From Fusobacterium massiliense (GTDB taxonomy: Bacteria; Fusobacteriota; Fusobacteriia; Fusobacteriales; Fusobacteriaceae), in contig NZ_LT608327.1 of NCBI RefSeq assembly GCF_900095705.1, positions 310,001-374,000 on the forward strand: a stretch of DNA of 64,000 bases. The letters are read 5' to 3'. The position numbers and the translations under genes are program-made. Below, piece after piece: positions 1-64,000 of the stretch; the stretch's first letter is position 1; each line of letters opens with the position of its first letter. A model generated the notes under the pieces. It searched no databases. It was not told the DNA's origin and worked only from the letters and a program-made list of their open reading frames with translations.

Positions 1-195
1 GACCCAGCATTCTATAAAATGTATGACTCTGTAACTAAAACAGATGAAGATTTTGATAAATTTATACAAGAATGGGTAATAGATGTTAAAGATCATGATG
101 GATATCTTGCAAAATTAGGATTACCTAGAGTATCTAAATTAAGAGTTGTTCCAGGATTCCAATATGCTGCAAAATTAGTTAAGGAGGGGGAATAA
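1..195 (+). CDS. gctA: glutaconate CoA-transferase subunit A, C-terminal end (partial)
   Basis: The window opens inside a reading frame in phase from base 1, ending at TAA 193-195. Its 64 residues end in a segment (LGLPRVSKLRVVPGF) that fits the C-terminus of the A subunit of glutaconate CoA-transferase. GctAB moves CoA from acetyl-CoA to 2-hydroxyglutarate in the hydroxyglutarate route of glutamate fermentation, in the cytoplasm. The assignment rests mainly on the next gene, the B subunit, which begins 2 nt after this stop and takes its ribosome binding site (GGAGGGG at 183-189) from within this gene, so the two are probably translationally coupled. The N-terminus is outside the window. Confidence 0.8.
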   Translation, partial: DPAFYKMYDSVTKTDEDFDKFIQEWVIDVKDHDGYLAKLGLPRVSKLRVVPGFQYAAKLVKEGE

Positions 196-197
196 TA

Positions 198-1001
198 ATG
201 GCAAAGAATTATAAAAACTACACTAACAAAGAAATGCAAGCTATTACTATTGCTAAAGAAATAAAAGATGGACAAATCGTTATAGTAGGAACAGGATTAC
301 CTTTAATAGGTGCAACAGTTGCTAAAAATAAATTTGCCCCAAATTGTAAACTAATAGTTGAAAGTGGACTTATGGATTGTAGTCCAATAGAAGTTCCAAG
401 AAGTGTTGGAGATTTAAGACTTATGGGACATTGTGCTGTACAATGGCCAAACGTAAGATTTATTGGTTTTGAAACTAATGAATACTTAAACGGAAATGAC
501 AGAATGATAGCTTTTATAGGTGGAGCACAAATCAACCCTTATGGAGATTTAAACTCAACAATAATCGGTGAAGATTATGTAAAACCAAAAACAAGATTTA
601 CTGGTAGTGGAGGAGCTAATGGAATAGCTACTTATTCTAATACAGTAATAATGATGCAACACGAAAAAAGAAGATTCATAGATAAAATTGACTATGTAAC
701 AAGCGTTGGTTGGGCTGGAGGACCAGGAGGAAGAGAAAAATTAGGACTTCCTGGAAACAGAGGACCATTAGCAGTAGTTACTGACAAAGGAATTTTAAGA
801 TTTGATGAAAAAACTAAGAGAATGTATTTAGCTGGATACTATCCAGGAGTTACAATAGAAGATATTGTTGAAAACACTGGATTTGAACTTGATACTTCAA
901 GAGCAGTTCAACTTGAAGCTCCAAGTGAAGAAATAATCAAAATGATAAGAGAAGACATTGATCCAGGTCAAGCATTTATAAAAGTTCCAGTGGAAGAATA
1001 A
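198..1001 (+). CDS. gctB: glutaconate CoA-transferase subunit B
   Basis: 267 residues, the usual family length. Family knowledge puts the catalytic glutamate that forms the enzyme-CoA thioester in the B subunit; here it is Glu55 in the motif VESGLMD. Glycine-rich segments GTGLPLIGA near residue 31 and TGSGGANGIA near 135 fit the CoA-transferase fold. With GctA it activates (R)-2-hydroxyglutarate to its CoA thioester for dehydration by HgdABC. The start at 198 is supported by GGAGGGG nine nt upstream and by near-contact with gctA. A hairpin at 1014-1046 follows before gcdA. Confidence 0.93.
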   Translation: MAKNYKNYTNKEMQAITIAKEIKDGQIVIVGTGLPLIGATVAKNKFAPNCKLIVESGLMDCSPIEVPRSVGDLRLMGHCAVQWPNVRFIGFETNEYLNGNDRMIAFIGGAQINPYGDLNSTIIGEDYVKPKTRFTGSGGANGIATYSNTVIMMQHEKRRFIDKIDYVTSVGWAGGPGGREKLGLPGNRGPLAVVTDKGILRFDEKTKRMYLAGYYPGVTIEDIVENTGFELDTSRAVQLEAPSEEIIKMIREDIDPGQAFIKVPVEE

Positions 1002-1013
1002 TAGTTTAGATAA

Positions 1014-1046
1014 AAGGAAAAGTTTATAATTTATAGACTTTTCCTT
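1014..1046 (+). terminator. hairpin between gctB and gcdA, weak terminator or attenuator
   Basis: A perfect 10-bp inverted repeat (AAGGAAAAGT / ACTTTTCCTT) with a 13-nt loop lies 13 nt after the gctB stop. The 3' arm itself contains TTTT but the tract after it is only TATTC, so termination is probably partial. This would lower gcdA expression relative to gctAB or protect the upstream mRNA 3' end. Confidence 0.5.
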
Positions 1047-1080
1047 ATTCAAAATATAGTAAAAGAAAAGGAGAAAATAG

Positions 1081-2835
1081 ATGAATTATTCAATGCCTAA
1101 ATATTTTCAAAATATGCCACAAGTTGGTAATACATTAGCAAACATTGATGAAGCTAATGAAACAGCAGTAAGAGAAGTTGAAGCAGCTATAGCTGAAAGC
1201 ATAGAAGCAATGCAACAAGCAGGAACACCTGATGAAAAAATTCATGATAAAAATCAAATGACTGCATTAGAAAGAATAGCAGAATTAGTTGATGAAGGAA
1301 CTTGGTTTCCTTTAAATACATTATACAATCCAGAAGATTTTGAAACTGGAACAGGTATAGTAAAAGGATTGGGAAGAATCGAAGGAAAATGGGCTGTAAT
1401 CGTTGCATCAGACAATAAAAAAATAGTTGGAGCATGGGTACCAGGACAAGCAGATAACTTATTAAGAGCTTCTGATACAGCTAAATGCTTAGGAATTCCA
1501 CTAGTTTATGTATTAAATTGTAGTGGAGTTAAATTAGACGAACAAGAAAAAGTTTATGCAAATAGAAGAGGTGGAGGAACTCCATTTTATCGTAATGCTG
1601 AATTACAACAATTAGGAATACCTGTAATTGTTGGAATTTATGGAACTAATCCAGCAGGTGGAGGATACCATAGTATCAGTCCTACTATCTTAATAGCTCA
1701 TAAAGATGCTAATATGGCAGTTGGAGGAGCAGGAATAGTTGGTGGAATGAATCCAAAAGGATTTATAGATATGGAAGGTGCTATTCAAATTGCTGAAGCA
1801 ACTGCAGCAGCTAAAAAAGTTGAAGTACCAGGAACTATTCATGTACATTATGACAAAACTGGATTCTTTAGAGAAGTATATGATGATGAAGTTGGAGTAT
1901 TAGAAGGAATAAAAGAATACATGAGCTATTTACCAGCTTATAACTTAGATTTCTTTAGAGTTGATGAACCAACTGAACCAGTATTAGATCCTCAAGATTT
2001 ATACTCTATAATACCAATGAACCAAAAGAAAATTTATAACATTTACGATGTAATTGGTCGTTTATTTGATAACAGTGAATTTTCTGAATACAAAAAAGGA
2101 TATGGACCAGAAGTTGTAACTGGACTTGCAAAAGTTGACGGATTATTAGTAGGAGTTGTTGCAAATGCACAAGGTTTATTAATGAACTATCCTGAATACA
2201 GAGAAAAAGCAGTAGGTATTGGTGGTAAATTATATCGTCAAGGACTTATAAAAATGAGTGAATTTGTAAATCTATGTTCAAGAGATAGATTACCAATAGT
2301 ATGGTTACAAGATACAACAGGTATAGATGTAGGAAACCCAGCAGAAGAAGCTGAATTATTAGGATTAGGACAATCATTAATATATTCAATAGAAAACTCT
2401 GGAGTACCTCAAATAGAAGTTACATTAAGAAAAGGATCTGCAGCAGCTCACTATGTATTAGGAGGACCACAAGGTAATAATACAAACGCTTTTTCTTTAG
2501 GAACTGCAGCAACTGAAGTATATGTAATGAACGGAGAAACAGCAGCTTCTGCAATGTTCTCAAGAAGACTTGCAAAAGATCATAAAGATGGAAAAGATTT
2601 ACAACCTACAATCGATAAAATGAATAAACTTATCAATGAATATACAGCTAAATCTAGACCAGCTTATTGTGCTAAAACTGGTATGGTTGATGAAATAGTA
2701 CCTTTATATGATATTAGAGGATATATAACAGCTTTTGCTAACTCTGTATATCAAAATCCTAGATCAATTTGTGCTTTCCATCAAATGATTTTACCAAGAG
2801 CAATAAGAGAATTTGAAACTTACACTAAAAGATAA
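1081..2835 (+). CDS. gcdA: glutaconyl-CoA decarboxylase alpha subunit (carboxyltransferase)
   Basis: 584 residues, matching the alpha subunit of the biotin-dependent, sodium-pumping glutaconyl-CoA decarboxylase. It transfers the carboxyl group from glutaconyl-CoA to the biotin carrier, giving crotonyl-CoA. Two crotonase-like carboxyltransferase halves are visible: the N-half contains GTNPAGGGYHSISP near residue 190 (oxyanion-type glycine stretch) and the C-half contains LGGPQGNNTNAFSLGTAATE near 460. The membrane beta subunit and the biotin carrier are not in this window. AAAGGAGAAAATAG precedes the ATG. It follows gctAB after a hairpin and precedes gltS by 37 nt, so it is probably co-transcribed with both. 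Confidence 0.93.
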   Translation: MNYSMPKYFQNMPQVGNTLANIDEANETAVREVEAAIAESIEAMQQAGTPDEKIHDKNQMTALERIAELVDEGTWFPLNTLYNPEDFETGTGIVKGLGRIEGKWAVIVASDNKKIVGAWVPGQADNLLRASDTAKCLGIPLVYVLNCSGVKLDEQEKVYANRRGGGTPFYRNAELQQLGIPVIVGIYGTNPAGGGYHSISPTILIAHKDANMAVGGAGIVGGMNPKGFIDMEGAIQIAEATAAAKKVEVPGTIHVHYDKTGFFREVYDDEVGVLEGIKEYMSYLPAYNLDFFRVDEPTEPVLDPQDLYSIIPMNQKKIYNIYDVIGRLFDNSEFSEYKKGYGPEVVTGLAKVDGLLVGVVANAQGLLMNYPEYREKAVGIGGKLYRQGLIKMSEFVNLCSRDRLPIVWLQDTTGIDVGNPAEEAELLGLGQSLIYSIENSGVPQIEVTLRKGSAAAHYVLGGPQGNNTNAFSLGTAATEVYVMNGETAASAMFSRRLAKDHKDGKDLQPTIDKMNKLINEYTAKSRPAYCAKTGMVDEIVPLYDIRGYITAFANSVYQNPRSICAFHQMILPRAIREFETYTKR

Positions 2836-2872
2836 GAATACTTAAAGTAGAAATAAAAAGAAAAGAGGAAAT

Positions 2873-4114
2873 ATGGGAGAAATAAACGTAATAAAAGTAA
2901 GCATGTTTGAAACGCTAATGTTAGCAGTATTAGCAATATATTTTGGGGAATTTTTAAGAAAAAGAATACCAGTACTTGTAAAATATTGTTTACCAGCATC
3001 AGTTGTTGGGGGAACTATATTTTCAATAGTAACTTATGGACTATATGCAGCAGGAATTGTTGAGCTAGAATTTGATTATAAAACAGTAAATACATTATTC
3101 TACTGTATATTCTTTGCAGCGAGTGGTGCAGCAGCAAGTATGGCACTTTTAAAACAAGGTGGGAAACTAGTTGTAATATTTGCAATATTAGCAGCAGTTT
3201 TAGCAGCATTACAAAATACAGTTGCATTAGGTGTAGGATATTTTATGCATGTTGATCCATTAATATCAATGATGACTGGAAGTATACCAATGACTGGTGG
3301 ACATGGAAATGCAGCTTCATTTGCTCCAATAGCAGTTGAAGCAGGAGCCTCTGCAGCAATGGAAGTTGCTATTGCATCAGCTACATTTGGATTAATTTCA
3401 GGTTGTATAATAGGTGGACCATTAGGAAACTTTATAATTAAAAGACACAAACTTACAAATCCTGAACTAGATGGTGCAGGAGAAAAAGCTGAAATGACTG
3501 GAGAACAATCTACTGGTATATTAATGAATGGTTCTCAAGTAGTTAATGCCGTTTTCCTAATGTGTATAGCTATCGGTATAGGACAAATTATAACAAATGG
3601 TTTAGCAGCTATTAATGTAAAATTCCCTATACATGTAAGTTGTATGTTTGGTGGAATTTTAATTAGACTATTTTATGATAGAAAAAAAGGTAATCATGAT
3701 GCCCTATATGAAGCTATAGATACTGTTGGAGAATTTTCATTGGGATTATTTGTGTCAATGTCAATTATAACAATGAAATTATGGCAATTATCAGGATTAG
3801 GAATGGCATTAATGGTATTATTACTAGCACAAGTAATATTTATTATTTTATTCTGTTATCTATTAACATTCAAATTATTGGGTGGAAATTACGATGCAGC
3901 AGTAATGGCAGTAGGACATACTGGTTTTGGACTAGGAGCTGTTCCAGTTGCAATGACAACTATGCAAACTGTTTGTAAAAAATATAGATATTCAAAATTG
4001 GCATTCTTTGTTGTACCTGTAATTGGAGGCTTTATAAGCAATATATCGAATGCAATAATCATTACTAAGTTTTTAGATTATGCAAAAATATTACATGCTG
4101 GATGGATTGGATAA
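2873..4114 (+). CDS. gltS: sodium/glutamate symporter
   Basis: 413 residues, strongly hydrophobic, with about ten membrane segments in two pseudo-repeated halves. It fits the GltS (ESS) family. Each half has a glycine-rich re-entrant signature: TGSIPMTGGHGNAASFAP near residue 138 and GHTGFGLGAVPVAMTTM near 350. GltS imports glutamate with Na+, so it supplies the substrate of the surrounding fermentation genes. The decarboxylase in the same pathway exports Na+, which could drive this import. The start has AGAGGA seven nt upstream. The C-terminal segment after residue 370 is also hydrophobic. Confidence 0.93.
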   Translation: MGEINVIKVSMFETLMLAVLAIYFGEFLRKRIPVLVKYCLPASVVGGTIFSIVTYGLYAAGIVELEFDYKTVNTLFYCIFFAASGAAASMALLKQGGKLVVIFAILAAVLAALQNTVALGVGYFMHVDPLISMMTGSIPMTGGHGNAASFAPIAVEAGASAAMEVAIASATFGLISGCIIGGPLGNFIIKRHKLTNPELDGAGEKAEMTGEQSTGILMNGSQVVNAVFLMCIAIGIGQIITNGLAAINVKFPIHVSCMFGGILIRLFYDRKKGNHDALYEAIDTVGEFSLGLFVSMSIITMKLWQLSGLGMALMVLLLAQVIFIILFCYLLTFKLLGGNYDAAVMAVGHTGFGLGAVPVAMTTMQTVCKKYRYSKLAFFVVPVIGGFISNISNAIIITKFLDYAKILHAGWIG

Positions 4115-4148
4115 TTTTATTTATTTTTAAGGAAAGGATAGTATAACA

Positions 4149-4949
4149 ATGAGTAATGTATTTACTATGGGAATAGATGTTGGTTCGACTGCATCTAAGG
4201 CTGTTATATTAAAAGATGGAAAGGAAATAGTTGCAAAAGCAGTTATCTCTGTTGGAACAGGTACAACTGGACCATCAAGAGCAATTAAATCTGTTTTAGA
4301 GCAAGTTGGATTAGACTCAATAAGTCAACTTCAAGGAGCTGTTGCAACTGGTTATGGAAGAAATTCGTTGGAGGAAGTTCCAGCTCAAATGTCCGAATTA
4401 TCTTGTCATGCAAAAGGGGCATATTTTCTTTTTCCTAATGTTCATTCAATAATAGACATCGGAGGACAAGACTCAAAAGCATTAAAAGTTGGTGACAACG
4501 GAATGCTTGAGAACTTTGTTATGAATGATAAATGTGCTGCAGGAACTGGAAGATTTCTTGATGTTATAGCAAAAGTACTAGAAGTAGAACTAGGAGATTT
4601 AGAAAAATTAGATGAACAATCTAAAGTAGATGTTCCAATAAGCTCAACTTGTACAGTATTTGCTGAATCAGAAGTTATTTCACAACTTGCAAAAGGAACA
4701 AAGATTGAAGATATAGTAAAAGGAATACACACAGCTATAGCTAGTCGTGTTGGAAGTTTAGCAAAAAGAATAGGTATAAAAGATGATGTTGTTATGACTG
4801 GTGGAGTTGCTCTAAACAGAGGAATGGTTAGAGCTTTAGAAAAAAACTTAGGTTTTAAAATTCATACTAGTGAATATTGTCAATTAAATGGAGCAATAGG
4901 AGCAGCGCTTTTTGCTTATCATAAATATACTATGGAACATGGGAATTAA
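4149..4949 (+). CDS. hgdC: 2-hydroxyglutaryl-CoA dehydratase activator (component A)
   Basis: 266 residues of the BadF/BadG/HgdC ATPase family. The N-terminus carries the acetokinase/sugar-kinase phosphate loop DVGSTASKA near residue 10. Further motifs are DIGGQDSK near 103 and TGGVALNRG near 224. Cys129 (NDKCAAGTG) and Cys168 (SSTCTVF) are the two positions that hold the [4Fe-4S] cluster at the dimer interface in characterised members. HgdC hydrolyses ATP to inject one electron into HgdAB and start radical dehydration; it is highly oxygen-sensitive. It precedes hgdA by 159 nt containing a long inverted repeat, so the activator may be made at a different level from the dehydratase. Confidence 0.95.
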
Positions 4950-4976
4950 TTTTACTTAGATTTTAATTAAAACTAT

Positions 4977-5037
4977 TATAAAAACTAAAAACAGTTTAGA
5001 GTCAAAATATAACCTTTCCTTGTTTTTAGTTTTTATA
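4977..5037 (+). terminator. 17-bp perfect inverted repeat between hgdC and hgdA
   Basis: Arms 4977-4993 and 5021-5037 are exact reverse complements over 17 bp (TATAAAAACTAAAAACA and its complement) separated by 27 nt. There is no clean T tract after the 3' arm (ACTAATATAAG follows), so this is not a textbook terminator. It could cause mRNA processing, partial termination or protection that separates activator and dehydratase levels. The inverted repeat is seen directly; the function is inferred. Confidence 0.5.
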
Positions 5038-5108
5038 ACTAATATAAGATAAAAATAGTAATTTTAAAATATGTAAATTATGCATTAAAAGAAATAGGAG
5101 GAAACAAA

Positions 5109-6434
5109 ATGGCTAAAATGGAAAAATTACCTAATAAGACACCTAGACCAATAGAAGGACATAAACCGGCAGCAGCAATCTTAAGAGGAGTTGTTGATAA
5201 AGTTTATGATAATGCTTGGCAAGCTAAAAAGAGAGGAGAATTAGTAGGGTGGAGTTCTTCAAAATTCCCTATCGAACTTGCAAAAGCATTTGATTTAAAT
5301 GTTGTATACCCAGAAAACCATGCAGCTTCTGCAGCAGCTAAAAAAGATGGATTAAGACTTTGTCAAGCAGCAGAAGATATGGGATATGACAATGATATTT
5401 GTGGATATGCAAGAATAAGTTTGGCATATGCAGCTGGAGAACCAACTGATGCAAGAAGAATGCCTCAACCAGACTTTTTATTGTGTTGTAATAATATCTG
5501 TAATATGATGACTAAATGGTATGAAAATATTGCAAGAATGCATAACATTCCATTAATAATGATAGATATACCTTTTTCAAATACTGTTGATACTCCAGAA
5601 GAAAAAGTTGATTATTTAGTAGGACAATTTGATCATGCTATAAAACAATTAGAAGAATTAACAGGAAAGAAATTTGATGAAAAGAAATTTGAAGCAGCTT
5701 GTGATAGAGCAAACAGAACTGCTTCAGCTTGGTTAAAAGCTTGTAAATATATGGGATATAAACCATCTCCATTAAGTGGATTCGATTTATTTAACCATAT
5801 GGCTGATATAGTTGCAGCAAGATGTGATGAAGAAGCAGCTATGGGATTTGAATTACTTGCTGATGAATTTGAACAATCTATAAAAGATGGAACATCTACT
5901 TGGGAATATCCAGAAGAACATAGAATACTATTTGAAGGAATTCCTTGTTGGCCAGGATTGAAACCATTATTCGAGCCATTAAAAGATAATGGTGTAAACG
6001 TAACTGCAGTTGTTTATGCTCCAGCATTTGGATTTAGATATCACAATGTAAGAGAAATGGCAGCAGCTTACTGTAAAGCTCCTTGTTCTGTATGTATTGA
6101 AACAGGAGTTGAATGGAGAGAAACTATGGCTAAAGAAAATGGTATAAGTGGAGCACTTGTAAACTATAACCGTAGTTGTAAACCTTGGAGTGGTGCAATG
6201 CCAGAAATAGAAAGAAGATGGAAAGAAGATTTAGGAATTCCAGTTGTTCACTTTGATGGAGACCAAGCTGATGAAAGAAACTTCTCAACAGAACAATATA
6301 ATACAAGAGTTCAAGGGCTTGTTGAAATAATGCAAGAAAGAAAAGAAGAAAAGTTAGCTAAAGGTGAAGAAGTATACACTAACTTTGAAAATACTAAAGA
6401 AACAGATTGGTCAAAACCAACTTTAAAAGATTAA
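5109..6434 (+). CDS. hgdA: 2-hydroxyglutaryl-CoA dehydratase alpha subunit
   Basis: 441 residues of the HgdB/BcrC/BadD family. Cysteines expected to coordinate the subunit iron-sulfur cluster are visible in FLLCCNNICNMMTKWYE near residue 122 and NRSCKPWSG near 355. A C-x-x-C-x-x-C pattern lies in CKAPCSVCIETG near 324. With HgdB it forms the heterodimer that removes water from (R)-2-hydroxyglutaryl-CoA to give glutaconyl-CoA by a ketyl-radical mechanism, after activation by HgdC. GGAGG at 5098-5102 precedes the ATG with six nt spacing. hgdB follows after 12 to 21 nt. Confidence 0.94.
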   Translation: MAKMEKLPNKTPRPIEGHKPAAAILRGVVDKVYDNAWQAKKRGELVGWSSSKFPIELAKAFDLNVVYPENHAASAAAKKDGLRLCQAAEDMGYDNDICGYARISLAYAAGEPTDARRMPQPDFLLCCNNICNMMTKWYENIARMHNIPLIMIDIPFSNTVDTPEEKVDYLVGQFDHAIKQLEELTGKKFDEKKFEAACDRANRTASAWLKACKYMGYKPSPLSGFDLFNHMADIVAARCDEEAAMGFELLADEFEQSIKDGTSTWEYPEEHRILFEGIPCWPGLKPLFEPLKDNGVNVTAVVYAPAFGFRYHNVREMAAAYCKAPCSVCIETGVEWRETMAKENGISGALVNYNRSCKPWSGAMPEIERRWKEDLGIPVVHFDGDQADERNFSTEQYNTRVQGLVEIMQERKEEKLAKGEEVYTNFENTKETDWSKPTLKD

Positions 6435-6455
6435 TATAGGAGGAGAATGAGAAAG

Positions 6456-7604
6456 ATGGCTGAAATTAAGGAATTGTTGGAACAATTTAAGTACTATGCA
6501 GAAAACCCAAGAAAGCAATTAGATAAATATCTTGCTGAAGGTAAGAAAGCAGTAGGAATATTCCCTTACTATGCACCAGAAGAAATTGTTTACGCAGGTG
6601 GAATGGTTCCGTTCGGTGTATGGGGAGGACAAGGACCTATTGAAAAAGCAAAGGATTATTTCCCTACTTTCTATTACTCACTAGCACTAAGATGTTTAGA
6701 AATGGCTTTAGATGGAACTTTAGATGGATTATCTGCATCAATGATTACTACATTAGACGATACATTAAGACCATTTTCACAAAACTATAAAGTAAGTGCT
6801 GGAAGAAAAATACCTATGGTTTTCTTAAATCATGGTCAACATAGAAAAGAAGAATTTGGTAAAAAATATAATGCTAAAATATTCAATAAAGCTAAAGAAG
6901 AATTAGAAAAGATTTGTGATGTAAAAATTACAGATGAAAACTTAAAGAAAGCATTCGTTGTTTATAATGAAAATAGAGCAGAAAAAAGAAAATTCATAAA
7001 ATTAGCAGCTTCTCACCCACAATCAATAAAAGCTTCTGATAGATCTAATGTTTTAAAAAGTTCATATTTTATGCTTAAAGATGAACATACAGCTCTATTA
7101 AAACAATTAAATGAAAAATTAGAAGCATTAGCTGAAGAAAAATGGGACGGAGTAAGAGTAGTAACTAGTGGAGTTATTACTGATAACCCAGGACTTTTAG
7201 AAGTATTTGATAACTATAAAGTATGTGTAGTAGCTGATGATGTGGCTCATGAATCAAGAGCATTAAAAATAGATATAGATTTATCTATTGAAGATCCTAT
7301 GTTAGCTCTTGCAGATCAATTTGCTCGTATGGACGAAGATCCAATACTTTATGACCCAGATATATATAAGAGACCTAAGTATGTGTTAGACTTAGTTAAA
7401 GACAATAAAGCAGATGGTTGCTTACTATTTATGATGAACTTCAATGATACGGAAGAAATGGAATACCCATCATTGAAACAAGCATTTGATGCTGCTAAAG
7501 TTCCATTAATCAAAATGGGATATGATCAACAAATGGTAGACTTTGGACAAGTAAAAACACAACTTGAAACATTTAATGAATTAGTACAATTAAGCAGATG
7601 GTAG
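6456..7604 (+). CDS. hgdB: 2-hydroxyglutaryl-CoA dehydratase beta subunit
   Basis: 382 residues from ATG 6456 (an upstream in-frame ATG at 6447 lies only three nt from the AGGAGG and is less likely). It belongs to the same family as HgdA. Early sequence EGKKAVGIFPYYAPEEIVYA near residue 30 and GGMVPFGVWGG match the beta subunit. Few cysteines are present (for example LALRCLEMA near 77 and KADGCLLFMMNF near 320), fitting the family pattern in which the two subunits carry different cluster ligands. It partners HgdA in dehydrating 2-hydroxyglutaryl-CoA. Its stop TAG overlaps the ribosome binding site of the next gene. Confidence 0.92.
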   Translation: MAEIKELLEQFKYYAENPRKQLDKYLAEGKKAVGIFPYYAPEEIVYAGGMVPFGVWGGQGPIEKAKDYFPTFYYSLALRCLEMALDGTLDGLSASMITTLDDTLRPFSQNYKVSAGRKIPMVFLNHGQHRKEEFGKKYNAKIFNKAKEELEKICDVKITDENLKKAFVVYNENRAEKRKFIKLAASHPQSIKASDRSNVLKSSYFMLKDEHTALLKQLNEKLEALAEEKWDGVRVVTSGVITDNPGLLEVFDNYKVCVVADDVAHESRALKIDIDLSIEDPMLALADQFARMDEDPILYDPDIYKRPKYVLDLVKDNKADGCLLFMMNFNDTEEMEYPSLKQAFDAAKVPLIKMGYDQQMVDFGQVKTQLETFNELVQLSRW

Positions 7605-7614
7605 GAGGGAGAAA

Positions 7615-8208
7615 ATGGACCAAAATTTATGGGAATATGATGATTTCATATTTAAAGGTGACGAACTAAAAGGAATGACAGCAAAAGGTAAGGATAAAGT
7701 AAAAACTGGAGGTCAAACTGATTTAGTAATACCTGCAACTACTCCTGACGGATTACCTGTTAAAAAAATAGCTGATAATGCTTTTTATAGAAGAGGGTTA
7801 ACTTCTGTTGTAATACCTGAAACTGTTGAAAGTATAGGATATGATGCTTTTGGTGTATGTAAATTAAAAGAAGTAAAATTACCTGAAGCATTAGTTAATA
7901 TAGAAGGTTTTGCTTTCTATAGAAATAAATTAACTAAAGTTGAATTTGGAAGCAAAGTAAAAAAATTAGAACCAAGCTCATTTGCACTAAATGAACTTTC
8001 AGAAATTTCTTTACCAGAAGGCTTAGAATACATTGGAGCATCTGCATTTTTCAAAAATGCTTTTTCTTCAATAACTATACCAGCTTCAGTTCAAAAAATA
8101 GATATGTATGCTTTCAAAAAAAATAATATAGGAAAAGTTGTTGTACCAAGTACAGTAAACTTACATATTAATGCCTTTGAAGCTAACACAACTGTTGAAA
8201 GAGCTTAG
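7615..8208 (+). CDS. BspA-type leucine-rich repeat protein, cytoplasmic
   Basis: 197 residues. From about residue 45 the protein is a run of 23-residue BspA/LRR_5-type repeats: unit cores are TSVVIPETVESIGYDAF, KEVKLPEALVNIEGFAF, TKVEFGSKVKKLEPSSF, SEISLPEGLEYIGASAF and SSITIPASVQKIDMYAF. There is no signal peptide and no membrane segment, whereas most BspA-type proteins in oral bacteria are surface proteins. It begins 10 nt after hgdB with GGAGGGAG overlapping the hgdB stop, so it is almost certainly the last gene of the operon. Function unknown; a scaffold or stabiliser for the dehydratase is conceivable but unsupported. A strong terminator follows at 8233. Confidence 0.8.
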   Translation: MDQNLWEYDDFIFKGDELKGMTAKGKDKVKTGGQTDLVIPATTPDGLPVKKIADNAFYRRGLTSVVIPETVESIGYDAFGVCKLKEVKLPEALVNIEGFAFYRNKLTKVEFGSKVKKLEPSSFALNELSEISLPEGLEYIGASAFFKNAFSSITIPASVQKIDMYAFKKNNIGKVVVPSTVNLHINAFEANTTVERA

Positions 8209-8232
8209 TTAAAATAAAAATATAAATTTTAG

Positions 8233-8270
8233 AATGTACCATTGTTGATGAAACTTTGGTACATTTTTTA
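8233..8270 (+). terminator. rho-independent terminator of the hgd operon
   Basis: Perfect 9-bp stem AATGTACCA / TGGTACATT with a 15-nt loop, followed by TTTTTATTG. It lies 24 nt after the stop of the LRR gene and closes the glutamate-fermentation operon. Confidence 0.85.
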
Positions 8271-8310
8271 TTGTATTCTATAGGAAAGTATAAAAAATAA
8301 AATACTTATT

Positions 8311-8386
8311 AGTCTCTGACGTCCGTATTAGTTCGAAGAGCCTGTGTTCATTCAGCTCGTAGAACTCATACGGCTGTCAAGAGACT
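8311..8386 (+). repeat. dispersed hairpin repeat, copy 1 (subfamily A, forward)
   Basis: Full-length member. Nested arms are AGTCTCT/AGAGACT, GAC/GTC, CCGTAT/ATACGG and AGTTC/GAACT; the innermost pair is less perfect here because the loop side reads CAGCTC. A single A is bulged before AGAGACT and a GT/CT internal loop separates GAC from CCGTAT. The conserved AT-rich left flank (TTCTATAGGAAAGTATAAAA) lies at 8276-8296. It lies in the 341-nt gap between the LRR gene and the PAP2-like gene. Confidence 0.9.
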
Positions 8387-8415
8387 TTTTAAAGTATAAA
8401 ATTAATATAAAAATT

Positions 8416-8489
8416 ATTCTTCGACGTTCCTTATTACTCTGGAGAACATTTCAGTGAGTTTAGAAGAGTTGTATGGTTATTAGGAGTCT
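8416..8489 (+). repeat. dispersed hairpin repeat, copy 2 (subfamily B, degenerate)
   Basis: In tandem with copy 1, 29 nt downstream, with its own AAAGTATAAAATTAATAT left flank. It aligns to the copy at 36626 (ACTCT/AGAGT upper stem, GGA/AGA internal loop, apical loop ATTTCAGTGA) but the lower stem has decayed (ATTCTTC opposite AGGAGTCT). A tandem pair of different subfamilies argues against recent duplication in place. Confidence 0.75.
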
Positions 8490-8549
8490 TTGTTTATCAC
8501 TTTTTTATTTTTTTAAAATATGCTAAAATAAAAATAAAAAGGAAATAAT

Positions 8550-9134
8550 ATGATAAATAAAATAAAAATAAAAACATTTTTTTTAAACTCACTACTTTTT
8601 ATATTTCTTTATAAAATCTCAGAAATTTATTCAAAAGGATTAAATAATATTCCTTCCGTATATATGGAGTGGGAAAAATCTATACCTTTCATCCCTATAT
8701 TTATTATTCCTTACATGACATCAGGAATATTATTTGCAATATCATTTTTTATTTTTAATGATGAAAAAAAATTGATAACTTATTCAAAAAAAACAGCAAC
8801 TTTAACAATATTATCTGTTATTTTATTTTTTATTTTTCCATTACAATTCAGTTTTGAAAAACCAGTAGTAAACAATTTTTTTTATAAAATATTATTTAAA
8901 AGTTTAGCAATGTTTGATAGTAATTTTAATCAATGTCCTTCATTACATGTTAGTTATTCATTTATGTATATCTATGTTTTTTTTAAAGAATTAAAAACAA
9001 AAATTAAGTATTTTATTTGTATTTGGAGCTTTTTGATATCAATATCAGTATTATTTGTTTATCAACATCATTTTATTGATTATATTGGAGGCTTAATAAT
9101 GTTTATAATAGTTACTATTATTTATAGGAAATAA
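8550..9134 (+). CDS. PAP2-superfamily membrane protein, AUR1/inositolphosphotransferase-like
   Basis: 194 residues with about six hydrophobic segments. Two phosphatase signatures are visible: CPSLHVSYS near residue 131 (the His-bearing C2 motif, SLH in place of SGH) and YQHHFIDYIGG near 171 (the C3 motif with His and Asp). This SLHV/HHFIDYIGG form is typical of the PAP2_3 group, which includes fungal AUR1-type phospholipid-to-ceramide headgroup transferases as well as lipid phosphatases. Substrate unknown. It is very A+T rich. It precedes the SDR gene by 65 nt containing a likely promoter, so it may be a separate transcript, but it fits the lipid theme of the following cluster. Confidence 0.7.
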   Translation: MINKIKIKTFFLNSLLFIFLYKISEIYSKGLNNIPSVYMEWEKSIPFIPIFIIPYMTSGILFAISFFIFNDEKKLITYSKKTATLTILSVILFFIFPLQFSFEKPVVNNFFYKILFKSLAMFDSNFNQCPSLHVSYSFMYIYVFFKELKTKIKYFICIWSFLISISVLFVYQHHFIDYIGGLIMFIIVTIIYRK

Positions 9135-9163
9135 AATCTAATGCTATAACTCATAAAGATATA

Positions 9164-9172
9164 TGTTATAAT
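9164..9172 (+). promoter_or_regulatory. extended -10 promoter of the lipid-type cluster
   Basis: TGTTATAAT (extended -10: TG, one base, TATAAT at 9167-9172) lies 28 nt before the SDR start, in the gap after the PAP2-like gene. No good -35 hexamer is seen, which is acceptable for an extended -10 promoter. GGAG at 9192-9195 is the ribosome binding site. Confidence 0.5.
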
Positions 9173-9199
9173 GTAATAAAATAAAAATCAGGAGTATAT

Positions 9200-9973
9200 A
9201 TGCAAAAGATATTAATAACAGGAGCAAGTTCAGGAATTGGTAGAGAATTAGCTAAAATTTTAGCTAAAGATATGAAAAAAATCTTTTTATTAGCTCGTTC
9301 TATTGAAAAATTAAAAGAATTAAAAGAAGAATTAGAAAATATATATCCAAATTTAGAATGTGAGACATTAAAATTCGATTTATCAGATATAGAGTACATA
9401 GATAATATTGTAGAGAAATGTGATGTTGATACAGTAATAAACTGTGCTGGATTTGGTAGATTAGATAAATTTTTAAATATATCATTGGAAGAAGAAATTA
9501 AAACTATAAATGTAAATTATGTAGCTCCGATAGTTTTAACAAGAAAATATATAGATAAATTTTTAAAAGAAAATAAAGGATTAATAGTAAATATCTGTTC
9601 AACAGCAGCACTTTATTATCATCCTTATATGAATATTTATTCTTCAACTAAAGCAGGGCTACTTCATTATTCTTTAGGAATAGATGAGGAATTAAAAAGT
9701 ATGAAATCTAATGTGAGAGTTTTATCAATTTGCCCAGGTCCGACTGAAACAAATTTTTTTGATAAAAATATTCAAAAAAAATTTGGAAGTTCACAAAAAT
9801 TAATGATGTCAGCTCAAGATGTTGCTAAGGAAATTATAAAATCTATAGATAAGAAAAAAACTTTTTCTATAATAGGTTTTAGAAATAAAATTTCTATGTT
9901 TTTATTAGATATATTACCTATTTCAATGCAACTTAAATTGTTATCTATAATATTAGGAAAGGTATTAAAATGA
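9200..9973 (+). CDS. short-chain dehydrogenase/reductase
   Basis: 257 residues, classical SDR. Nucleotide-binding motif TGASSGIG at residues 7-14, NCAG at 81-84, and catalytic Ser134, Tyr147 and Lys151 (YSSTK). The C-terminal 35 residues are hydrophobic (SMFLLDILPISMQLKLLSII), suggesting membrane association. It probably reduces a keto group on a lipid intermediate with NAD(P)H; the cofactor and substrate are not readable from sequence. Its TGA overlaps the ATG of the glycosyltransferase gene (ATGA), so the two are translationally coupled. Confidence 0.85.
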   Translation: MQKILITGASSGIGRELAKILAKDMKKIFLLARSIEKLKELKEELENIYPNLECETLKFDLSDIEYIDNIVEKCDVDTVINCAGFGRLDKFLNISLEEEIKTINVNYVAPIVLTRKYIDKFLKENKGLIVNICSTAALYYHPYMNIYSSTKAGLLHYSLGIDEELKSMKSNVRVLSICPGPTETNFFDKNIQKKFGSSQKLMMSAQDVAKEIIKSIDKKKTFSIIGFRNKISMFLLDILPISMQLKLLSIILGKVLK

Positions 9974-11142
9974 AAATATTATTTTATATTATACTAATAC
10001 TTACAATAATTTTATTTGTTTTAAAATTATTATTTTCTGTTTTTTATTATTATAAAATAAATAAAAAAACAAAAGATGAAATAGATGAAAGTAAGTATAC
10101 AGTTTTACAGCCTATTTTATCAGGAGATTCGAGACTCGAAGAAACTTTAGAAGAAAATTTAAGAAATACTTCAAATATGTTATTTATTTGGTTAGTAGAT
10201 AAATCAGACAGTGAGGCAATTAGGATAGTTAAAGAAATTTCAGAAAAAGAAAAATATTTAGAAAGAATAGTAAATATATACTTAGATGATGTTCCTCAAA
10301 ATATTAATCCTAAGATTTTTAAATTAGCTCAAGGCTTAAAATATATAAAAACTGAGTATACGATTGTTTTAGATGATGATTCTGTATTAGATATAAAAAA
10401 AATGAATGAGATGAGCCTATATGAAAATACTCAAGAAGAATTGATAGTAACAGGGATTCCTTATAACTATAATATAAGTGGTTTTTTCTCAAAAATGATA
10501 TCAGCTTTCATTAATAGTAATTCTATTTTTACATATTTTTCTATGTCATTTTTAAATGAAAATAAAACAATAAATGGTATGTTTTATATAATAAAAACTG
10601 AAATTTTAAAAAAATATAATGCTTTTGAAGAAATAAAATATTGGCTATGTGATGATTTAGCACTTGCAACTTATTTATTATCAATGGGAGTAAAGATAAA
10701 ACAAAGTACAATTTTTTGTAATGTAAGAAATACTGTGCCAAATCTTAGAAAATATATTTTACTAATAAAAAGATGGTTATTATTTGGAAAAATATATATG
10801 AAAAATGCCTTTTCAATAAAGTTTTTATTTATAATATTTCTTCCAATTTCACTACCAGCTATATTATTGTTTTATAGTTTTTATTTAGGGATAGATTATA
10901 TAATACTAATTTTTAATTTATTTGTTGGAAAAGTTGTACTTTATTACATCACAAGAAGAATAATATATAATGATAGAGGTAGTAAGAATAAATTAGAAGA
11001 GATAGAAGAAATATCCTTGGAGTTAGTTAGTGAACTATTACTTCCTTTTTTAATAATATATACATTTTCAACCAAGCCTACAATAGTATGGAGAAATAAG
11101 AAAATAAAAGTTATAGATGGGAAAATACATTATGAAATTTAA
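9970..11142 (+). CDS. family 2 glycosyltransferase, ceramide glucosyltransferase-like
   Basis: 390 residues: an N-terminal membrane anchor (1-30), a GT-A catalytic domain and two or more C-terminal membrane segments (about 280-330). YTVLQPILSGDSRLEETLEE near residue 43 and TIVLDDDSVLD near 132 (the DxD-like metal site) resemble the GT21/HpnI group, whose best-known members glucosylate ceramide on the cytoplasmic membrane face. YWLCDDLALATYLL near 219 would be the D2 motif, and a QxxRW-like RKYILLIKRW lies near 254. The acceptor here is unknown but is expected to be a lipid. It overlaps both neighbours (ATGA with the SDR; 11 nt with the next gene). Confidence 0.8.
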   Translation: MKILFYIILILTIILFVLKLLFSVFYYYKINKKTKDEIDESKYTVLQPILSGDSRLEETLEENLRNTSNMLFIWLVDKSDSEAIRIVKEISEKEKYLERIVNIYLDDVPQNINPKIFKLAQGLKYIKTEYTIVLDDDSVLDIKKMNEMSLYENTQEELIVTGIPYNYNISGFFSKMISAFINSNSIFTYFSMSFLNENKTINGMFYIIKTEILKKYNAFEEIKYWLCDDLALATYLLSMGVKIKQSTIFCNVRNTVPNLRKYILLIKRWLLFGKIYMKNAFSIKFLFIIFLPISLPAILLFYSFYLGIDYIILIFNLFVGKVVLYYITRRIIYNDRGSKNKLEEIEEISLELVSELLLPFLIIYTFSTKPTIVWRNKKIKVIDGKIHYEI

Positions 11143-11782
11143 TGAATATTTAGAAAAACTAGAAAGTTTAGATACAGCTAAAACTTTGCTAAAAGAAGAT
11201 AAAATTGTTTTGGTAATAAGTGGAAGTAGTGATTTGAGTTCAGCAAGTCTAGAACCCGATAGATATGAGCTTTTAAATATTTTCAAAAAATATGGCTATA
11301 CTATAGTAGATTCTAATTTTCCTTATAACGAAGATTTTCCATATAAAGATTATAAGGAAATAAATATTTTAAAAGCTAGTTGGTCAAATATTTTCTATTA
11401 CCCTCAAACCTTATATAATAAAAGGTTTAAAAAACAAATATTGAGACATCTAGAACCAATTAGGGAACTTAAAGAAGTAGTCATAATTTCACAGAGTTCA
11501 GGACTTAATATTTGGAAAAAATTTATGAAAATATCAAATTTTCAGAATGAAAATATAAAAATATTTGCTTTAGGAGCATTTGCTAAAGGATATGGAAGCA
11601 TAAAAAATACTCTCGTATTTAAAGGTTCTTTTGATATCTATTCTTGGCTTTTAGATTTTCATAAGACAGATGTTATTGTAAAATGTGGACATATGGGCTA
11701 TTTTAAAAGTAAAGATGTACAAGAAAAAATAGAAGAGTATTTGAAAAATAACAACAGTAAAATAAGTTGGGAGGAATTTTGA
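11132..11782 (+). CDS. uncharacterised protein, possibly alpha/beta-hydrolase-like
   Basis: 216 residues from ATG 11132, which overlaps the end of the glycosyltransferase gene. I do not recognise a named family. The alternation VVIISQSSGLNIW near residue 119 resembles a strand-nucleophile-helix elbow (S-x-S-x-G type), and VIVKCGHMGYF near 186 could supply a late histidine, which together suggest an alpha/beta-hydrolase-like fold. No signal peptide. Its TGA (11780-11782) overlaps the TTG start of the next gene, so it is part of the coupled operon. A lipid hydrolase role would suit the cluster, but this is inference only. Confidence 0.5.
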   Translation: MKFNEYLEKLESLDTAKTLLKEDKIVLVISGSSDLSSASLEPDRYELLNIFKKYGYTIVDSNFPYNEDFPYKDYKEINILKASWSNIFYYPQTLYNKRFKKQILRHLEPIRELKEVVIISQSSGLNIWKKFMKISNFQNENIKIFALGAFAKGYGSIKNTLVFKGSFDIYSWLLDFHKTDVIVKCGHMGYFKSKDVQEKIEEYLKNNNSKISWEEF

Positions 11783-12756
11783 AAGTATTATTAACAGGTG
11801 CTACTGGTTTTTTAGGGAAATATATAGTAGAAGAATTAAAAAATAATTCTTATGAAGTTATTGGATTTGGTAGAAACGAAAAAATTGGAAAAGAATTAGA
11901 AGATAAGAATGTTAAATTTTTTAAAGGAGATATAAGAAATAAAGAAGAACTATATGAAGCTCTTAAAGGTTGTAAAGCCGTTATACATTCAGCAGCACTT
12001 TCTACAGTTTGGGGAAAATGGGAAAATTTTTATAATATAAATGTTGTTGGTACAAAAAATATTGTAGAAATATGTGAAGAGAAAAAAATAAAATTAGTCT
12101 ATATATCTTCACCAAGTATTTATGCTGGAGCCAAAAACCAGCTAGATGTAAAAGAAGAGGAAGCTCCTAAAAAAAATGATTTAAACTACTATATAAAAAC
12201 TAAAATTCTGGCTGAAAAAATAATCAAAGAATCTTCCTTAGACTATATTATTATTCGTCCAAGAGGACTTTTTGGGATAGGAGATACAAGTATAATCCCA
12301 AGACTTTTAAAATTAAATTCAAAAATAGGTATACCTCTTTTTAATGATGGAAAACAAAAAGTAGATGTAAGTTGTATTGAGAATGTTGCCTATGCAGTAA
12401 GGTTAGCTTTGGAATGTAAAAAATATACTAGAACAGTATATAATATAACTAATGATGAGCCTATGGAATTTAAAGAAATTTTAAATTTATTCTTTAATGA
12501 ATTAGGAGAAAAAGCAAAATATTTAAAATGGAATTATAATTTAGTTTTACCATTTGTAATTTTATTAGAAAAAATTTATAAAATTTTTAAAATTGAAAAA
12601 GAACCAGCACTTACAAAATATACTCTATATTTAATGAGATATAGTCAAACTTTAAATATAGATAAGGCAAAACGAGAACTTAATTATAAGCCTAAAATTT
12701 CAGTATATGAGGGAGTAAAAAAATATGTCAAGTATACAAAAAATAGAGAAAATTAA
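11779..12756 (+). CDS. NAD-dependent epimerase/dehydratase, 3-beta-HSD-like
   Basis: 325 residues from the TTG at 11779, chosen because GGGAGG lies at 11769-11774 with a normal spacer and the start overlaps the previous TGA. Extended SDR: TGATGFLG near residue 6 for NAD(P) binding, AVIHSAALSTVWGKW near 71, SSPSIYAG near 112, and the catalytic Y-x-x-x-K as YYIKTK near 138. IIIRPRGLFG near 157 is typical of the 3-beta-hydroxysteroid dehydrogenase-like branch, which also includes OleD. It likely reduces or oxidises a beta-keto or beta-hydroxy lipid intermediate. It overlaps the MBL gene by 32 nt. Confidence 0.82.
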   Translation: MKVLLTGATGFLGKYIVEELKNNSYEVIGFGRNEKIGKELEDKNVKFFKGDIRNKEELYEALKGCKAVIHSAALSTVWGKWENFYNINVVGTKNIVEICEEKKIKLVYISSPSIYAGAKNQLDVKEEEAPKKNDLNYYIKTKILAEKIIKESSLDYIIIRPRGLFGIGDTSIIPRLLKLNSKIGIPLFNDGKQKVDVSCIENVAYAVRLALECKKYTRTVYNITNDEPMEFKEILNLFFNELGEKAKYLKWNYNLVLPFVILLEKIYKIFKIEKEPALTKYTLYLMRYSQTLNIDKAKRELNYKPKISVYEGVKKYVKYTKNREN

Positions 12757-13564
12757 ATATTTCTCTTGTGGTTATTGTACAAATAATCTAAAAAAAGTTT
12801 TTAAAGGACAGCCTTCAAAAATTTTAGATTTTTATGCTGGTGTATTTTTAATTAAACATAAAGAACAAGGCTATATTTTATATGACACAGGCTATTCTAT
12901 GGAAATTTTAAGGAATAAGCTAAAATATCTTCTTTATAGATTTGCTAATCCTATCACATTAAAAAGAGAAGATATTATAGACTATCAATTAGAAAGAAAT
13001 GGAATAAAAAAAGAAGAAATAAAGTATATTATAATATCTCATTTACATCCTGACCATATAGGTGGATTGAAATTGTTTCCAGATTCTAAAATTATAATTA
13101 CAAAAAAATGTTATCTTGATTACAAGAAGAAAAAAAATAGTATATTGATATTTGATGAGTTATTGCCAAAAAATTTTGAGAAAAGGTTGATTGTAATAGA
13201 TAGTTTTAAAAATAATGAATGTTTTAAATATAAAGAGAGCTCAGACTTGTTTAATGATGGTTCAATGATGATAGTTGAGATAGATGGACATACAAAAGGC
13301 CAAGCTTGCTTATATTTTCCAGAAAGTAAATTATTGATAGCTGCTGATGTTTCTTGGGGGACAAATTTTTTATCATTAACTGAAAAAATGACTTGGATAG
13401 CTAGAAAAATACAAAATAATTTTTATGAATATAAAAAAGGAAATGAACTTTTAAGAGAAGTAATAGAAAATGGAATATCTGTAATTGTAAGCCATGATGA
13501 AAGAGAAAAAGTGATAGAAATTTTAAAAAAATGTATGGAGAGATATAATGCAAAAAATTTTTAA
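12725..13564 (+). CDS. metallo-beta-lactamase-fold hydrolase
   Basis: 279 residues. The metal-binding signature HLHPDHIGG lies near residue 106, with further candidate ligands in IDGHTKGQACLYF near 189 (His), AADVSWGT near 207 (Asp) and VSHDEREK near 258 (His). The family hydrolyses thioesters, lactones or phosphodiesters; AHL-lactonase-like members share this length. In this cluster a thioesterase or lactonase role is plausible. The start lies inside the epimerase gene and the end overlaps the next gene by 17 nt. Confidence 0.8.
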   Translation: MSSIQKIEKIKYFSCGYCTNNLKKVFKGQPSKILDFYAGVFLIKHKEQGYILYDTGYSMEILRNKLKYLLYRFANPITLKREDIIDYQLERNGIKKEEIKYIIISHLHPDHIGGLKLFPDSKIIITKKCYLDYKKKKNSILIFDELLPKNFEKRLIVIDSFKNNECFKYKESSDLFNDGSMMIVEIDGHTKGQACLYFPESKLLIAADVSWGTNFLSLTEKMTWIARKIQNNFYEYKKGNELLREVIENGISVIVSHDEREKVIEILKKCMERYNAKNF

Positions 13565-14834
13565 TATTATAGTTACTTTTATAAAAGTAAGATATTTTAG
13601 AAAATGGACTTCAAGAGAAAAATTATTAAAATATCAAGAGAAAGAAATAAAAAAACATTTAAAATTTTTAAAAGAAAAATCACCTTACTTCAAGGAGCAT
13701 GAAATAGATAATAATTTTTCTATGGATAAAGAATTTATGATGAAAAATTTTAATAACTTAAATACACTGGGAGTAATAAAAGAAGATGCAATGACTGTGG
13801 CTATAAATAGTGAAAAAACAAGGGATTTTTCTCAAAAATATAAAAATATTTCTGTTGGCTTGTCATCAGGAACTTCGGGACATAGAGGAATATTTATTAC
13901 AACTCAAAAAGAACAGGGAATTTGGGCAGGAACTATACTTGCAAAAGCACTTCCTAAAAATGATATTTTTGGGCATAGAATAGCTTTCTTTTTAAGAGCC
14001 GATAACGACTTATATAAAAGTATAAATTCATTTTTTATAAGTCTTAAATATTTTGATACTTTTAAAGGTATTGAGGAACATATTGAAAATTTAATTAAAT
14101 ATAAGCCAACAATTATTGTAGCTCCTCCATCGATTTTACTTTTACTTTCAAAAAAAATAGAAAATGAGAAACTTGAAATTAAAGTGAAAAAAGTAATATC
14201 AGTTGCAGAAATATTGGAAGAAAAAGATAAGGAATATATAAAAAAACAATTTAAACTTGAAGTAATTCATCAAATTTATCAAGCAACAGAAGGTTTTTTA
14301 GCTTGTACTTGTGAATTTGGGAATCTTCACTTAAATGAAGATTTAATAAAATTTGAAAAAAAATATATAGATAAAAAAAGATTTTACCCAATAATAACTG
14401 ATTTTAAAAGAACAAGTCAACCATTTATAAATTATTATTTAAATGATATCTTGATTGAAGATAGAGAAAGTTGTCCTTGTGGCTCTTGTTTACAAAAAAT
14501 TGAAAAGATTGAAGGAAGAGCAGATGATATTTTTGTTTTCATTACTAAAAATAACAAGAAAATAACTGTGTTTCCTGATTTTATAAGAAGGACAATACTA
14601 TTTGTTGAAAATATAACAGAATATCAAGTATTTCAAATAAGTCATAAAACTTTGGAAGTTGCTGTTTTAAATTTAGACGAGAAACAAGAAAAAAATATAA
14701 GAGAAGAATTTTTTAAACTATTTAAAAAATTAGATATAGTTGATGTAGAAATAAATTTTATAGAATATAAACTAGACAACACAAAAAAGATGAAAAGAAT
14801 TTGTCAAAAAATGAAGAAAGAGGATTTGAGATGA
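13548..14834 (+). CDS. adenylate-forming enzyme, F390-synthetase/CapK-related
   Basis: 428 residues. VGLSSGTSGHRGIF near residue 102 is the AMP-binding P-loop of the PaaK/CapK/F390-synthetase branch. HQIYQATEGFLACTCEFG near 243 is the adenylate motif region and GRADDIFVF near 323 the hinge. CPCGSCLQ near 307 is a cysteine cluster seen in this branch (possible metal site). It should activate a carboxylic acid as an acyl-adenylate and pass it to a thiol or amine. No carrier protein is encoded in the cluster. Its TGA (14832-14834) overlaps the next ATG. Confidence 0.78.
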   Translation: MQKIFNIIVTFIKVRYFRKWTSREKLLKYQEKEIKKHLKFLKEKSPYFKEHEIDNNFSMDKEFMMKNFNNLNTLGVIKEDAMTVAINSEKTRDFSQKYKNISVGLSSGTSGHRGIFITTQKEQGIWAGTILAKALPKNDIFGHRIAFFLRADNDLYKSINSFFISLKYFDTFKGIEEHIENLIKYKPTIIVAPPSILLLLSKKIENEKLEIKVKKVISVAEILEEKDKEYIKKQFKLEVIHQIYQATEGFLACTCEFGNLHLNEDLIKFEKKYIDKKRFYPIITDFKRTSQPFINYYLNDILIEDRESCPCGSCLQKIEKIEGRADDIFVFITKNNKKITVFPDFIRRTILFVENITEYQVFQISHKTLEVAVLNLDEKQEKNIREEFFKLFKKLDIVDVEINFIEYKLDNTKKMKRICQKMKKEDLR

Positions 14835-15760
14835 GAAAAATTAAAATAAGAGCTTATGGTTGTGCATTGCCAGAAAAAATTATATATTTTAAAAATCAAA
14901 AAAGATATAAGATAGGAGCTAAGGAAACTCAACTTTCTCTAATAGAAAAAGCAGTAAATAATGCTTTAAAAAATGCCGAGTTAAGTATAGATGACATAGA
15001 CTGTATTGTCTCTGCTTGTGCAGTTGGCTTACAACCTATACCTTGTACAGCAGCCTTAATTCATGAGAGAGTAGCTAAAGGAAAAGATATTCCTGCTTTA
15101 GATATAAATACTACTTGTACTAGTTTTATGACAACTTTAGACACTATGTCTTATCTATTGGAAGCTAGTAGATATAAAAGAATTTTAATTGTATCGGCAG
15201 ATGTTCCATCAAAAGCTTTAAATCCAAATCAAAAAGAAAGTTATGAACTTTTCAGTGATGGAGCAGTAGCATATTTAATTGAAAAAACAGATGAAGAAAT
15301 AGGTATAATAGATAGTGTGCAAAAAACTTGGTCAGAGGGAGCACATTCAACAGAAATAAGAGGTGGTCTAAGTTTGTATCACCCCGAAAATTATACAGAA
15401 AAAACAAAAGAAGAATATATGTTTGATATGAATGGGAAAAAAATATTATCTCTTTCAATAAAAGAAATTCCAGAACTATTGAATAATTTTTTAAGAAAAA
15501 ATGATTTGAAAATTGAAGATATAGATATGGTTATTCCACATCAAGCCAGTATTGCTATGCCATTAGTCATGGAAAAAATGGGAATAAAAAAAGGAAAATA
15601 TATTGATGAAGTAGAAGAATATGGAAATATGGTATCTGCTTCAGTACCTATGGTATTAGCTCATGCTTTAGAAAAGAATATTATAAAAAAAGGAAACACT
15701 CTACTTTTAATTGGCACAGCAGCTGGACTGACTACAAATATGATTATTATAAAAATATAG
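14831..15760 (+). CDS. 3-oxoacyl-ACP synthase III-like condensing enzyme
   Basis: 309 residues from ATG 14831, supported by the ATGA overlap with the previous stop and AGAGG seven nt upstream. Thiolase fold with the Cys-His-Asn triad of KAS III enzymes: Cys96 (NTTCTSF), His237 (IPHQAS) and Asn266 (YGNMVSAS). FSDGAVAYLI near 141 and LLLIGTAAGLT near 291 are further KAS III landmarks. It should catalyse a Claisen condensation between two acyl thioesters. It is distinct from the housekeeping FabH context (no fabD, acpP or fabF nearby) and ends a run of overlapping genes, so it probably makes the lipid backbone of the cluster product. Confidence 0.82.
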   Translation: MRKIKIRAYGCALPEKIIYFKNQKRYKIGAKETQLSLIEKAVNNALKNAELSIDDIDCIVSACAVGLQPIPCTAALIHERVAKGKDIPALDINTTCTSFMTTLDTMSYLLEASRYKRILIVSADVPSKALNPNQKESYELFSDGAVAYLIEKTDEEIGIIDSVQKTWSEGAHSTEIRGGLSLYHPENYTEKTKEEYMFDMNGKKILSLSIKEIPELLNNFLRKNDLKIEDIDMVIPHQASIAMPLVMEKMGIKKGKYIDEVEEYGNMVSASVPMVLAHALEKNIIKKGNTLLLIGTAAGLTTNMIIIKI

Positions 15761-15792
15761 TATTTTAGAGTGATTTTTTAGTAAAAATAATT

Positions 15793-15832
15793 AAAAAAGG
15801 CAAACCAAAATTTTAAAAGGTTTGCCTTTTTA
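15793..15832 (+). terminator. rho-independent terminator of the lipid-type cluster
   Basis: Stem GGCAAACC / GGTTTGCC around a 12-nt AT loop, flanked by A and T runs (AAAAAA before, TTTTT after), 33 nt after the KAS III gene stop. The flanking A run makes it usable in both directions. Confidence 0.88.
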
Positions 15833-15908
15833 TTTCTATATACAACTATAAATTTAGAAAAAATGTGATAAAATAGAAATAAAATATTTATTTTTTTAGG
15901 AGAATATC

Positions 15909-17039
15909 ATGAGAAAGAAATTTTTTTATTTATTTACTTTATTATTTTTAATTTTTAACTTCACACTTAATGCTTCTGAAGCAAAAGAAGAATATATTTC
16001 TGGAAAAATTATAAATCTAATTTCTGTAGAAAAACCGACTACAGAAGATGAAAGTGTAAAAGAAATTCAAAAATATAATGTTAAGTTACTTGAGGGAAAT
16101 GACAAGAATGAAATTATAGAGGTAGATTTACCCATCTATAAAAATACTGAGTACAATATTGGAGCTGAAGTTGGTGATAAGGTTGTAATATACAAATCTT
16201 TTCAAAATTATGAAAACAATGAAAGTAAAATAGAATACTATATTTCTGATATAGATAAAAGGACAGATATCTATATAATGCTAGGAATATTTGGAGTTTT
16301 AATATTAGTAATTGCAAAAAAGAATGGAATTAAAGCTATGGTAGCTCTTGTTACTACTATATTTTTTATAGTCTTTATTTTTATACCAGCAATACAAAAA
16401 GGAAATTCTCCTATATTTTTTGCTGTTTTAACTTGCATATTCTCATCACTTATTACAATCTCATTTACAATGGGAATAAATAAAAAGTTCTTAGTTGCTC
16501 TTTTAGGAACTATTTCTGGAGTAGTCATTTCTGGATTACTTTCATATATTTTTACATATAAAATGAGAATTAATGGATATTTAGATTCTGATATTTTAGC
16601 ATCTGCTTATCTTTTTAAAAATATAAATCTTAAAGAATTAATTCCAGCAGGAGTAATAATAGGAAGTTTAGGAGCTGTTATGGACGTAGCAGTATCTATA
16701 ACATCTGCCATTAATGAACTATATGAAACTAATGAAAAGTTGACAAAAAAATCTATATTTAAATCAGCATTAAATATAGGAAATGACATAATTGGAACGA
16801 TGATAAATACACTTATCTTAGCATATATTGCTAGTTCATTATTTACCTTGCTTTTAATATATATTCAAGCAAATGATTACCCAGCAATTAGAATTTTGAA
16901 TTACCAAGATATTGCAGTTGAAATTATGAGATCTGTTTGTGGAAGTATAGGAATATTAATTGCTATACCTATAACAGCTTTTATAGGTTCGAATCTATTT
17001 TCTTATAAAAAAAGTATAAGTTCTCCGAACTCAAAATAA
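15909..17039 (+). CDS. YibE/F family membrane protein
   Basis: 376 residues. An N-terminal hydrophobic signal or anchor (FYLFTLLFLIFNFTL) precedes an extracytoplasmic domain to about residue 118. About seven membrane segments follow. The YibE/F signature region reads AGVIIGSLGAVMDVAVSITSAI near residue 250. The family is widespread and its function is not established. It stands alone between a terminator and an insertion-sequence remnant. An extended -10-like TGTGATAAAAT lies about 45 nt upstream and AGGAG precedes the ATG. Confidence 0.85.
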   Translation: MRKKFFYLFTLLFLIFNFTLNASEAKEEYISGKIINLISVEKPTTEDESVKEIQKYNVKLLEGNDKNEIIEVDLPIYKNTEYNIGAEVGDKVVIYKSFQNYENNESKIEYYISDIDKRTDIYIMLGIFGVLILVIAKKNGIKAMVALVTTIFFIVFIFIPAIQKGNSPIFFAVLTCIFSSLITISFTMGINKKFLVALLGTISGVVISGLLSYIFTYKMRINGYLDSDILASAYLFKNINLKELIPAGVIIGSLGAVMDVAVSITSAINELYETNEKLTKKSIFKSALNIGNDIIGTMINTLILAYIASSLFTLLLIYIQANDYPAIRILNYQDIAVEIMRSVCGSIGILIAIPITAFIGSNLFSYKKSISSPNSK

Positions 17040-17054
17040 AAAAACTTTCTTGAC

Positions 17055-17140
17055 TGTACTGATACCAAAAAGTTGGACAAATTAATTTAACTTACTAATA
17101 AGGATTGACTTCTGTAAGAAGCAGGAGTTAATCCTTTTAA
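17055..17140 (-). mobile_element. IS3-family (IS150 group) 3' end remnant
   Basis: Bases 17055-17080 match the terminal inverted repeat type of the IS150 group (TGTACTGATACC then AAAAAGTTGGACA). On the minus strand the DNA ending at the stop 17087-17089 reads KLKGLTPASYRSQSLLVS, a typical OrfB transposase C-terminus. Reading upstream, the frame meets a stop where the dispersed-repeat left flank (TATATAGGAAAATATAAAAT) begins, near 17140. Only about 85 bp of the element survive. Confidence 0.8.
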
Positions 17141-17178
17141 TTTTTATATAGGAAAATATAAAATTAAATAGCAAAATT

Positions 17179-17254
17179 AGTCTCTGATGTCCGTATTAGT
17201 TCAAATAGCCTATGTTTATTGAGCTCGTAGAACTCATACAGCTATCAAGAGACT
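17179..17254 (+). repeat. dispersed hairpin repeat, copy 3 (subfamily A, forward)
   Basis: Here the second helix is GAT/ATC instead of GAC/GTC, a compensatory pair change. Other arms: AGTCTCT/AGAGACT, CCGTAT/ATACAG and AGTTC/GAACT. The left flank at 17145-17178 directly abuts the IS150-group remnant, so the repeat either inserted into the insertion sequence or was joined to it by deletion. Confidence 0.9.
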
Positions 17255-17381
17255 TTATTTATACACTTTTATATAGAATAAAAAAATCATATAGAATAAT
17301 GAAAAGATTTTTATTTACTAGATTTTTTATGTCATTTATGGTATTATAAAATGAATTTTAAATATAAAGAGAGGTATGAAA

Positions 17382-18455
17382 ATGTTTGATAAATTAGAAG
17401 AAGTTGTTGCAAGATATGATGAGCTAAATAAGTTATTAGTTAGTCCAGAGGTTCTTGCTGATTCTAAAAAAATGATAGAATATAATAAAGCTCTTAATGA
17501 TATCACAGGAATTGTTGAAAAATATAAAGAGTATAAAAAGTATGTAAACGATATAGATTTTATTAAAGAAAGTTTTAAAACTGAAAAAGATCCTGATATG
17601 AAAGAAATGCTTAATGAAGAATTGAAAGAAGCTGAAGAAAAATTACCAGAACTTGAGAATGAATTAAAGGTATTACTTCTACCAAAAGATAAAAATGATG
17701 ACAAAAACGTTATAGTGGAAATTAGAGGTGGAGCTGGTGGAGATGAAGCTGCTCTATTTGCAGCTGATTTATTTAGAATGTATTCTAGATATGCTGAAAG
17801 AAGAAAATGGAAAATAGAAATTATTGAAAAGCAAGATGGAGAACTTGGAGGATTAAAAGAAGTTGCCTTTACAATTATCGGTCTAGGAGCTTATTCAAGA
17901 TTAAAATTTGAATCGGGAGTTCATAGAGTACAAAGAGTGCCTAAGACAGAAGCTTCTGGAAGAATTCATACTTCTACTGCAACAGTTGCTGTTCTTCCAG
18001 AAATAGAAGATATTCAAGAAGTTAAAATAGATCCAAAGGAATTAAAAATTGATACATACAGATCTGGTGGAGCTGGAGGTCAACACGTAAATATGACAGA
18101 TTCAGCTGTTAGAATTACTCACTTACCAACAGGAATAGTTGTTCAATGTCAAGATGAAAGATCTCAATTAAAAAATAGAGAAAAAGCAATGAAACACTTG
18201 ATTACTAAACTTTATGAAATGGAACAAGAAAAACAAAGAAGTGAAGTTGAATCTGAAAGAAGACTACAAGTTGGAACAGGGGATAGAGCTGAAAAAATTA
18301 GAACATACAATTTTCCAGATGGAAGAATAACTGATCATAGAATAAAACTTACTGTACATCAATTAGAAGCATTTTTAGACGGGGATATTGATGAAATGAT
18401 TGATGCACTTATAACATTCCATCAAGCTGAATTACTTTCTGCTTCTGAGGCATAA
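17382..18455 (+). CDS. prfA: peptide chain release factor 1
   Basis: 357 residues from ATG 17382, preferred over ATG 17376 because AGAGG at 17369-17373 would be too close to the earlier one. The universal GGQ motif is seen in [20 protein letters not shown] in the middle of domain 3, and [16 protein letters not shown] contains the RF1-type codon-recognition neighbourhood. It releases peptides at UAA and UAG stops. The stop TAA is followed immediately by the TTG start of prmC, whose product methylates the glutamine of this GGQ motif, the common bacterial pairing. Confidence 0.95.
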
Positions 18456-19595
18456 TTGAATTTACTTGAAATATTAAAATTTTCTGAAGAGTATTTGAAA
18501 AAATACTCTTTTTCAAAACCCCGTTTAGAAGCTGAAAATTTAGTTTCATATGTATTAAATCTCAATGATAGGCTTACTTTATATATTTATCATGAAAGAA
18601 CTTTAACAGAAAACGAAAAAAATCAAATAAAATATTATTTAAAAAAAATGATAGAAGAAAATAAGAGTTTCAATGAAATTAAAGAGTATAGAAAAAACTT
18701 TTCAGAAGAAAATAAGGAAATCTTAAATAAGTCTATTGATTTTTTAAAGAAAAATGGAGTAAGTTCTGCAAAATTAGATGCTGAATATATATTTGCTCAT
18801 GTCTTAAAAATAGATAAAAATATTTTGACTATGGAGCTTTCAAAAGAAATTTCAGAAGAAGATAAAAATAAAATAAGAGAGCTTATTATATTAAGAGGGA
18901 AAAATAGAAAACCTCTTCAATACATTCTAGGTGAGTGGGAGTTTTATGGATTACCTTTTAAAACAGATGAAAGAGCTTTAATTCCAAGACCTGACACAGA
19001 AATATTAGTTGAGAATTGTATAATTAAATTAAAAGAAAAAAATAAACCATTAGTTTTAGATATAGGGACAGGAAGTGGTGCTATTGCAATAAGTATAGCT
19101 CATGAAGTACCAGAAGCATTAGTATTAGCAGTTGATATTTCCGATAAAGCCCTTGAACTTGCAAATGAGAATAAGCAATTTAATCAAATTTCTAATTTAA
19201 AAATTATGAAATCTGATTTATTTCAAAATATTAAAGAAGATGTAAAGTTTGATATGATTATATCTAATCCACCTTATATTAGCTTAAATGAATTTCAAAC
19301 ATTAATGCCAGAAGTAAAAAACTATGAACCGAAGAATGCACTTACTGATGAAAAAAATGGTTTGTTTTTTTATGAAGAAATTTCTAAAAAAGCTAAGAAT
19401 TATTTAAAAGATGATGGAATATTAGCATTTGAGATTGGATACAACCAAGCTAATGATATTAGTAAAATTTTAAAAGACAATAAATATTTCATAGACTCTC
19501 TTATAAAAGATTACGGGGGTAATGATAGAGTAATTATAGCAACTCCTATGTTAGAAATAGAAGGAGATGAAGAAGATGTCGACTTATCTGAATGA
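18456..19595 (+). CDS. prmC: release factor glutamine methyltransferase with duplicated N-terminal domain
   Basis: 379 residues, about 100 longer than usual PrmC. The TTG start touches the prfA stop. The catalytic part begins near residue 150 (QYILGEWEFYGLPF) with DIGTGSGAIAI near 197 for SAM binding and the substrate-glutamine motif NPPY in MIISNPPYIS near 268. The extra length comes from two copies of the helical N-terminal domain: EYLKKYSFSKPRLEAENLVS (about 12-31) aligns with DFLKKNGVSSAKLDAEYIFA (about 88-107), each followed by a similar TEN/SEE-DK-I segment. PrmC methylates the GGQ glutamine of RF1/RF2. It overlaps queA by 20 nt. Confidence 0.92.
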   Translation: MNLLEILKFSEEYLKKYSFSKPRLEAENLVSYVLNLNDRLTLYIYHERTLTENEKNQIKYYLKKMIEENKSFNEIKEYRKNFSEENKEILNKSIDFLKKNGVSSAKLDAEYIFAHVLKIDKNILTMELSKEISEEDKNKIRELIILRGKNRKPLQYILGEWEFYGLPFKTDERALIPRPDTEILVENCIIKLKEKNKPLVLDIGTGSGAIAISIAHEVPEALVLAVDISDKALELANENKQFNQISNLKIMKSDLFQNIKEDVKFDMIISNPPYISLNEFQTLMPEVKNYEPKNALTDEKNGLFFYEEISKKAKNYLKDDGILAFEIGYNQANDISKILKDNKYFIDSLIKDYGGNDRVIIATPMLEIEGDEEDVDLSE

Positions 19596-20607
19596 CTATG
19601 ACTACTATTTACCTGATGAACTTATAGGTCAAAAACCAAGAGAACCTAGAGATTCTGCTAAACTTATGTTAATAAATAGAGCAAATGGAAACATTGAACA
19701 TAAAAATTTTCATAATATATTAGATTATTTGAAAAAAGGAGATGTTTTAGTTAGGAATGCCACTAAAGTTATTCCAGCTAGAATATACGGACATAAAGAA
19801 ACTGGTGGAGTATTAGAAATATTACTTATAAAAAGAGTGGAATTAGATACATGGGAATGTCTATTAAAACCAGCTAAAAAATTAAAATTAAATCAAAAAC
19901 TATATATTGGTGAGAATAAAGAATTAGTTGCAGAACTTATAGAAGTAAAAGATGATGGCAATAGAATTTTAAAGTTTTCTTATAAAGGGAATTTTGAAAG
20001 CATATTAGATAAGTTAGGCTCTATGCCTTTGCCACCATATATTACTAAAAAATTAGAAAATAAAGACAGATATCAAACTGTCTATGCAAGTAGAGGAGAG
20101 TCAGTTGCTGCCCCAACTGCAGGATTACACTTTACAGAAGAGCTTTTAAGAAAAATTTCAGAAAAAGGTGTAGAGATAGTTGATGTGTTTTTGGAAGTTG
20201 GTTTAGGAACTTTTAGACCTGTTCAAGTAGAAAATGTTTTAGAACATAAAATGCATGAAGAATTTTTTGAAATTCCAGAAGTAGCAGCTCAGTTAATAAA
20301 TAAAGCTAAGAAAGAAGGAAGAAGAGTAATATCTGTTGGCACAACAGCAACTAGAGCATTAGAATCTTCTGTAAATGAAAATGGTGAACTTATAGCTCAG
20401 AAAAAAAATACTGGAATTTTTATTTATCCTGGCTATAAGTTTAAAATAGTAGATGCATTGATAACTAATTTTCACTTACCAAAATCTACTTTACTTATGT
20501 TAGTTTCAGCATTTTATAACAGAGAAAAGATGTTAGATATATATAATTTAGCAGTAGAAGAACAGTATCATTTTTTTAGTTTTGGTGATAGTATGTTTAT
20601 CTATTAA
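19576..20607 (+). CDS. queA: S-adenosylmethionine:tRNA ribosyltransferase-isomerase
   Basis: 343 residues from ATG 19576; the earlier ATG 19567 sits directly on the AGGAG. Family landmarks: DYYLPDELIGQKP near residue 7, RDSAKLMLINR near 25, and AAPTAGLHFTEELL near 178, the conserved active region. It transfers the ribosyl moiety of SAM to preQ1 in tRNA, giving epoxyqueuosine. It starts inside prmC and is followed by rsmD 18 nt later, so prfA-prmC-queA-rsmD look like one unit. Confidence 0.95.
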   Translation: MSTYLNDYDYYLPDELIGQKPREPRDSAKLMLINRANGNIEHKNFHNILDYLKKGDVLVRNATKVIPARIYGHKETGGVLEILLIKRVELDTWECLLKPAKKLKLNQKLYIGENKELVAELIEVKDDGNRILKFSYKGNFESILDKLGSMPLPPYITKKLENKDRYQTVYASRGESVAAPTAGLHFTEELLRKISEKGVEIVDVFLEVGLGTFRPVQVENVLEHKMHEEFFEIPEVAAQLINKAKKEGRRVISVGTTATRALESSVNENGELIAQKKNTGIFIYPGYKFKIVDALITNFHLPKSTLLMLVSAFYNREKMLDIYNLAVEEQYHFFSFGDSMFIY

Positions 20608-20625
20608 TTAGAAGTGAGGTAAAAG

Positions 20626-21180
20626 ATGAGAATAATAGCTGGAGAAGCTAAGAATAGGAAGATTAGCACTAGAAAAGGTTTTGATACAAGACCTACTCTT
20701 GAAAGTGTTAAAGAATCTTTATTTTCAATAATTGCACCATACATTGAAGATTCAAATTTTCTTGATTTATTCAGTGGAAGTGGGAGTATATCTCTTGAAG
20801 CTTTAAGTAGAGGAGCAAAAAGAGCTGTTATGATAGAGAAAGATTCAGAAGCTTTAAAATATATTATAGAAAATATAAACAATTTAAATTTTAGTGATAG
20901 ATGTAGAGCCTATAAAAATGATGTAATAAGAGCAATAGAAATTTTAGGAAGAAAAAAAGAAAAATTTGATATAATTTTTATGGATCCACCTTATCAAGAT
21001 AATGTTACAAAAAAAGTTCTTAAAGCAATTGAAAAAGCAGAGATATTAGCAGATGATGGACTTATTATTTGTGAGCATCATTTATTGGAGGAATTGGAAG
21101 ATAAGGTTTATTGTTTTACAAAGACTGATGAGAGAAAATATAATAAAAAAGTAATAACTTTTTTTACTTATTCTAATTAA
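20626..21180 (+). CDS. rsmD: 16S rRNA (guanine966-N2)-methyltransferase
   Basis: 184 residues, full family length. RIIAGEAKNRKI at the start, RPTLESVKESLFSII near residue 27, the SAM-binding FLDLFSGSGSISLEAL near 44 and the catalytic MDPPYQD near 119 are all RsmD features. It methylates G966 of 16S rRNA. The stop TAA lies on the edge of a half copy of the dispersed hairpin repeat (TAAAGTCTC), so the final codons may have been set by that insertion. Confidence 0.93.
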   Translation: MRIIAGEAKNRKISTRKGFDTRPTLESVKESLFSIIAPYIEDSNFLDLFSGSGSISLEALSRGAKRAVMIEKDSEALKYIIENINNLNFSDRCRAYKNDVIRAIEILGRKKEKFDIIFMDPPYQDNVTKKVLKAIEKAEILADDGLIICEHHLLEELEDKVYCFTKTDERKYNKKVITFFTYSN

Positions 21181-21220
21181 AGTCTCTTGACAGCCGTACT
21201 AGTTCTACGAGCTCAATATA
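21181..21220 (-). repeat. dispersed hairpin repeat, half copy 4 (reverse)
   Basis: Only the 3' half of the element is present, in reverse: AGTCTCTTGACAGCCGT, then AGTTCTACGAGCTCAAT, ending where A+T-rich DNA runs into the xseB ribosome binding site. No partner arms remain, so it cannot form the family hairpin. It directly abuts the rsmD stop codon. Confidence 0.85.
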
Positions 21221-21244
21221 AAATTTTAAAAAAAGGAGAACACC

Positions 21245-21457
21245 ATGTCAAAAAATACTTTTGAAAATAACTTAGAAGAATTAGATAAAATTATTAAAAA
21301 GTTAGAAAGTGGAGAACTTAATCTAGATGAATCAATAAAAGAATATGAAGTAGCTATGAAACTTATAAAAGAAGCATCTAAGGTTTTGAATGAAGCAGAA
21401 GGAAAAATTTTAAAAGTAATTGAAGCAAATGGAGAAATTGATATAGAGGAGATTTAA
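21245..21457 (+). CDS. xseB: exodeoxyribonuclease VII small subunit
   Basis: 70 residues with the family core FENNLEELDKIIKKLESGEL, then LDESIKEYEVAMKLIK, two helices forming a coiled coil. XseB binds the catalytic XseA subunit; xseA is not in this window. AAAGGAG lies seven nt before the ATG. ispA follows after one base, a pairing common in bacteria. Confidence 0.93.
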   Translation: MSKNTFENNLEELDKIIKKLESGELNLDESIKEYEVAMKLIKEASKVLNEAEGKILKVIEANGEIDIEEI

Positions 21458-21458
21458 A

Positions 21459-22355
21459 ATGTCAAATGAATTCTATGATTATTTAAAAGAAAAAATTGAA
21501 ATTTTTGAATTGGAATTAAAAAAAGAATTAGATGATTTAAGCTATCCAAGAACTATTTCAGAAGGTATGTCGTATGCAACTTTAAATGGTGGAAAGAGAT
21601 TAAGACCTTTTCTTTTACTTGCAACATTAGAATTACTAAACAAAGATATAAAATTAGGAATGAAATCAGCTGTTGCATTGGAAATGATACATTCTTATTC
21701 ACTTGTTCACGATGATTTGCCTGCCTTAGATAACGATGATTATAGAAGGGGAAAATTAACAACACATAAAATGTTTGGAGAAGCTGAAGGAATACTTATA
21801 GGTGATTCTTTATTGACACATGCATTTTATATTTTGTCAGAAAAGAATAAAGAGTTTTTAAGTTCGGACAAAATAGTTGATATAATTTCCAAGACAGCAT
21901 TATATTCAGGTATAGATGGCATGATAGGTGGTCAAATGATTGATATTGAAAGTGAAAATAAAAATATCGATTTACAAACTTTAAAATATATACATAGTCA
22001 TAAGACAGGAAAATTGATTAAATTACCAATTGAAATTGCTTGTATTATAGCTGATATAAAGGGAAATGTTGCAAGCAAATTGCAGGAATATGCTGATTTA
22101 ATAGGTTTGGCATTTCAAATAAAAGATGATATTTTAGATGTTGAAGGTAGCTTTGAACAATTAGGAAAATATGTTGGTAGTGATGAGAATTTACATAAGG
22201 CCACATATCCTAGTATAATTGGAATGGAAAAAACTAAAGAGATTTTAGATACAACTGTAGAAAATGCTAAAAATATAATAATAGAAAATTTTGGATTTGA
22301 ACAAGGTAAAAATTTTATTTTATTGGCAGATTTTATAAAAAATAGAAATTCTTAA
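21459..22355 (+). CDS. ispA: polyprenyl (farnesyl/geranyl) diphosphate synthase
   Basis: 298 residues, all-alpha isoprenyl diphosphate synthase. The first aspartate-rich motif is HDDLPALDNDD at residues 84-94 and the second is IKDDILD near 221. GGKRLRP near 44 binds the allylic diphosphate. It condenses IPP with DMAPP/GPP to give FPP for undecaprenyl and quinone precursors. Overlap-level spacing with xseB suggests coupled translation. GAGGAG precedes the ATG. Confidence 0.92.
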   Translation: MSNEFYDYLKEKIEIFELELKKELDDLSYPRTISEGMSYATLNGGKRLRPFLLLATLELLNKDIKLGMKSAVALEMIHSYSLVHDDLPALDNDDYRRGKLTTHKMFGEAEGILIGDSLLTHAFYILSEKNKEFLSSDKIVDIISKTALYSGIDGMIGGQMIDIESENKNIDLQTLKYIHSHKTGKLIKLPIEIACIIADIKGNVASKLQEYADLIGLAFQIKDDILDVEGSFEQLGKYVGSDENLHKATYPSIIGMEKTKEILDTTVENAKNIIIENFGFEQGKNFILLADFIKNRNS

Positions 22356-22422
22356 AATATATCTATAAATTATAGCTAAAATTTTATTAAGATATAATTT
22401 ATAAAAATAGAAGGACGTAAAA

Positions 22423-23070
22423 ATGAATTATAGAGTAGCTCTTATACATGGATTTTTTAGAAATTATAAAGATATGGACGAACTTGAAGATAATTTAATG
22501 AATATGGGATATAATGTCGATAATTTAAATTTTCCTTTAACATTTCCAAAAATTGAAATCTCAATAGACATATTAAAAAAATATCTATTAACATTAAAAG
22601 AAGAAGGTTTGACTAAAAAAAATGAAATAGTCTTAATTGGATTTGGTTTTGGTGGTGTTCTTATAAAAGAAACATTAAAAGATAATGAATTAAAAGGAGT
22701 GGTAGATAAAATTATATTAATATCATCTCCTATAAATGATTCAACATTGCACAGAAGATTAAAGAGAGCTTTTCCTTTCATAGATTTAATTTTTAAACCA
22801 TTAGCAACTTATTCAAAAATGAAAAAAGATAAAAGGAATTTTCCTAAAAATATAGAGATAGGACTTATAATAGGAAGAGAGAGTACAGGTTTCTTTGGTA
22901 AATGGTTAGGTGAATTTAATGATGGATATATCGAAATGAAAGATGTCGATATAAAGGAAGCTAAAGATAAGGTACTGATTCCAATTACACATAACGAATT
23001 GAACAAAAAAATTGGAACAGCTAGATATATTCATAATTTTATAACAAAAGGAAAATTTAAGACAGAATAA
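22423..23070 (+). CDS. alpha/beta-hydrolase-like protein lacking the nucleophile serine
   Basis: 215 residues with an N-terminal VALIHGFFRNY (strand then oxyanion HG motif) and IVLIGFGFGGVLIKE near residue 72 at the place of the lipase elbow. Standard members read G-x-S-x-G; here the sequence is G-F-G-F-G, so the serine position is glycine. A late histidine exists (PITHNELNK near 190). It resembles triacylglycerol lipase/PGAP1-like hydrolases in layout. Loss of the nucleophile suggests a non-catalytic role or a different active residue. It has its own gap upstream (67 nt) with a TATAAT-like sequence. Confidence 0.6.
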   Translation: MNYRVALIHGFFRNYKDMDELEDNLMNMGYNVDNLNFPLTFPKIEISIDILKKYLLTLKEEGLTKKNEIVLIGFGFGGVLIKETLKDNELKGVVDKIILISSPINDSTLHRRLKRAFPFIDLIFKPLATYSKMKKDKRNFPKNIEIGLIIGRESTGFFGKWLGEFNDGYIEMKDVDIKEAKDKVLIPITHNELNKKIGTARYIHNFITKGKFKTE

Positions 23071-23080
23071 TTATAAATAA

Positions 23081-23155
23081 AGTCTCTTGACAGTATATGA
23101 GTTCTACGGACGGAATAAACACAGCCTCTTCGAACTAATACGAACGTCAGAGACT
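23081..23155 (-). repeat. dispersed hairpin repeat, copy 5 (subfamily A, reverse)
   Basis: Read on the minus strand: AGTCTCT/AGAGACT, GAC/GTC and AGTTC/GAACT arms are intact, but the CCGTAT arm is changed to TCGTAT opposite ATATAC and the apical arm GAGG faces CCGT. The left flank follows on the + side (ATTTTATTATTTAAATTTAT). It lies in the gap between the hydrolase-like gene and malQ. Confidence 0.88.
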
Positions 23156-23282
23156 AATTTTATTATTTAAATTTATACTTTCAGAATAAAAAATACAAAA
23201 ATTAATAATTTTATCTTAAATTAAGATAGAAAAAAATATAAAAATATGCTATGATTAAAGAAAAGTTAAAAGGAAGTTTTTT

Positions 23283-24785
23283 ATGAATAGAGAAGCTGGA
23301 GTTTTACTTGCAATAAGTTCTCTCCCTAGTCCTTACGGTATAGGTGATTTAGGAGAGGAAGCATATAGATTTGTAGATTTTTTAAAAGCTAGTGGACAAA
23401 AATTGTGGCAGATTCTTCCATTATGTCCTATTGAATATGGAAATTCACCTTATCAATCTCCATCAACTTTTGCATGGAATTTTTTGTACATTGATTTGGA
23501 AGAATTAGTTAAAGAAGGATATTTAAACTTTGAAGATATAAATGAATTGAAACAGGAGGTAGCTCCTGTCAATTATGATGTTATAAAAAGCCGTAAGGAG
23601 TTTTTATTAAAAAAAGCTTCTATGGCTTTTTTTTGCAAAAATAAAGAAATAAAAGAATTGCAAGAATTTCAAGAGAAAAATAAATTTTGGCTTGAAGATT
23701 ACTCTATCTTTTTATATCTGAATAAAATATATAGAGGAAAAATTTGGAATCAATGGGATAGAAAAGATAAAGTAAGGGACACTAATAGGTTATTAGAATT
23801 AAAAATAGAAGCTAAGGAAGAATATAAATATCAAAGTTTTATTCAATATTATTTTTATAAGCAATGGAAAAAACTAAAAGAATATGCAAATGAGAATAGT
23901 ATAAAAATTGTTGGGGATTTGCCTATTTATGTTGCTACTCATAGTTCTGATACTTGGAAAAATCCAGAACTTTTTATGTTTGATAAACATCTAAAAATAG
24001 AAAGTGTTGCAGGTTGTCCACCTGATTATTTTTCAAAAGATGGTCAGCTATGGGGGAATGTTCTGTATAATTGGAAAGAACATGAAAAAACACAGTATGA
24101 ATGGTGGACAGCAAGAATAAAACATTGTTCTTTATTGTATGATGTTTTAAGACTTGACCATTTTAGAGGTTTTGCATCGTATTGGTCTGTAAAATATGGA
24201 GATAAAACTGCAGCTAAGGGAAAATGGAAAATAGGTCCTAGATATATCTTTTTTAAGAAAATTGAAAATAAAGTTAAAAATATAGAGTTTATAGCTGAAG
24301 ATTTGGGAACACTAACTCCAGATGTATTCAAATTATTGAAACAGACTCAATATGCAAATATAAAAGTATTACAATTTGGAATGGCTGAGTGGGATAATAT
24401 GTACCAACCAAAAAATTATCCAGAAAATTGTGTTGCTTACACAGGAACTCATGATAATATGACAATAGTTGAATGGTATGAAAATCTATCAAAAAATGAA
24501 AAGTTTATATGTGATGAGAGTTTAAAAGATATACTTGAAAAAAATGGAGCTAATATTTGGGAGCCAATTCAATGGAGAGCTTTAGAAGTATTGTATTCAT
24601 CTAAGGCAAACAAAGTTATAATTCCTCTTCAAGATATATTAGGATTAGGAAAAGATAGTAGAATGAATACTCCATCAACTGTTGGAAAAAATTGGGAGTG
24701 GAGAGTATACAAGAATTATAGGCACCCAGATTTAGAAAATAAATTAAATTTTTTAGTTAATAAATACAATAGGAATAAAGATTAG
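23283..24785 (+). CDS. malQ: 4-alpha-glucanotransferase (amylomaltase)
   Basis: 500 residues, GH77. It opens REAGVLLAISSLPSPYGIGD as family members do. The three catalytic acids are visible in LRLDHFRGF near residue 292 (nucleophile Asp), IAEDLGTLTPD near 339 (Glu) and YTGTHDNMT near 392 (Asp). It transfers maltodextrin chains, freeing glucose and lengthening acceptors for glycogen phosphorylase, encoded nine nt downstream. An extended -10-like TATGCTATGAT is seen about 35 nt before the start. Confidence 0.95.
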   Translation: MNREAGVLLAISSLPSPYGIGDLGEEAYRFVDFLKASGQKLWQILPLCPIEYGNSPYQSPSTFAWNFLYIDLEELVKEGYLNFEDINELKQEVAPVNYDVIKSRKEFLLKKASMAFFCKNKEIKELQEFQEKNKFWLEDYSIFLYLNKIYRGKIWNQWDRKDKVRDTNRLLELKIEAKEEYKYQSFIQYYFYKQWKKLKEYANENSIKIVGDLPIYVATHSSDTWKNPELFMFDKHLKIESVAGCPPDYFSKDGQLWGNVLYNWKEHEKTQYEWWTARIKHCSLLYDVLRLDHFRGFASYWSVKYGDKTAAKGKWKIGPRYIFFKKIENKVKNIEFIAEDLGTLTPDVFKLLKQTQYANIKVLQFGMAEWDNMYQPKNYPENCVAYTGTHDNMTIVEWYENLSKNEKFICDESLKDILEKNGANIWEPIQWRALEVLYSSKANKVIIPLQDILGLGKDSRMNTPSTVGKNWEWRVYKNYRHPDLENKLNFLVNKYNRNKD

Positions 24786-24794
24786 GAGAAAAAG

Positions 24795-27161
24795 ATGAAA
24801 TTTGAAAAAGAATTATGGAAAGAAAAATTAGAAGAAAAATTGTTAGAAAAGTTTAGTGTTACATTAAAAGATGCAAGTAATTTCGAAGTATATCAAGCTT
24901 TAGGTGAAACAGTTATTAGTTTCATAGCTAGGGATTGGTATGATACTAAACAAAAATATTCACAAGAGAAACAAGTATTTTATTTATCTTCTGAATTTTT
25001 AATGGGGAGAGCTTTAGGGAACAACCTAATTAATCTTGGAATCGAAAAAGAAATTAGAGAGTTTCTAGAAGAAATTGGTATAGATTATAATAAGGTTGAA
25101 GATGAAGAAGAAGATGCAGCTTTGGGAAATGGTGGTCTTGGAAGACTAGCAGCTTGTTTTATGGATTCATTGGCAACTTTGAATTTACCGGGTCAAGGAT
25201 ATAGCATAAGATACAGAAATGGTATATTTAATCAATTTATGAGAGATGGGTATCAAGTTGAAAAACCTGAAACTTGGCTTAATTATGGAGATGTTTGGTC
25301 TATTGAAAGACCTGAAGATGAAGTAATTGTAACTTTTGGTAATGGTTCTGTTAAAGCATTGCCATATGATATGCCAATTATTGGTTATGATACAAAAAAT
25401 ATAAATACTCTTCGTTTATGGGAAGCACATTCTATAGTGGACTTAAATTTAGAAGTTTTTAATCAACAAAATTATTTATATGCAACTCAAGATAAGACTT
25501 TAGCAGAAGATATATCAAGAGTCTTATATCCAAATGATTCTACGGATGAGGGTAAAAAATTAAGATTAAAGCAACAATATTTCTTTGTTTCAGCTTCGTT
25601 ACAAGATATAGTTAAAAAATTTAAGAAAGTACATGGAAGAGAATTTGAAAAATTTTCAGATTATGTTGCAATCCAATTAAATGATACTCACCCTGTTATA
25701 GGAATACCTGAACTTATGAGAATACTTGTTGATATTGAATCTATAAAATGGGAAGATGCTTGGGAAATTGTTAAAAAAACTTTCTCTTATACGAATCATA
25801 CAATACTTGCAGAAGCAATGGAAAAATGGTGGGTTGGACTATATCAAGAAGTTGTACCTAGAATTTTCCAAATAACTGAAGGAATACATAATCAACTTAG
25901 AGCAGAACTTGCCAATTTATACCCTAATGATATTGCAAAGCAAGAAAGAATGTCTATTATAAACGGAAATATGATACATATGGCTTGGCTTGCTATTTAT
26001 GGAAGTCATAAAATAAATGGAGTTGCAGAATTACATACAGAAATTTTAAAAAATCGTGAGTTAAAAGATTGGTATGAATTATATCCAGAAAAATTTTTAA
26101 ATAAAACTAATGGAATAACTCCTAGAAGATGGTTATTAAAATCTAATCCTCAACTTTCTAATTTAATAACAGATTTAATTGGAAATAAATGGATAACTGA
26201 CCTATCAGAATTAAAAAAAATAGAGAAATATATTGATAATGAGGAAGTATTAAATAAGATTTTGGATATAAAAACTGAAAAGAAAAAAGAACTTGTTGAT
26301 TATCTAAGAGAAGTCCAAGGTGTAGAAGTTAATCCAAATTCTATATTTGATGTACAAGTAAAAAGATTACATGAATACAAAAGACAATTATTGAATATAT
26401 TCCAAGTATATGACCTATATAATCAATTAAAACAAAATCCAAATATGGACTTTACTCCGGTTACTTATATATTTGGAGCTAAAGCAGCACCAGGATATAG
26501 AATTGCAAAAGGAATAATTCGTTTAATAAATGATGTTGCTCAAGTAATAAATTCAGATGCAGATGTAAAAGATAAATTAAAGGTTGTATTCATAGAAAAT
26601 TATAGAGTTACAGTTGCAGAAAAAATATTTCCTGCAGCTGATATATCAGAACAAATTTCAACAGCAGGTAAGGAAGCATCTGGAACAGGAAATATGAAGT
26701 TTATGCTAAATGGAGCATTAACAATAGGGACTCTAGATGGTGCAAATGTTGAGATAGCTAAAGAAGCCGGAGAAGAAAATGAATATATTTTTGGTATGAA
26801 AGTAGAGGATATAGATGCATTAAAACATAAAGGTTATGATCCTAGATATCCATACAATAATACTACTGGTCTTAAAAAAGTTGTAGATGCACTAATAGAT
26901 GGAAGTTTAAGTGATTTAGGTAGTGGAATTTATAGAGAAATTTATTCTTCACTTATGGAATATGGAGATCAATATTTTGTTTTAGAAGATTTTGAAAATT
27001 ATAGAAAAACTCAAAGAGATATTAATAGAGATTACAAAGATAGAATTACTTGGGCAAAAAAGATGCTAATAAATATTGCTAATGCTGGTAAATTTTCATC
27101 TGATAGAACAATATTAGAATATGCCAATGAAATTTGGGGAATCAAGGAAAGTAAAATATAA
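24795..27161 (+). CDS. glgP: glycogen/maltodextrin phosphorylase
   Basis: 788 residues, GT35. ALGNGGLGRLAACFMDS near residue 110 and the pyridoxal-phosphate site KEASGTGNMKFMLNGALTIG near 625 (the lysine in NMKF) are diagnostic. It splits alpha-1,4-glucan with phosphate to glucose-1-phosphate in the cytoplasm. It lies between malQ and glgB with short gaps (9 and 31 nt), so degradation and branching genes are expressed together. Confidence 0.95.
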   Translation: MKFEKELWKEKLEEKLLEKFSVTLKDASNFEVYQALGETVISFIARDWYDTKQKYSQEKQVFYLSSEFLMGRALGNNLINLGIEKEIREFLEEIGIDYNKVEDEEEDAALGNGGLGRLAACFMDSLATLNLPGQGYSIRYRNGIFNQFMRDGYQVEKPETWLNYGDVWSIERPEDEVIVTFGNGSVKALPYDMPIIGYDTKNINTLRLWEAHSIVDLNLEVFNQQNYLYATQDKTLAEDISRVLYPNDSTDEGKKLRLKQQYFFVSASLQDIVKKFKKVHGREFEKFSDYVAIQLNDTHPVIGIPELMRILVDIESIKWEDAWEIVKKTFSYTNHTILAEAMEKWWVGLYQEVVPRIFQITEGIHNQLRAELANLYPNDIAKQERMSIINGNMIHMAWLAIYGSHKINGVAELHTEILKNRELKDWYELYPEKFLNKTNGITPRRWLLKSNPQLSNLITDLIGNKWITDLSELKKIEKYIDNEEVLNKILDIKTEKKKELVDYLREVQGVEVNPNSIFDVQVKRLHEYKRQLLNIFQVYDLYNQLKQNPNMDFTPVTYIFGAKAAPGYRIAKGIIRLINDVAQVINSDADVKDKLKVVFIENYRVTVAEKIFPAADISEQISTAGKEASGTGNMKFMLNGALTIGTLDGANVEIAKEAGEENEYIFGMKVEDIDALKHKGYDPRYPYNNTTGLKKVVDALIDGSLSDLGSGIYREIYSSLMEYGDQYFVLEDFENYRKTQRDINRDYKDRITWAKKMLINIANAGKFSSDRTILEYANEIWGIKESKI

Positions 27162-27192
27162 GTATTCACAATAAAATATAAGAGGTGACAAT

Positions 27193-29019
27193 ATGAATGC
27201 AAGTTTTGAACAATATTTATTTCATCGTGGAGAATTAACGGAAACATATAAATATCTAGGGGCTCATCCTAGTAGAACTTCTACAATATTTCGTGTTTGG
27301 GCACCAAATGCAAAATCAGCAGCTATTGTTGGAGATTTTAATAATTGGATACCAAGAGATATTGATTTTTGTAAGAGAATAACAGAAGCTGGAGTTTGGG
27401 AAGTTGAAATTTTAAAATTAAAAAAGGGAAATATCTATAAATTTAGAATAGAGAAAGAAAATGGAGAAATGGTTTTAAAATCTGATCCCTATGCCTTTTA
27501 TTCTGAAATTAGACCAAATACAGCTTCCATAGTATATGGTCTTCCTAAATTTCGTTGGGGAGATAAAAGATGGCTTAATAAAAGAAAATTAGATTTTACA
27601 GCTCCTATAAATATATATGAAGTACACTTAGGATCATGGCTTTTAAAAGATGACGGTACTTTTTATAATTATAGAGAACTGGCTGAAAAATTAGTTGAAT
27701 ATCTAAATGAAATGAATTATACACATATTGAAATTATGCCTATAACAGAATATCCTTTTGATGCTTCTTGGGGCTATCAAGGGACAGGATATTTTTCAGC
27801 TACAAGCAGATATGGAAGTCCTGAAGATTTTATGTATTTTATAAATTATTTGCATCAACATAAAATTGGAGTCATTCTTGATTTAGTCCCAGGGCATTTT
27901 TGTAAAGATGCTCATGGCTTATATAGGTTTGATGGCTCAGCTTGTTATGAGTTTGAAAATGCTGAATTAGGTGAAAATGAATGGGGAACAGCTAATTTTA
28001 ATATTAGTAGAAATGAAGTAAAATCATTTTTACTTTCAGCTTTTAATTTTTGGTTAACAGAATTTCATATAGATGGAATTAGAATGGATGCTATATCCAA
28101 TATGTTGTATTTCAAAGATAACAGTGAAAATCTTTTATCAATAGAGTTTTTGAAATATTTAAATCAAACTTTACATCAAAAATTTCATGATATTATGTTA
28201 ATTGCAGAAGATTCATCGGCTTATCCACTTGTAACAAAATATCCGAGTGATAATGGACTAGGTTTTGATTTTAAATGGAATATGGGCTGGATGAATGATA
28301 CTTTAAAATATATGAGTATAGATCCATTTTTTAGAAAAGATCATCATGGAAAACTAACTTTTTCATTTATGTATGCTTTTTCTGAAAACTTTTTACTTCC
28401 TCTTTCACATGATGAGGTTGTACATGGTAAAAATTCTATATTAAATAAAATGCCTGGATATTATGAAGATAAGTTGTCTCATGTTAAAAATTTATATTCA
28501 TATCAAATGGCTCACCCTGGGAAAAAATTGAATTTTATGGGGAATGAATTTTCTCAAGGTTTGGAATGGAGATACTATGAAGAACTTGAATGGAAGCTAT
28601 TAAATGAAAACCAAGGAAGTAAAGATATTCAAGAATATACTAAAGCTTTAAATAAAATGTATTTAGAGGAGAAAGCTTTATGGTATGATGGTCAAGATGG
28701 TTTTGAATGGATAGAGCATGAGAATATACAAGAAAATATGATAGTATTTTTAAGAAAAATTCCGGATATGAGTGAATTTATAATTGCAGTATTCAACTTT
28801 TCTGGAAAGGAGCAAAAAAAATATAAAATAGGAGTTCCTTTTAATGGAGAGTATGAAATTATTTTAAATAGTAATGATAAAAAATTTGGTGGAGATTCAA
28901 AAAATAAAAAGAAAAACTTTAAAACTATAAATGAAGAATGGAATTATCGTAAATATCATATAGAAATTGATGTTTCAAAAAATTCTTCTTTGTTCATCAA
29001 AATTAAAAATGAAAATTAG
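27193..29019 (+). CDS. glgB: 1,4-alpha-glucan branching enzyme
   Basis: 608 residues: an N-terminal CBM48/GlgB-N domain (VWAPNAKSAAIVGDFNNW near 36) and a GH13 barrel. Catalytic residues: Asp in IDGIRMDAISNML near 299, Glu in LIAEDSSAYP near 337 and Asp in LPLSHDEVVHGK near 400. It makes the alpha-1,6 branches of glycogen. The stop TAG (29017-29019) is formed by the first bases of a dispersed hairpin repeat (AATTAGTCTC), so the element sits exactly at the 3' end of the gene. The C-terminal domain looks complete despite this. Confidence 0.95.
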   Translation: MNASFEQYLFHRGELTETYKYLGAHPSRTSTIFRVWAPNAKSAAIVGDFNNWIPRDIDFCKRITEAGVWEVEILKLKKGNIYKFRIEKENGEMVLKSDPYAFYSEIRPNTASIVYGLPKFRWGDKRWLNKRKLDFTAPINIYEVHLGSWLLKDDGTFYNYRELAEKLVEYLNEMNYTHIEIMPITEYPFDASWGYQGTGYFSATSRYGSPEDFMYFINYLHQHKIGVILDLVPGHFCKDAHGLYRFDGSACYEFENAELGENEWGTANFNISRNEVKSFLLSAFNFWLTEFHIDGIRMDAISNMLYFKDNSENLLSIEFLKYLNQTLHQKFHDIMLIAEDSSAYPLVTKYPSDNGLGFDFKWNMGWMNDTLKYMSIDPFFRKDHHGKLTFSFMYAFSENFLLPLSHDEVVHGKNSILNKMPGYYEDKLSHVKNLYSYQMAHPGKKLNFMGNEFSQGLEWRYYEELEWKLLNENQGSKDIQEYTKALNKMYLEEKALWYDGQDGFEWIEHENIQENMIVFLRKIPDMSEFIIAVFNFSGKEQKKYKIGVPFNGEYEIILNSNDKKFGGDSKNKKKNFKTINEEWNYRKYHIEIDVSKNSSLFIKIKNEN

Positions 29020-29093
29020 TCTCTGACGTCCGTATTAGTTTGAAGAGCCTGTGTTCATTGAGCTCGTAGAACTCATATGGCTGTCAAGAGATT
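29018..29093 (+). repeat. dispersed hairpin repeat, copy 6 (subfamily A, overlaps glgB stop)
   Basis: Full-length copy whose AATTAGTCTCTGACG edge supplies the glgB stop codon. Arms: AGTCTCT/AGAGATT (last pairs weakened), GAC/GTC, CCGTAT/ATATGG, AGTTT/GAACT, GAGC/GCTC. The usual AT-rich left flank is absent because glgB coding sequence occupies that side. Confidence 0.9.
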
Positions 29094-29146
29094 TTATTTA
29101 TTAAAGTATGAAAAAGAATAAAGTTAGAGAAAAAAAAGATAAAATT

Positions 29147-29162
29147 AGTTTCTTGAGAGACT
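29147..29162 (+). repeat. collapsed hairpin-repeat remnant
   Basis: AAAATTAGTTTCT is followed after only TG by AGAGACT, so the outer arms of the family are joined with the whole inner region missing. It lies 54 nt after copy 6 in the leader of glgC. A clean internal deletion between the two outer arms would give this sequence. Confidence 0.6.
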
Positions 29163-29218
29163 ACTTTCAATATTTAATTTAAAACTTTTAAAATATACAG
29201 ATTTAAGGAGGCTCAACT

Positions 29219-30358
29219 ATGAAGAAAAAGATTATTGCTATGATTTTAGCTGGTGGACAAGGTAGTAGACTGAAAGAATTAACAGAAGATACTGCAAAAC
29301 CAGCAGTATTATTTGGGGGAAAATATAGAATCATCGATTTTACTTTAACTAATTGCTCTTATTCAGGAATTGATACAGTAGGAGTATTAACTCAATATGA
29401 ACCTCATCTTTTAAATAAACATATAGGTAGAGGATCATCATGGGATTTAGATAGATTGAATAGTGGAGTTACTGTATTACAACCACATACTAAAAAAAAT
29501 GATGAAAAAGGTTGGTATAAAGGAACAGCTAATGCTATTTATAGAAATATAAAATTTGTTGAAGAGTATGACCCAGAGTATATTTTAATTTTATCTGGTG
29601 ATCATATTTATAAAATGGATTATGATAAAATGCTAGATTTTCATATTAAAAAAAATGCTGATGCTACTATTGGAGTATTTAGAGTTCCTATTGAAGAAGC
29701 ACCAAGTTTTGGAATAATGAATACTAATGAAGATATGTCTATATATGAATTTGAAGAAAAACCTAAAAAACCAAAAAGTGATTTAGCTTCTATGGGTATA
29801 TATATATTCAATTGGAAGTTATTAAAAGAGTATCTAATATCAGATGAAAAAGATAGTAAGTCTGATAATGACTTTGGTAAAAATATAATTCCTAATATGT
29901 TAAATGACGGTAAAAAAATGTTTGCTTACCCGTTTGAAGGATATTGGAAAGATGTAGGTACAATTCAAAGCTTCTGGGAAGCCCATATGGATTTATTAAA
30001 AGAGGATAATGAGTTAGATCTCTTTGATAAATCTTGGAGAATTAATACAAGACAAAAAGTATATGTACCATCATACTTTTCTCCCGAAGCAAAAATTAAA
30101 AATACATTGATAGACAAAGGTTGTTTTATAGATGGAGAAATCCAAAATTCTGTAATTTTTCCTGGAGTTAGGGTTGGAAAAGGTAGTAAAATTATTGATT
30201 CTATAATTATGTCTGATACTGTTATTGGAGAAAATGTTATTATAAAAAAATCTATTATTGCTAATGATGTAAATATTTTAGATAATATTGAAATTGGAAA
30301 TGGAAAAAGTATTATGGTCATTGGAGAAAATAAAACTATAAATAAGGAGATGAAATAA
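29219..30358 (+). CDS. glgC: glucose-1-phosphate adenylyltransferase, catalytic subunit
   Basis: 379 residues. The nucleotidyltransferase signature [14 protein letters not shown] near residue 9 is intact, followed by [15 protein letters not shown] near 27, DLDRLNSG, and [10 protein letters not shown] near 128. The C-terminal part is a left-handed beta-helix (hexapeptide-like repeats from about 290). It makes ADP-glucose from ATP and glucose-1-phosphate, the committed step of glycogen synthesis. AAGGAGG lies eight nt before the ATG. glgD follows after two bases, so the two subunits are coupled. Confidence 0.95.
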
Positions 30359-30360
30359 TT

Positions 30361-31524
30361 ATGATTAAAAATTATATGAGTGTTATTTACTTAGGTGAAG
30401 ATAAAAAAAATATAAGCTCATTGACAAAATCAAGACCTTTATCTTCTATTCTTATTGCAGGGTCATATCGTATTATTGACTTTGCTTTATCTAATTCCGT
30501 TAATGCAGGTATTAGGAATGTAGGATTATTTTCTGGAGAGGAAGATATTAGCTCTCTAACTGATCATATAGGTATAGGTAGTGAATGGGATTTAGCCAGA
30601 AAAAAAGATGGAATTTTTATTTTTAGACAAATGTCAGATAATAACCTTTCTATGAATAGAGATAGAATTGAAAAAAATATGGAATATTTGATGAGAAGTT
30701 CACAAGAAAATATAGTTATTTTAAGTGCTCATGTATTGTGTAACTTAGATCTTAATGATATAATCAAAAAGCATGAAGAATCTGGAAAGGAAATAACTAT
30801 GGTTTATAAAAAGATTAATAAATCAAGTGATTATCCTGAACATTGTAATGCAATTAAATTAGATAAAAATAAAAGAGTTATTAGCATAGGCCAAAATATT
30901 ATTTCACAAGCTAGAGGAAATATCTCATTAGAGACTTTTGTTATAAGTAAAAAATTAGCTATGAAACTTTTAATAGATAGTATAAAAAATAATAAATATG
31001 CTACTTTACCTGAATTAATAGCTAGAGATTTAGATAATTTGGAAGTAAACTCTTATGAATTTAAAGGATATTCTAAACATATAAGCTCAACAAAGGAATA
31101 TTTTGAGTTTAATATGGATATTTTAAATAAAGAAATAAGAGAAGATTTATTTGGAGAAAATAACGATAGAAAAATTTTTACAAGAATGAAAGATACTCCA
31201 CCAGCATTATTTAAAAAGACTGCTGAAGTAGAAAACTCTCTTGTTTCAAACGGTTGTATAATAGAAGGTAGATTAAAAAATAGTGTACTATCTCGTGGAA
31301 CAATAGTAGAAAAAGGAGCAGTTTTAGAAAATTGTATAGTTCTTCAAGATTGTACTATAAAATCTAATGCTATTTTAAAAAATATCATAATAGATAAGAA
31401 TAATATAATAGCTTCTGAAGAAAAATTAAATGCTTCTCCAGAACATCCACTAGTAATTGAAAAGCAAATCAGATGGGATATTAATAAATATAAAGATTTA
31501 ATAGATTATATAAATAATGATTAG
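30361..31524 (+). CDS. glgD: GlgD, non-catalytic ADP-glucose pyrophosphorylase subunit
   Basis: 387 residues, homologous to GlgC (SILIAGSYRIIDFALSN near residue 30, ending in a beta-helix domain) but the N-terminal GGxGxRL loop is replaced by LGEDKKNISSLTKSRP, so it should not catalyse nucleotide transfer alone. In low-GC Gram-positive bacteria GlgD modulates GlgC in a heterotetramer. It follows glgC directly. No glycogen synthase (glgA) follows, unlike many glg operons; the next gene is a CobW GTPase. Confidence 0.92.
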   Translation: MIKNYMSVIYLGEDKKNISSLTKSRPLSSILIAGSYRIIDFALSNSVNAGIRNVGLFSGEEDISSLTDHIGIGSEWDLARKKDGIFIFRQMSDNNLSMNRDRIEKNMEYLMRSSQENIVILSAHVLCNLDLNDIIKKHEESGKEITMVYKKINKSSDYPEHCNAIKLDKNKRVISIGQNIISQARGNISLETFVISKKLAMKLLIDSIKNNKYATLPELIARDLDNLEVNSYEFKGYSKHISSTKEYFEFNMDILNKEIREDLFGENNDRKIFTRMKDTPPALFKKTAEVENSLVSNGCIIEGRLKNSVLSRGTIVEKGAVLENCIVLQDCTIKSNAILKNIIIDKNNIIASEEKLNASPEHPLVIEKQIRWDINKYKDLIDYINND

Positions 31525-31538
31525 AAAGAAGAAATAGA

Positions 31539-32426
31539 ATGAAAGTATTATTATTAAGTGGTTTTCTTGGTGCTGGGAAAACCACATTTATAAAAGAAAT
31601 GGCAAAGCATATTAATTTAGAGTTCGTTATTTTAGAAAATGAATATGCTGACGTAGGTGTAGATAAAGATTTTTTAAATAGTAAGGAAAATTTAAAAGTT
31701 TGGGAAATGGCAGAGGGGTGTATCTGTTGTTCTATGAAAGGGGATTTTAAAAATTCTATAAAAAGAATATATCAAGAAATAGAACCAGAATATCTAATAA
31801 TTGAACCGACTGGTGTTGGAATGTTAAGCTCTATTCTTGAAAACATTAAAGAAATCAAAGATATAGATATACAATTTCTAAATCCACTTACATTTATAGA
31901 TGTTACTTCCTTTGAAGAATATATAGAAAGTTTTAAAAATTTTTTTATCGATAATTTGAAAAATACAGGAAAAATAATTTTAACTAAACTTCAAAATATT
32001 AATTTTAATAAAAAACAAGATATTATTAAAAAAATTTTAGAAATTAATAATAATATAGAAATTATTAGTGAAGATTATAGATATTTTTCTAAAGAATGGT
32101 ATGAAGAAATATTAAATAGAGATTTCGAAAATAAAGTTATTGATAAAAATTTTTCAATAGGGACACATATTAATTTAAGAACATTTTCTAAAGAAAATCT
32201 AAATTTAAATAATATGGATAAATTAGGGAAGTTTTTAGAAGAGTTAATTGAAGGGAAATATGGAAAAGTATATAGGGCTAAAGGAATTGTGGATATAGGT
32301 GGTTATTGGGGACAATTTAATTTAGTTCATAAAAATTTTGAGATGGAAGCAATTGAAAAAGCTACAAACTCAAAGATAGTTATAATTGGAAATAACTTAG
32401 ATATTAAGAAATTAGAAGATATATAA
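31539..32426 (+). CDS. CobW/P47K-family (G3E) GTP-binding protein
   Basis: 295 residues. Walker A SGFLGAGKTTFIKE at residues 6-19, the family metal site CICC in EGCICCSMKGDF near 63, and LIIEPTGVG near 88. In place of the usual NKxD guanine motif it has ILTKLQNIN. The C-terminal CobW domain ends about residue 270. The family consists of metal chaperones or cofactor-insertion GTPases (Zn, Co, Fe). No metalloenzyme gene is adjacent, so the client is unknown. It follows glgD by 14 nt and precedes the methyltransferase by 11 nt. Confidence 0.87.
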   Translation: MKVLLLSGFLGAGKTTFIKEMAKHINLEFVILENEYADVGVDKDFLNSKENLKVWEMAEGCICCSMKGDFKNSIKRIYQEIEPEYLIIEPTGVGMLSSILENIKEIKDIDIQFLNPLTFIDVTSFEEYIESFKNFFIDNLKNTGKIILTKLQNINFNKKQDIIKKILEINNNIEIISEDYRYFSKEWYEEILNRDFENKVIDKNFSIGTHINLRTFSKENLNLNNMDKLGKFLEELIEGKYGKVYRAKGIVDIGGYWGQFNLVHKNFEMEAIEKATNSKIVIIGNNLDIKKLEDI

Positions 32427-32437
32427 AAGGAATAAAG

Positions 32438-33652
32438 ATGGATTTTCAAAAACTAATAAATGAAATATTAAATGAAATAAAAATAGATAAGTCTTATAGA
32501 AAAATAATATTTTCTAATACTAAGAATGCTGAGTTTGAAAAAATTATTATAAAACCAATTCAATTGAAAAATGGAGAAGCAATCCAAATTGAAAGTTTTA
32601 AAAATAATAAGGCCTTTCATAAAAATATAGATATTAAAGATAATGATATCTTACTAACTATTATAGATAAATATGTGAGTACATATTCTCAAATATTAGT
32701 TCAAAAACTAGGACTAGATTTAACTTATTTAAAGAAAAAAAATAAAAATGATTTTTCTAAAAAAGAAAATAAAAATAATTTTAAAGAAGTCAATTTAGAA
32801 CATAATAAAAAGAAAAAATATATTTTAAATGAAGGCGAAAAAATAGATTTCCTTATTGAGTTAGATGTTATGACAGAAGATGGAAAAGTATTAAAAGCTA
32901 ATTATAATAAATTTAGACAAATTAATAAATATCTCGAATTTATTGATGATTCCATTAAAGAAATGAAAGAAAAAAAACTTATTGAGAATAAAATTAAAAT
33001 ATTGGATTTTGGCTGTGGGAAATCATATTTAACTTTTGCTCTTTATTATTATCTACAAAAATACAGAGATGATTTAAGTTTTTCAATAGTTGGTCTAGAT
33101 TTAAAAAAAGATGTAATTGAATTTTGTAATAAAACTGCAAAAAAATTAGGCTATGAAAATTTAGAATTTCTTAATGGAAATATAAAAGACTATGAAAATG
33201 TAGAGGAAGTTGATTTAGTTTTTTCACTTCATGCTTGCAATAATGCTACTGATTATTCACTAGAAAAAGCATTAAGTCTAAATGCTAAAGCTATACTTGC
33301 TGTCCCTTGTTGTCATCATGAATTTTTTGATAAAATTTTAAAAAACAAAAACTCTGAAATTTTTAATAATTTAAAAATTATGACTGAAAATGGAGTTGTT
33401 CTTGATAAATTTGCTACTTTAGCAACTGATAGTTTTCGTTCATTAGGATTAGAACTTTGTGGGTACAAAACTAAAATGTTAGAATTTATAGATGTTGAAC
33501 ATACTCCAAAAAATATTTTAATAAGAGCAATAAAATCAAACAATATAAATTATGATGAGAAATTAGAAGAGTATAATAAATTAAAAAAATTTTTAGGAAT
33601 TGAACCCATGTTAGAGGAGTTAATTAAAAAATATTTTAAAAAGATTAATTAA
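32438..33652 (+). CDS. class I SAM-dependent methyltransferase
   Basis: 404 residues. A poorly conserved, Lys/Asn-rich first third is followed by KILDFGCGKSYLTFALYYYL near residue 188 (SAM-binding GxGxS-like loop), SIVGLDLKKDVIEF near 217 and the late motif LHACNNATDYSL near 264 with AVPCCHHEFF near 287. Proteins with this LDFGCGKSYLTF/LHACDTATD pattern are widespread and often annotated only as methyltransferases (Methyltransf_32 type). Substrate unknown; RNA is possible. It closes the CobW pair before the L21 operon promoter. Confidence 0.8.
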   Translation: MDFQKLINEILNEIKIDKSYRKIIFSNTKNAEFEKIIIKPIQLKNGEAIQIESFKNNKAFHKNIDIKDNDILLTIIDKYVSTYSQILVQKLGLDLTYLKKKNKNDFSKKENKNNFKEVNLEHNKKKKYILNEGEKIDFLIELDVMTEDGKVLKANYNKFRQINKYLEFIDDSIKEMKEKKLIENKIKILDFGCGKSYLTFALYYYLQKYRDDLSFSIVGLDLKKDVIEFCNKTAKKLGYENLEFLNGNIKDYENVEEVDLVFSLHACNNATDYSLEKALSLNAKAILAVPCCHHEFFDKILKNKNSEIFNNLKIMTENGVVLDKFATLATDSFRSLGLELCGYKTKMLEFIDVEHTPKNILIRAIKSNNINYDEKLEEYNKLKKFLGIEPMLEELIKKYFKKIN

Positions 33653-33698
33653 ATTATTTAAATAAATAATATTTTATAAGAAAAAATTCTTTTTTTAA

Positions 33699-33727
33699 TT
33701 GACAAGATAATAATTATATGTTAATAT
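33699..33727 (+). promoter_or_regulatory. sigma-70-type promoter of rplU operon
   Basis: TTGACA (33699-33704), a 17-nt spacer and TAATAT (33722-33727). The initiation point would fall about 33735, so the transcript begins with the structured leader at 33740. Confidence 0.78.
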
Positions 33728-33739
33728 AAATAAGATTAA

Positions 33740-33775
33740 CGCATAATAAAGGTGTTCAGCAACCTTATATTAGCG
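33740..33775 (+). promoter_or_regulatory. structured L21-operon leader hairpin
   Basis: The sequence folds as nested arms CGC/GCG, TAATA/TATTA and AAGGT/ACCTT around the loop GTTCAGCA, with one bulged A on each side. It sits between the promoter and the rplU ribosome binding site (GGAGGT at 33786-33791). Ribosomal protein leaders upstream of L21 are known in other bacteria and act by binding the encoded protein; whether this one belongs to a described class I cannot tell from sequence alone. Confidence 0.6.
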
Positions 33776-33797
33776 AATTACATATGGAGGTGTTGAT

Positions 33798-34109
33798 ATG
33801 TACGCAGTAATTAAAACTGGAGGAAAACAGTATAAAGTTACAGAAGGTGATGTATTAAGAGTAGAAAAATTAAATGCTGAAGTTAATACAACTGTTGAAT
33901 TAACAGAAGTTCTTTTAGTAGCTGGAGATAACACAGTTAAAGTGGGATCACCATTAGTTGAAGGAGCAAAAGTAGTTGTAGAAGTTTTATCACATGGAAA
34001 AGGTGCTAAAGTAATTAACTTCAAATACAAGCCTAAAAAAGCAAGTCATAGAAAAAAAGGTCACAGACAATTATTTACTGAAGTAAAAGTTACTTCAATA
34101 AATGCTTAA
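33798..34109 (+). CDS. rplU: 50S ribosomal protein L21
   Basis: 103 residues, complete. [20 protein letters not shown] at the start and [19 protein letters not shown] near 78 are L21 signatures. First gene of the L21-Prp-L27 operon, preceded by a consensus promoter and a hairpin leader. The next gene starts two bases after its stop. Confidence 0.97.
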
Positions 34110-34111
34110 TT

Positions 34112-34441
34112 ATGACAAAAATTGAAATTTTTAGGAAAAATCAAAGTATAGTCGGATATAAAGCAAGTGGTCATTCTGGTTATGCTGAAGAGGGAAGTGA
34201 TATAATATGTGCTTCTATCTCAACAGCTTTACAAATGGTTTTAGCAGGTATTCAAGAAAAATTAAATTTAAATCCTATTGTAAAAATAGATGATGGATTT
34301 TTAGATGTTTCTTTAAGAAATATTGAAAAATCAAAGTTTAATGAAATTGATATTTTAACTGAAACTATGTTTATATTTTTAAAAGAATTGACAAAGCAAT
34401 ATCCAAAATACATTAAACTTGTAGAAAAGGAGGATAAGTAA
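34112..34441 (+). CDS. prp: ribosomal-processing cysteine protease Prp
   Basis: 109 residues. The catalytic pair is visible: His21 in [10 protein letters not shown] and Cys33 in DIICASIS. Prp removes the N-terminal extension of L27 in Firmicutes and relatives; the L27 encoded next does carry such an extension. The gene sits between rplU and rpmA with gaps of two bases and none, the standard arrangement. Confidence 0.94.
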
Positions 34442-34726
34442 ATGCAATTTTTATTAAATATACAATTATTTGCACATAAAAAAGGGCAAGGTTCTGTTAA
34501 GAACGGAAGAGACTCTAATCCTAAATATCTTGGAGTTAAAAAATACGATGGAGAAGTTGTTAAAGCTGGTAATATCATAGTTAGACAAAGAGGAACTCAA
34601 TATCATGCTGGAAACAATATGGGAATCGGTAAAGATCACACTCTTTTCGCTTTAATTGATGGATATGTTAAATTTGAAAGATTAGGAAAGAACAAAAAAC
34701 AAGTTTCTATCTATTCTGAAAAATAA
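34442..34726 (+). CDS. rpmA: 50S ribosomal protein L27 with Prp-cleaved extension
   Basis: 94 residues. It begins [20 protein letters not shown]: the mature L27 of other bacteria starts at AHKKG, so residues 1-10 (ending IQLF) are the extension removed by Prp. [20 protein letters not shown] and [20 protein letters not shown] complete the match. Its start immediately follows the prp stop (GGAGG within prp). Confidence 0.97.
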
Positions 34727-34737
34727 TAAAAAAAATT

Positions 34738-34771
34738 AAAACTTCTATATGCTGATATAGAAGTTTTTTTA
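34738..34771 (+). terminator. rho-independent terminator of the L21-Prp-L27 operon
   Basis: Stem AAACTTCTATA / TATAGAAGTTT with a 6-nt loop and a run of seven T. It begins 12 nt after the rpmA stop, and the T run grades into the left flank of hairpin-repeat copy 7. Confidence 0.88.
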
Positions 34772-34806
34772 TTCTATAGAAAAGTATAAAATTAAATAGC
34801 AAAATT

Positions 34807-34882
34807 AGTCTCTGATGTCCGTATTAGTTCGAAGAGCCTGTGTTCATTGAGTTCGTAGAACTTATACGGCTATCAAGAGACT
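34807..34882 (+). repeat. dispersed hairpin repeat, copy 7 (subfamily A, forward)
   Basis: Arms AGTCTCT/AGAGACT, GAT/ATC (compensated relative to GAC/GTC), CCGTAT/ATACGG, AGTTC/GAACT, then GAGC opposite GTTC. Left flank TTCTATAGAAAAGTATAAAA then TTAAATAGCAAAATT at 34772-34806 is nearly identical to that of copy 3. It lies between the L27 terminator and the recombinase gene. Confidence 0.92.
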
Positions 34883-34939
34883 TTATTTATATGCAAAACT
34901 CTTTTTTTGTGATAGAATATCTATATAAATGAGGTGATA

Positions 34940-35926
34940 ATGTTGGACTTAAAAGTAATTGATAATAATGAGATAGTCATAAGTCAAAGAAAAAAAAGAA
35001 ATAGAGACAATAAAAAAACTGTCTTTGAAATATATAAATCTGAAAAAACTGTAAAAGACTATATGTTCTACCTTAAAGATTTTTTACATTTTATATACGA
35101 TGGGGACAAAGATTTCTCATTAAATGAAGTTATCCCTCTTATGCAAGATATTACAAAAGATGATATAGATGAATATATTGTTCATTTATTCGAAGATAGG
35201 AAATTGAAAAATACTTCTGTTAATAAGATTTTATCTGCATTAAAATCATTATATAAAGAATTGGAAGCTAAAGGCTTAGAAAATCCAATTAAATATACAA
35301 AGTTATTTCCTGTTACTAGGAATATAGAAAATGTATTAAAAGTTTCTATTTCAGATATAAAAAAAATTATAGGACTTTATAAGGTTGATACAGAAAAACA
35401 ATATAGAAATATTACAATATTATATACATTATTCTATACTGGAATGAGAAGCAAGGAGTTATTAACATTAAAATTTAAGCATTTTTTAAAAAGAGAAGAT
35501 AACTATTTTTTTAAATTAGAAAATACAAAAAGTAAAAAAGATGTTTATAAGCCAATACATCCTGCTCTTGTTAACAAATTAGCTGATTATAAAAATTACT
35601 TAAAAAAAATTTATAACTTAGATGAAAATGAACTTGAAGAGCATTTTATTTTTTCTGTATCTGTAGAAGAAAACACTCCTATTTCATATAGAGCATTGAA
35701 TTTGTTGGTTAAAGAAATGGGAAAATTAATCCAAAAGGATATAAGCCCACACAATATTAGACACGCTATTGCAACGGAGCTATCTCTAAATGGTGCTGAT
35801 ATTTTGGAAATAAGAGATTTTTTAGGACATTCTGATACTAAGGTTACAGAAGTATATATAAATGCTAAATCTGTTTTAGAGAAAAAGGTTCTTGATAAAT
35901 TGCCAGATATAAATTTAGATGATTAA
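34940..35926 (+). CDS. tyrosine recombinase (phage-integrase family)
   Basis: 328 residues from ATG 34940 (GTG 34934 also in frame; GAGG at 34931). The N-terminal SAM-like core-binding domain spans about 30-115. The catalytic set is complete: Arg in FYTGMRSKELL near residue 172, Lys in NTKSKKDVYK near 200, His-x-x-Arg in PHNIRHAIA near 275, His in LGHSD near 297 and Tyr in EVYINAKS near 307. Length and layout fit a XerC/D-like or stand-alone integrase. No phage genes, direction factor or att-like repeats are recognisable, but the 1.1 kb beyond it is packed with hairpin repeats. Confidence 0.88.
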   Translation: MLDLKVIDNNEIVISQRKKRNRDNKKTVFEIYKSEKTVKDYMFYLKDFLHFIYDGDKDFSLNEVIPLMQDITKDDIDEYIVHLFEDRKLKNTSVNKILSALKSLYKELEAKGLENPIKYTKLFPVTRNIENVLKVSISDIKKIIGLYKVDTEKQYRNITILYTLFYTGMRSKELLTLKFKHFLKREDNYFFKLENTKSKKDVYKPIHPALVNKLADYKNYLKKIYNLDENELEEHFIFSVSVEENTPISYRALNLLVKEMGKLIQKDISPHNIRHAIATELSLNGADILEIRDFLGHSDTKVTEVYINAKSVLEKKVLDKLPDINLDD

Positions 35927-36328
35927 AACTTTAAAAGTAAAGATAGTCCTATATTTTTTATTACAATATAATAATTTTATTAATTATTATCAAAAAAATA
36001 TTCTGTTTTATATAAAAGTCCTATATTTAATTTTCTAAATTAATATATATAATTAAACTTTATTTATAAAAATTAATAATTAAATACTTTATAAAATTAC
36101 TTAATATATACTAGAATAATATATAGATGCATTTTTAAACTAAAATAATATAAATAAAAAAATAAATAAAAATATAGGACAAAAATTAGAAGAACTATAA
36201 ATTTTTTTATTCTGTAGAAGAATATGGAATTAAAAATTAGAAAATGCTTAATTATTATTAATAAGATTAAAATAAATAAAATTTTGGATTCTATTTTTTT
36301 AAAAGTATGAAATTAAATAATAAAAATT

Positions 36329-36404
36329 AGACTCTAACGTCCGTATTAGTTCGAAGAGTCTATGTTTATTGAGCTTGCAAAACTCATACGGCTATCAAGA
36401 GACT
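36329..36404 (+). repeat. dispersed hairpin repeat, copy 8 (subfamily A)
   Basis: Lower arm reads AGACTCT opposite AGAGACT and AAC opposite ATC, so it is partly decayed; CCGTAT/ATACGG and AGTTC/AAACT persist. Left flank AAAGTATGAAATTAAATAAT precedes it. The tail TTTATTTATGAT is retained. Confidence 0.88.
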
Positions 36405-36625
36405 TTATTTATGATAAAAAGTTTCGTATGATATGGAACATAAATAAGAAAAGAAAAATTATTTTAAAAGTTGATTTTGAAAACTGCATATAATAATAAT
36501 TATATGCAGTTAAATATTTAAAATAAAAATTATTTTATAGAATAAAAATATAATAAAAAATATAGGTCTTTTATTAAGACTTATTTTTTTATTATATAGG
36601 AAAGTATAAATTTAATATAAAAATT

Positions 36626-36698
36626 AGTCTCCGACGTCCGTATTACTCTGGAGAGCATTTCGGTGAGCTCGGAAGAGTCATACGGCTGTCAGGAGACT
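36626..36698 (+). repeat. dispersed hairpin repeat, copy 9 (type copy of subfamily B)
   Basis: Best-paired copy. Arms: AGTCTCC/GGAGACT, GAC/GTC, CCGTAT/ATACGG, ACTCT/AGAGT, GAGC/GCTC; internal loops GT/CT, T/C and GGA/GGA, bulged A before GGAGACT, apical loop ATTTCGGTGA. Compared with subfamily A, four of five upper-helix pairs differ yet remain paired, and the lower helix has a compensated pair. Confidence 0.93.
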
Positions 36699-36736
36699 TT
36701 ATTTATACAAAAATTATAAAATTAAATAGCAAAATT

Positions 36737-36790
36737 AGTATCTGATCTACGTATTAGTTTGAAGTTGCTGTATACAACTATTAAAAGACT
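36737..36790 (+). repeat. dispersed hairpin repeat, copy 10 (internally deleted)
   Basis: 54-nt version: AGTATCTGAT, ACGTAT, TAGTTTGAAGTTGCTG, then TATACAACTATTAAAAGACT. The left flank TATAAAATTAAATAGCAAAA is well preserved, while the apical part and most of the 3' side are lost. Confidence 0.78.
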
Positions 36791-36901
36791 TTTTTTATTT
36801 AATATAAATTTTTAGATGCTTGTATATTTTGTTAATTTTTGATAGAATTTAAAATATATAAAATTTCTTTATTTTAATTTATAAATTAAATAAAGAAAAT
36901 T

Positions 36902-36977
36902 AGTCTCTGACGTCTGTATTAGTTCGAAGAGCCTCTGTTTATTATCCTCATAGAACTCATACGGCTGTCAAGAGATT
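36902..36977 (+). repeat. dispersed hairpin repeat, copy 11 (subfamily A)
   Basis: Arms AGTCTCT/AGAGATT, GAC/GTC, CTGTAT/ATACGG, AGTTC/GAACT; the apical arm GAGC faces TCCTC and no longer pairs well. It ends 30 nt before the start of the Crp-family regulator gene, so it would form part of that gene's leader if transcription starts upstream. Confidence 0.88.
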
Positions 36978-37007
36978 TTATTTGTATATATTCGATAAGA
37001 GGTTAAT

Positions 37008-37697
37008 ATGAAAATAAGTGATGATGATATAAAAACGATAGAAGTATTTAATGGCATCAATAGTAGCACAATAGAAGATATAAAAAAGAGTGCTGATATT
37101 ATTCAGTTAAAAAAGAATAGAGCACTTTATTCGGATAGGCAAGTTATAGATTATGTATATTTTTTACTTTCAGGAAATATTAGTCTTATAAAGTCAAATG
37201 AAAATGGAGAAAGTAGAGTAATTTTTTTGCTTTCTTCGGGCTCTATGATTAATCAACCTTTAATGAGAAAAAATACTTCTGGTTTGGAGTGTTGGGGTTT
37301 TGAAGATTCTAAAATTATAAGAATTACTTTTGATAAATTTGATCAACTTATGTCTAAAGATTATACTTTAGCTAGAAATTGTATGTTGTTTATGGAAAGA
37401 AGAATTAGAAGGCTTTATAGACAACTTAAAAATTCTGTTACTCTCAGCATCGAAAAAAGACTTTCAGCAAAGTTATATAGACTTGCTCTTGAGCATGGTA
37501 TAAAAGATAATTCCTTTGAAAATTATACTTTAATAAATTTGAATATAAGTGTTACTTATATGGCAAAGATGCTTGGTTATCAAAGAGAAACTGTTTCTAG
37601 AGCTATTAAAATATTGATGAAAAATGAAATTTTAAAAATGGAAGAAAGAAAGTTTTATGTAAATATGAAATTAGCGAATCAATTCTTTAAGAAATAA
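37008..37697 (+). CDS. Crp/Fnr-family transcriptional regulator
   Basis: 229 residues: a cyclic-nucleotide-binding-like beta barrel (about 15-120) and a C-terminal winged helix with recognition region TYMAKMLGYQRETVSRAIKI near residue 185. The N-terminus has no cysteine cluster (only Cys103 and Cys125 overall), so it is not an oxygen-sensing FNR with a [4Fe-4S] cluster, and cAMP contacts are not obvious. It stands just upstream of asrABC in the same direction but behind its own terminator, which suggests it controls sulfite reduction, redox or sulfur supply. AGAGG precedes the ATG. Confidence 0.87.
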   Translation: MKISDDDIKTIEVFNGINSSTIEDIKKSADIIQLKKNRALYSDRQVIDYVYFLLSGNISLIKSNENGESRVIFLLSSGSMINQPLMRKNTSGLECWGFEDSKIIRITFDKFDQLMSKDYTLARNCMLFMERRIRRLYRQLKNSVTLSIEKRLSAKLYRLALEHGIKDNSFENYTLINLNISVTYMAKMLGYQRETVSRAIKILMKNEILKMEERKFYVNMKLANQFFKK

Positions 37698-37734
37698 CTA
37701 AAGAATTATATTGAAATTATTAAGATTTTTTATA

Positions 37735-37765
37735 AAAACTGTGATTTTTATTACAGTTTTTTTAT
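37735..37765 (+). terminator. rho-independent terminator of the Crp-family gene
   Basis: Stem AAAAACTGT / ACAGTTTTT with a 10-nt AT loop, T run extending to 37765. It separates the regulator from the asr operon. Confidence 0.85.
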
Positions 37766-37784
37766 TTGTAAAATGTTAAAATAT

Positions 37785-37813
37785 TGAAACGTATGAAATT
37801 AAATTATATATAT
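37785..37813 (+). promoter_or_regulatory. probable asrABC promoter
   Basis: TTGAAA (37785-37790), 17-nt spacer, TATATA (37808-37813). No clear palindromic Crp-type operator (TGTGA-N6-TCACA or TTGAT-N4-ATCAA) is seen around it, so regulation by the adjacent regulator is unproven. Confidence 0.5.
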
Positions 37814-37850
37814 CTTATTTTCTATTAAAATGAGGAGGAAACGAAACTAT

Positions 37851-38924
37851 ATGAAATTTAAACTATCCATCGAGCAATTTGATGAGGGTCTTAAAAAACT
37901 TTCAGAAAAATACAAGATTTTTGCTCCTAAAACTTTTGAAAAAAGAGGAACATATTCAGATACAGATGTTGTAAGATATGCTCTTGTTAAAAGTTTTTCT
38001 GAAATGAACTGGGAAGATAAATCACACTTTCCAGCTAAGGAAGCATTATTGCCAGTTAATGAAGTTTTATTTTATTACACAGAAGATGAATACACAATCC
38101 CTAAGGAAGATGAAAGAGAAAATCTAGTTTTTTTAAGAGCATGTGATATGAATGCTATAAAAAGATTAGATCAAATTTATTTAAACAATGGTGCAAGTAA
38201 AGATTTTTTCTATACTAAAAATAGAAATAAAACAAAATTTATCGTTGTAGGCTGCACAAAAACTTTTAGAAATTGTTTTTGTGTAAGTATGGGTACAAAC
38301 AAAAGTAGCAATTATGATGGAGCTATGAATATCAGAGAAAATGAAATTCAGTTAGAAGTTGTGAACGAATCTTTAAATGTATTTGATTATAACAGAGAAA
38401 TAGACTTTGATATTGATTATGTTAGCTCAAATGAATTCAAAGTTGATTTACCAAAAGAAGTTGACTTTACATATATTTCAAATCATAAAATGTGGGATGA
38501 ATATGATACTAGATGTATCGGTTGTGGTAGATGCAATTATAGCTGTCCTACTTGTACTTGCTTTTCTATGCAAGATATTAAATATAAGCAAAATAATAAC
38601 ATGGGAGAAAGAAGAAGAGTTTGGGCTTCTTGCCAAGTTGATGGTTACACAAATATAGCAGGTGGACACTCATTTAGACAAAAACAAGGTCAAAGAATGA
38701 GATTTAAAACTCTACATAAAATCCATGATTATAGAAAAAGATTTGGTGAAAATATGTGTGTAGGTTGTGGTAGATGTGATGATATGTGCCCTCAATATAT
38801 TTCTATATCTGAGGCTTATGAAAAAGTTACAAATGCTATGAAAGAAAAAGAAAATGATGATAAATTAGTTTCTGAAGTATATGAAAAAGTTATTCAAGCA
38901 ATACAAGATAAAAGAGAGGGATAA
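37851..38924 (+). CDS. asrA: anaerobic sulfite reductase subunit A
   Basis: 357 residues from ATG 37851; the earlier in-frame ATG at 37830 lies on the GAGGAGG ribosome binding site. Two ferredoxin-like clusters are visible: CIGCGRCNYSCPTCTC near residue 223 and CVGCGRCDDMCP near 304. AsrA carries electrons to the siroheme subunit AsrC in NADH-dependent reduction of sulfite to sulfide. asrB begins two bases after its stop. Confidence 0.95.
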   Translation: MKFKLSIEQFDEGLKKLSEKYKIFAPKTFEKRGTYSDTDVVRYALVKSFSEMNWEDKSHFPAKEALLPVNEVLFYYTEDEYTIPKEDERENLVFLRACDMNAIKRLDQIYLNNGASKDFFYTKNRNKTKFIVVGCTKTFRNCFCVSMGTNKSSNYDGAMNIRENEIQLEVVNESLNVFDYNREIDFDIDYVSSNEFKVDLPKEVDFTYISNHKMWDEYDTRCIGCGRCNYSCPTCTCFSMQDIKYKQNNNMGERRRVWASCQVDGYTNIAGGHSFRQKQGQRMRFKTLHKIHDYRKRFGENMCVGCGRCDDMCPQYISISEAYEKVTNAMKEKENDDKLVSEVYEKVIQAIQDKREG

Positions 38925-38926
38925 GA

Positions 38927-39730
38927 ATGTGTAATTGTAGTAATCCATATATACCAAGTCCAGCTGAAATACTTGAAATTATAAAGCACACTGAAAATGA
39001 ATGGACTTTTAGAGTTAAAGCTGATACGAGTCTAACAAAACCAGGACAATTTTACGAAATTTCTTTACCAAAATTTGGAGAAAGTCCTATATCAGTTTCT
39101 GGGATTGGAAAAGATTTTATAGACTTTACAATAAGAGCTGTAGGTAGAGTTACAAATGAAATATTTGAATATAAAATTGGGGACAAACTTTTTATTAGAG
39201 GACCATATGGTAATGGTTTTGATCTTAACGAATACAATGGAAAAGAATTGGCTATTGTTGTCGGAGGAAGTGCTTTAGCACCAGTTAGGGGAATTATACA
39301 ACATGTATATAATAATTTAGATAAAGTAAAATCATTTAAATTAATAGCAGGTTTTAAATCTCCAAAAGATATATTATTTGCTAAAGATTTAGAAGAATGG
39401 TCTAAAAAATTAGATGTTATAGTTACAGTAGATGGAGCTGAAGATGATTATAAAGGTCCAAAAGGACTTGTTACAAAATATATACCAGATATAAAGTTTA
39501 ATGATTTAAATAATTCATCAGCAGTGGTTGTTGGGCCACCTATGATGATGAAATTTTCTGTAGCAGAATTTTTAAAATTAAATTTATCTGAAAAAAATAT
39601 TTGGGTTTCTTATGAAAGAAATATGCATTGTGGTATAGGAAAATGTGGTCATTGTAAAATGGATGCAACATATATTTGCCTTGATGGTCCTGTTTTTAAT
39701 TATGAATTTGCAAAAAATTTAGTTGATTAG
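38927..39730 (+). CDS. asrB: anaerobic sulfite reductase subunit B
   Basis: 267 residues of the ferredoxin-NADP reductase superfamily. The flavin-binding PISVSGIG lies near residue 55, the NAD-binding region ELAIVVGGSALAPVRGI near 106, and a C-terminal [2Fe-2S] motif CGIGKCGHCKMDATYIC near 236. It takes electrons from NADH for AsrA/AsrC. GAGAGGG precedes the ATG. Confidence 0.95.
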   Translation: MCNCSNPYIPSPAEILEIIKHTENEWTFRVKADTSLTKPGQFYEISLPKFGESPISVSGIGKDFIDFTIRAVGRVTNEIFEYKIGDKLFIRGPYGNGFDLNEYNGKELAIVVGGSALAPVRGIIQHVYNNLDKVKSFKLIAGFKSPKDILFAKDLEEWSKKLDVIVTVDGAEDDYKGPKGLVTKYIPDIKFNDLNNSSAVVVGPPMMMKFSVAEFLKLNLSEKNIWVSYERNMHCGIGKCGHCKMDATYICLDGPVFNYEFAKNLVD

Positions 39731-39738
39731 GAGGAAAT

Positions 39739-40713
39739 ATGATAAGAGATCTAAATACAAAAAAAGTTATGAAAAATGCTTTTAGAATAACTAAAACTAA
39801 ATATAAAACAGCTCTTAGAGTTAGAGTTCCTGGAGGACTAATTAATCCTGAATGTCTAATGATAGTTTCTGAAATCTCTTCTAAATATGGAGATGGTCAA
39901 ATTCATATGACAACAAGACAGGGATTTGAAATTCTAGGGATAGATATGGAGAATATGCCTGAAGTCAATAAAATGGCACAGCCTCTTATTGAAAAATTAG
40001 GCATTAATCAATCTGAAAAAGGTACTGGATATGGAGCAGCAGGAACAAGAAATATCTCTGCTTGTATAGGGAATAAAGTTTGTCCTAAAGCTCAGTATAA
40101 TACTACAGAATTTGCAAGAAGAATTGAGAAAGTGGTTTTCCCACATGATTTACATTTTAAAATTGCTTTAACTGGGTGCCCTAACGATTGTATTAAAGCT
40201 AGAATGCATGACTTTGGAATTATAGGAACTTGTCTTCCAGAATACGAAATGGATAGATGTGTTACTTGTGGTGCATGTGTAAAAAAATGTAAAAAGTTAT
40301 CTGTTAATGCTTTAAAAATTGAAAACAATAAAATTGTTAGAGATGAGAATAAATGTATTGGTTGTGGTGAATGTGTTATTAACTGCCCTATGTCTGCTTG
40401 GACAAGAAGCCCTAAAAAATATTATAAATTAATGATAATGGGTAGAACTGGTAAGAAAAATCCAAGACTGGCTGAAGACTGGTTAAGATGGGTAGATGAA
40501 GATAGTATTGTAAAAATCATTGAAAATACATATAAATATGTAACAGAATACATATCAAAAGATGCTCCTAATGGAAAAGAACATATTGGATACATTGTAG
40601 ATAGAACTGGATTCGAAGAATTTAGAAAATGGGCTTTACAAGATGTAAAATTACCTGCTGAAGCAGTTGAATTAAAAAATATTTATTGGTCAGGTCCTAA
40701 ATACGACTGGTAA
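39739..40713 (+). CDS. asrC: anaerobic sulfite reductase subunit C (siroheme)
   Basis: 324 residues. Siroheme/[4Fe-4S] ligands: CIGNKVCPKAQ near residue 114 and TGCPNDCIKA near 150. Two further ferredoxin clusters, CVTCGACVKKCKK near 174 and CIGCGECVINCP near 205, are inserted before the final domain. It carries out the six-electron reduction of sulfite to sulfide. GGAGG lies seven nt upstream of the ATG. It ends at a hairpin shared with the convergent flavodoxin gene. Confidence 0.95.
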   Translation: MIRDLNTKKVMKNAFRITKTKYKTALRVRVPGGLINPECLMIVSEISSKYGDGQIHMTTRQGFEILGIDMENMPEVNKMAQPLIEKLGINQSEKGTGYGAAGTRNISACIGNKVCPKAQYNTTEFARRIEKVVFPHDLHFKIALTGCPNDCIKARMHDFGIIGTCLPEYEMDRCVTCGACVKKCKKLSVNALKIENNKIVRDENKCIGCGECVINCPMSAWTRSPKKYYKLMIMGRTGKKNPRLAEDWLRWVDEDSIVKIIENTYKYVTEYISKDAPNGKEHIGYIVDRTGFEEFRKWALQDVKLPAEAVELKNIYWSGPKYDW

Positions 40714-40725
40714 TTATAAATAAAT

Positions 40726-40761
40726 AGTCCTTGATTCTCCTTTAAAAGGTTATCAAGGACT
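40726..40761 (+). terminator. bidirectional terminator, possible collapsed hairpin-repeat member
   Basis: Perfect 10-bp stem AGTCCTTGAT / ATCAAGGACT with a 16-nt loop between convergent asrC and flavodoxin genes, then TTTATTTTTATT. The sequence before it (AATTATAAATAAATAGTCCT) resembles the edge of repeat copies at 23081 and 41238 (AATTATAAATAAAGTCTC), so this may be a family member reduced to its outer helix and used as a terminator. Confidence 0.75.
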
Positions 40762-40770
40762 TTATTTTTA

Positions 40771-41199
40771 TTAGATAGTTACTAATTTTTGACCAATTTT
40801 TCTTAATTGTTCTAATTCTTCATCACTAGGAGCTTCATTAGCTAAAACTGGCATATCAACTATATTAGCACCAAAACCTTCTAATTGAGCTTTCCAGTTG
40901 TCAGCGTATTCTCCGCCTCCCCAACCATAAGAACCAAATATATAAACTTTTTTACCATTGAATTTTGCTCCATCTTCTTCCATAAAAGGAACTAAGTAGT
41001 TTTCTTCAATAGTTTCTGCTCCTGTTGCAGATGAACCCATAACTATAACATCACTAGCAAAGATATCATCTTTATTCATTTCATCTACTTTGTAAACATT
41101 AACAGTTCCTCCTGCTGCTTTTATTCCTTCTTCAATAGCTTGTGCCATAGAGTAAGTATTTCCAGTTGAACTGTAATACACTAAACTTATTTTGTTCAT
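40771..41199 (-). CDS. short-chain flavodoxin
   Basis: 142 residues, Clostridium-type flavodoxin. The FMN phosphate loop is YYSSTGNTYSMAQ at residues 8-20, with FGSYGWGGGEYADNW near 98 binding the isoalloxazine ring. It is a low-potential one-electron carrier in the cytoplasm, a candidate donor for HgdC (known to accept electrons from flavodoxin or ferredoxin in glutamate fermenters); that link is inference. AGGAGG lies seven nt upstream. Transcribed toward asrC. Confidence 0.92.
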   Translation of the reverse strand: MNKISLVYYSSTGNTYSMAQAIEEGIKAAGGTVNVYKVDEMNKDDIFASDVIVMGSSATGAETIEENYLVPFMEEDGAKFNGKKVYIFGSYGWGGGEYADNWKAQLEGFGANIVDMPVLANEAPSDEELEQLRKIGQKLVTI

Positions 41200-41237
41200 A
41201 TTTTCATATCCTCCTAAATTAAAATAATTATAAATAA

Positions 41238-41312
41238 AGTCTCTTGACAGCCGTATCAGTTTACGAGCTCAATAAACACAGGCTCTTCGAACTAATACAG
41301 ACGTCAGAGACT
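41238..41312 (-). repeat. dispersed hairpin repeat, copy 12 (subfamily A, reverse)
   Basis: On the minus strand: AGTCTCT/AGAGACT, GAC/GTC, CTGTAT/ATACGG, AGTTC/AAACT, GAGC/GCTC, bulged A present. It lies downstream of tsaB in the sense orientation and upstream of the flavodoxin gene. Left flank (minus strand) AAATTAAATAGCAAAATT is retained at 41313-41330. Confidence 0.92.
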
Positions 41313-41431
41313 AATTTTGCTATTTAATTTTATAATTTCTTATAGAAAAAATAAATTCTTTACTTATTAACTCATATATTTATTATACACTATTTTTTTA
41401 AATTTTAAAAGCTTAATTTTAATTTCTTTTA

Positions 41432-42076
41432 TTATTGTTTTTCTGCTCTAGATTTACTAATATACTCAGGCTCTAAAGTATAAATATTATCTTCTTTTCT
41501 AGTTAATGATAATTCACATAAAATAGAAGCTCTAGGAAATGAATTATACCTAGAGAAAATAATTGCTCTCTCACCTAAGTTATTTTTTAAGATGTCAGTG
41601 TAATTAATTGCCCCATCTCCAACAAAAATATATTTTTTATTTGAATCCAATTCTTTTAATAAATCAATCAAATACCCATCAGCACACATATTATCATGCT
41701 TATAGTATACCCTTTCTTTTCTAGCATCAATCAATGGAATTACTTCCGTACAAGTATTATCTTCAGCAATAGCTTCTAAAATATCTAATTCATTAATTCC
41801 TACAAGCGGTTTATTTAAAGCCATAGCTAGTCCTTTGGCAATACCTAATGCAATTCTAACTCCAGTAAATGAACCTGGTCCTATAGCAACAGCAATTTTA
41901 TCAATACTATTTATATTTAGTGAAGAAATCTTAAAAAGATTATCTATTATAGGCATAACAATATTAGAGTGATTTTTTTCAACACTTAAACTAGTTTCTG
42001 CTATCATTCCTTTTTTATCATCAAATATAGAACAAGTACAAATTTTTGTAGATGTATCAATTCCCAAAACCAACAT
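41432..42076 (-). CDS. tsaB: tRNA t6A synthesis protein TsaB
   Basis: 214 residues, ASKHA-fold. GIDTSTKICTCSIF near residue 5 and AVAIGPGSFTGVRIALGIAK near 67 are TsaB signatures. It supports TsaD (not in this window) in threonylcarbamoyl transfer to A37 of ANN-decoding tRNAs. Its ATG lies 20 nt inside tsaE, so the two are coupled. Confidence 0.93.
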   Translation of the reverse strand: MLVLGIDTSTKICTCSIFDDKKGMIAETSLSVEKNHSNIVMPIIDNLFKISSLNINSIDKIAVAIGPGSFTGVRIALGIAKGLAMALNKPLVGINELDILEAIAEDNTCTEVIPLIDARKERVYYKHDNMCADGYLIDLLKELDSNKKYIFVGDGAINYTDILKNNLGERAIIFSRYNSFPRASILCELSLTRKEDNIYTLEPEYISKSRAEKQ

Positions 42077-42524
42077 AGTTTAAAAGTTCCTCCTCTTTTT
42101 TAGAATTTCCAATATATTTTATATTAACTTTTCTTTCATCATCTTTAGTAGAGTAAGAAAAATCAATTCTTATATACTCTTTTGGTAAGTCATCTAAAAT
42201 AATATCAGCCCATTCTATCAATGCTACTCCACCATTATTAATGTAGTCTTCATAACCAATTTCATAAATCTCTTCCGAATTACAAAGTCTATACACATCA
42301 AAATGGTAAAGAGGTAATCTACCAGTTAAATATTCAAGAACATAATTAAATGTAGGGCTTTTTAAATTTTCTTTAACTCCAAATTCTTTAGCAAATGTTT
42401 TTGTAAAGGTAGTTTTTCCAGTTCCTAAATCTCCAATAAGAGCAATAACTGTATTTTCACTAGCATAGTTAGCAATCTTTTTTGCTAATGTATCTATCTC
42501 TGAAAAATTTAAAATCTTTTCCAT
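42057..42524 (-). CDS. tsaE: tRNA t6A synthesis ATPase TsaE
   Basis: 155 residues. Walker A GDLGTGKTTF at 31-40, TFNYVLEYLTGRLPLYHFDVY near 58 and LIEWAD near 105 are typical. TsaE drives ATP-dependent turnover of the TsaBDE complex. It precedes tsaB with overlap and follows the heptose nucleotidyltransferase-like gene by 11 nt, with GGGAGGAAATC before its start. Confidence 0.93.
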   Translation of the reverse strand: MEKILNFSEIDTLAKKIANYASENTVIALIGDLGTGKTTFTKTFAKEFGVKENLKSPTFNYVLEYLTGRLPLYHFDVYRLCNSEEIYEIGYEDYINNGGVALIEWADIILDDLPKEYIRIDFSYSTKDDERKVNIKYIGNSKKEEELLNYVGFGN

Positions 42525-42535
42525 GATTTCCTCCC

Positions 42536-43000
42536 TTATTTTTGATTAATCTTATTTATAATATTGGTAGTAGATTTACCTTCAACAAAATTTAAAATTA
42601 CAACCTCTCCACCATAGCTTTCAACAATTTTAGTTTCCGGCAAATCATCTTTTTGATAATCTCCACCTTTAACATGTACTGAAGGCTTAAGGAAAGCTAT
42701 TAAATCTTCAGGTGTATTTTCTTCAAAGATAACAGTATAATCAACAGATTTTAAACCATTTAAAACAAAAGTTCTATCTAGTTGAGAATTTACTGGTCTT
42801 GTTTCTCCTTTTAATTTTTTAACAGAAGTGTCAGAGTTTACCCCAACAACAAGTATATCCCCTAATTTTTTTGCTTCCTCTAGGTAAGTAACATGTCCTG
42901 AATGAAGTATATCAAAGCAACCATTAGTAAAGACAACTTTTTTATTTTGAGCTTTGGCATTTTCTATAATTTCTCTTGCAAGATTTTTATCTATATTCAT
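42536..43000 (-). CDS. rfaE2: RfaE2-like nucleotidyltransferase (heptose-1-P adenylyltransferase)
   Basis: 154 residues. TNGCFDILHSGHVTYL (25-40) holds the HxGH nucleotide motif, and HVKGGDYQKDDLPE near 108 matches the C-terminal domain of HldE. It would make ADP-heptose for lipopolysaccharide cores; here it is a separate one-domain protein, so the kinase partner must be encoded elsewhere. It overlaps the NUDIX gene by 14 nt. Confidence 0.88.
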   Translation of the reverse strand: MNIDKNLAREIIENAKAQNKKVVFTNGCFDILHSGHVTYLEEAKKLGDILVVGVNSDTSVKKLKGETRPVNSQLDRTFVLNGLKSVDYTVIFEENTPEDLIAFLKPSVHVKGGDYQKDDLPETKIVESYGGEVVILNFVEGKSTTNIINKINQK

Positions 43001-43604
43001 ACTTACAAACGTTTCCTTTCTCTTTTAAAATCTCAATAAATTCAAAAATAATTTCTGCAGTAATTCCCCAAATAGCCTCATTTTCATACATATAAATATA
43101 TATTTTTCTATCTGGTAACTTCCAATTATTTATATACTTTTTCGTAAAATTATATTTTTTTACATCAAATCTAGCCTTATTCCAAATTTCAATATTTTCA
43201 ATTATAGGTTTATTATTAATAAAAAATTCTATTGGAACTGCTAAAAGTTTTTGAACTTCATTTTTATTATAATCTATATCTTCTATATTAGTAATATTAA
43301 GTTGACAGATATAACATTCAATGAATGCTCCTATTCCAGCAAACATAATTCCAAACTTTTCAATATTGCTAATTTGCTTTCTTTTAATTCTTAATTCTTC
43401 AATAGTTTCTCTAATAGCTGTTTGATGAAATGTCTTATCCAACAAATCTTTTTTGCCTCCTGGAAAAGATATTTCTCCACCTTGTCGTATATTTTCAGCT
43501 CTTTTTTCTAATATAAAGCAATCTTTACCATTTATTTTTGCAATGCAAATCATAATAGCACTTTCAAAAAATTTACTTTTTGATATTATTCTTTCATTTG
43601 ACAT
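42987..43604 (-). CDS. NUDIX hydrolase, CoA-pyrophosphatase-like
   Basis: 205 residues. The Nudix box is ISFPGGKKDLLDKTF then HQTAIRETIEEL, with the spacing seen in CoA diphosphatases (Asp in place of the first Glu). The upstream EKRAENIRQGGEISFPGGK corresponds to the NudL-type preceding motif. Likely hydrolyses CoA or related dinucleotides. First gene of the NUDIX-rfaE2-tsaE-tsaB run. Confidence 0.83.
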   Translation of the reverse strand: MSNERIISKSKFFESAIMICIAKINGKDCFILEKRAENIRQGGEISFPGGKKDLLDKTFHQTAIRETIEELRIKRKQISNIEKFGIMFAGIGAFIECYICQLNITNIEDIDYNKNEVQKLLAVPIEFFINNKPIIENIEIWNKARFDVKKYNFTKKYINNWKLPDRKIYIYMYENEAIWGITAEIIFEFIEILKEKGNVCKYEYR

Positions 43605-43665
43605 AAATACTCCAAAGTTTATTTTAATATATTTCCTATTATAGCACAGAGATTAAAATAAAAAA

Positions 43666-43713
43666 AGTCCTTTAACAGCCGTATGAGTTCTACCCAATAC
43701 GAATGTTAGGACT
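43666..43713 (-). repeat. dispersed hairpin repeat, copy 13 (short, reverse)
   Basis: Minus-strand reading: AGTCCT/AGGACT, AAC/GTT, AT/CT internal loop, TCGTAT/ATACGG, then a short loop in place of the upper helices. AAC/GTT is a third paired state of the second helix (others GAC/GTC and GAT/ATC). It lies downstream of the small membrane protein gene at 43729 and may act as its terminator (TTTTTT follows on the minus strand). Confidence 0.85.
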
Positions 43714-43728
43714 AATTTTTACTAAAGA

Positions 43729-44010
43729 TTATTCTACATCACTGATGATAACTTCTTCAGTTGCATCTTCAGTTGCTGATTTTTCAGCTATTAAATCTTC
43801 GATATGTTCTTTCATTTCTGTAAGAGCTTCTATATCCATACTTTCAAAATTTGAAGAAGCAGAAGATTTTATATTAATCCCTTGACTTCTTAAAAAATCA
43901 TCTATTTTAGCTTGATTTTTTTTGTAAAGATAAATTCCAAGTGCTGTAACTCCAACACCAACTGCTACTCCTACTAAATGATCTTTTGTAATTCCGTTTG
44001 TTCCAAACAT
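43729..44010 (-). CDS. small single-span membrane protein (YtxH-like)
   Basis: 93 residues: short N-terminus, one membrane helix (HLVGVAVGVGVTALGIYLY, about 11-29), then a Lys-rich stretch and an acidic helical tail. No catalytic motif. It is the last gene of a minus-strand run with the P-type ATPase and HMA2-like proteins (51 nt after the preceding gene), so it is probably an accessory of that transporter. GGAGG precedes the ATG. Confidence 0.7.
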   Translation of the reverse strand: MFGTNGITKDHLVGVAVGVGVTALGIYLYKKNQAKIDDFLRSQGINIKSSASSNFESMDIEALTEMKEHIEDLIAEKSATEDATEEVIISDVE

Positions 44011-44061
44011 ATTAAAACCTCCTATTTAATTTTAAATTTATTATAATATTTTTGAGAAAAT

Positions 44062-44814
44062 TTAATTTTTACTCAAAGTAATATATTTTTCATTTGATTG
44101 ATATAAATGACTATTTCTTCTAAAAAAAGTTTGATGTATAAAATCAGATAAGTTCTCTACTGAATAATCATCTAATATAGTTGCTGTATATTGATGACCC
44201 TTATGTGTCTTTGTTCTAAATACTTTTACTATTTTAGATATATTATGAGATACAGTTAAATGTCTTCCAAAAGTAGTAAGCCACATAATTAATACAGAAC
44301 TTAATTTTTGCTCAGTGAAGAATGATTTCAATAAATAAAGAGCTGGAAGCACTTCTATATCAAACATACCTCTTCTTTTAACTTCTCCATATGCATGTTC
44401 AAAAACAGATCCAACAGTTAATCCCATAGAAAACATATTCATAGAATTTTGAAGTTTTTCATCATTTTTATTAAAAATCATATTTATAGATGAAACTATT
44501 ATTGAACCTAAAGCATACATAGAAAGTGGTGAAATTGATTTATACTCATGTTCTTCCACTATTTTTACAGGCATTAGTCCATTTTCTATTGAAAAACTTA
44601 TAGCTGTTCTATAAATAATTTCTTGTAGAAATATTTCAGATGGCTCAAATCTTAATATAATAGTTTTTAAAACTTTATTGTATCTTAATTCTAAAAATTG
44701 TAAATTGTTTTTCATATTAGAGTAAAAATTTCTTATGTCTTTTATTGGAGCTGATAACTTTAATCTAACTCTATTAGGTAGCCTATGGACTACAGTTATC
44801 GATAATTTTTTCAT
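44062..44814 (-). CDS. HMA2-domain-like accessory protein of P-type ATPase cluster
   Basis: 250 residues. VVHRLPNRVRLKLSAP near residue 9 matches the start of the ATPase (IVHRLRGRIRIKS) and of the neighbour at 47028 (IVHSIPGRVRLLIP), indicating a shared ferredoxin-like HMA2 domain without the CxxC metal site. A hydrophobic stretch lies about 96-111. The rest is unrecognised. It starts 8 nt after the ATPase stop. Role inferred from context: regulation or metal delivery. Confidence 0.65.
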   Translation of the reverse strand: MKKLSITVVHRLPNRVRLKLSAPIKDIRNFYSNMKNNLQFLELRYNKVLKTIILRFEPSEIFLQEIIYRTAISFSIENGLMPVKIVEEHEYKSISPLSMYALGSIIVSSINMIFNKNDEKLQNSMNMFSMGLTVGSVFEHAYGEVKRRGMFDIEVLPALYLLKSFFTEQKLSSVLIMWLTTFGRHLTVSHNISKIVKVFRTKTHKGHQYTATILDDYSVENLSDFIHQTFFRRNSHLYQSNEKYITLSKN

Positions 44815-44822
44815 TTTCCCTC

Positions 44823-47021
44823 CTAGTTACTCTTAATATCATATTTCAATAGTTTCAAAGAATTCATAACAACAAGTATAGTTGTAGAATTATGTAAAAC
44901 AGATGCATAGATCGGAGCTAAAATTCCAGTTGCACCCAAAACTAAGGCAAAAGTATTAAGTCCAATTACCATTGCAAAATTTTCTTTAATTGTTTTTACT
45001 GTATTTTTTGAAAGCCCAATAACCCCCGGTACTAAAAGTGGATTATCTTGTGTGATTGTAATATCAGCAGCTTCCATAGCAACATCTGTTCTTGTACTTC
45101 CTAAAGCAACTCCAACATTTGCATATGATAAAGCAGGTGCATCATTTACCCCATCTCCTATCATGATTACATTTGAACCTTTAGATTGAAATTTTAGGAT
45201 ATTTTTTGCTTTATCTTCAGGCATTAGCTCAGACTCATATCTATCAATAGCCATTCTTGAAGCTATTGTTTCTGCTTGTTGTCTTAAATCTCCTGTTAGT
45301 AAAACAATATCATCTACTCCATAATTTCTTAATCTATTTATTGCTTTTTTTATGTTTTCTCTTGGAGGATCTGAAACTCCGATAATACCAATAATTTTAT
45401 CATCTAGGGCTACATATATTCCAATTTCTCCTCTAGATATAACTCCTCTTTCAGCATCAGCAACTATATTTAAGTCAATTCCAGACTCTAACATAAACTT
45501 TTTGCTACCAACTCTAACAACTTTAGTTTTATCGACTTTTACTTCTACTCCTCTACTTACAATAGTTTTTATTTTCCCATGTTTTGGAATTTCTAGTCCT
45601 CTATCTTTTATTTCAGACATTATTGCAACTGCAAGAGGATGTGAAGATTGTTCTTCAGCAGCACCAGCAAGAGCTATCATTTCATTTTCTGATACAGAAT
45701 TCCCAAAAACTTCTACACTTTGAACCTTTGGTTTTCCTTCTGTTATAGTCCCAGTTTTATCAAAAATTACAGTTTCTGCTTTTGATAATTCTTCAATAAA
45801 GTTACTACCTTTAACTAAAATACCATTCTTTGCTGCTGTATTTATTGCAGCTGAAAAAGCAACGGCAGTCGAAAGACGAATTCCACAAGAATAGTCTATG
45901 ACAAGCATACTCATAGCTTTTCCTATATTTCTAGTAGTTGCATAAACTATTCCAGCTAAAATAAAGTTTAAAGGTATAAGTTGAGCAGAGAAAGTATCAG
46001 CATAATTTTGAATATCAGCTTTATTTGAATTAGCATCTTCAACTAATTTAATTATTCTCGAAACTGTTCTGTCATCTCCAACTTTTTCAGCTAGAATACT
46101 TATATTTCCACTTTTTATAATTGTTCCAGCATAAACTGATTCTCCTTCTCCTTTTTTAACTGGCATATATTCTCCAGTTATTGAAGATTGGTCTATAAGT
46201 GCTTCACCTTTTATTATTTTCCCATCAACACTTATTTTTTCTCCTGTTTGAACAACGATGATATCATCTTTTTGTATTTCTTCAATTGGAACTCTTTTTA
46301 CATTATCTTCAGAAATTTCTTTCCAAACATAATTTTCTCCAACACTTAACATATCTTTAATTGCACCACGAGTTTTTTCCATAGTGTAAACAGTAAGTAA
46401 TTCAGAAACTTCTTCTAAGAACATTATAGTCAATGCCGCACTTTCTTTTCCAAGTAGAATACTACTTATTATTGCACTAGAACTTAGAGTATCTGCATTA
46501 GGTCTTTTATTTTTTGCTAAAGACATTAATCCATTCTTTAACACTGGCATAGCTAAACCTATTGTAGCTAATGTATTATAATTAAAAAACTTTCTTAATC
46601 CTGTTGCTGTAACTGGATTTCTTGATTTTACAAAGATATTATAAGCTAAAAGTCCAGCAGTTGTAGCAATTTTTTGTATAATCTCTCTAGGAGATTCTTC
46701 TTGTAATTTTCTTTCTATTACATATTTTGATGCTCTCTCATTCTTTTCATTTTTACAAATTTCAAAGATATGAGCATTCAAAGTATTTTGAATAAGATTT
46801 ATTAAATTTTGGTCACTTAGTGAAATATCTTCAAAATAAATAAGAATGCTTCCTGTAACTAGATTTATTTCAGCACTTTTAATATATTTTACTTGAAGTA
46901 ATTGTTTTTCTATTTCAGATTTTAGTACTTTTCCCACAAATTTAAAAGCTTTACTTTTTATTCTAATTCTTCCTCTTAACCTATGAACTATTTCACAGGA
47001 AAGCAAATTATTATCTTTCAT
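44823..47021 (-). CDS. P1B-type heavy-metal-translocating ATPase with non-CPx core
   Basis: 732 residues: N-terminal HMA2-like domain without CxxC (about 8-75), a hydrophobic region, actuator motif SSITGEYMP near 276, phosphorylation site VIFDKTGTITEG near 412, SSHPLAVAIM near 455 (the P1B HP motif) and hinge MIGDGVNDAPAL near 615. The membrane metal site, normally CPC/CPH/SPC, reads DYSCGIRLSTAVAF near 375, so the proline of CPx is absent. Such SCG-type cores occur in a branch of uncharacterised or Mn/Zn-type exporters; substrate cannot be read. Flanked by HMA2-like genes on both sides. Confidence 0.85.
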   Translation of the reverse strand: MKDNNLLSCEIVHRLRGRIRIKSKAFKFVGKVLKSEIEKQLLQVKYIKSAEINLVTGSILIYFEDISLSDQNLINLIQNTLNAHIFEICKNEKNERASKYVIERKLQEESPREIIQKIATTAGLLAYNIFVKSRNPVTATGLRKFFNYNTLATIGLAMPVLKNGLMSLAKNKRPNADTLSSSAIISSILLGKESAALTIMFLEEVSELLTVYTMEKTRGAIKDMLSVGENYVWKEISEDNVKRVPIEEIQKDDIIVVQTGEKISVDGKIIKGEALIDQSSITGEYMPVKKGEGESVYAGTIIKSGNISILAEKVGDDRTVSRIIKLVEDANSNKADIQNYADTFSAQLIPLNFILAGIVYATTRNIGKAMSMLVIDYSCGIRLSTAVAFSAAINTAAKNGILVKGSNFIEELSKAETVIFDKTGTITEGKPKVQSVEVFGNSVSENEMIALAGAAEEQSSHPLAVAIMSEIKDRGLEIPKHGKIKTIVSRGVEVKVDKTKVVRVGSKKFMLESGIDLNIVADAERGVISRGEIGIYVALDDKIIGIIGVSDPPRENIKKAINRLRNYGVDDIVLLTGDLRQQAETIASRMAIDRYESELMPEDKAKNILKFQSKGSNVIMIGDGVNDAPALSYANVGVALGSTRTDVAMEAADITITQDNPLLVPGVIGLSKNTVKTIKENFAMVIGLNTFALVLGATGILAPIYASVLHNSTTILVVMNSLKLLKYDIKSN

Positions 47022-47027
47022 AGATTA

Positions 47028-47414
47028 TTATTTTCCTCCCTCCAATTCATTTTTTAACATATTATAAAACTTTTTCACATTTTTTTCTACTTCATCTACA
47101 GACATTCCGTGATAAACTTCTTCATTATTTACAATTATTTCCCAAATTTTATTTAACCAGTTCACAATATCTTCTTCATTCAATTTTGTTTTATCATATT
47201 CTATTAAAACTTTACTTGTAAGATAAGAATATTCAATATTATTTATACCAGTTTTTAATTTTATGATTCCTGTAATATAACTTTCGTATTTTTTCATTTG
47301 TTCTGGGAATTTATCTAATGATGGAATAAGAAGTCTTACTCTTCCAGGAATACTATGAACAATTTTTACTTTATTAAACATTAAATAAGTTTTCTTTAAT
47401 AAATTCTTTAACAT
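47028..47414 (-). CDS. HMA2-domain protein
   Basis: 128 residues from ATG 47414 (a more upstream TTG contains the GGGAGGAG ribosome binding site). KIVHSIPGRVRLLIP near residue 18 begins a ferredoxin-like heavy-metal-associated fold with no CxxC; IEYSYLTSKVLIEYD near 54 fits its central strand. It ends 6 nt before the P-type ATPase start, so it is co-translated with it. Confidence 0.72.
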   Translation of the reverse strand: MLKNLLKKTYLMFNKVKIVHSIPGRVRLLIPSLDKFPEQMKKYESYITGIIKLKTGINNIEYSYLTSKVLIEYDKTKLNEEDIVNWLNKIWEIIVNNEEVYHGMSVDEVEKNVKKFYNMLKNELEGGK

Positions 47415-47426
47415 TACTCCTCCCAA

Positions 47427-47921
47427 TTAACTATTTTTTCCTAATAATCTATATGACCACCAAAGTAATGTTGCTCCACTAGGTAAAATAGGTTCAGTTT
47501 TAAATTTCTTAATACCATAACCAAGTAATATAAGACCAACTAAAGAATTTAAATCAAATAATCCCTTAGTTTTATTATATAAAGTTATATTAGCCACCTT
47601 AGCAAGCCCATCTAAATTTTCTTTAACTTTACCTTTTCTTTCTTTAAATAATTCTGAATCTAAATTAAGAAGTTTTAAAATAATTCCAAGCATAAACTGA
47701 GCATCTACTTGACTGTTATCAAATTCAATAGTTAGACTCCCTAAACTTTTTAAGATTTTATAACTCTTTACAACAGAAATTTTACTAAGATTTTCTCTTA
47801 AATTATTAATTTCTGTAATATTATTTTTTAGTTTAGTTATTTCAACCCTTATTCTATTTTTAGTCATGCTTTTTACTTCAAAAATTCCATAAAAATTAGG
47901 TAAAACTTTTAATTCATTCAC
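47427..47921 (-). CDS. HMA2-like membrane-associated protein, first gene of ATPase cluster
   Basis: 164 residues. An N-terminal ferredoxin-like half (KNRIRVEITKLKNNI near residue 21, SLGSLTIEFDNSQVDAQFM near 60) is followed by a hydrophobic C-terminal part (SLVGLILLGYGIKKF near 125, GATLLWWSYRLLG near 148). No cysteine metal motif. GGAGGGA lies before the ATG; the start faces brnQ across 240 nt holding divergent promoters. Function inferred only from its operon. Confidence 0.62.
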   Translation of the reverse strand: MNELKVLPNFYGIFEVKSMTKNRIRVEITKLKNNITEINNLRENLSKISVVKSYKILKSLGSLTIEFDNSQVDAQFMLGIILKLLNLDSELFKERKGKVKENLDGLAKVANITLYNKTKGLFDLNSLVGLILLGYGIKKFKTEPILPSGATLLWWSYRLLGKNS

Positions 47922-48090
47922 AAAATCCCTCCTATATAAATATTTTTATATACAAAATATATTATAGTTTAATAAATATTTTAAAAACTTTTATTACTTT
48001 GATTATAACTTAATAATTTATTTTATGCAAGTATTTTTTTTATTTTTTAAATTAGAATTTAGGAGAATATATAAAAATATATTGATATAT

Positions 48091-48119
48091 TTTACAATTT
48101 ATAAAATTTAGTGTATAAT
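48091..48119 (+). promoter_or_regulatory. brnQ promoter
   Basis: TTTACA (48091-48096), 17-nt spacer, TATAAT (48114-48119), 42 nt before the brnQ ATG. AAGGAG lies in the leader as ribosome binding site. Confidence 0.65.
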
Positions 48120-48161
48120 AAATAGTTCACTTTTAACTAAAATAGAATAAGGAGTTTTTTA

Positions 48162-49436
48162 ATGTATAAAAATAAAGATGTATTTTTAACTGGTTTCGCT
48201 TTGTTTGCTATGTTATTTGGAGCTGGAAATTTGATTTTTCCTCCAATGCTCGGATATGAAACTAACTCCACATGGCTTATAACCATAATAGCATTTGTAA
48301 TAACAGGAGTAGGTTTTCCATTTTTAGGTATAATTTCTGTATCAATTGTTGGAAATAATATGGACGATTTTGCAAATAGAGTTTCCCCAATATTTTCTAA
48401 AATATTTGCAATAATATCAATACTTACAATAGGACCTATGCTAGCAATTCCAAGAACAGGAGCAACTGCGTATGAAATTACTTTTTTGTATAATGGCTTA
48501 GATAGTCCTATTTATAAATATGCTTACCTTATACTTTATTTTGCTATTGTCATACTTTTTTCTTTAAGAGCAAGTAAAGTTATTGATAGAGTTGGAAAAA
48601 TATTAACACCTATACTTTTAATATTATTGATATTGATAATTATCAAAGGAATATTTGCAACTGATTTATATATAAATTCTGACACATATCCTCATGCTTT
48701 TAAAAGAGGTTTTTTAGAGGGATACCAAACTATGGATACAATAGCTTCCATAGCCTATGCTGGAATTATATTAAAATCTATAAAAAATGGTAGAAATTTA
48801 GATAGAAAACAAGAATTTTCTTTTTTGATAAAAGCAGGTCTAGTTGCTATTGGTTCACTAGCTATAATCTATATCGGATTTGCCTTTATTGGTGCTAAAA
48901 TGCATTCTGTTCTTGTCACAGAAGATAAAATAGAATTGCTAGTAAAAATGACTTCTCACCTTTTAGGAAAATATGGAACTATAATTCTTGCAGTTTGTGT
49001 TGCTGGTGCTTGTCTAACTACTGCTATTGGACTTGTTGCCACAGTTGGAGAATACTTTAGTAATATAACTAAAGTAAAATATGAAACTATTGTTATCCTA
49101 ACAGTTTTTTCAAGTTTTCTATTATCTATATTAGGCGTTGAGAGTATAATTAAAATAGCAGTCCCAATTTTAGTTCTAATATATCCCGTAATTATATCTT
49201 TAATAATTTTAAATATTTTTCATAAATATATCGTTAATGACAATATCTATAAAGGTGTTGTCCTTTTTACAGGTATTGTTGGTCTAATAGAAGCACTACA
49301 AGTATTGAATTTAAAAAATGATACTATTACTTCTATATATGAAGTTTTACCTTTTTCTGATTTTGGTTTAACTTGGTTATTGCCAGGAATTTTAGGTTTT
49401 ATTATATTTTCATTTTTAAAAAAGAAAAAGAAATAA
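48162..49436 (+). CDS. brnQ: branched-chain amino acid:cation symporter
   Basis: 424 residues with about twelve membrane helices, BrnQ (LIVCS) family. FALFAMLFGAGNLIFPPMLG near residue 12 is the family signature in helix 1, and GPMLAIPRTGATAYEI near 88 the next conserved block. It imports leucine, isoleucine or valine with Na+ or H+. Monocistronic, convergent with the hut-region genes across a reversed hairpin repeat and a terminator. Confidence 0.93.
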   Translation: MYKNKDVFLTGFALFAMLFGAGNLIFPPMLGYETNSTWLITIIAFVITGVGFPFLGIISVSIVGNNMDDFANRVSPIFSKIFAIISILTIGPMLAIPRTGATAYEITFLYNGLDSPIYKYAYLILYFAIVILFSLRASKVIDRVGKILTPILLILLILIIIKGIFATDLYINSDTYPHAFKRGFLEGYQTMDTIASIAYAGIILKSIKNGRNLDRKQEFSFLIKAGLVAIGSLAIIYIGFAFIGAKMHSVLVTEDKIELLVKMTSHLLGKYGTIILAVCVAGACLTTAIGLVATVGEYFSNITKVKYETIVILTVFSSFLLSILGVESIIKIAVPILVLIYPVIISLIILNIFHKYIVNDNIYKGVVLFTGIVGLIEALQVLNLKNDTITSIYEVLPFSDFGLTWLLPGILGFIIFSFLKKKKK

Positions 49437-49451
49437 AATATAAATAAATAA

Positions 49452-49525
49452 AGTCTCTGATAGCCATATATGTTCTACAAGTTCAATAAAACAGTAACTT
49501 AGAACTAATACGGACATCAGAGACT
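49452..49525 (-). repeat. dispersed hairpin repeat, copy 14 (subfamily A, reverse)
   Basis: Minus-strand reading: AGTCTCT/AGAGACT, GAT/ATC, CCGTAT/ATATGG, AGTTC/GAAC, and the apical helix is AGTT/AACT rather than GAGC/GCTC, another compensated change. The bulged A before AGAGACT is absent in this copy. It lies between convergent brnQ and the cyclodeaminase gene. Confidence 0.9.
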
Positions 49526-49564
49526 ATTTTTAAAAATTTAATTTTATACTTTCCTTATAAATAA

Positions 49565-49640
49565 TAAAAAAGAGAATTTTTTAGTTTTTAAATTCAAAAA
49601 AATTCTCTTAATTATATTAGATCTTAGTCTAAATTTTTTC
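49565..49640 (-). terminator. terminator with extended repeat sequence (copy 1 of 2)
   Basis: On the minus strand AAGAGAATTTTTT / AAAAAATTCTCTT forms a 13-bp stem with T run, ending transcription of the cyclodeaminase gene. It is preceded by a smaller palindrome (TTTAGACTAAGATCTAA). The same two-part sequence recurs at 59098-59171 downstream of the Bax-inhibitor gene, so the unit is a repeat of about 75 bp rather than an independent terminator. Confidence 0.8.
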
Positions 49641-49673
49641 ATCAATAATATTTTGAAAAATAATTTTTAAGAA

Positions 49674-50312
49674 TTAAAGAGCAGAATTAACAATTTCCAT
49701 AATTCTTTCTTTTTCTTTTTCAGCAACAACTTTTGCTTCAGCTATATCTTTATTAATTTTTTCAACATAAGCTTTATCATCAATTCCTAAAAGATTTATC
49801 TTAACATTTAAAATTCCACCTTCTAATCCTGTCATTAAAAGTAAAGCTCCCACTCCTATATCAGTTATTGCATTTTGGTTTCCATTTGTTAAAATTTCTC
49901 CAAGTAAACTGATAGCTTTTCCAGATAAAATAACTATATCATAAGGAGTTTTTATTGCTCCCTTAGTAGCTTCTTGAATTGCATCATGTCTTTTAGCTTT
50001 ATCTTCTTCAGTTTCTTTTGGTAATTTGAATGCAGCTGAGATTGCATTAAATGCTTCTGTATCTTTATCAACTAAAGCAGTTAATTCATCTTTAATTTTT
50101 AACAATTCATCAAAGTTTTTAACAAATTTAGCTTTAACATCATCAGGTAAAGCTTCATATTTTTTCTTTCCAAAACTTAAATGAGCAACCATTCTTGCTA
50201 AACTTACTCCTAAAGATGAAGCTAGAGCAGCAACAGATCCTCCACCAGGTGCTGGAGAGTCAGAGTCAACAACATCTATAAATTTTGATACTTCTAAATC
50301 TACTAATTTCAT
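49674..50312 (-). CDS. formiminotetrahydrofolate cyclodeaminase family protein
   Basis: 212 residues, all-helical cyclodeaminase/cyclohydrolase domain (FTCD_C). VDSDSPAPGGGSVAALASSL near residue 15 holds the conserved PGGGS, and LLMTGLEGGILNVKINL near 160 the second block. It releases ammonia from formimino-THF, giving 5,10-methenyl-THF. In this genome the two halves of eukaryotic FTCD are separate genes: the transferase is at 51720. It follows hutI after 22 nt. Confidence 0.9.
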   Translation of the reverse strand: MKLVDLEVSKFIDVVDSDSPAPGGGSVAALASSLGVSLARMVAHLSFGKKKYEALPDDVKAKFVKNFDELLKIKDELTALVDKDTEAFNAISAAFKLPKETEEDKAKRHDAIQEATKGAIKTPYDIVILSGKAISLLGEILTNGNQNAITDIGVGALLLMTGLEGGILNVKINLLGIDDKAYVEKINKDIAEAKVVAEKEKERIMEIVNSAL

Positions 50313-50334
50313 TTTATTCCTCCTATTATTTTAC

Positions 50335-51573
50335 TTATCTTTTAAAAACTAATTTTCCATTTTTGTAAACACTGTCAGTATGATTTATTCCAAAATGATA
50401 TAAGAAATAAGCCATATTTGGCACATCAAAAACAGCTATATCTGCTTTTTTACCAACTTCAATAGAACCTATTGTATCTTGTTTAGCAACAGCTTTTGCT
50501 CCATTTATAGTAACTGCTTTAAAAACTTCTTTAGGTGTCATTTTTAAATGAGCAGCTCCAATTTGCATAACAAATTGTAAGTTTTCTGATGGACAAGAAC
50601 CAGGATTATAGTCAGTAGATAATGCAACTTCTATTCCAGCTTCTATCATTTTTTTTGCAGGAGCATAGTGTTCCATTAAGTTAAATGAAGTTGCAGGAAG
50701 TAAATCGGCTATTACATTACTATTAGCAAGTGCATTTATTCCTGAGTCAGTTATTTTCATTAAGTGTTCAGCAGTAGTTGCTCCTAATTCAGCAGCAAGT
50801 TCAACTCCACCAAGTGAAACAATTTCATCAGCATGAATTTTTAATTTATATCCTAATTCTTTTGCAACAGTTAAAATTCTTCTACTTTCATCAACAGAGA
50901 AAACTTTATCTTCACAGAAAATATCACAGAATTCTGCTAAATTTCTTTCTTTAACAATAGGTAACATTCTTATAACTTCTTCTACATAACCTTCTTTATT
51001 ATTTTTATATTCAGGGGGTGTAGCATGAGCAGCCATAAATGTTGAAACTAAAGTTACTGGTTGTAAGTAGCCTAAAATTTTAGTAACTTCTAATTGTTTT
51101 AATTCATCTTCCAAATTTAATCCATATCCACTTTTAGCTTCAACAGTTGTAACTCCAAGCTCTAACATATGTCTTAAACTTTTTAAAGTCTTTTCTATAA
51201 GCTCTTGTTCACTTGCATTTCTTGTAGATTTTAAAGAGCTTAAAATTCCTCCACCTTTTTCTAAAATTTCTAGGTAAGGAACTCCTGCAATTTTCATAGC
51301 AAATTCATTTTCCCTAGACCCTCCATGAACTAAATGTGTGTGAGAATCTATAAGACCAGGAGTAACTAATTTACCACTTAAATCTACCATTTCTGTTGCT
51401 GGTGTTAAAAATTCTTTTGGAACTTCTCCACTTCCAACAGCAACTATTTTATCTTTTTCTATTACTATATATCCATTATTTTCTATTACTTCAATATTAT
51501 CCATTTTCTTAGAGTTATCAAGCTCTCTTGAAGTTACTAATTGTCCAATATTGTATAAAACTAAATCTGCCAT
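50335..51573 (-). CDS. hutI: imidazolonepropionase
   Basis: 412 residues, amidohydrolase superfamily. Metal and catalytic motifs: GLIDSHTHLVHGG near residue 74, KIHADEIVSLGG near 241, ATTAEHLMKI near 265 and LSTDYNPGSCP near 316. It hydrolyses imidazolone-5-propionate to N-formimino-L-glutamate, the substrate of ftcD (upstream on the same strand). hutH and hutU are not in the window. Confidence 0.95.
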   Translation of the reverse strand: MADLVLYNIGQLVTSRELDNSKKMDNIEVIENNGYIVIEKDKIVAVGSGEVPKEFLTPATEMVDLSGKLVTPGLIDSHTHLVHGGSRENEFAMKIAGVPYLEILEKGGGILSSLKSTRNASEQELIEKTLKSLRHMLELGVTTVEAKSGYGLNLEDELKQLEVTKILGYLQPVTLVSTFMAAHATPPEYKNNKEGYVEEVIRMLPIVKERNLAEFCDIFCEDKVFSVDESRRILTVAKELGYKLKIHADEIVSLGGVELAAELGATTAEHLMKITDSGINALANSNVIADLLPATSFNLMEHYAPAKKMIEAGIEVALSTDYNPGSCPSENLQFVMQIGAAHLKMTPKEVFKAVTINGAKAVAKQDTIGSIEVGKKADIAVFDVPNMAYFLYHFGINHTDSVYKNGKLVFKR

Positions 51574-51599
51574 TGTATTCCTCCTTCTTATAGTTTTAT

Positions 51600-51712
51600 A
51601 AAAAGGCTGTTATATGTAAAGCCACGATATCCGTATCATTCTACGAACATTAATTCAATAGAATATACATCTATCAGTGGCTTAATAATAAACTAAATAA
51701 CAGCCTTTTTTT
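51600..51712 (-). terminator. ftcD terminator with a nested divergent hairpin-repeat copy
   Basis: Outer stem AAAAAGGCTGTTA / TAACAGCCTTTTT (51600-51612 and 51698-51710) is a strong terminator for ftcD on the minus strand. Nested inside (51619-51683) is AAGCCAC/GTGGCTT, GAT/ATC, AT/CT internal loop, CCGTAT/ATACAT and ATTCTA/TAGAAT, with one A (51676) bulged before GTGGCTT. That is the architecture of the dispersed repeat with almost all helix bases replaced. Confidence 0.75.
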
Positions 51713-51719
51713 ATTTTTA

Positions 51720-52685
51720 TTAGATATTTGCTTCTAATACTTTTTTAATATCAAAATCAGTTAAACCTAAATATTTAACCATTAATTCAACAACTTTTTC
51801 CATAGACATAGAATCTACATCATCTTTTACACCATCACAAGCCAGATAGTATTTTAAAGAGTCAGTCAATGATGCATAAGGAGTTGCTCCTATAATTTCA
51901 CAACCTGTAACTTTAACTCCCCATCTTTTTGCTTCCATTTTTACAGTTTCCATTATTCTGTAAATTGGATTTTTAGTATAATCTTTTATATTCATTGTTA
52001 CTTGAACAAATCCTTTATCTAAAATTTCAGCAGGTCCAGCTTGAATAAATCTAAATCCTCCACTTGAAAATCTTATAGCTTTAGCAATTTCTTTTGGCAC
52101 ATCAACATTAGTTGTTGCTAAATTAATATTGAAAGCTATTAAAGGCATTCTACATCCAACAGCTGTAACTCCTGCTGTAGGGTGAGGTGCTCTTTCTCCA
52201 AAGTCTGGAGCCCATTCAGGTTGTTTCAATTTTTCTGCCATTCCTTCATATTCACCTTTTCTAATATCAGGTAAAGATACTCTGTTAGGTGCAGTTGCAG
52301 TACTTTCATACAAGAAAACTGGTAATCCAAATCTTTCCCATACTGCTTTACCTACTTCTTTTGAAATTTCATTACATTCTTCAGTAGTCATTTCTTGAAT
52401 TGGTAAGAAAGGTACAACGTCTGTTGCTCCCATTCTCTTATGTTCACCTTTATGAACATTCATATCTATTTCCTTAGTTGCAATTCCTATTGATTCAATA
52501 ACAGCTTTTTTAACTTCTTCAGGATCTCCTAATACAGTTACAACTGTTCTGTTGTAATTTGCATCAGGTTCAACACTTAAAAGTTTAATTTTTTCATTAT
52601 TCTTATATGGTGCTACAATTTTTTCGATTTTTGCTAAATCTTTACCTTCACTATAATTTGGAATACATTCTACTATCTTTGCCAT
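51720..52685 (-). CDS. ftcD: glutamate formimidoyltransferase
   Basis: 321 residues, the transferase (FTCD_N + FTCD) domains only. CIPNYSEGKDL near residue 6, the conserved VVTVLGDPEEV near 48, HKGEHKRMGATDVVPF near 78 and APHPTAGVTAVGCRMPLIAF near 165 identify it. It moves the formimino group from formiminoglutamate to THF, releasing glutamate, which this organism ferments. A strong terminator separates it from hutI downstream, so the two may be differently expressed. Confidence 0.94.
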   Translation of the reverse strand: MAKIVECIPNYSEGKDLAKIEKIVAPYKNNEKIKLLSVEPDANYNRTVVTVLGDPEEVKKAVIESIGIATKEIDMNVHKGEHKRMGATDVVPFLPIQEMTTEECNEISKEVGKAVWERFGLPVFLYESTATAPNRVSLPDIRKGEYEGMAEKLKQPEWAPDFGERAPHPTAGVTAVGCRMPLIAFNINLATTNVDVPKEIAKAIRFSSGGFRFIQAGPAEILDKGFVQVTMNIKDYTKNPIYRIMETVKMEAKRWGVKVTGCEIIGATPYASLTDSLKYYLACDGVKDDVDSMSMEKVVELMVKYLGLTDFDIKKVLEANI

Positions 52686-52801
52686 TTTTTCCTCCTTAGA
52701 AATTTAAATTTTTTATTTTTAAAATCATTTTAAAAATGATTTTTATTTAACCTATCATATAACAAAATAAAAGATAAATCAAGTGCTTTTTTTTAGAATT
52801 T

Positions 52802-53167
52802 TTATCTATTATCTTTTACTCTCACAACAACTCTAAATTGTCTATCTGGATGATTTTCCATATTCGCATACTGGATCTTTGCTTCAAATATTTCTCCATA
52901 ACCGTAATATATTAATGTACTGAAAAAAGAATTTTTTTCTTTTGGTACGTATCCAATTTTTCTGTTCTTATAATAAATAGCAACTGCTTCATTATCATAA
53001 GGATTATTTATTTCTTTCACTAAATGAACTTCTTGACCTAATTTTAATTCTTCAATAACATCTAGACCATCATAATAAGCAAAACCAGCTAAGTGAAAAT
53101 CCATAATATTCCTAGATGGCTCGTATTCTGAAATTTTAGATAATCTAAATTCTTCATTAGTTTTCAT
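52802..53167 (-). CDS. HIRAN-domain protein
   Basis: 121 residues. GFAYYDGLDVIEELKLGQEV (about 28-47), then LVKEINNPYDNEAVAIYY and KIGYVPKEKN match the HIRAN domain, known in larger proteins (HLTF/Rad5) to bind 3' ends of DNA. Here it stands alone, as in many bacteria where it is of unknown role. It follows an outer-membrane protein gene by 26 nt on the same strand. Confidence 0.83.
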   Translation of the reverse strand: MKTNEEFRLSKISEYEPSRNIMDFHLAGFAYYDGLDVIEELKLGQEVHLVKEINNPYDNEAVAIYYKNRKIGYVPKEKNSFFSTLIYYGYGEIFEAKIQYANMENHPDRQFRVVVRVKDNR

Positions 53168-53193
53168 AAAAACCTCCTTAACAATCTTGATAT

Positions 53194-53979
53194 TTAAAAA
53201 TTATGAGTAAAACCAAGTCCAATTATGCTTTCATAGAATTTTTTATTTTTAATACCTCTGTATTGTAAATCAATTAATAAATCGTCATAAATATAATACG
53301 AAACTCTTGAAACAAGTTCTAAATTATATTTTTCTCTATCTTCCTGATCATATATTTTGTTATCCATATTAACTTCAATTCCATTGTAGAATTTTAATTT
53401 TTTCCATGTATCCTGTCTATTTATTCCTAACTTATAATTAGCAAATTTAAAATTTTCAACAGATTTTTTACCTTTATAAATTCTATTTTCTCCTTCAATT
53501 CCTAAATATGCATATGTATTAGGAGTTAAAAATCTTCCATATTCTACATTACCTGAATATTCTCTTTTTTCCACATGTCTTGCTTGAGAGTATCCGACTC
53601 CAGCTAAAAATAAATTTTTATCTAATTTATATGAAAAATATGTATGTAAGTCATAATTTCTACCCCAGTATTTTTCATCTGAATTTTTCTGATTATACTT
53701 ATCATAAGCTATTGTTACTCCGGCACTAACATTTGGATAATCTACAAAATTACTAGAAGTTCCTATCATAAAACCTTTAGTTCTCTCATACTTACTATTA
53801 CCTCTGTATACATCTATTATTTGTGTGCTCCCACTTTGTTTTGAAAGCCCCATATTTTGATTTATGCTACTTTCTCTCATAAGTTCTAATCCACGATTAC
53901 TAACATTATTACTTCTTTCAATATTTGAATATGAGTTTACAGATAAAACCATAAGTGCAAATAATAAAACTTTTTTCAT
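53194..53979 (-). CDS. outer-membrane beta-barrel protein
   Basis: 261 residues. A signal peptide (KKVLLFALMVLSVNSYS, about 2-18) is followed by a Asn/Ser-rich linker and alternating amphipathic strands from about residue 65, with many Tyr and ending in phenylalanine (IGLGFTHNF), the usual outer-membrane C-terminal signature. It resembles an autotransporter-type barrel without a passenger, or a small porin-like protein. Specific function not recognisable. Confidence 0.68.
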   Translation of the reverse strand: MKKVLLFALMVLSVNSYSNIERSNNVSNRGLELMRESSINQNMGLSKQSGSTQIIDVYRGNSKYERTKGFMIGTSSNFVDYPNVSAGVTIAYDKYNQKNSDEKYWGRNYDLHTYFSYKLDKNLFLAGVGYSQARHVEKREYSGNVEYGRFLTPNTYAYLGIEGENRIYKGKKSVENFKFANYKLGINRQDTWKKLKFYNGIEVNMDNKIYDQEDREKYNLELVSRVSYYIYDDLLIDLQYRGIKNKKFYESIIGLGFTHNF

Positions 53980-54021
53980 AAATCCTCCTTAATACATATT
54001 ATATTTTTATTTTACCACAAA

Positions 54022-54135
54022 GTGAACTACTCCCACTTGTAGAAGTGGGAGCTTCTTGGGAAGTATGTGCTTTTATTAGCCACATATATTTAGCAAGCTC
54101 TTCGGGTAGTCCCTACCCTGATATATTTTTCTAAC
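54022..54135 (-). ncRNA. right end of IS200/IS605 element with putative omega RNA
   Basis: Minus-strand DNA after the tnpB stop holds a GGGTA/TACCC hairpin (about 54100-54115) and the subterminal hairpin CTCCCACTT/AAGTGGGAG (54030-54051), ending in TTCAC at 54022-54026. In this family the 3' end of tnpB and the right end encode the guide RNA of TnpB. The assignment follows family knowledge; expression is not shown. Confidence 0.6.
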
Positions 54136-55265
54136 TTACTTTTTCTTTTTTTAATATTTCTAAACCTTTTCTTAATATATTTATACTTGCATTGTAATCT
54201 CTATCTATTTCTAGTCTACAACATTCACAATGATATATTCTTTCTGACAATTTTAGTGTTTCTTTTATATTACCACAACCAGAACAAGTCTTACTACTTG
54301 GATAAAATGTAGGTACTTTTACAATCTTTCTTCCATACCAGTTTGCTTTATATTCTAGTTGTCTTATAAATTCACTCCAACTTACATCTGATATACTTTT
54401 TGCTAATTTGTGATTTTTTAACATTCCCTTTATATTTAAGTCTTCTATACAGATTATATCGTGGTTATTGATAATTTTTGTACTCAACTTATTTACAAAG
54501 TCTTTTCTTTTATTTCTAATTTTATTATGTATTTTTGCTACTTTTTTCTTTTGTTTTTGATAGTTCTTACTATCTGATAATTTTTTATCGCTATCTTTAG
54601 CAAGTTTACATCTCCTTGATAGTTTTCTTTGTTCTCTTTTTAATTTTTTTTCATATTCTTTTGTTAGCTTTAAATTTTCTACTTTTGTAGAATCACTCAT
54701 TGTTGTAAATTCTTTTATTCCTAAATCTATTCTAATATTTTTATTAGTTTTTGCTAATTCTTCTATTTTTTCTTCACATAATATTGAAACAAAATAATGA
54801 TCAAGACTATTTTTACTTATTGTTACTGATTTAATTACACCTTTTATTTCTCTATGTAATTTAATTTTGACTAGCGATTTTAGTTTAGGAAGTTTTATGT
54901 AACTATCTTTAATATATATTGTGTTCTGATTATTTGTAGTATAGCTTTGGACTGGGTTAGATTTACACTTATATTTTGGAAAACCAAAATCTTTATTTTT
55001 AAGGAAATTTTTATAAGCTTTTTCTAAATTTAATTGTGCATTAGCAAGAGCTAAACTATCTACTTCTTTTAAATAAGGATATTCTTCTTTATATTTAGCA
55101 GGAGTAGGATATTTATTTTTAATTCCTGTTGATTTATATTCTTCATAATCTTTTTTTCTATCATCTAACATAAGATCTAACACAACCAAAGTTTTTTGAG
55201 AAAAAGATTATTTGTTCTAAGGTAAGATATATTCTGAATTTATATGTTTTTTTAACTATTTTCAT
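54131..55265 (-). pseudogene. TnpB (IS200/IS605 RNA-guided nuclease), frameshifted near N-terminus
   Basis: From ATG 55263-55265 the frame reads KIVKKTYKFRIYLTLEQIIF, SKNFGCV, then shifts: the rest (LDLMLDDRKKDY onward, 54131-55189) continues in another frame to TAG 54131. The segment between is about 11 nt shorter than expected, suggesting a small deletion. The RuvC residues survive: Asp in RIDLGIKEF, Glu in CIEDLNIKGM, Asp in IDRDYNASINI, and the zinc site CSGCG/CECC. A protein could start at the TTG 55189 (352 residues) but would lack the first part of the fold. Confidence 0.82.
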
Positions 55266-55391
55266 TTTCTCCTCCTTGCTCTTGAATATATTTTTTAATA
55301 ATTTTTATACTTGCTCCACTGATGCTCAACACCAAAAAACTTCTACTCCAAAAATATTCTTTTTTTAGTTTTTTAATTATCTTTATTTGAT
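55252..55391 (-). pseudogene. TnpA (Y1 transposase) C-terminal remnant
   Basis: Minus-strand reading KKLKKEYFWSRSFLVLSI then SGASIKIIKKYIQEQGGE to the stop at 55252-55254 is the C-terminus of an IS200/IS605 Y1 transposase (consensus FWS-x-S-F-V ... GGAS-x-x-x-x-KYIE). The catalytic HUH and Tyr parts are missing; the frame breaks near 55391, where it abuts another gene fragment. It overlaps the tnpB start by 14 nt, as in intact elements. Confidence 0.8.
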
Positions 55392-55395
55392 TTAA

Positions 55396-55710
55396 TTATA
55401 TCATATTTTTGAAACAATTCAATTAATAGTAAAAGGTAATGATAATAATATCTATATGTTAGGAAATAATTATGATTATCAATTTTCTGGGAAAGATGCA
55501 GATAGATTATTAAGATTAAGCAACTTTCCAAAAGAATTAAACTTTTCAAGAGAACATTTAAAAAATGCTTCTGTAAATATTCATGTTGATGCAAGAGATG
55601 GAAGTGTTGAACTTGATTTCGGAAGTAGAATTACAATTAACAAAAAATCTATTAGAAAAAGCCATTGTAGTTCAAAATTGCATTGGCTTTTTTATATTTT
55701 AGGTGTATAA
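55396..55710 (+). pseudogene. C-terminal fragment of an unrecognised protein
   Basis: An open frame beginning at the TnpA junction without its own start reads FETIQLIVKGNDNNIYMLG and on through FSGKDADRLLRLSNFPKELN and NIHVDARDGSVELDFGSRIT. The central part has normal amino-acid composition, unlike shadow frames. The last residues run through a terminator hairpin (55656-55693), so the natural end is near 55650. I do not recognise the family. It looks like the 3' end of a gene cut by the IS200/IS605 element or by a deletion. Confidence 0.5.
55656..55693 (+). terminator. terminator hairpin, repeat copy 1 of 2
   Basis: AAAAAGCCATTG and CATTGGCTTTTTT pair with one mismatch. The same arms followed by TATTTTAGGT recur at 58448-58490. 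Its 3' arm contains TTGGCT, which is spaced 17 nt from TATAAT at 55706, so it overlaps the malic enzyme promoter. Confidence 0.75.
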
Positions 55711-55711
55711 T
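55683..55711 (+). promoter_or_regulatory. malic enzyme promoter overlapping a terminator arm
   Basis: TTGGCT (55683-55688), 17-nt spacer, TATAAT (55706-55711), 66 nt before the likely start. The -35 lies inside the 3' arm of the upstream terminator. Confidence 0.55.
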
Positions 55712-55776
55712 AGTCAAAACTATTGAAAAAATTTCGATTTTTAAATAATTTTAAAAACAAAATTCAGGAGGTAAAT

Positions 55777-57405
55777 ATGGTAAAAAAATCTTATGAAGTA
55801 TTAAATGACCCATTTTTAAACAAAGGAACAGCTTTCACAAAGGAAGAAAGAAAAGAATTGGAATTAACTGGATTACTACCACCACAAATTCAAACAATTG
55901 AGGAACAAGCAGAACAAGTATATGCACAATACAAAAGTAAAGAACCTCTAATAAACAAAAGAAGATTTTTAATGGAAATTTTTGACACAAATAGAACTTT
56001 ATTTTATTATCTATTTAGTCAACATGTAGTTGAATTTATGCCAGTAGTATATGATCCTGTTATAGCTGAAAATATTGAAAATTATAGTGAACTATATGTA
56101 AATCCTCAAAATGCTGTATATTTGTCAATAGACTCTCCTGAAGCAATAGAAGAATCTTTAAAAAATGCAACAAAAGATAGAGAAATAAGACTAATAGTTG
56201 TAACTGATGCAGAAGGTATTTTAGGAATTGGAGATTGGGGAACAAATGGTGTTGATATTTCAGTTGGAAAGTTAATGGTTTACACAGCAGCAGCTGGGAT
56301 AGATCCTAAATCAGTTTTACCAGTTGTTTTAGATGTAGGAACAAATCGTGAAACTCTGCTTGAAGATAAATTATATTTAGGAAATCGTCATAAAAGAGTT
56401 TATGGAGATAAATATTATGATTTTGTAGATAAATTTGTTCAAACTGCTGAAAAATTATTCCCTAAACTATATCTACATTTTGAAGACTTCGGTCGTTCAA
56501 ATGCAGCTAATGTTTTACATAAATATTGGAAAACTTATCCTGTATTTAATGATGATATACAAGGAACAGGAATTATTACATTAGCAGGAATTTTAGGTGC
56601 ATTAAAAATTTCTGGAGAAAAATTAACTGACCAAAAATATATGTGTTTTGGAGCAGGAACAGCAGGAGCAGGAATAGCAGATCGTGTATATCGAGAAATG
56701 TTACAACAAGGTTTATCTGAAAATGAAGCTCGTAGTAGATTTTATTTAGTTGATAAACAAGGACTTTTATTTGATGATATGGATGATTTAACTCCAGAAC
56801 AAAGACCATTTGCTCGTAAGAGAACTGAATTTACTAATGCAAATGAATTAACAAATTTAGAAGCAGCAGTTAAAGCGGTTAAACCAACTATTCTAGTTGG
56901 AACTTCTACTCAACCAAATACTTTTACTGAAACGATAGTAAAAGAAATGGCATCATATACAGCAAGACCTATTATATTTCCATTGAGTAACCCAACAAAA
57001 TTAGCAGAAGCAACTGCTGAAAATTTAATCAAATGGACAGATGGAAAAGCATTGGTTGCAACAGGTATTCCTGCAGACCCAGTTGAATATAATGGAGTAA
57101 CTTATGAAATAGGACAAGCTAATAATGCTTTAATATATCCAGCACTTGGTTTAGGAGCAATTGCTTCAACAGCAAAATTAGTTACAAATGAAATGATATC
57201 AAAAGCTGCACACTCATTAGGAGGAATTGTTGATACAACAAAACCTGGAGCTGCTACATTGCCACCAGTATCAAAATTAACAGAATTTTCTCAAAGAGTT
57301 GCTGAAGCTGTTGGTCAATGTGCATTAGATCAAAAATTAAATAGAGAAGATATAACTGATATAAAAGTAGCTATTGAAAAAATTAAGTGGACACCAAAAT
57401 ATTAA
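55777..57405 (+). CDS. NAD-dependent malic enzyme
   Basis: 542 residues from ATG 55777, which has CAGGAGG eight nt upstream; an in-frame ATG at 55723 has no ribosome binding site. Large-type malic enzyme: [20 protein letters not shown] near residue 30, [20 protein letters not shown] near 142, [16 protein letters not shown] near 232 with [20 protein letters not shown] near 253 (metal-binding E-D-D), and [14 protein letters not shown] near 287 for NAD. It oxidatively decarboxylates malate to pyruvate. The transporter gene downstream (24 nt) suggests uptake and use of malate. Confidence 0.94.
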
Positions 57406-57429
57406 AATTTAAAGAGAGGTGCTTAGAAA

Positions 57430-58395
57430 ATGGAAGCATTTATAAGTTCAATAGGAAGTATATTATCCATAGTTTTACTGATAATATTAGGATATATATT
57501 AAAAGAAAAAAATTGGTTTAGTGATAGTTTTAGTGGAAATATATCTAAACTGATTATGAATATTGCTTTACCAGCCTCTATTTTTGTATCTGTTTTGAAG
57601 TATTTGACATTAAAATCTTTATTATCTTTAACAGGAGCTTTAGTTTATACATTTTTATCTGTAATAATTGGTTATATTTTTGCATACATACTTGTAAAAA
57701 TTTTAAATGTTCCAGTTGGAAGAAGAGGGACTTTCATAAATACTGTTGTCAATGCAAATACAATTTTTATAGGACTACCATTAAATATTGCCTTATTTGG
57801 AAATGAAAGTTTACCATATTTTTTAGTTTACTATGTTACAAATACAGTTTCAACTTGGGCATTTGGAGCAATACTAATTGGCAATGATACAAATGATAAA
57901 GACAAACAAGGAGCAACTTTTAATTGGAAAAAGCTGTTTCCGCCTCCATTATTAGGTTTTATAGTAGCTCTTATATTTTTATTTTTAAGTATACCTATTC
58001 CAACTTTTGTTAACTCAACATTAGGATATTTAGGAGGAATAGTTACACCTCTATCTTTGATATATATAGGTATAGTTTTACATAATGCTGGGCTAAAAAG
58101 TATAAAGTTTGATAGAGATACTATATTTGCACTTATAGGAAGATTTATATTTTCACCAATTATTATGTTTATTTTAATAAAATTTGGTTCAGATATTTTA
58201 GGGTTAAAAGAGCTATCAGCTATAGAAATAAAAACATTTATAGTGCAGTCAGCTGCACCAGCACTTGCAGTATTACCAATTTTGGTTAATGAGGCAAAGG
58301 GAGATGTGGAATATGCAACAAATGTAGTAACAACAAGTACCTTATTGTTTGTTATTGTTATACCAATCATCACTACTTTATTGGGAAGAATATAA
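57430..58395 (+). CDS. AEC-family transporter, probable malate permease
   Basis: 321 residues with about ten membrane helices in two five-helix halves, auxin-efflux-carrier (AEC) family. IMNIALPASIFVSVLK near residue 43, NANTIFIGLPLNIALFGNES near 109 and a late AAPALAVLPILVNEAKGD near 278 are typical. MleP/MdcF-type members carry malate or malonate; the adjacent malic enzyme favours malate. AGAGAGG precedes the ATG. Confidence 0.88.
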   Translation: MEAFISSIGSILSIVLLIILGYILKEKNWFSDSFSGNISKLIMNIALPASIFVSVLKYLTLKSLLSLTGALVYTFLSVIIGYIFAYILVKILNVPVGRRGTFINTVVNANTIFIGLPLNIALFGNESLPYFLVYYVTNTVSTWAFGAILIGNDTNDKDKQGATFNWKKLFPPPLLGFIVALIFLFLSIPIPTFVNSTLGYLGGIVTPLSLIYIGIVLHNAGLKSIKFDRDTIFALIGRFIFSPIIMFILIKFGSDILGLKELSAIEIKTFIVQSAAPALAVLPILVNEAKGDVEYATNVVTTSTLLFVIVIPIITTLLGRI

Positions 58396-58447
58396 GCTAT
58401 ATAAAAATAAAACTATAGAAAATAATAAGTAAAATTTTCTAAAATGG

Positions 58448-58479
58448 AAAAGCCATTGCAAAATAGCATTGGCTTTTTT
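58448..58479 (+). terminator. terminator of malic enzyme operon, repeat copy 2 of 2
   Basis: AAAAGCCATTG / CATTGGCTTTTTT hairpin, 53 nt after the transporter stop. Near-identical to 55656-55693, with shared downstream TATTTTAGGT. Confidence 0.82.
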
Positions 58480-58487
58480 GTATTTTA

Positions 58488-58556
58488 GGTTATGTAGATG
58501 GAGAATATCCAAGTGTTCCAGCAAGAAAAGCAAATCGTGTTTATTATGTTGATTAA
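58488..58556 (+). pseudogene. short C-terminal gene fragment
   Basis: GYVDGEYPSVPARKANRVYY then VD and a stop (58554-58556), with no start: the C-terminus of a lost protein. The proline/arginine pattern vaguely recalls nitroreductase C-termini, but this is weak. It lies between a terminator and the SnoaL-like gene. Confidence 0.4.
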
Positions 58557-58570
58557 GGAGAAAAGAAATT

Positions 58571-58906
58571 ATGAATAATCAATTAGAACAAAATAAGTTA
58601 AATGCTATAGCATTTTATAAAACTATGTTTGATGGAGATCCTGAAAAAGCAATAGAATTATATGTTGGGGATGAGTATAGACAACACAATCCTGTAGTTG
58701 CAGACGGGAAAGCTGGTATAATTGAATATTTTACTAGAATGAAAAAAGAATATCCAATAGAAGAAGTTAGATTTGTTCGTGCAATAACACAAGGGGATTT
58801 AGTTGCTTTACATACTCATCAAATTTGGGGAGAGCCTGATAATAAGGAATATATTACCATGGATTTTTTTCGTTTTGATGAAAATAATAAAATATTAATT
58901 TATTAA
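58571..58906 (+). CDS. SnoaL/NTF2-like protein, C-terminally truncated
   Basis: 111 residues. NAIAFYKTMFDGDPEKAIEL (about 12-31), EYRQHNPVVADGKAGIIEYF and ALHTHQIWGEPDNKEYITMD, then FFRFDENNKI, follow the ester-cyclase/SnoaL-like pattern. Family members continue for 15-30 residues (usually an EHWDxxQ segment); here the frame stops at once after ENNKILIY, followed by an ISL3-type remnant. It therefore seems cut at the 3' end. The shortened protein may be non-functional. AAGGAG precedes the ATG. Confidence 0.72.
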   Translation: MNNQLEQNKLNAIAFYKTMFDGDPEKAIELYVGDEYRQHNPVVADGKAGIIEYFTRMKKEYPIEEVRFVRAITQGDLVALHTHQIWGEPDNKEYITMDFFRFDENNKILIY

Positions 58907-58940
58907 CAGAATCCTGTATCCTATTATACGCATCGGTAGG

Positions 58941-59064
58941 TTTTAGAGGATTGGGTGATAAATCTGTTAAATCAATAAAAAGAACTGCATTTGGATATTC
59001 AAAATTTAACAATTTCAAAAAGCGTATATTAATTCAAGAGGGAATTGTTTCAATTAATGCTTAA
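58941..59064 (+). pseudogene. ISL3-family transposase C-terminal remnant
   Basis: The frame ending at TAA 59062-59064 reads SIKRTAFGYSKFNNFKKRIL then IQEGIVSINA, the typical C-terminal end of ISL3-type (IS204/IS1001/IS1096/IS1165) transposases (IKR-x-A-x-GY-x-x-F-x-x-F-x-x-R-I). Nothing else of the element remains. It abuts the truncated SnoaL-like gene, which may have been cut by its insertion and later decay. Confidence 0.72.
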
Positions 59065-59097
59065 TTTTTTTATGCAATAATAAATTTTAGTAACAAT

Positions 59098-59171
59098 AAA
59101 AAAAGAGAATTTTCAAGTTTTTATTCTCAAAAATTCTCTTAACTATACTAGATCATAATCTAATTTTTTTC
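59098..59171 (-). terminator. terminator with extended repeat sequence (copy 2 of 2)
   Basis: On the minus strand AAGAGAATTTTTG / AAAATTCTCTT with T run ends the Bax-inhibitor gene; a small TTAGA/TCTAG-type palindrome precedes it. Matches 49565-49640 over most of its length. Confidence 0.8.
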
Positions 59172-59202
59172 ATTAACTCAATTTTATAAATAACTAAGAA
59201 TT

Positions 59203-59889
59203 TTATCTACTTTTTCTTCCAAAAATTCTAAGAACATACAAGAATAAATTTATAAAATCTAAGTATAGATTTAAAGCACCTATAATACCTATTTTTTCAA
59301 CAAGTTCAGCATCTCCATCAGCTACATTATAAGCAAGAGATTTGATTCTATTTACATCATAAGCAATAAGTCCAGAAAAAAGTACAACACCTACTATTGT
59401 TTCAATCCAATATAAAACTCCTACACCTAAAAACATATTTATAAGTCCCATTATAATAAGAGAAATTAATCCTATTGTAAAGAATCTTCTATAAGAACTT
59501 AAATCTTCTTGAGTAGTATAACCAAAAATTGCAGTTACAACAAATATTACTAAAGTCATTGTAAAAGCATATACGATAGTTACTGGATCATAATAAAATC
59601 CTATTGTTGAAAGTGTTACTCCATTTAGCAATGAATAAAGTAAAAATAACATTCTAGCCATACCAGATGATATTTTATTTATAAAAAAACTTAAGCCAAA
59701 AACCATAGCTACTTCTGCAATAGCAAGAATTCTAAAATAACCTCCTATTCTATACAAAAGTTCTATATTAAATACATACAAATATAAACTTGTTCCCAAT
59801 GAAATTGCAATTCCTAATACCATATAAAGAAAAACTTTTCTTAAAAAATTATTTGTAGCTTTAATATTAATATCATTATAATTATACAT
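59203..59889 (-). CDS. Bax inhibitor-1/YccA-family membrane protein
   Basis: 228 residues with seven membrane helices (TMBIM/BI-1 family). The N-terminus NATNFLRKVFLYMVLGIAIS type, GVTLSTIGFYYDPVTIVYAF near residue 89 and the final helices DAELVEKIGIIGALNLYLDF then INLFLYVLRIFG match the family. Bacterial homologues act as pH-sensitive calcium leak channels or protease-associated factors; the role here is not known. It follows the ligase-acyltransferase gene by 15 nt. Confidence 0.88.
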   Translation of the reverse strand: MYNYNDINIKATNNFLRKVFLYMVLGIAISLGTSLYLYVFNIELLYRIGGYFRILAIAEVAMVFGLSFFINKISSGMARMLFLLYSLLNGVTLSTIGFYYDPVTIVYAFTMTLVIFVVTAIFGYTTQEDLSSYRRFFTIGLISLIIMGLINMFLGVGVLYWIETIVGVVLFSGLIAYDVNRIKSLAYNVADGDAELVEKIGIIGALNLYLDFINLFLYVLRIFGRKSR

Positions 59890-59904
59890 ACGATACCTCC
59901 ATTT

Positions 59905-62400
59905 TTATTTATTTTTATAAACTTTTTCAATTTTATTTCTAGTTTCTTCAACTATTTCTTCCACAGTTTTATTTTCTGGTTCTATTCTTTCTAAAAACTC
60001 AACAGTTAAATCATGTTTCTTTGGAAATTTTTGATTATATGGAAATGCTTCATAAGCTCCTTTCAATACAAAAGGATAAATAGGAACATTCAATTCTTTT
60101 GCAAGTATAGCAAAAGTTTTCTTGAAATCTTGTAATTCTCCATCTCTTGTTCTAGCACCTTCTGGGAATATAATTAATTTTTTACCAGTTTTTAAAACTT
60201 TTGAAGCTGCTTGTAATGTATTTTTTAAATTTTTATTAACATCAACTAAAATTATATTTCCATTATTTGCAAGGTACTTCATAGTTTTACTCTTAAAATG
60301 AAGAGCTGTAGCTATATAGTAATTATTACTCAATTCTTTATTAGTAAAAGAATTATTTACCATAAAAGCATCTAAGAAGCTTTGATGATTTCCTACAATA
60401 ATACCTGCTCCCTCTTTTATATTTTCTTTTCCACTAGATTTAAATTTGAAATAGAATTTAAATATTGGACTGAAAATAAACTTTAAAAGTTTAGCATAAA
60501 ATGCACTATTAGGTAGCTTAACATCACTGTCATTTTCAATAATTTTCTTTAAATTTTCATTTTTATCAGTACCTTTTTCAGCTTTTTTATTTATTAATTC
60601 TATTATAGAAGATATAGTTTTATGCTCAACAAATTCTTCTTCATTTAAATTTATAGAAAAAGTAGAATTAATAAAATTCATAAACTCTACTATGTCTAAA
60701 GAGTCAAAACCTAAATCAAGTTCAATATGAGAATCAAGAGCTATCTCTTTTTGATGTATTTCATTTATATATTTAGCAATTTTATCAAATTTTTCTTTCA
60801 TTTCTACTGGAACTTCAACTGATTTTTTTACCTCTTTTTTTATTTGCTCATCAGAATTATTTTCTAATAAATCTTTTAACATAAATCTTCTTATTTTTCC
60901 TAGTCTAGTCTTTGGCAATTCTTCTTTAACAATTTTTATATCGTGAATTTTTTTATAGTTAGGAGCATTAACATTATACTTATCAATTACTTCCCATTTT
61001 ATAGCCTCTTTGATATTAACAATTTTTTTAGCAACTATTTCATCAAAATCTGGATAAATAATAGCAAGTAATTGGTCATTATACTCAGTTATAGCAATTT
61101 CTTTAATTAAATCAGTACTTTTAATAATAGTAGTTTCAATATCAGCCGGATTTATATTTTTACCATTTGATAGAACTATCATTTCTTTTTTTCTTCCAAT
61201 AATCACTAAATGATTACCGTCCATTTTACCTAAATCTCCAGTATGGAACCAACCATCTTCATCAAATACTTCTTTAGTTGCTTCCTCTTTCATGTAATAA
61301 CCTTTCATTACATTTTTACCTTTGACTAGTATTTCATCATCAGAAGCAAATTTAACTTCAACATCTGGAATAACTTCTCCAACTGTATCAGGTCTTTCTC
61401 TTCCTGGAACATTGAAAGATATTATTGGTGCAGTTTCAGTCATTCCATATCCTTGAATTATTCTAAAGCCTAAGTATGTGAAATCCTCTAAAATATTTTT
61501 ATCTATTTTAGCTCCACCTGAAACCATAAGTCTAACATTTCCACCAAAACCTTTATGAATTTTAGAGAATATTATTTTTCTAAGAGCCATAGAATTTGTT
61601 TTTTGAGCTAATTTAAACATAAATTTAGCAAGGGAACTTTTATTTATTTGAGCCATTATAGCTTTATCAAGCATTTCCCAAACTCTAGGAACTCCAATTA
61701 TTACACTAACTTTATGGTCATTTAAAGCTTTCTTTAAGCTAGTAGAAGAAATCTCTCCTAAAAGCACTATTGGAATACCATAATAAAATGGTAAAATCAA
61801 AGTAAAACTCAAAGGTAAGATATGATGATAAGGTAACATTGCTAAAATAATATCATTTTCATTTACAAGATTTACAGCACTAACACCTTTAATATTTGCC
61901 ATAATATTACCAAATGTTAACATAACCCCTTTAGGATTTCCAGTTGTTCCAGAAGTATATGAGATTATAGCAACATCTTCTTCTGAATCAACATCTAGTG
62001 TCTCTTTAGGTGATATATAGTCATTCGGTAAAACTATATTATCAACATCTAAAATTTCTACAAAGTTTCCAACTATATTATTTGCTTCTTCAGCAACTTT
62101 TTTTGTTTTTTCTGAAACAAAAATATATTTAGGCTTTGAATCATTAAAAACATAGGCAAGTTGTTCTGCTGTATAACCAGCATCCAAACTCATGGCTATT
62201 CCTTTTTTATTCCAAACTGAAAGAAATGAAAAAATAGTTTCTGGTCTATTTTCCATCATTAAAGCAACTCTATCTGCTTTATCAATTTTTAGAAAATCTG
62301 AATAATAATTAACATATTTTATTACATCAACATATGAAATTTTCCTATCCTCATATGTTACCGCTGTTTTTTTCCTATCATATAAAAATCTAATTGACAT
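59905..62400 (-). CDS. acyl-CoA/ACP ligase - acyl carrier - acyltransferase fusion
   Basis: 831 residues, three domains. AMP-forming ligase (1 to about 510): SYTSGTTGNPKG at 148-159, GYGMTETAPIISF near 320, GWFHTGDLG near 388 and the late lysine in TRLGKIRRF near 515. Acyl carrier-like domain (about 550-625) with the phosphopantetheine serine in DLGFDSLDIVEF. PlsC-type glycerol-phosphate acyltransferase (about 660-831) with VGNHQSFLDAF and FPEGARTRDG. It could load exogenous fatty acids on its own carrier and transfer them to lysophospholipid, like Aas but with an added carrier domain. GGAGGT precedes the start. Confidence 0.87.
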   Translation of the reverse strand: MSIRFLYDRKKTAVTYEDRKISYVDVIKYVNYYSDFLKIDKADRVALMMENRPETIFSFLSVWNKKGIAMSLDAGYTAEQLAYVFNDSKPKYIFVSEKTKKVAEEANNIVGNFVEILDVDNIVLPNDYISPKETLDVDSEEDVAIISYTSGTTGNPKGVMLTFGNIMANIKGVSAVNLVNENDIILAMLPYHHILPLSFTLILPFYYGIPIVLLGEISSTSLKKALNDHKVSVIIGVPRVWEMLDKAIMAQINKSSLAKFMFKLAQKTNSMALRKIIFSKIHKGFGGNVRLMVSGGAKIDKNILEDFTYLGFRIIQGYGMTETAPIISFNVPGRERPDTVGEVIPDVEVKFASDDEILVKGKNVMKGYYMKEEATKEVFDEDGWFHTGDLGKMDGNHLVIIGRKKEMIVLSNGKNINPADIETTIIKSTDLIKEIAITEYNDQLLAIIYPDFDEIVAKKIVNIKEAIKWEVIDKYNVNAPNYKKIHDIKIVKEELPKTRLGKIRRFMLKDLLENNSDEQIKKEVKKSVEVPVEMKEKFDKIAKYINEIHQKEIALDSHIELDLGFDSLDIVEFMNFINSTFSINLNEEEFVEHKTISSIIELINKKAEKGTDKNENLKKIIENDSDVKLPNSAFYAKLLKFIFSPIFKFYFKFKSSGKENIKEGAGIIVGNHQSFLDAFMVNNSFTNKELSNNYYIATALHFKSKTMKYLANNGNIILVDVNKNLKNTLQAASKVLKTGKKLIIFPEGARTRDGELQDFKKTFAILAKELNVPIYPFVLKGAYEAFPYNQKFPKKHDLTVEFLERIEPENKTVEEIVEETRNKIEKVYKNK

Positions 62401-62409
62401 TTCTACCTC

Positions 62410-62559
62410 CTAAATAAGATTATCAATCATTTCCTCAAGTTCTTTCTTTTCATCACTTGATAAGTCATAACCAGATTTTAATTTTTTTAAAATTTCACTG
62501 TCGTTGGCAGTCATACTTTTTTCTAAAATTTTTATTAAAAGTTTTAAATAAAAATTCAT
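62410..62559 (-). CDS. small unrecognised protein, 49 residues
   Basis: ATG 62557-62559 is preceded by AGGAGGTCTT, a strong ribosome binding site. The product begins MNFYLKLLIKILEKSM and ends in an acidic-basic helix with KKLKSGYDLSSDEKKELEEM. It ends 10 nt before the ligase-fusion start and overlaps the promoter side of the response-regulator stop only by spacing (8 nt), so it sits tightly in the operon. The N-terminal hydrophobic helix could associate with membranes. Not recognised. Confidence 0.6.
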   Translation of the reverse strand: MNFYLKLLIKILEKSMTANDSEILKKLKSGYDLSSDEKKELEEMIDNLI

Positions 62560-62567
62560 AAGACCTC

Positions 62568-63260
62568 CTAATCTTTTATTACATATCCGTATCCTCTAAC
62601 TGATTGTAAAATTTTACCACTTTTATCACCTATTTTTAATCTTAATTTTCTAATATAAACTTCTAATTTATTTGAAGAATTTTTTAAATTATTCTTTTCA
62701 TTGCTAGACTTCCAAACATTTTTATCTATTTCTTCTCTTTTTAAAGGTTGATTTTTATTTTTCAAAAGAAGCTCTAAAAGTAAAAACTCAGTAATAGATA
62801 ATTTTATTATTTTACCTTCTTTTATTAAAGTTCTTGAAAACAAATCTAATTTTATATTATTAAAAATGTAGTTATCTTCTTTTATAATTTGTGAGCTTAA
62901 AACTCTTCTGATAAGATTAGTAATTCTTAATTCTATTTCTATTTGTTTACATTCAGAAAGCTCTATAAAGTCATCTATTCCCTTTGCCAACATTTCTAAT
63001 TTTAATTCTTCATCTTTTTTATTAGAAATAGCAAATAGTCCAACTTTATTACTTTTATTTCTAATTTTCTCACAAAATAAAGAACCTTTTATATTCATAA
63101 TGATAGTATCTATAATAATTAAATCAAAATCTTCTTGATAAAATTTTTCTAACCCCTCCACAAAAGTAGAGCAATTTTTTATAATATGTTCTTTAGACTC
63201 TAAAAATGTGCTCAGAGTTTTTATAAGTTCTTTATTTTGATGTATGATAAGTACTTTCAT
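62568..63260 (-). CDS. OmpR-type response regulator
   Basis: 230 residues: receiver domain (1 to about 120) and winged-helix DNA-binding domain (about 130-230, ending SVRGYGYVIKD). The phosphoacceptor is the Asp in LIIIDTIIMNIKG near residue 51. At the conserved Lys-Pro position of the receiver the sequence is DDFIELSECKQ, so the usual lysine is missing or displaced, and the acidic pair near the N-terminus is absent (IIHQNKE). It may be regulated without normal phosphorylation. No histidine kinase is adjacent. Confidence 0.85.
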   Translation of the reverse strand: MKVLIIHQNKELIKTLSTFLESKEHIIKNCSTFVEGLEKFYQEDFDLIIIDTIIMNIKGSLFCEKIRNKSNKVGLFAISNKKDEELKLEMLAKGIDDFIELSECKQIEIELRITNLIRRVLSSQIIKEDNYIFNNIKLDLFSRTLIKEGKIIKLSITEFLLLELLLKNKNQPLKREEIDKNVWKSSNEKNNLKNSSNKLEVYIRKLRLKIGDKSGKILQSVRGYGYVIKD

Positions 63261-63281
63261 ATACCCTCTTTTTTTTAATTT

Positions 63282-64000
63282 TTATTTTTTTGTATATCCC
63301 AATACATAATCTAAATTTATATTTTTCATTGAATTAAAAATACTTTGCTTTATATTTGGATTTTTTTCCTCTAAATCTTGTAATAATTTTTTTATTTCTT
63401 TTCTCTTAGAATCTACTTTACCTGCTTCTATTGGACAACCACAACTCATAGGTTGAATTGTATTATGTCTCATAAAATTAATTATATCTTTTTCTCTAAC
63501 ATAAGCAAGTGGTCTTATAATATCCATTCTTCCAGATGTAGATGGAACTTTAGGTAACATTGTTTTTACAGTTCCAGCAAAAAACATATTTATCATAGTT
63601 GTTTCAACTATATCATCAAAATGATGTCCCAGTGCTAATTTGTTAAATCCTAGTTCCTCAACTTTTTTATATAAAACCCCTCTTCTCATCTTAGCACATA
63701 AAAAACAAGGGCTATCAGGAGCTTCTTCAAAAGCTATTTTCCATACATCTGCATCAAATAATTCACAATCAATTCCCATTTCAATTAAATTTTCTTTAAA
63801 TTTATCTACATCTATTGCTTCAAAGCCTGGATTCATTGAAATAAACTTTACTTCAAAATTTTTACTTTTATCTTTTTTTAATTCTTGAAATAATTTACAC
63901 AATAATAAACTATCTTTTCCTCCAGATACTCCAACAGCAATTTTATCTCCATCTTTTATTAAATCAAAATCTTTTATGGCTTTGACAAATTTTGTCCATA
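63282..64000 (-). CDS. ttcA: tRNA 2-thiocytidine biosynthesis protein TtcA (N-terminus cut by window end)
   Basis: The frame runs off the window: before the internal Met near 63902 the minus strand still reads KDGDKIAVGVSGGKDSLLL, the PP-loop ATP pyrophosphatase motif, so the true start is beyond 64000. Cluster-binding cysteines appear as CFLCAKMRRG and CGCPIEAG, and LGHHFDDIVET follows. TtcA thiolates C32 of several tRNAs using a [4Fe-4S] cluster. The response-regulator gene begins 21 nt after its stop. Confidence 0.9.
   Translation of the reverse strand, partial: WTKFVKAIKDFDLIKDGDKIAVGVSGGKDSLLLCKLFQELKKDKSKNFEVKFISMNPGFEAIDVDKFKENLIEMGIDCELFDADVWKIAFEEAPDSPCFLCAKMRRGVLYKKVEELGFNKLALGHHFDDIVETTMINMFFAGTVKTMLPKVPSTSGRMDIIRPLAYVREKDIINFMRHNTIQPMSCGCPIEAGKVDSKRKEIKKLLQDLEEKNPNIKQSIFNSMKNINLDYVLGYTKK

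Follow-up and report, generated by a model that had tools for sequence, protein, structure and literature searches.

The described systems closest to the locus considered here combine enzymes of partly the same classes. In the OleABCD pathway, a thiolase-fold condensing enzyme, the 3-oxoacyl reductase OleD, an AMP-forming enzyme and a hydrolase are encoded in a single operon. The condensing enzyme OleA carries a catalytic glutamate (E117 of X. campestris), which is followed by a proline and acts in the active site of the partner (PMC7064751, PMC4578411). In the chain-fusing ketosynthases MxnB and CorB, which have a Cys-His-Asn triad, a hydrophobic residue followed by proline replaces this glutamate, and MxnB shows Val-Pro where OleA has Glu-Pro (PMC7064751, PMC4578411). 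Ceramide glucosyltransferase and HpnI are membrane glycosyltransferases of family GT21 with DxD-type motifs. The PQS system (PqsABCDE) includes a ligase, a KAS III and a metallo-beta-lactamase (MBL)-fold protein, the classes of PqsA, PqsD and PqsE, respectively. The adenylate-forming family TIGR02304 is named “F390 synthetase-related protein” in NCBIfam, an entry that expresses relatedness only and assigns no pathway.

The window, a stretch of 64,000 nucleotides of Fusobacterium massiliense, contains seven overlapping genes on the forward strand (9200-15760), as the first-pass annotation had described; all seven ORFs are intact, and all six junctions overlap (by 4, 11, 4, 32, 17, and 4 nt). 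The domain classes given there, that of the third product apart, agree with Pfam and NCBIfam models, also for an adjoining gene. The first gene (9200-9973) encodes a classical SDR of 257 aa, a probable ketoreductase with the motifs GASSGIG, NCAG and Y147-x3-K (adh_short, 140 bits); its best specific NCBIfam models, mycolate_SDR among them, all score under their cutoffs. The second (9970-11142, 390 aa) encodes a GT21-type membrane glycosyltransferase belonging to Pfam Glyco_transf_21 (70.4 bits against a gathering score of 21.7), with ceramide glucosyltransferase as a PDB match (E 1e-7). The product of the third gene (11132-11782, 216 aa, start refined to ATG 11132), previously called only hydrolase-like, matches no Pfam or NCBIfam family. 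Its AlphaFold model (pLDDT 87) predicts an alpha/beta-hydrolase (Foldseek probability 1.0) that would resemble small lipases (VIA, Z ~10.9 over 150 residues); S122/S123, D168 and H187 are invariant in an alignment, with S122, D168 and H187 in a Ser-Asp-His arrangement.

The remaining four genes form what is here termed the core: an OleD-like extended SDR of the 3-oxoacyl reductase type (11779-12756, 325 aa, start refined to TTG 11779; Epimerase 125 bits, 3Beta_HSD 109 bits), an AHL-lactonase-like MBL-fold hydrolase (12725-13564, 279 aa; HLHPDH at 106; Lactamase_B 72.6 bits), a TIGR02304 adenylate-forming enzyme (13548-14834, 428 aa; SSGTSG, YQATEG, EGRADD), and a KAS III (14831-15760, 309 aa, start refined to ATG 14831) with the ACP_syn_III and C-terminal domains, the thiolase fold and an intact triad, C96/H237/N266. 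Judged from the sequence, the seven genes appear to be co-transcribed and their enzyme classes are of a lipid type. Scans of the operon for promoters and terminators gave scores not above those of shuffled sequence, and no known RNA element was found in 7000-18000. The operon has a low GC content.

An eighth intact ORF in 8550-15760, the PAP2_3 membrane protein gene (8550-9134, forward strand; 33.9 bits), had been counted as part of the cluster. It ends 65 nt upstream of the operon without overlap, occurs without the cluster in one genome (G003), lies on another contig in a second (G001), and is missing from other cluster carriers. It was consequently rejected as a conserved operon member in Fusobacteria. 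A related PAP2_3 gene does belong to the core operon of E. coli (28.6% identity over 77 aa).

A comparison of gene neighborhoods across phyla, as proposed in the first-pass annotation, revealed that the core is spread over many phyla and is no fusobacterial oddity. Streptococci, enterococci, Lachnospiraceae, Acholeplasma, and Jonesia share the gene order of the window, and Bacillus, Burkholderiales, and E. coli have the four genes in different arrangements; in the loci read, the core is the usual neighborhood of TIGR02304. The core was found in 14 of 98 fusobacterial genomes, about one quarter of the Streptococcus genomes sampled and 671 of 5426 complete E. coli genomes (~12%), including the O83:H1 strain NRG 857C, ABU 83972, and strains labeled UPEC. 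The gene order, the overlaps, and the co-occurrence are seen again in other phyla, which excludes chance as the origin of the gene set. The distribution of the operon is patchy, and horizontal acquisition is probable. The YibE/F gene of one genome (G002) has no adjoining cluster, but its neighbors differ and no clean empty site was identified.

The three leading genes of the operon (SDR, GT21, and hydrolase) accompany the core. Several streptococci have them as a second operon that is usually unlinked to it; the type strain of Streptococcus sanguinis, for instance, carries both operons (L056 and L132). Of the 21 Streptococcus carriers of this second module (U221 genomes), 19 also have the core (p 8e-11, Fisher test ignoring kinship). 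Similarly, in the Fusobacteriota the core is present in 14 genomes, and these include all 11 with GT21 (p 3e-12, by the same test, with kinship likewise ignored). This co-occurrence of unlinked modules backs the earlier proposal that the products work together.

We favor, at about even confidence, the view that this operon, spread by horizontal transfer, directs the synthesis of a glycosylated acyl product by activation, condensation, reduction, and glycosylation. Each reaction and substrate, and the product itself, lipid or otherwise, is here predicted from sequence. In this route, the TIGR02304 enzyme would activate a carboxylic acid, which KAS III would join to a further acyl unit or to a malonyl unit through its Cys-His-Asn triad and without an OleA glutamate. 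The 3-oxo group so formed would be reduced by the OleD-like enzyme, leaving a hydroxyl, and the MBL enzyme would release the chain by hydrolyzing a thioester or lactone. Of the second module, the SDR might reduce a further carbonyl, the alpha/beta-hydrolase might cut or transfer an ester or thioester, and the membrane GT21 would place a sugar on the hydroxyl. A second sugar may be added by a UGT-type glycosyltransferase in Leptotrichia, where it is the eighth gene of the operon, and in Enterococcus and streptococci; this gene is missing from the window.

The glycosylated acyl route is favored because of the families and motifs, the conserved core order across phyla, the co-occurrence of unlinked modules, the resemblance of GT21 to ceramide glucosyltransferase and the fatty-acid genes beside some cores. 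At one locus (L066), the core adjoins genes for ACP, PPTase, ACC, FabD, and FabF, and in E. coli (L181) it accompanies a fatty-acid hydroxylase and a desaturase. Further support comes from KAS III, whose substrates would probably be bound to acyl carrier protein instead of free CoA: the window protein lacks the CoA-gripping N-terminal FabH loop of ~18 residues, the loop aligning with the FabH DEW...R segment is absent from most cluster KAS III, and an ACP gene follows the KAS III gene at two loci (L066 and L069). Some plasmids, one of Ketogulonicigenium among them, carry the four core genes with no further biosynthetic gene adjoining, which was also counted in favor of the route. The lipid-type character assigned earlier is thus backed by enzyme classes and the fatty-acid and lipid settings of core relatives, the lipid itself being a prediction. 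Against the route, the MBL and alpha/beta-hydrolase proteins fall under or outside all named families, and PaaK-family ligases often take aromatic acids. In addition, the core is accompanied by ATP-grasp and GNAT proteins in Bacillus, Paenibacillus, and Burkholderiales and by an NRPS-like adenylation protein in Lachnospiraceae; its product therefore need not be a membrane lipid.

Among the alternatives, a PQS-like system fares best, although we consider it unlikely. Here, the ligase would activate an aromatic or small acid, KAS III would add an acyl or malonyl unit to it by condensation and the MBL protein would serve as a PqsE-like thioesterase, yielding a diffusible signal or antibiotic, in some cases glycosylated, and not a membrane glycolipid. 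The three enzyme classes are the same, the PDB matches of KAS III include PqsD and PqsC, the PDB relatives of the adenylating enzyme are PaaK-type ligases, and both the plasmid-borne cores and the UGT/MGT-type glycosyltransferases would fit such a product. However, the window ligase and MBL appear to belong to other families. The best PDB matches of the MBL are AHL lactonases (AiiA, E 4e-8), with the AttM and AiiA models under cutoff (64 and 52 bits); PqsE is not listed, an absence still compatible with a relationship. The operon also adds an OleD-like reductase and a GT21 of the lipid-glycosyltransferase type, and in several lineages the core stands with fatty-acid genes.

Less probable still is an OleABCD equivalent, in which two fatty acyl chains would be fused head-to-head and reduced, a beta-lactone would be formed by the adenylating enzyme and the MBL would process it, with a hydrocarbon, a beta-lactone, or an alpha-alkyl beta-hydroxy acid as the product. 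The enzyme classes match one-to-one, the MBL is lactonase-like, and the reductase is closest to the OleD models of NCBIfam, yet at 192.8 and 185.1 bits against a cutoff of 580 it is an OleD homolog outside the equivalog. The adenylating enzyme is a clear TIGR02304 member (632.6 bits against 251.9), sub-threshold for PF00501, to which OleC belongs, and there is no OleB-family protein, an MBL-fold hydrolase standing in its place; the operon has the SDR, GT21, and alpha/beta-hydrolase in addition. Pro71 of KAS III is conserved within the cluster proteins as in OleA and MxnB, but the position of the OleA glutamate is Ile70 in the window and Ile or Leu in all 89 cluster KAS III compared; OleA-type head-to-head condensation was therefore rejected as the mechanism. 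The best PDB sequence matches of KAS III are MxnB and CorB (133.9 and 124.5 bits, ~28% identity), and no modular PKS, unlike in their case, is found at the window operon. The S. aureus FabH scores nearly as high by sequence and ranks first in Foldseek, and the KAS III model suggests a FabH-like structure (TM ~0.85). The protein falls outside the housekeeping FabH group, as it scores under the curated fabH cutoff (172.9 bits against 292.1) and lacks the N-terminal loop, and a separate FabH with 28% identity is encoded elsewhere in the genome (G000:C3). A Glu79 common to KAS III and MxnB was dropped as the alignments differ by one residue. Of the condensed acyl backbone proposed earlier, the OleA type is thus disfavored, and the condensation may be of the ordinary or an MxnB-like kind.

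That the operon is a decaying, non-functional transferred island is very improbable. Its patchy distribution and low GC would agree with decay, as would the missing UGT gene in the window and in F. vincentii and the stops in the GT21 and hydrolase genes of L. hongkongensis. A search for the UGT gene elsewhere gave no match in three genomes (G000-G002), albeit without a positive control; the same query gene was recovered by the script at four loci (L014, L036, L104, and L113). However, none of the seven window ORFs is disrupted and their motifs are preserved, and since UGT is also missing in G001 and L180, an operon of seven genes recurs. Synthesis of a sphingolipid- or hopanoid-type glycolipid, suggested by the KDSR-like SDR, the GT21 family, and HpnI and HpnA similarity, has hardly any probability, as the operon includes no serine palmitoyltransferase-type or squalene-hopene cyclase gene and the HpnI and HpnA scores lie far below cutoff (42.4 bits against 310 for HpnI).

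In the open-access library searched for the cluster, for its marker family, and for neighboring genes, no paper on the core was found, although a subscription paper may exist; F390 matches concerned methanogens, anammox ladderanes, and a P. aeruginosa accessory COG. The earlier remark that no known fusobacterial pathway fits holds in that no characterized pathway was found, while “fusobacterial” proved too narrow. It is conceivable, and we suggest this only tentatively, that the quartet constitutes an undescribed phylum-spanning acyl-assembly pathway, parallel to OleABCD with different condensing, activating, and hydrolyzing enzymes, with which oral fusobacteria and streptococci would make an unknown glycolipid class. 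The pathway is apparently without an assigned product despite its presence in Streptococcus, fusobacteria, and 12% of complete E. coli. As it occurs in genetically tractable hosts and is naturally absent from close relatives, the product can be found by gene removal and lipidomics. Its identification would assign a role to the large family TIGR02304, so far named only “F390 synthetase-related.”

The seven plus-strand genes at 9200–15760 of the window form a predicted acyl-type biosynthetic operon, a variant for whose core the open-access literature searched yielded no published description. Together with the upstream PAP2 gene (8550–9134), from which a gap of 65 nt separates them, they make up eight open reading frames on the same strand, and the seven are intact and overlap by 4, 11, 4, 32, 17 and 4 nt. 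Gene starts refined with orthologues and ribosome-binding sites were placed at ATG 11132 for the alpha/beta-hydrolase, TTG 11779 for the OleD-like gene and ATG 14831 for the KAS III gene. The domain calls of the first-pass annotation were borne out by Pfam and NCBIfam, and only one product, the adenylating enzyme, scores above the cutoff of an NCBIfam equivalog (TIGR02304, 632.6 versus 251.9), the remaining cluster proteins being divergent and below any such cutoff. For the 216-aa protein starting at 11132, neither Pfam nor NCBIfam yielded a family match. It is a predicted alpha/beta-hydrolase: SGSS, NFPYN, SSGLN, D168 and H187 are common to all ten aligned homologues, and its AlphaFold model (pLDDT 87) resembles small lipases.

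The PAP2 gene had also been counted as a cluster member. It is present without the cluster in comparison genome G003, lies on a different contig in the genus-mate G001 and was not found in any of the remaining carriers that were searched, and is therefore not a conserved part of the cluster. In the E. coli version, a related PAP2_3 gene (28.6% over 77 aa) sits within the operon, so PAP2 and the core may be loosely linked in function. Further upstream, two tandem units of a dispersed repeat of ~105 bp (8285–8495) have at least 44 matches in the genome at 77–100% identity and none in Rfam; the unit at 8285–8395 folds into a single long hairpin (z -7.05). At 7615–8208, 10 nt after a putative 2-hydroxyacyl-CoA-dehydratase-like gene, a 197-aa BspA-type leucine-rich-repeat protein (LRR_5, 115 bits) is encoded, an odd neighbor for a metabolic operon.

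When 84,980 species genomes were scanned with the adenylating enzyme as query, nearly all of the best 80 loci showed the order OleD-like reductase, MBL hydrolase, adenylating enzyme and KAS III, including Leptotrichia, ~45 Streptococcus loci, Enterococcus, Lachnospiraceae, Erysipelotrichaceae, Saccharibacteria, Acholeplasma and one Campylobacteraceae MAG. High-GC Actinobacteria (Microbacterium, Jonesia) also possess this core wherever ORF calling was clean, and in Bacillus and Brevibacillus the KAS III gene comes first and an ATP-grasp gene is present. Plasmid records with the core come from Pseudomonas, Paracoccus, Paraburkholderia, Paenibacillus, Pontibacillus, Ketogulonicigenium and E. coli. 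No other biosynthetic gene directly adjoins the quartet in Ketogulonicigenium or in Pseudomonas FeN3W. In E. coli, 671 of 5426 complete genomes carry the core, almost always on the chromosome and, in the carriers read, in the narI-tRNA-Tyr/purU interval, followed by PAP2_3, fatty-acid hydroxylase and fatty-acid desaturase genes (L181, 9176–16057; L186, 4001–10882). A Saccharibacteria MAG (L073, 8177–17674) and an Erysipelotrichaceae MAG (L066, 7716–19092) harbor the core inside a dedicated fatty-acid-type cluster with ACC subunit, FabD-like and FabF-like genes. Saccharibacteria are generally regarded as lacking fatty-acid synthesis. ATP-grasp proteins accompany the core in Bacillus (L089, 7042–12468) and Paraburkholderia (L191, 6126–12606), and GNAT proteins in Paraburkholderia and Paenibacillus, which suggests different tailoring.

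An accessory module of SDR, GT21 and hydrolase genes precedes the core in the window, G001, Leptotrichia and related genomes, and Enterococcus. In most of these carriers, but not in G001, F. vincentii SB055 or the window, a UGT-type glycosyltransferase gene lies between the hydrolase and OleD genes. Four Streptococcus genomes, among them S. sanguinis and S. australis, have SDR-GT21-hydrolase-UGT as an operon of its own, distant from the core. Of 197 Streptococcus genomes, the core is present in 52, the hydrolase in 21 and both in 19 (Fisher p 8e-11); of 98 Fusobacteriota genomes, 14 carry the core and 11 GT21, all 11 together with the core (p 3e-12), though these tests ignore phylogeny and the p-values overstate the case. 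Co-occurrence of unlinked operons that are fused in other lineages is strong evidence that core and accessory module form one pathway. Fusobacteriota also contain two more divergent arrangements that lack the hydrolase (L109, L110, L112). F. vincentii SB055 has the seven-gene form (L180, 7258–14201) with a noncoding insert of ~360 bp between the MBL and ligase genes, on a 2.1-Mb record labeled plasmid that has the appearance of a chromosome. In Leptotrichia hongkongensis JMUB5056 (L013, 5203–6992), GT21 contains an in-frame TAG and the hydrolase gene a stop, the operon being otherwise intact.

Cys96, His237 and Asn266 are kept in every full-length cluster KAS III. In E. coli FabH, the DEW...RTG segment grips the CoA adenine; ~18 residues aligned with it are missing from most cluster KAS III, and in L066 and L069 an ACP gene follows the KAS III gene. 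We infer that the substrates are carrier-protein-bound. The glutamate that OleA and PpyS need for head-to-head condensation (PMC7064751, PMC4578411) is replaced by Ile or Leu in 89 of 89 cluster KAS III and by Val in MxnB/CorB (PMC4578411). Near this site, the cluster enzymes share Gln68 and Pro71 with MxnB, both lacking in housekeeping FabH; the host's own fabH lies beside plsX and fabD. Since the best PDB match is MxnB by sequence and S. aureus FabH by fold, malonyl extension and chain fusion are both possible.

In a tree of the adenylating enzyme, the window falls with Leptotrichia and comparison genome G083 (100/99), apart from G001, and all seven proteins are nearer to Leptotrichia and F. 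vincentii than to the genus-mate, KAS III by a narrow margin. The other member of the genus, G002, does not have the cluster, whose GC content is 0.22–0.25 versus 0.27–0.33 in the flanks. A horizontal origin is the natural interpretation; mobility genes were not observed.

With the enzyme classes as identified, the best-supported route, in which each reaction and the product are predicted, would run from activation by the TIGR02304 enzyme through condensation by KAS III, reduction by the OleD-like enzyme and hydrolytic release by the MBL enzyme to a second reduction by the SDR, ester chemistry by the alpha/beta-hydrolase and glycosylation by GT21 and, where present, the UGT. Among known systems, the cluster's way of working would be closest to OleABCD or PQS-type pathways, but it departs from the features that define OleABCD. 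A lipid product is suggested by the GT21 family and by the fatty-acid genes that other lineages have next to the core. However, the core also occurs beside ATP-grasp/GNAT and NRPS-like proteins, and its product may therefore be a building block put to several uses.
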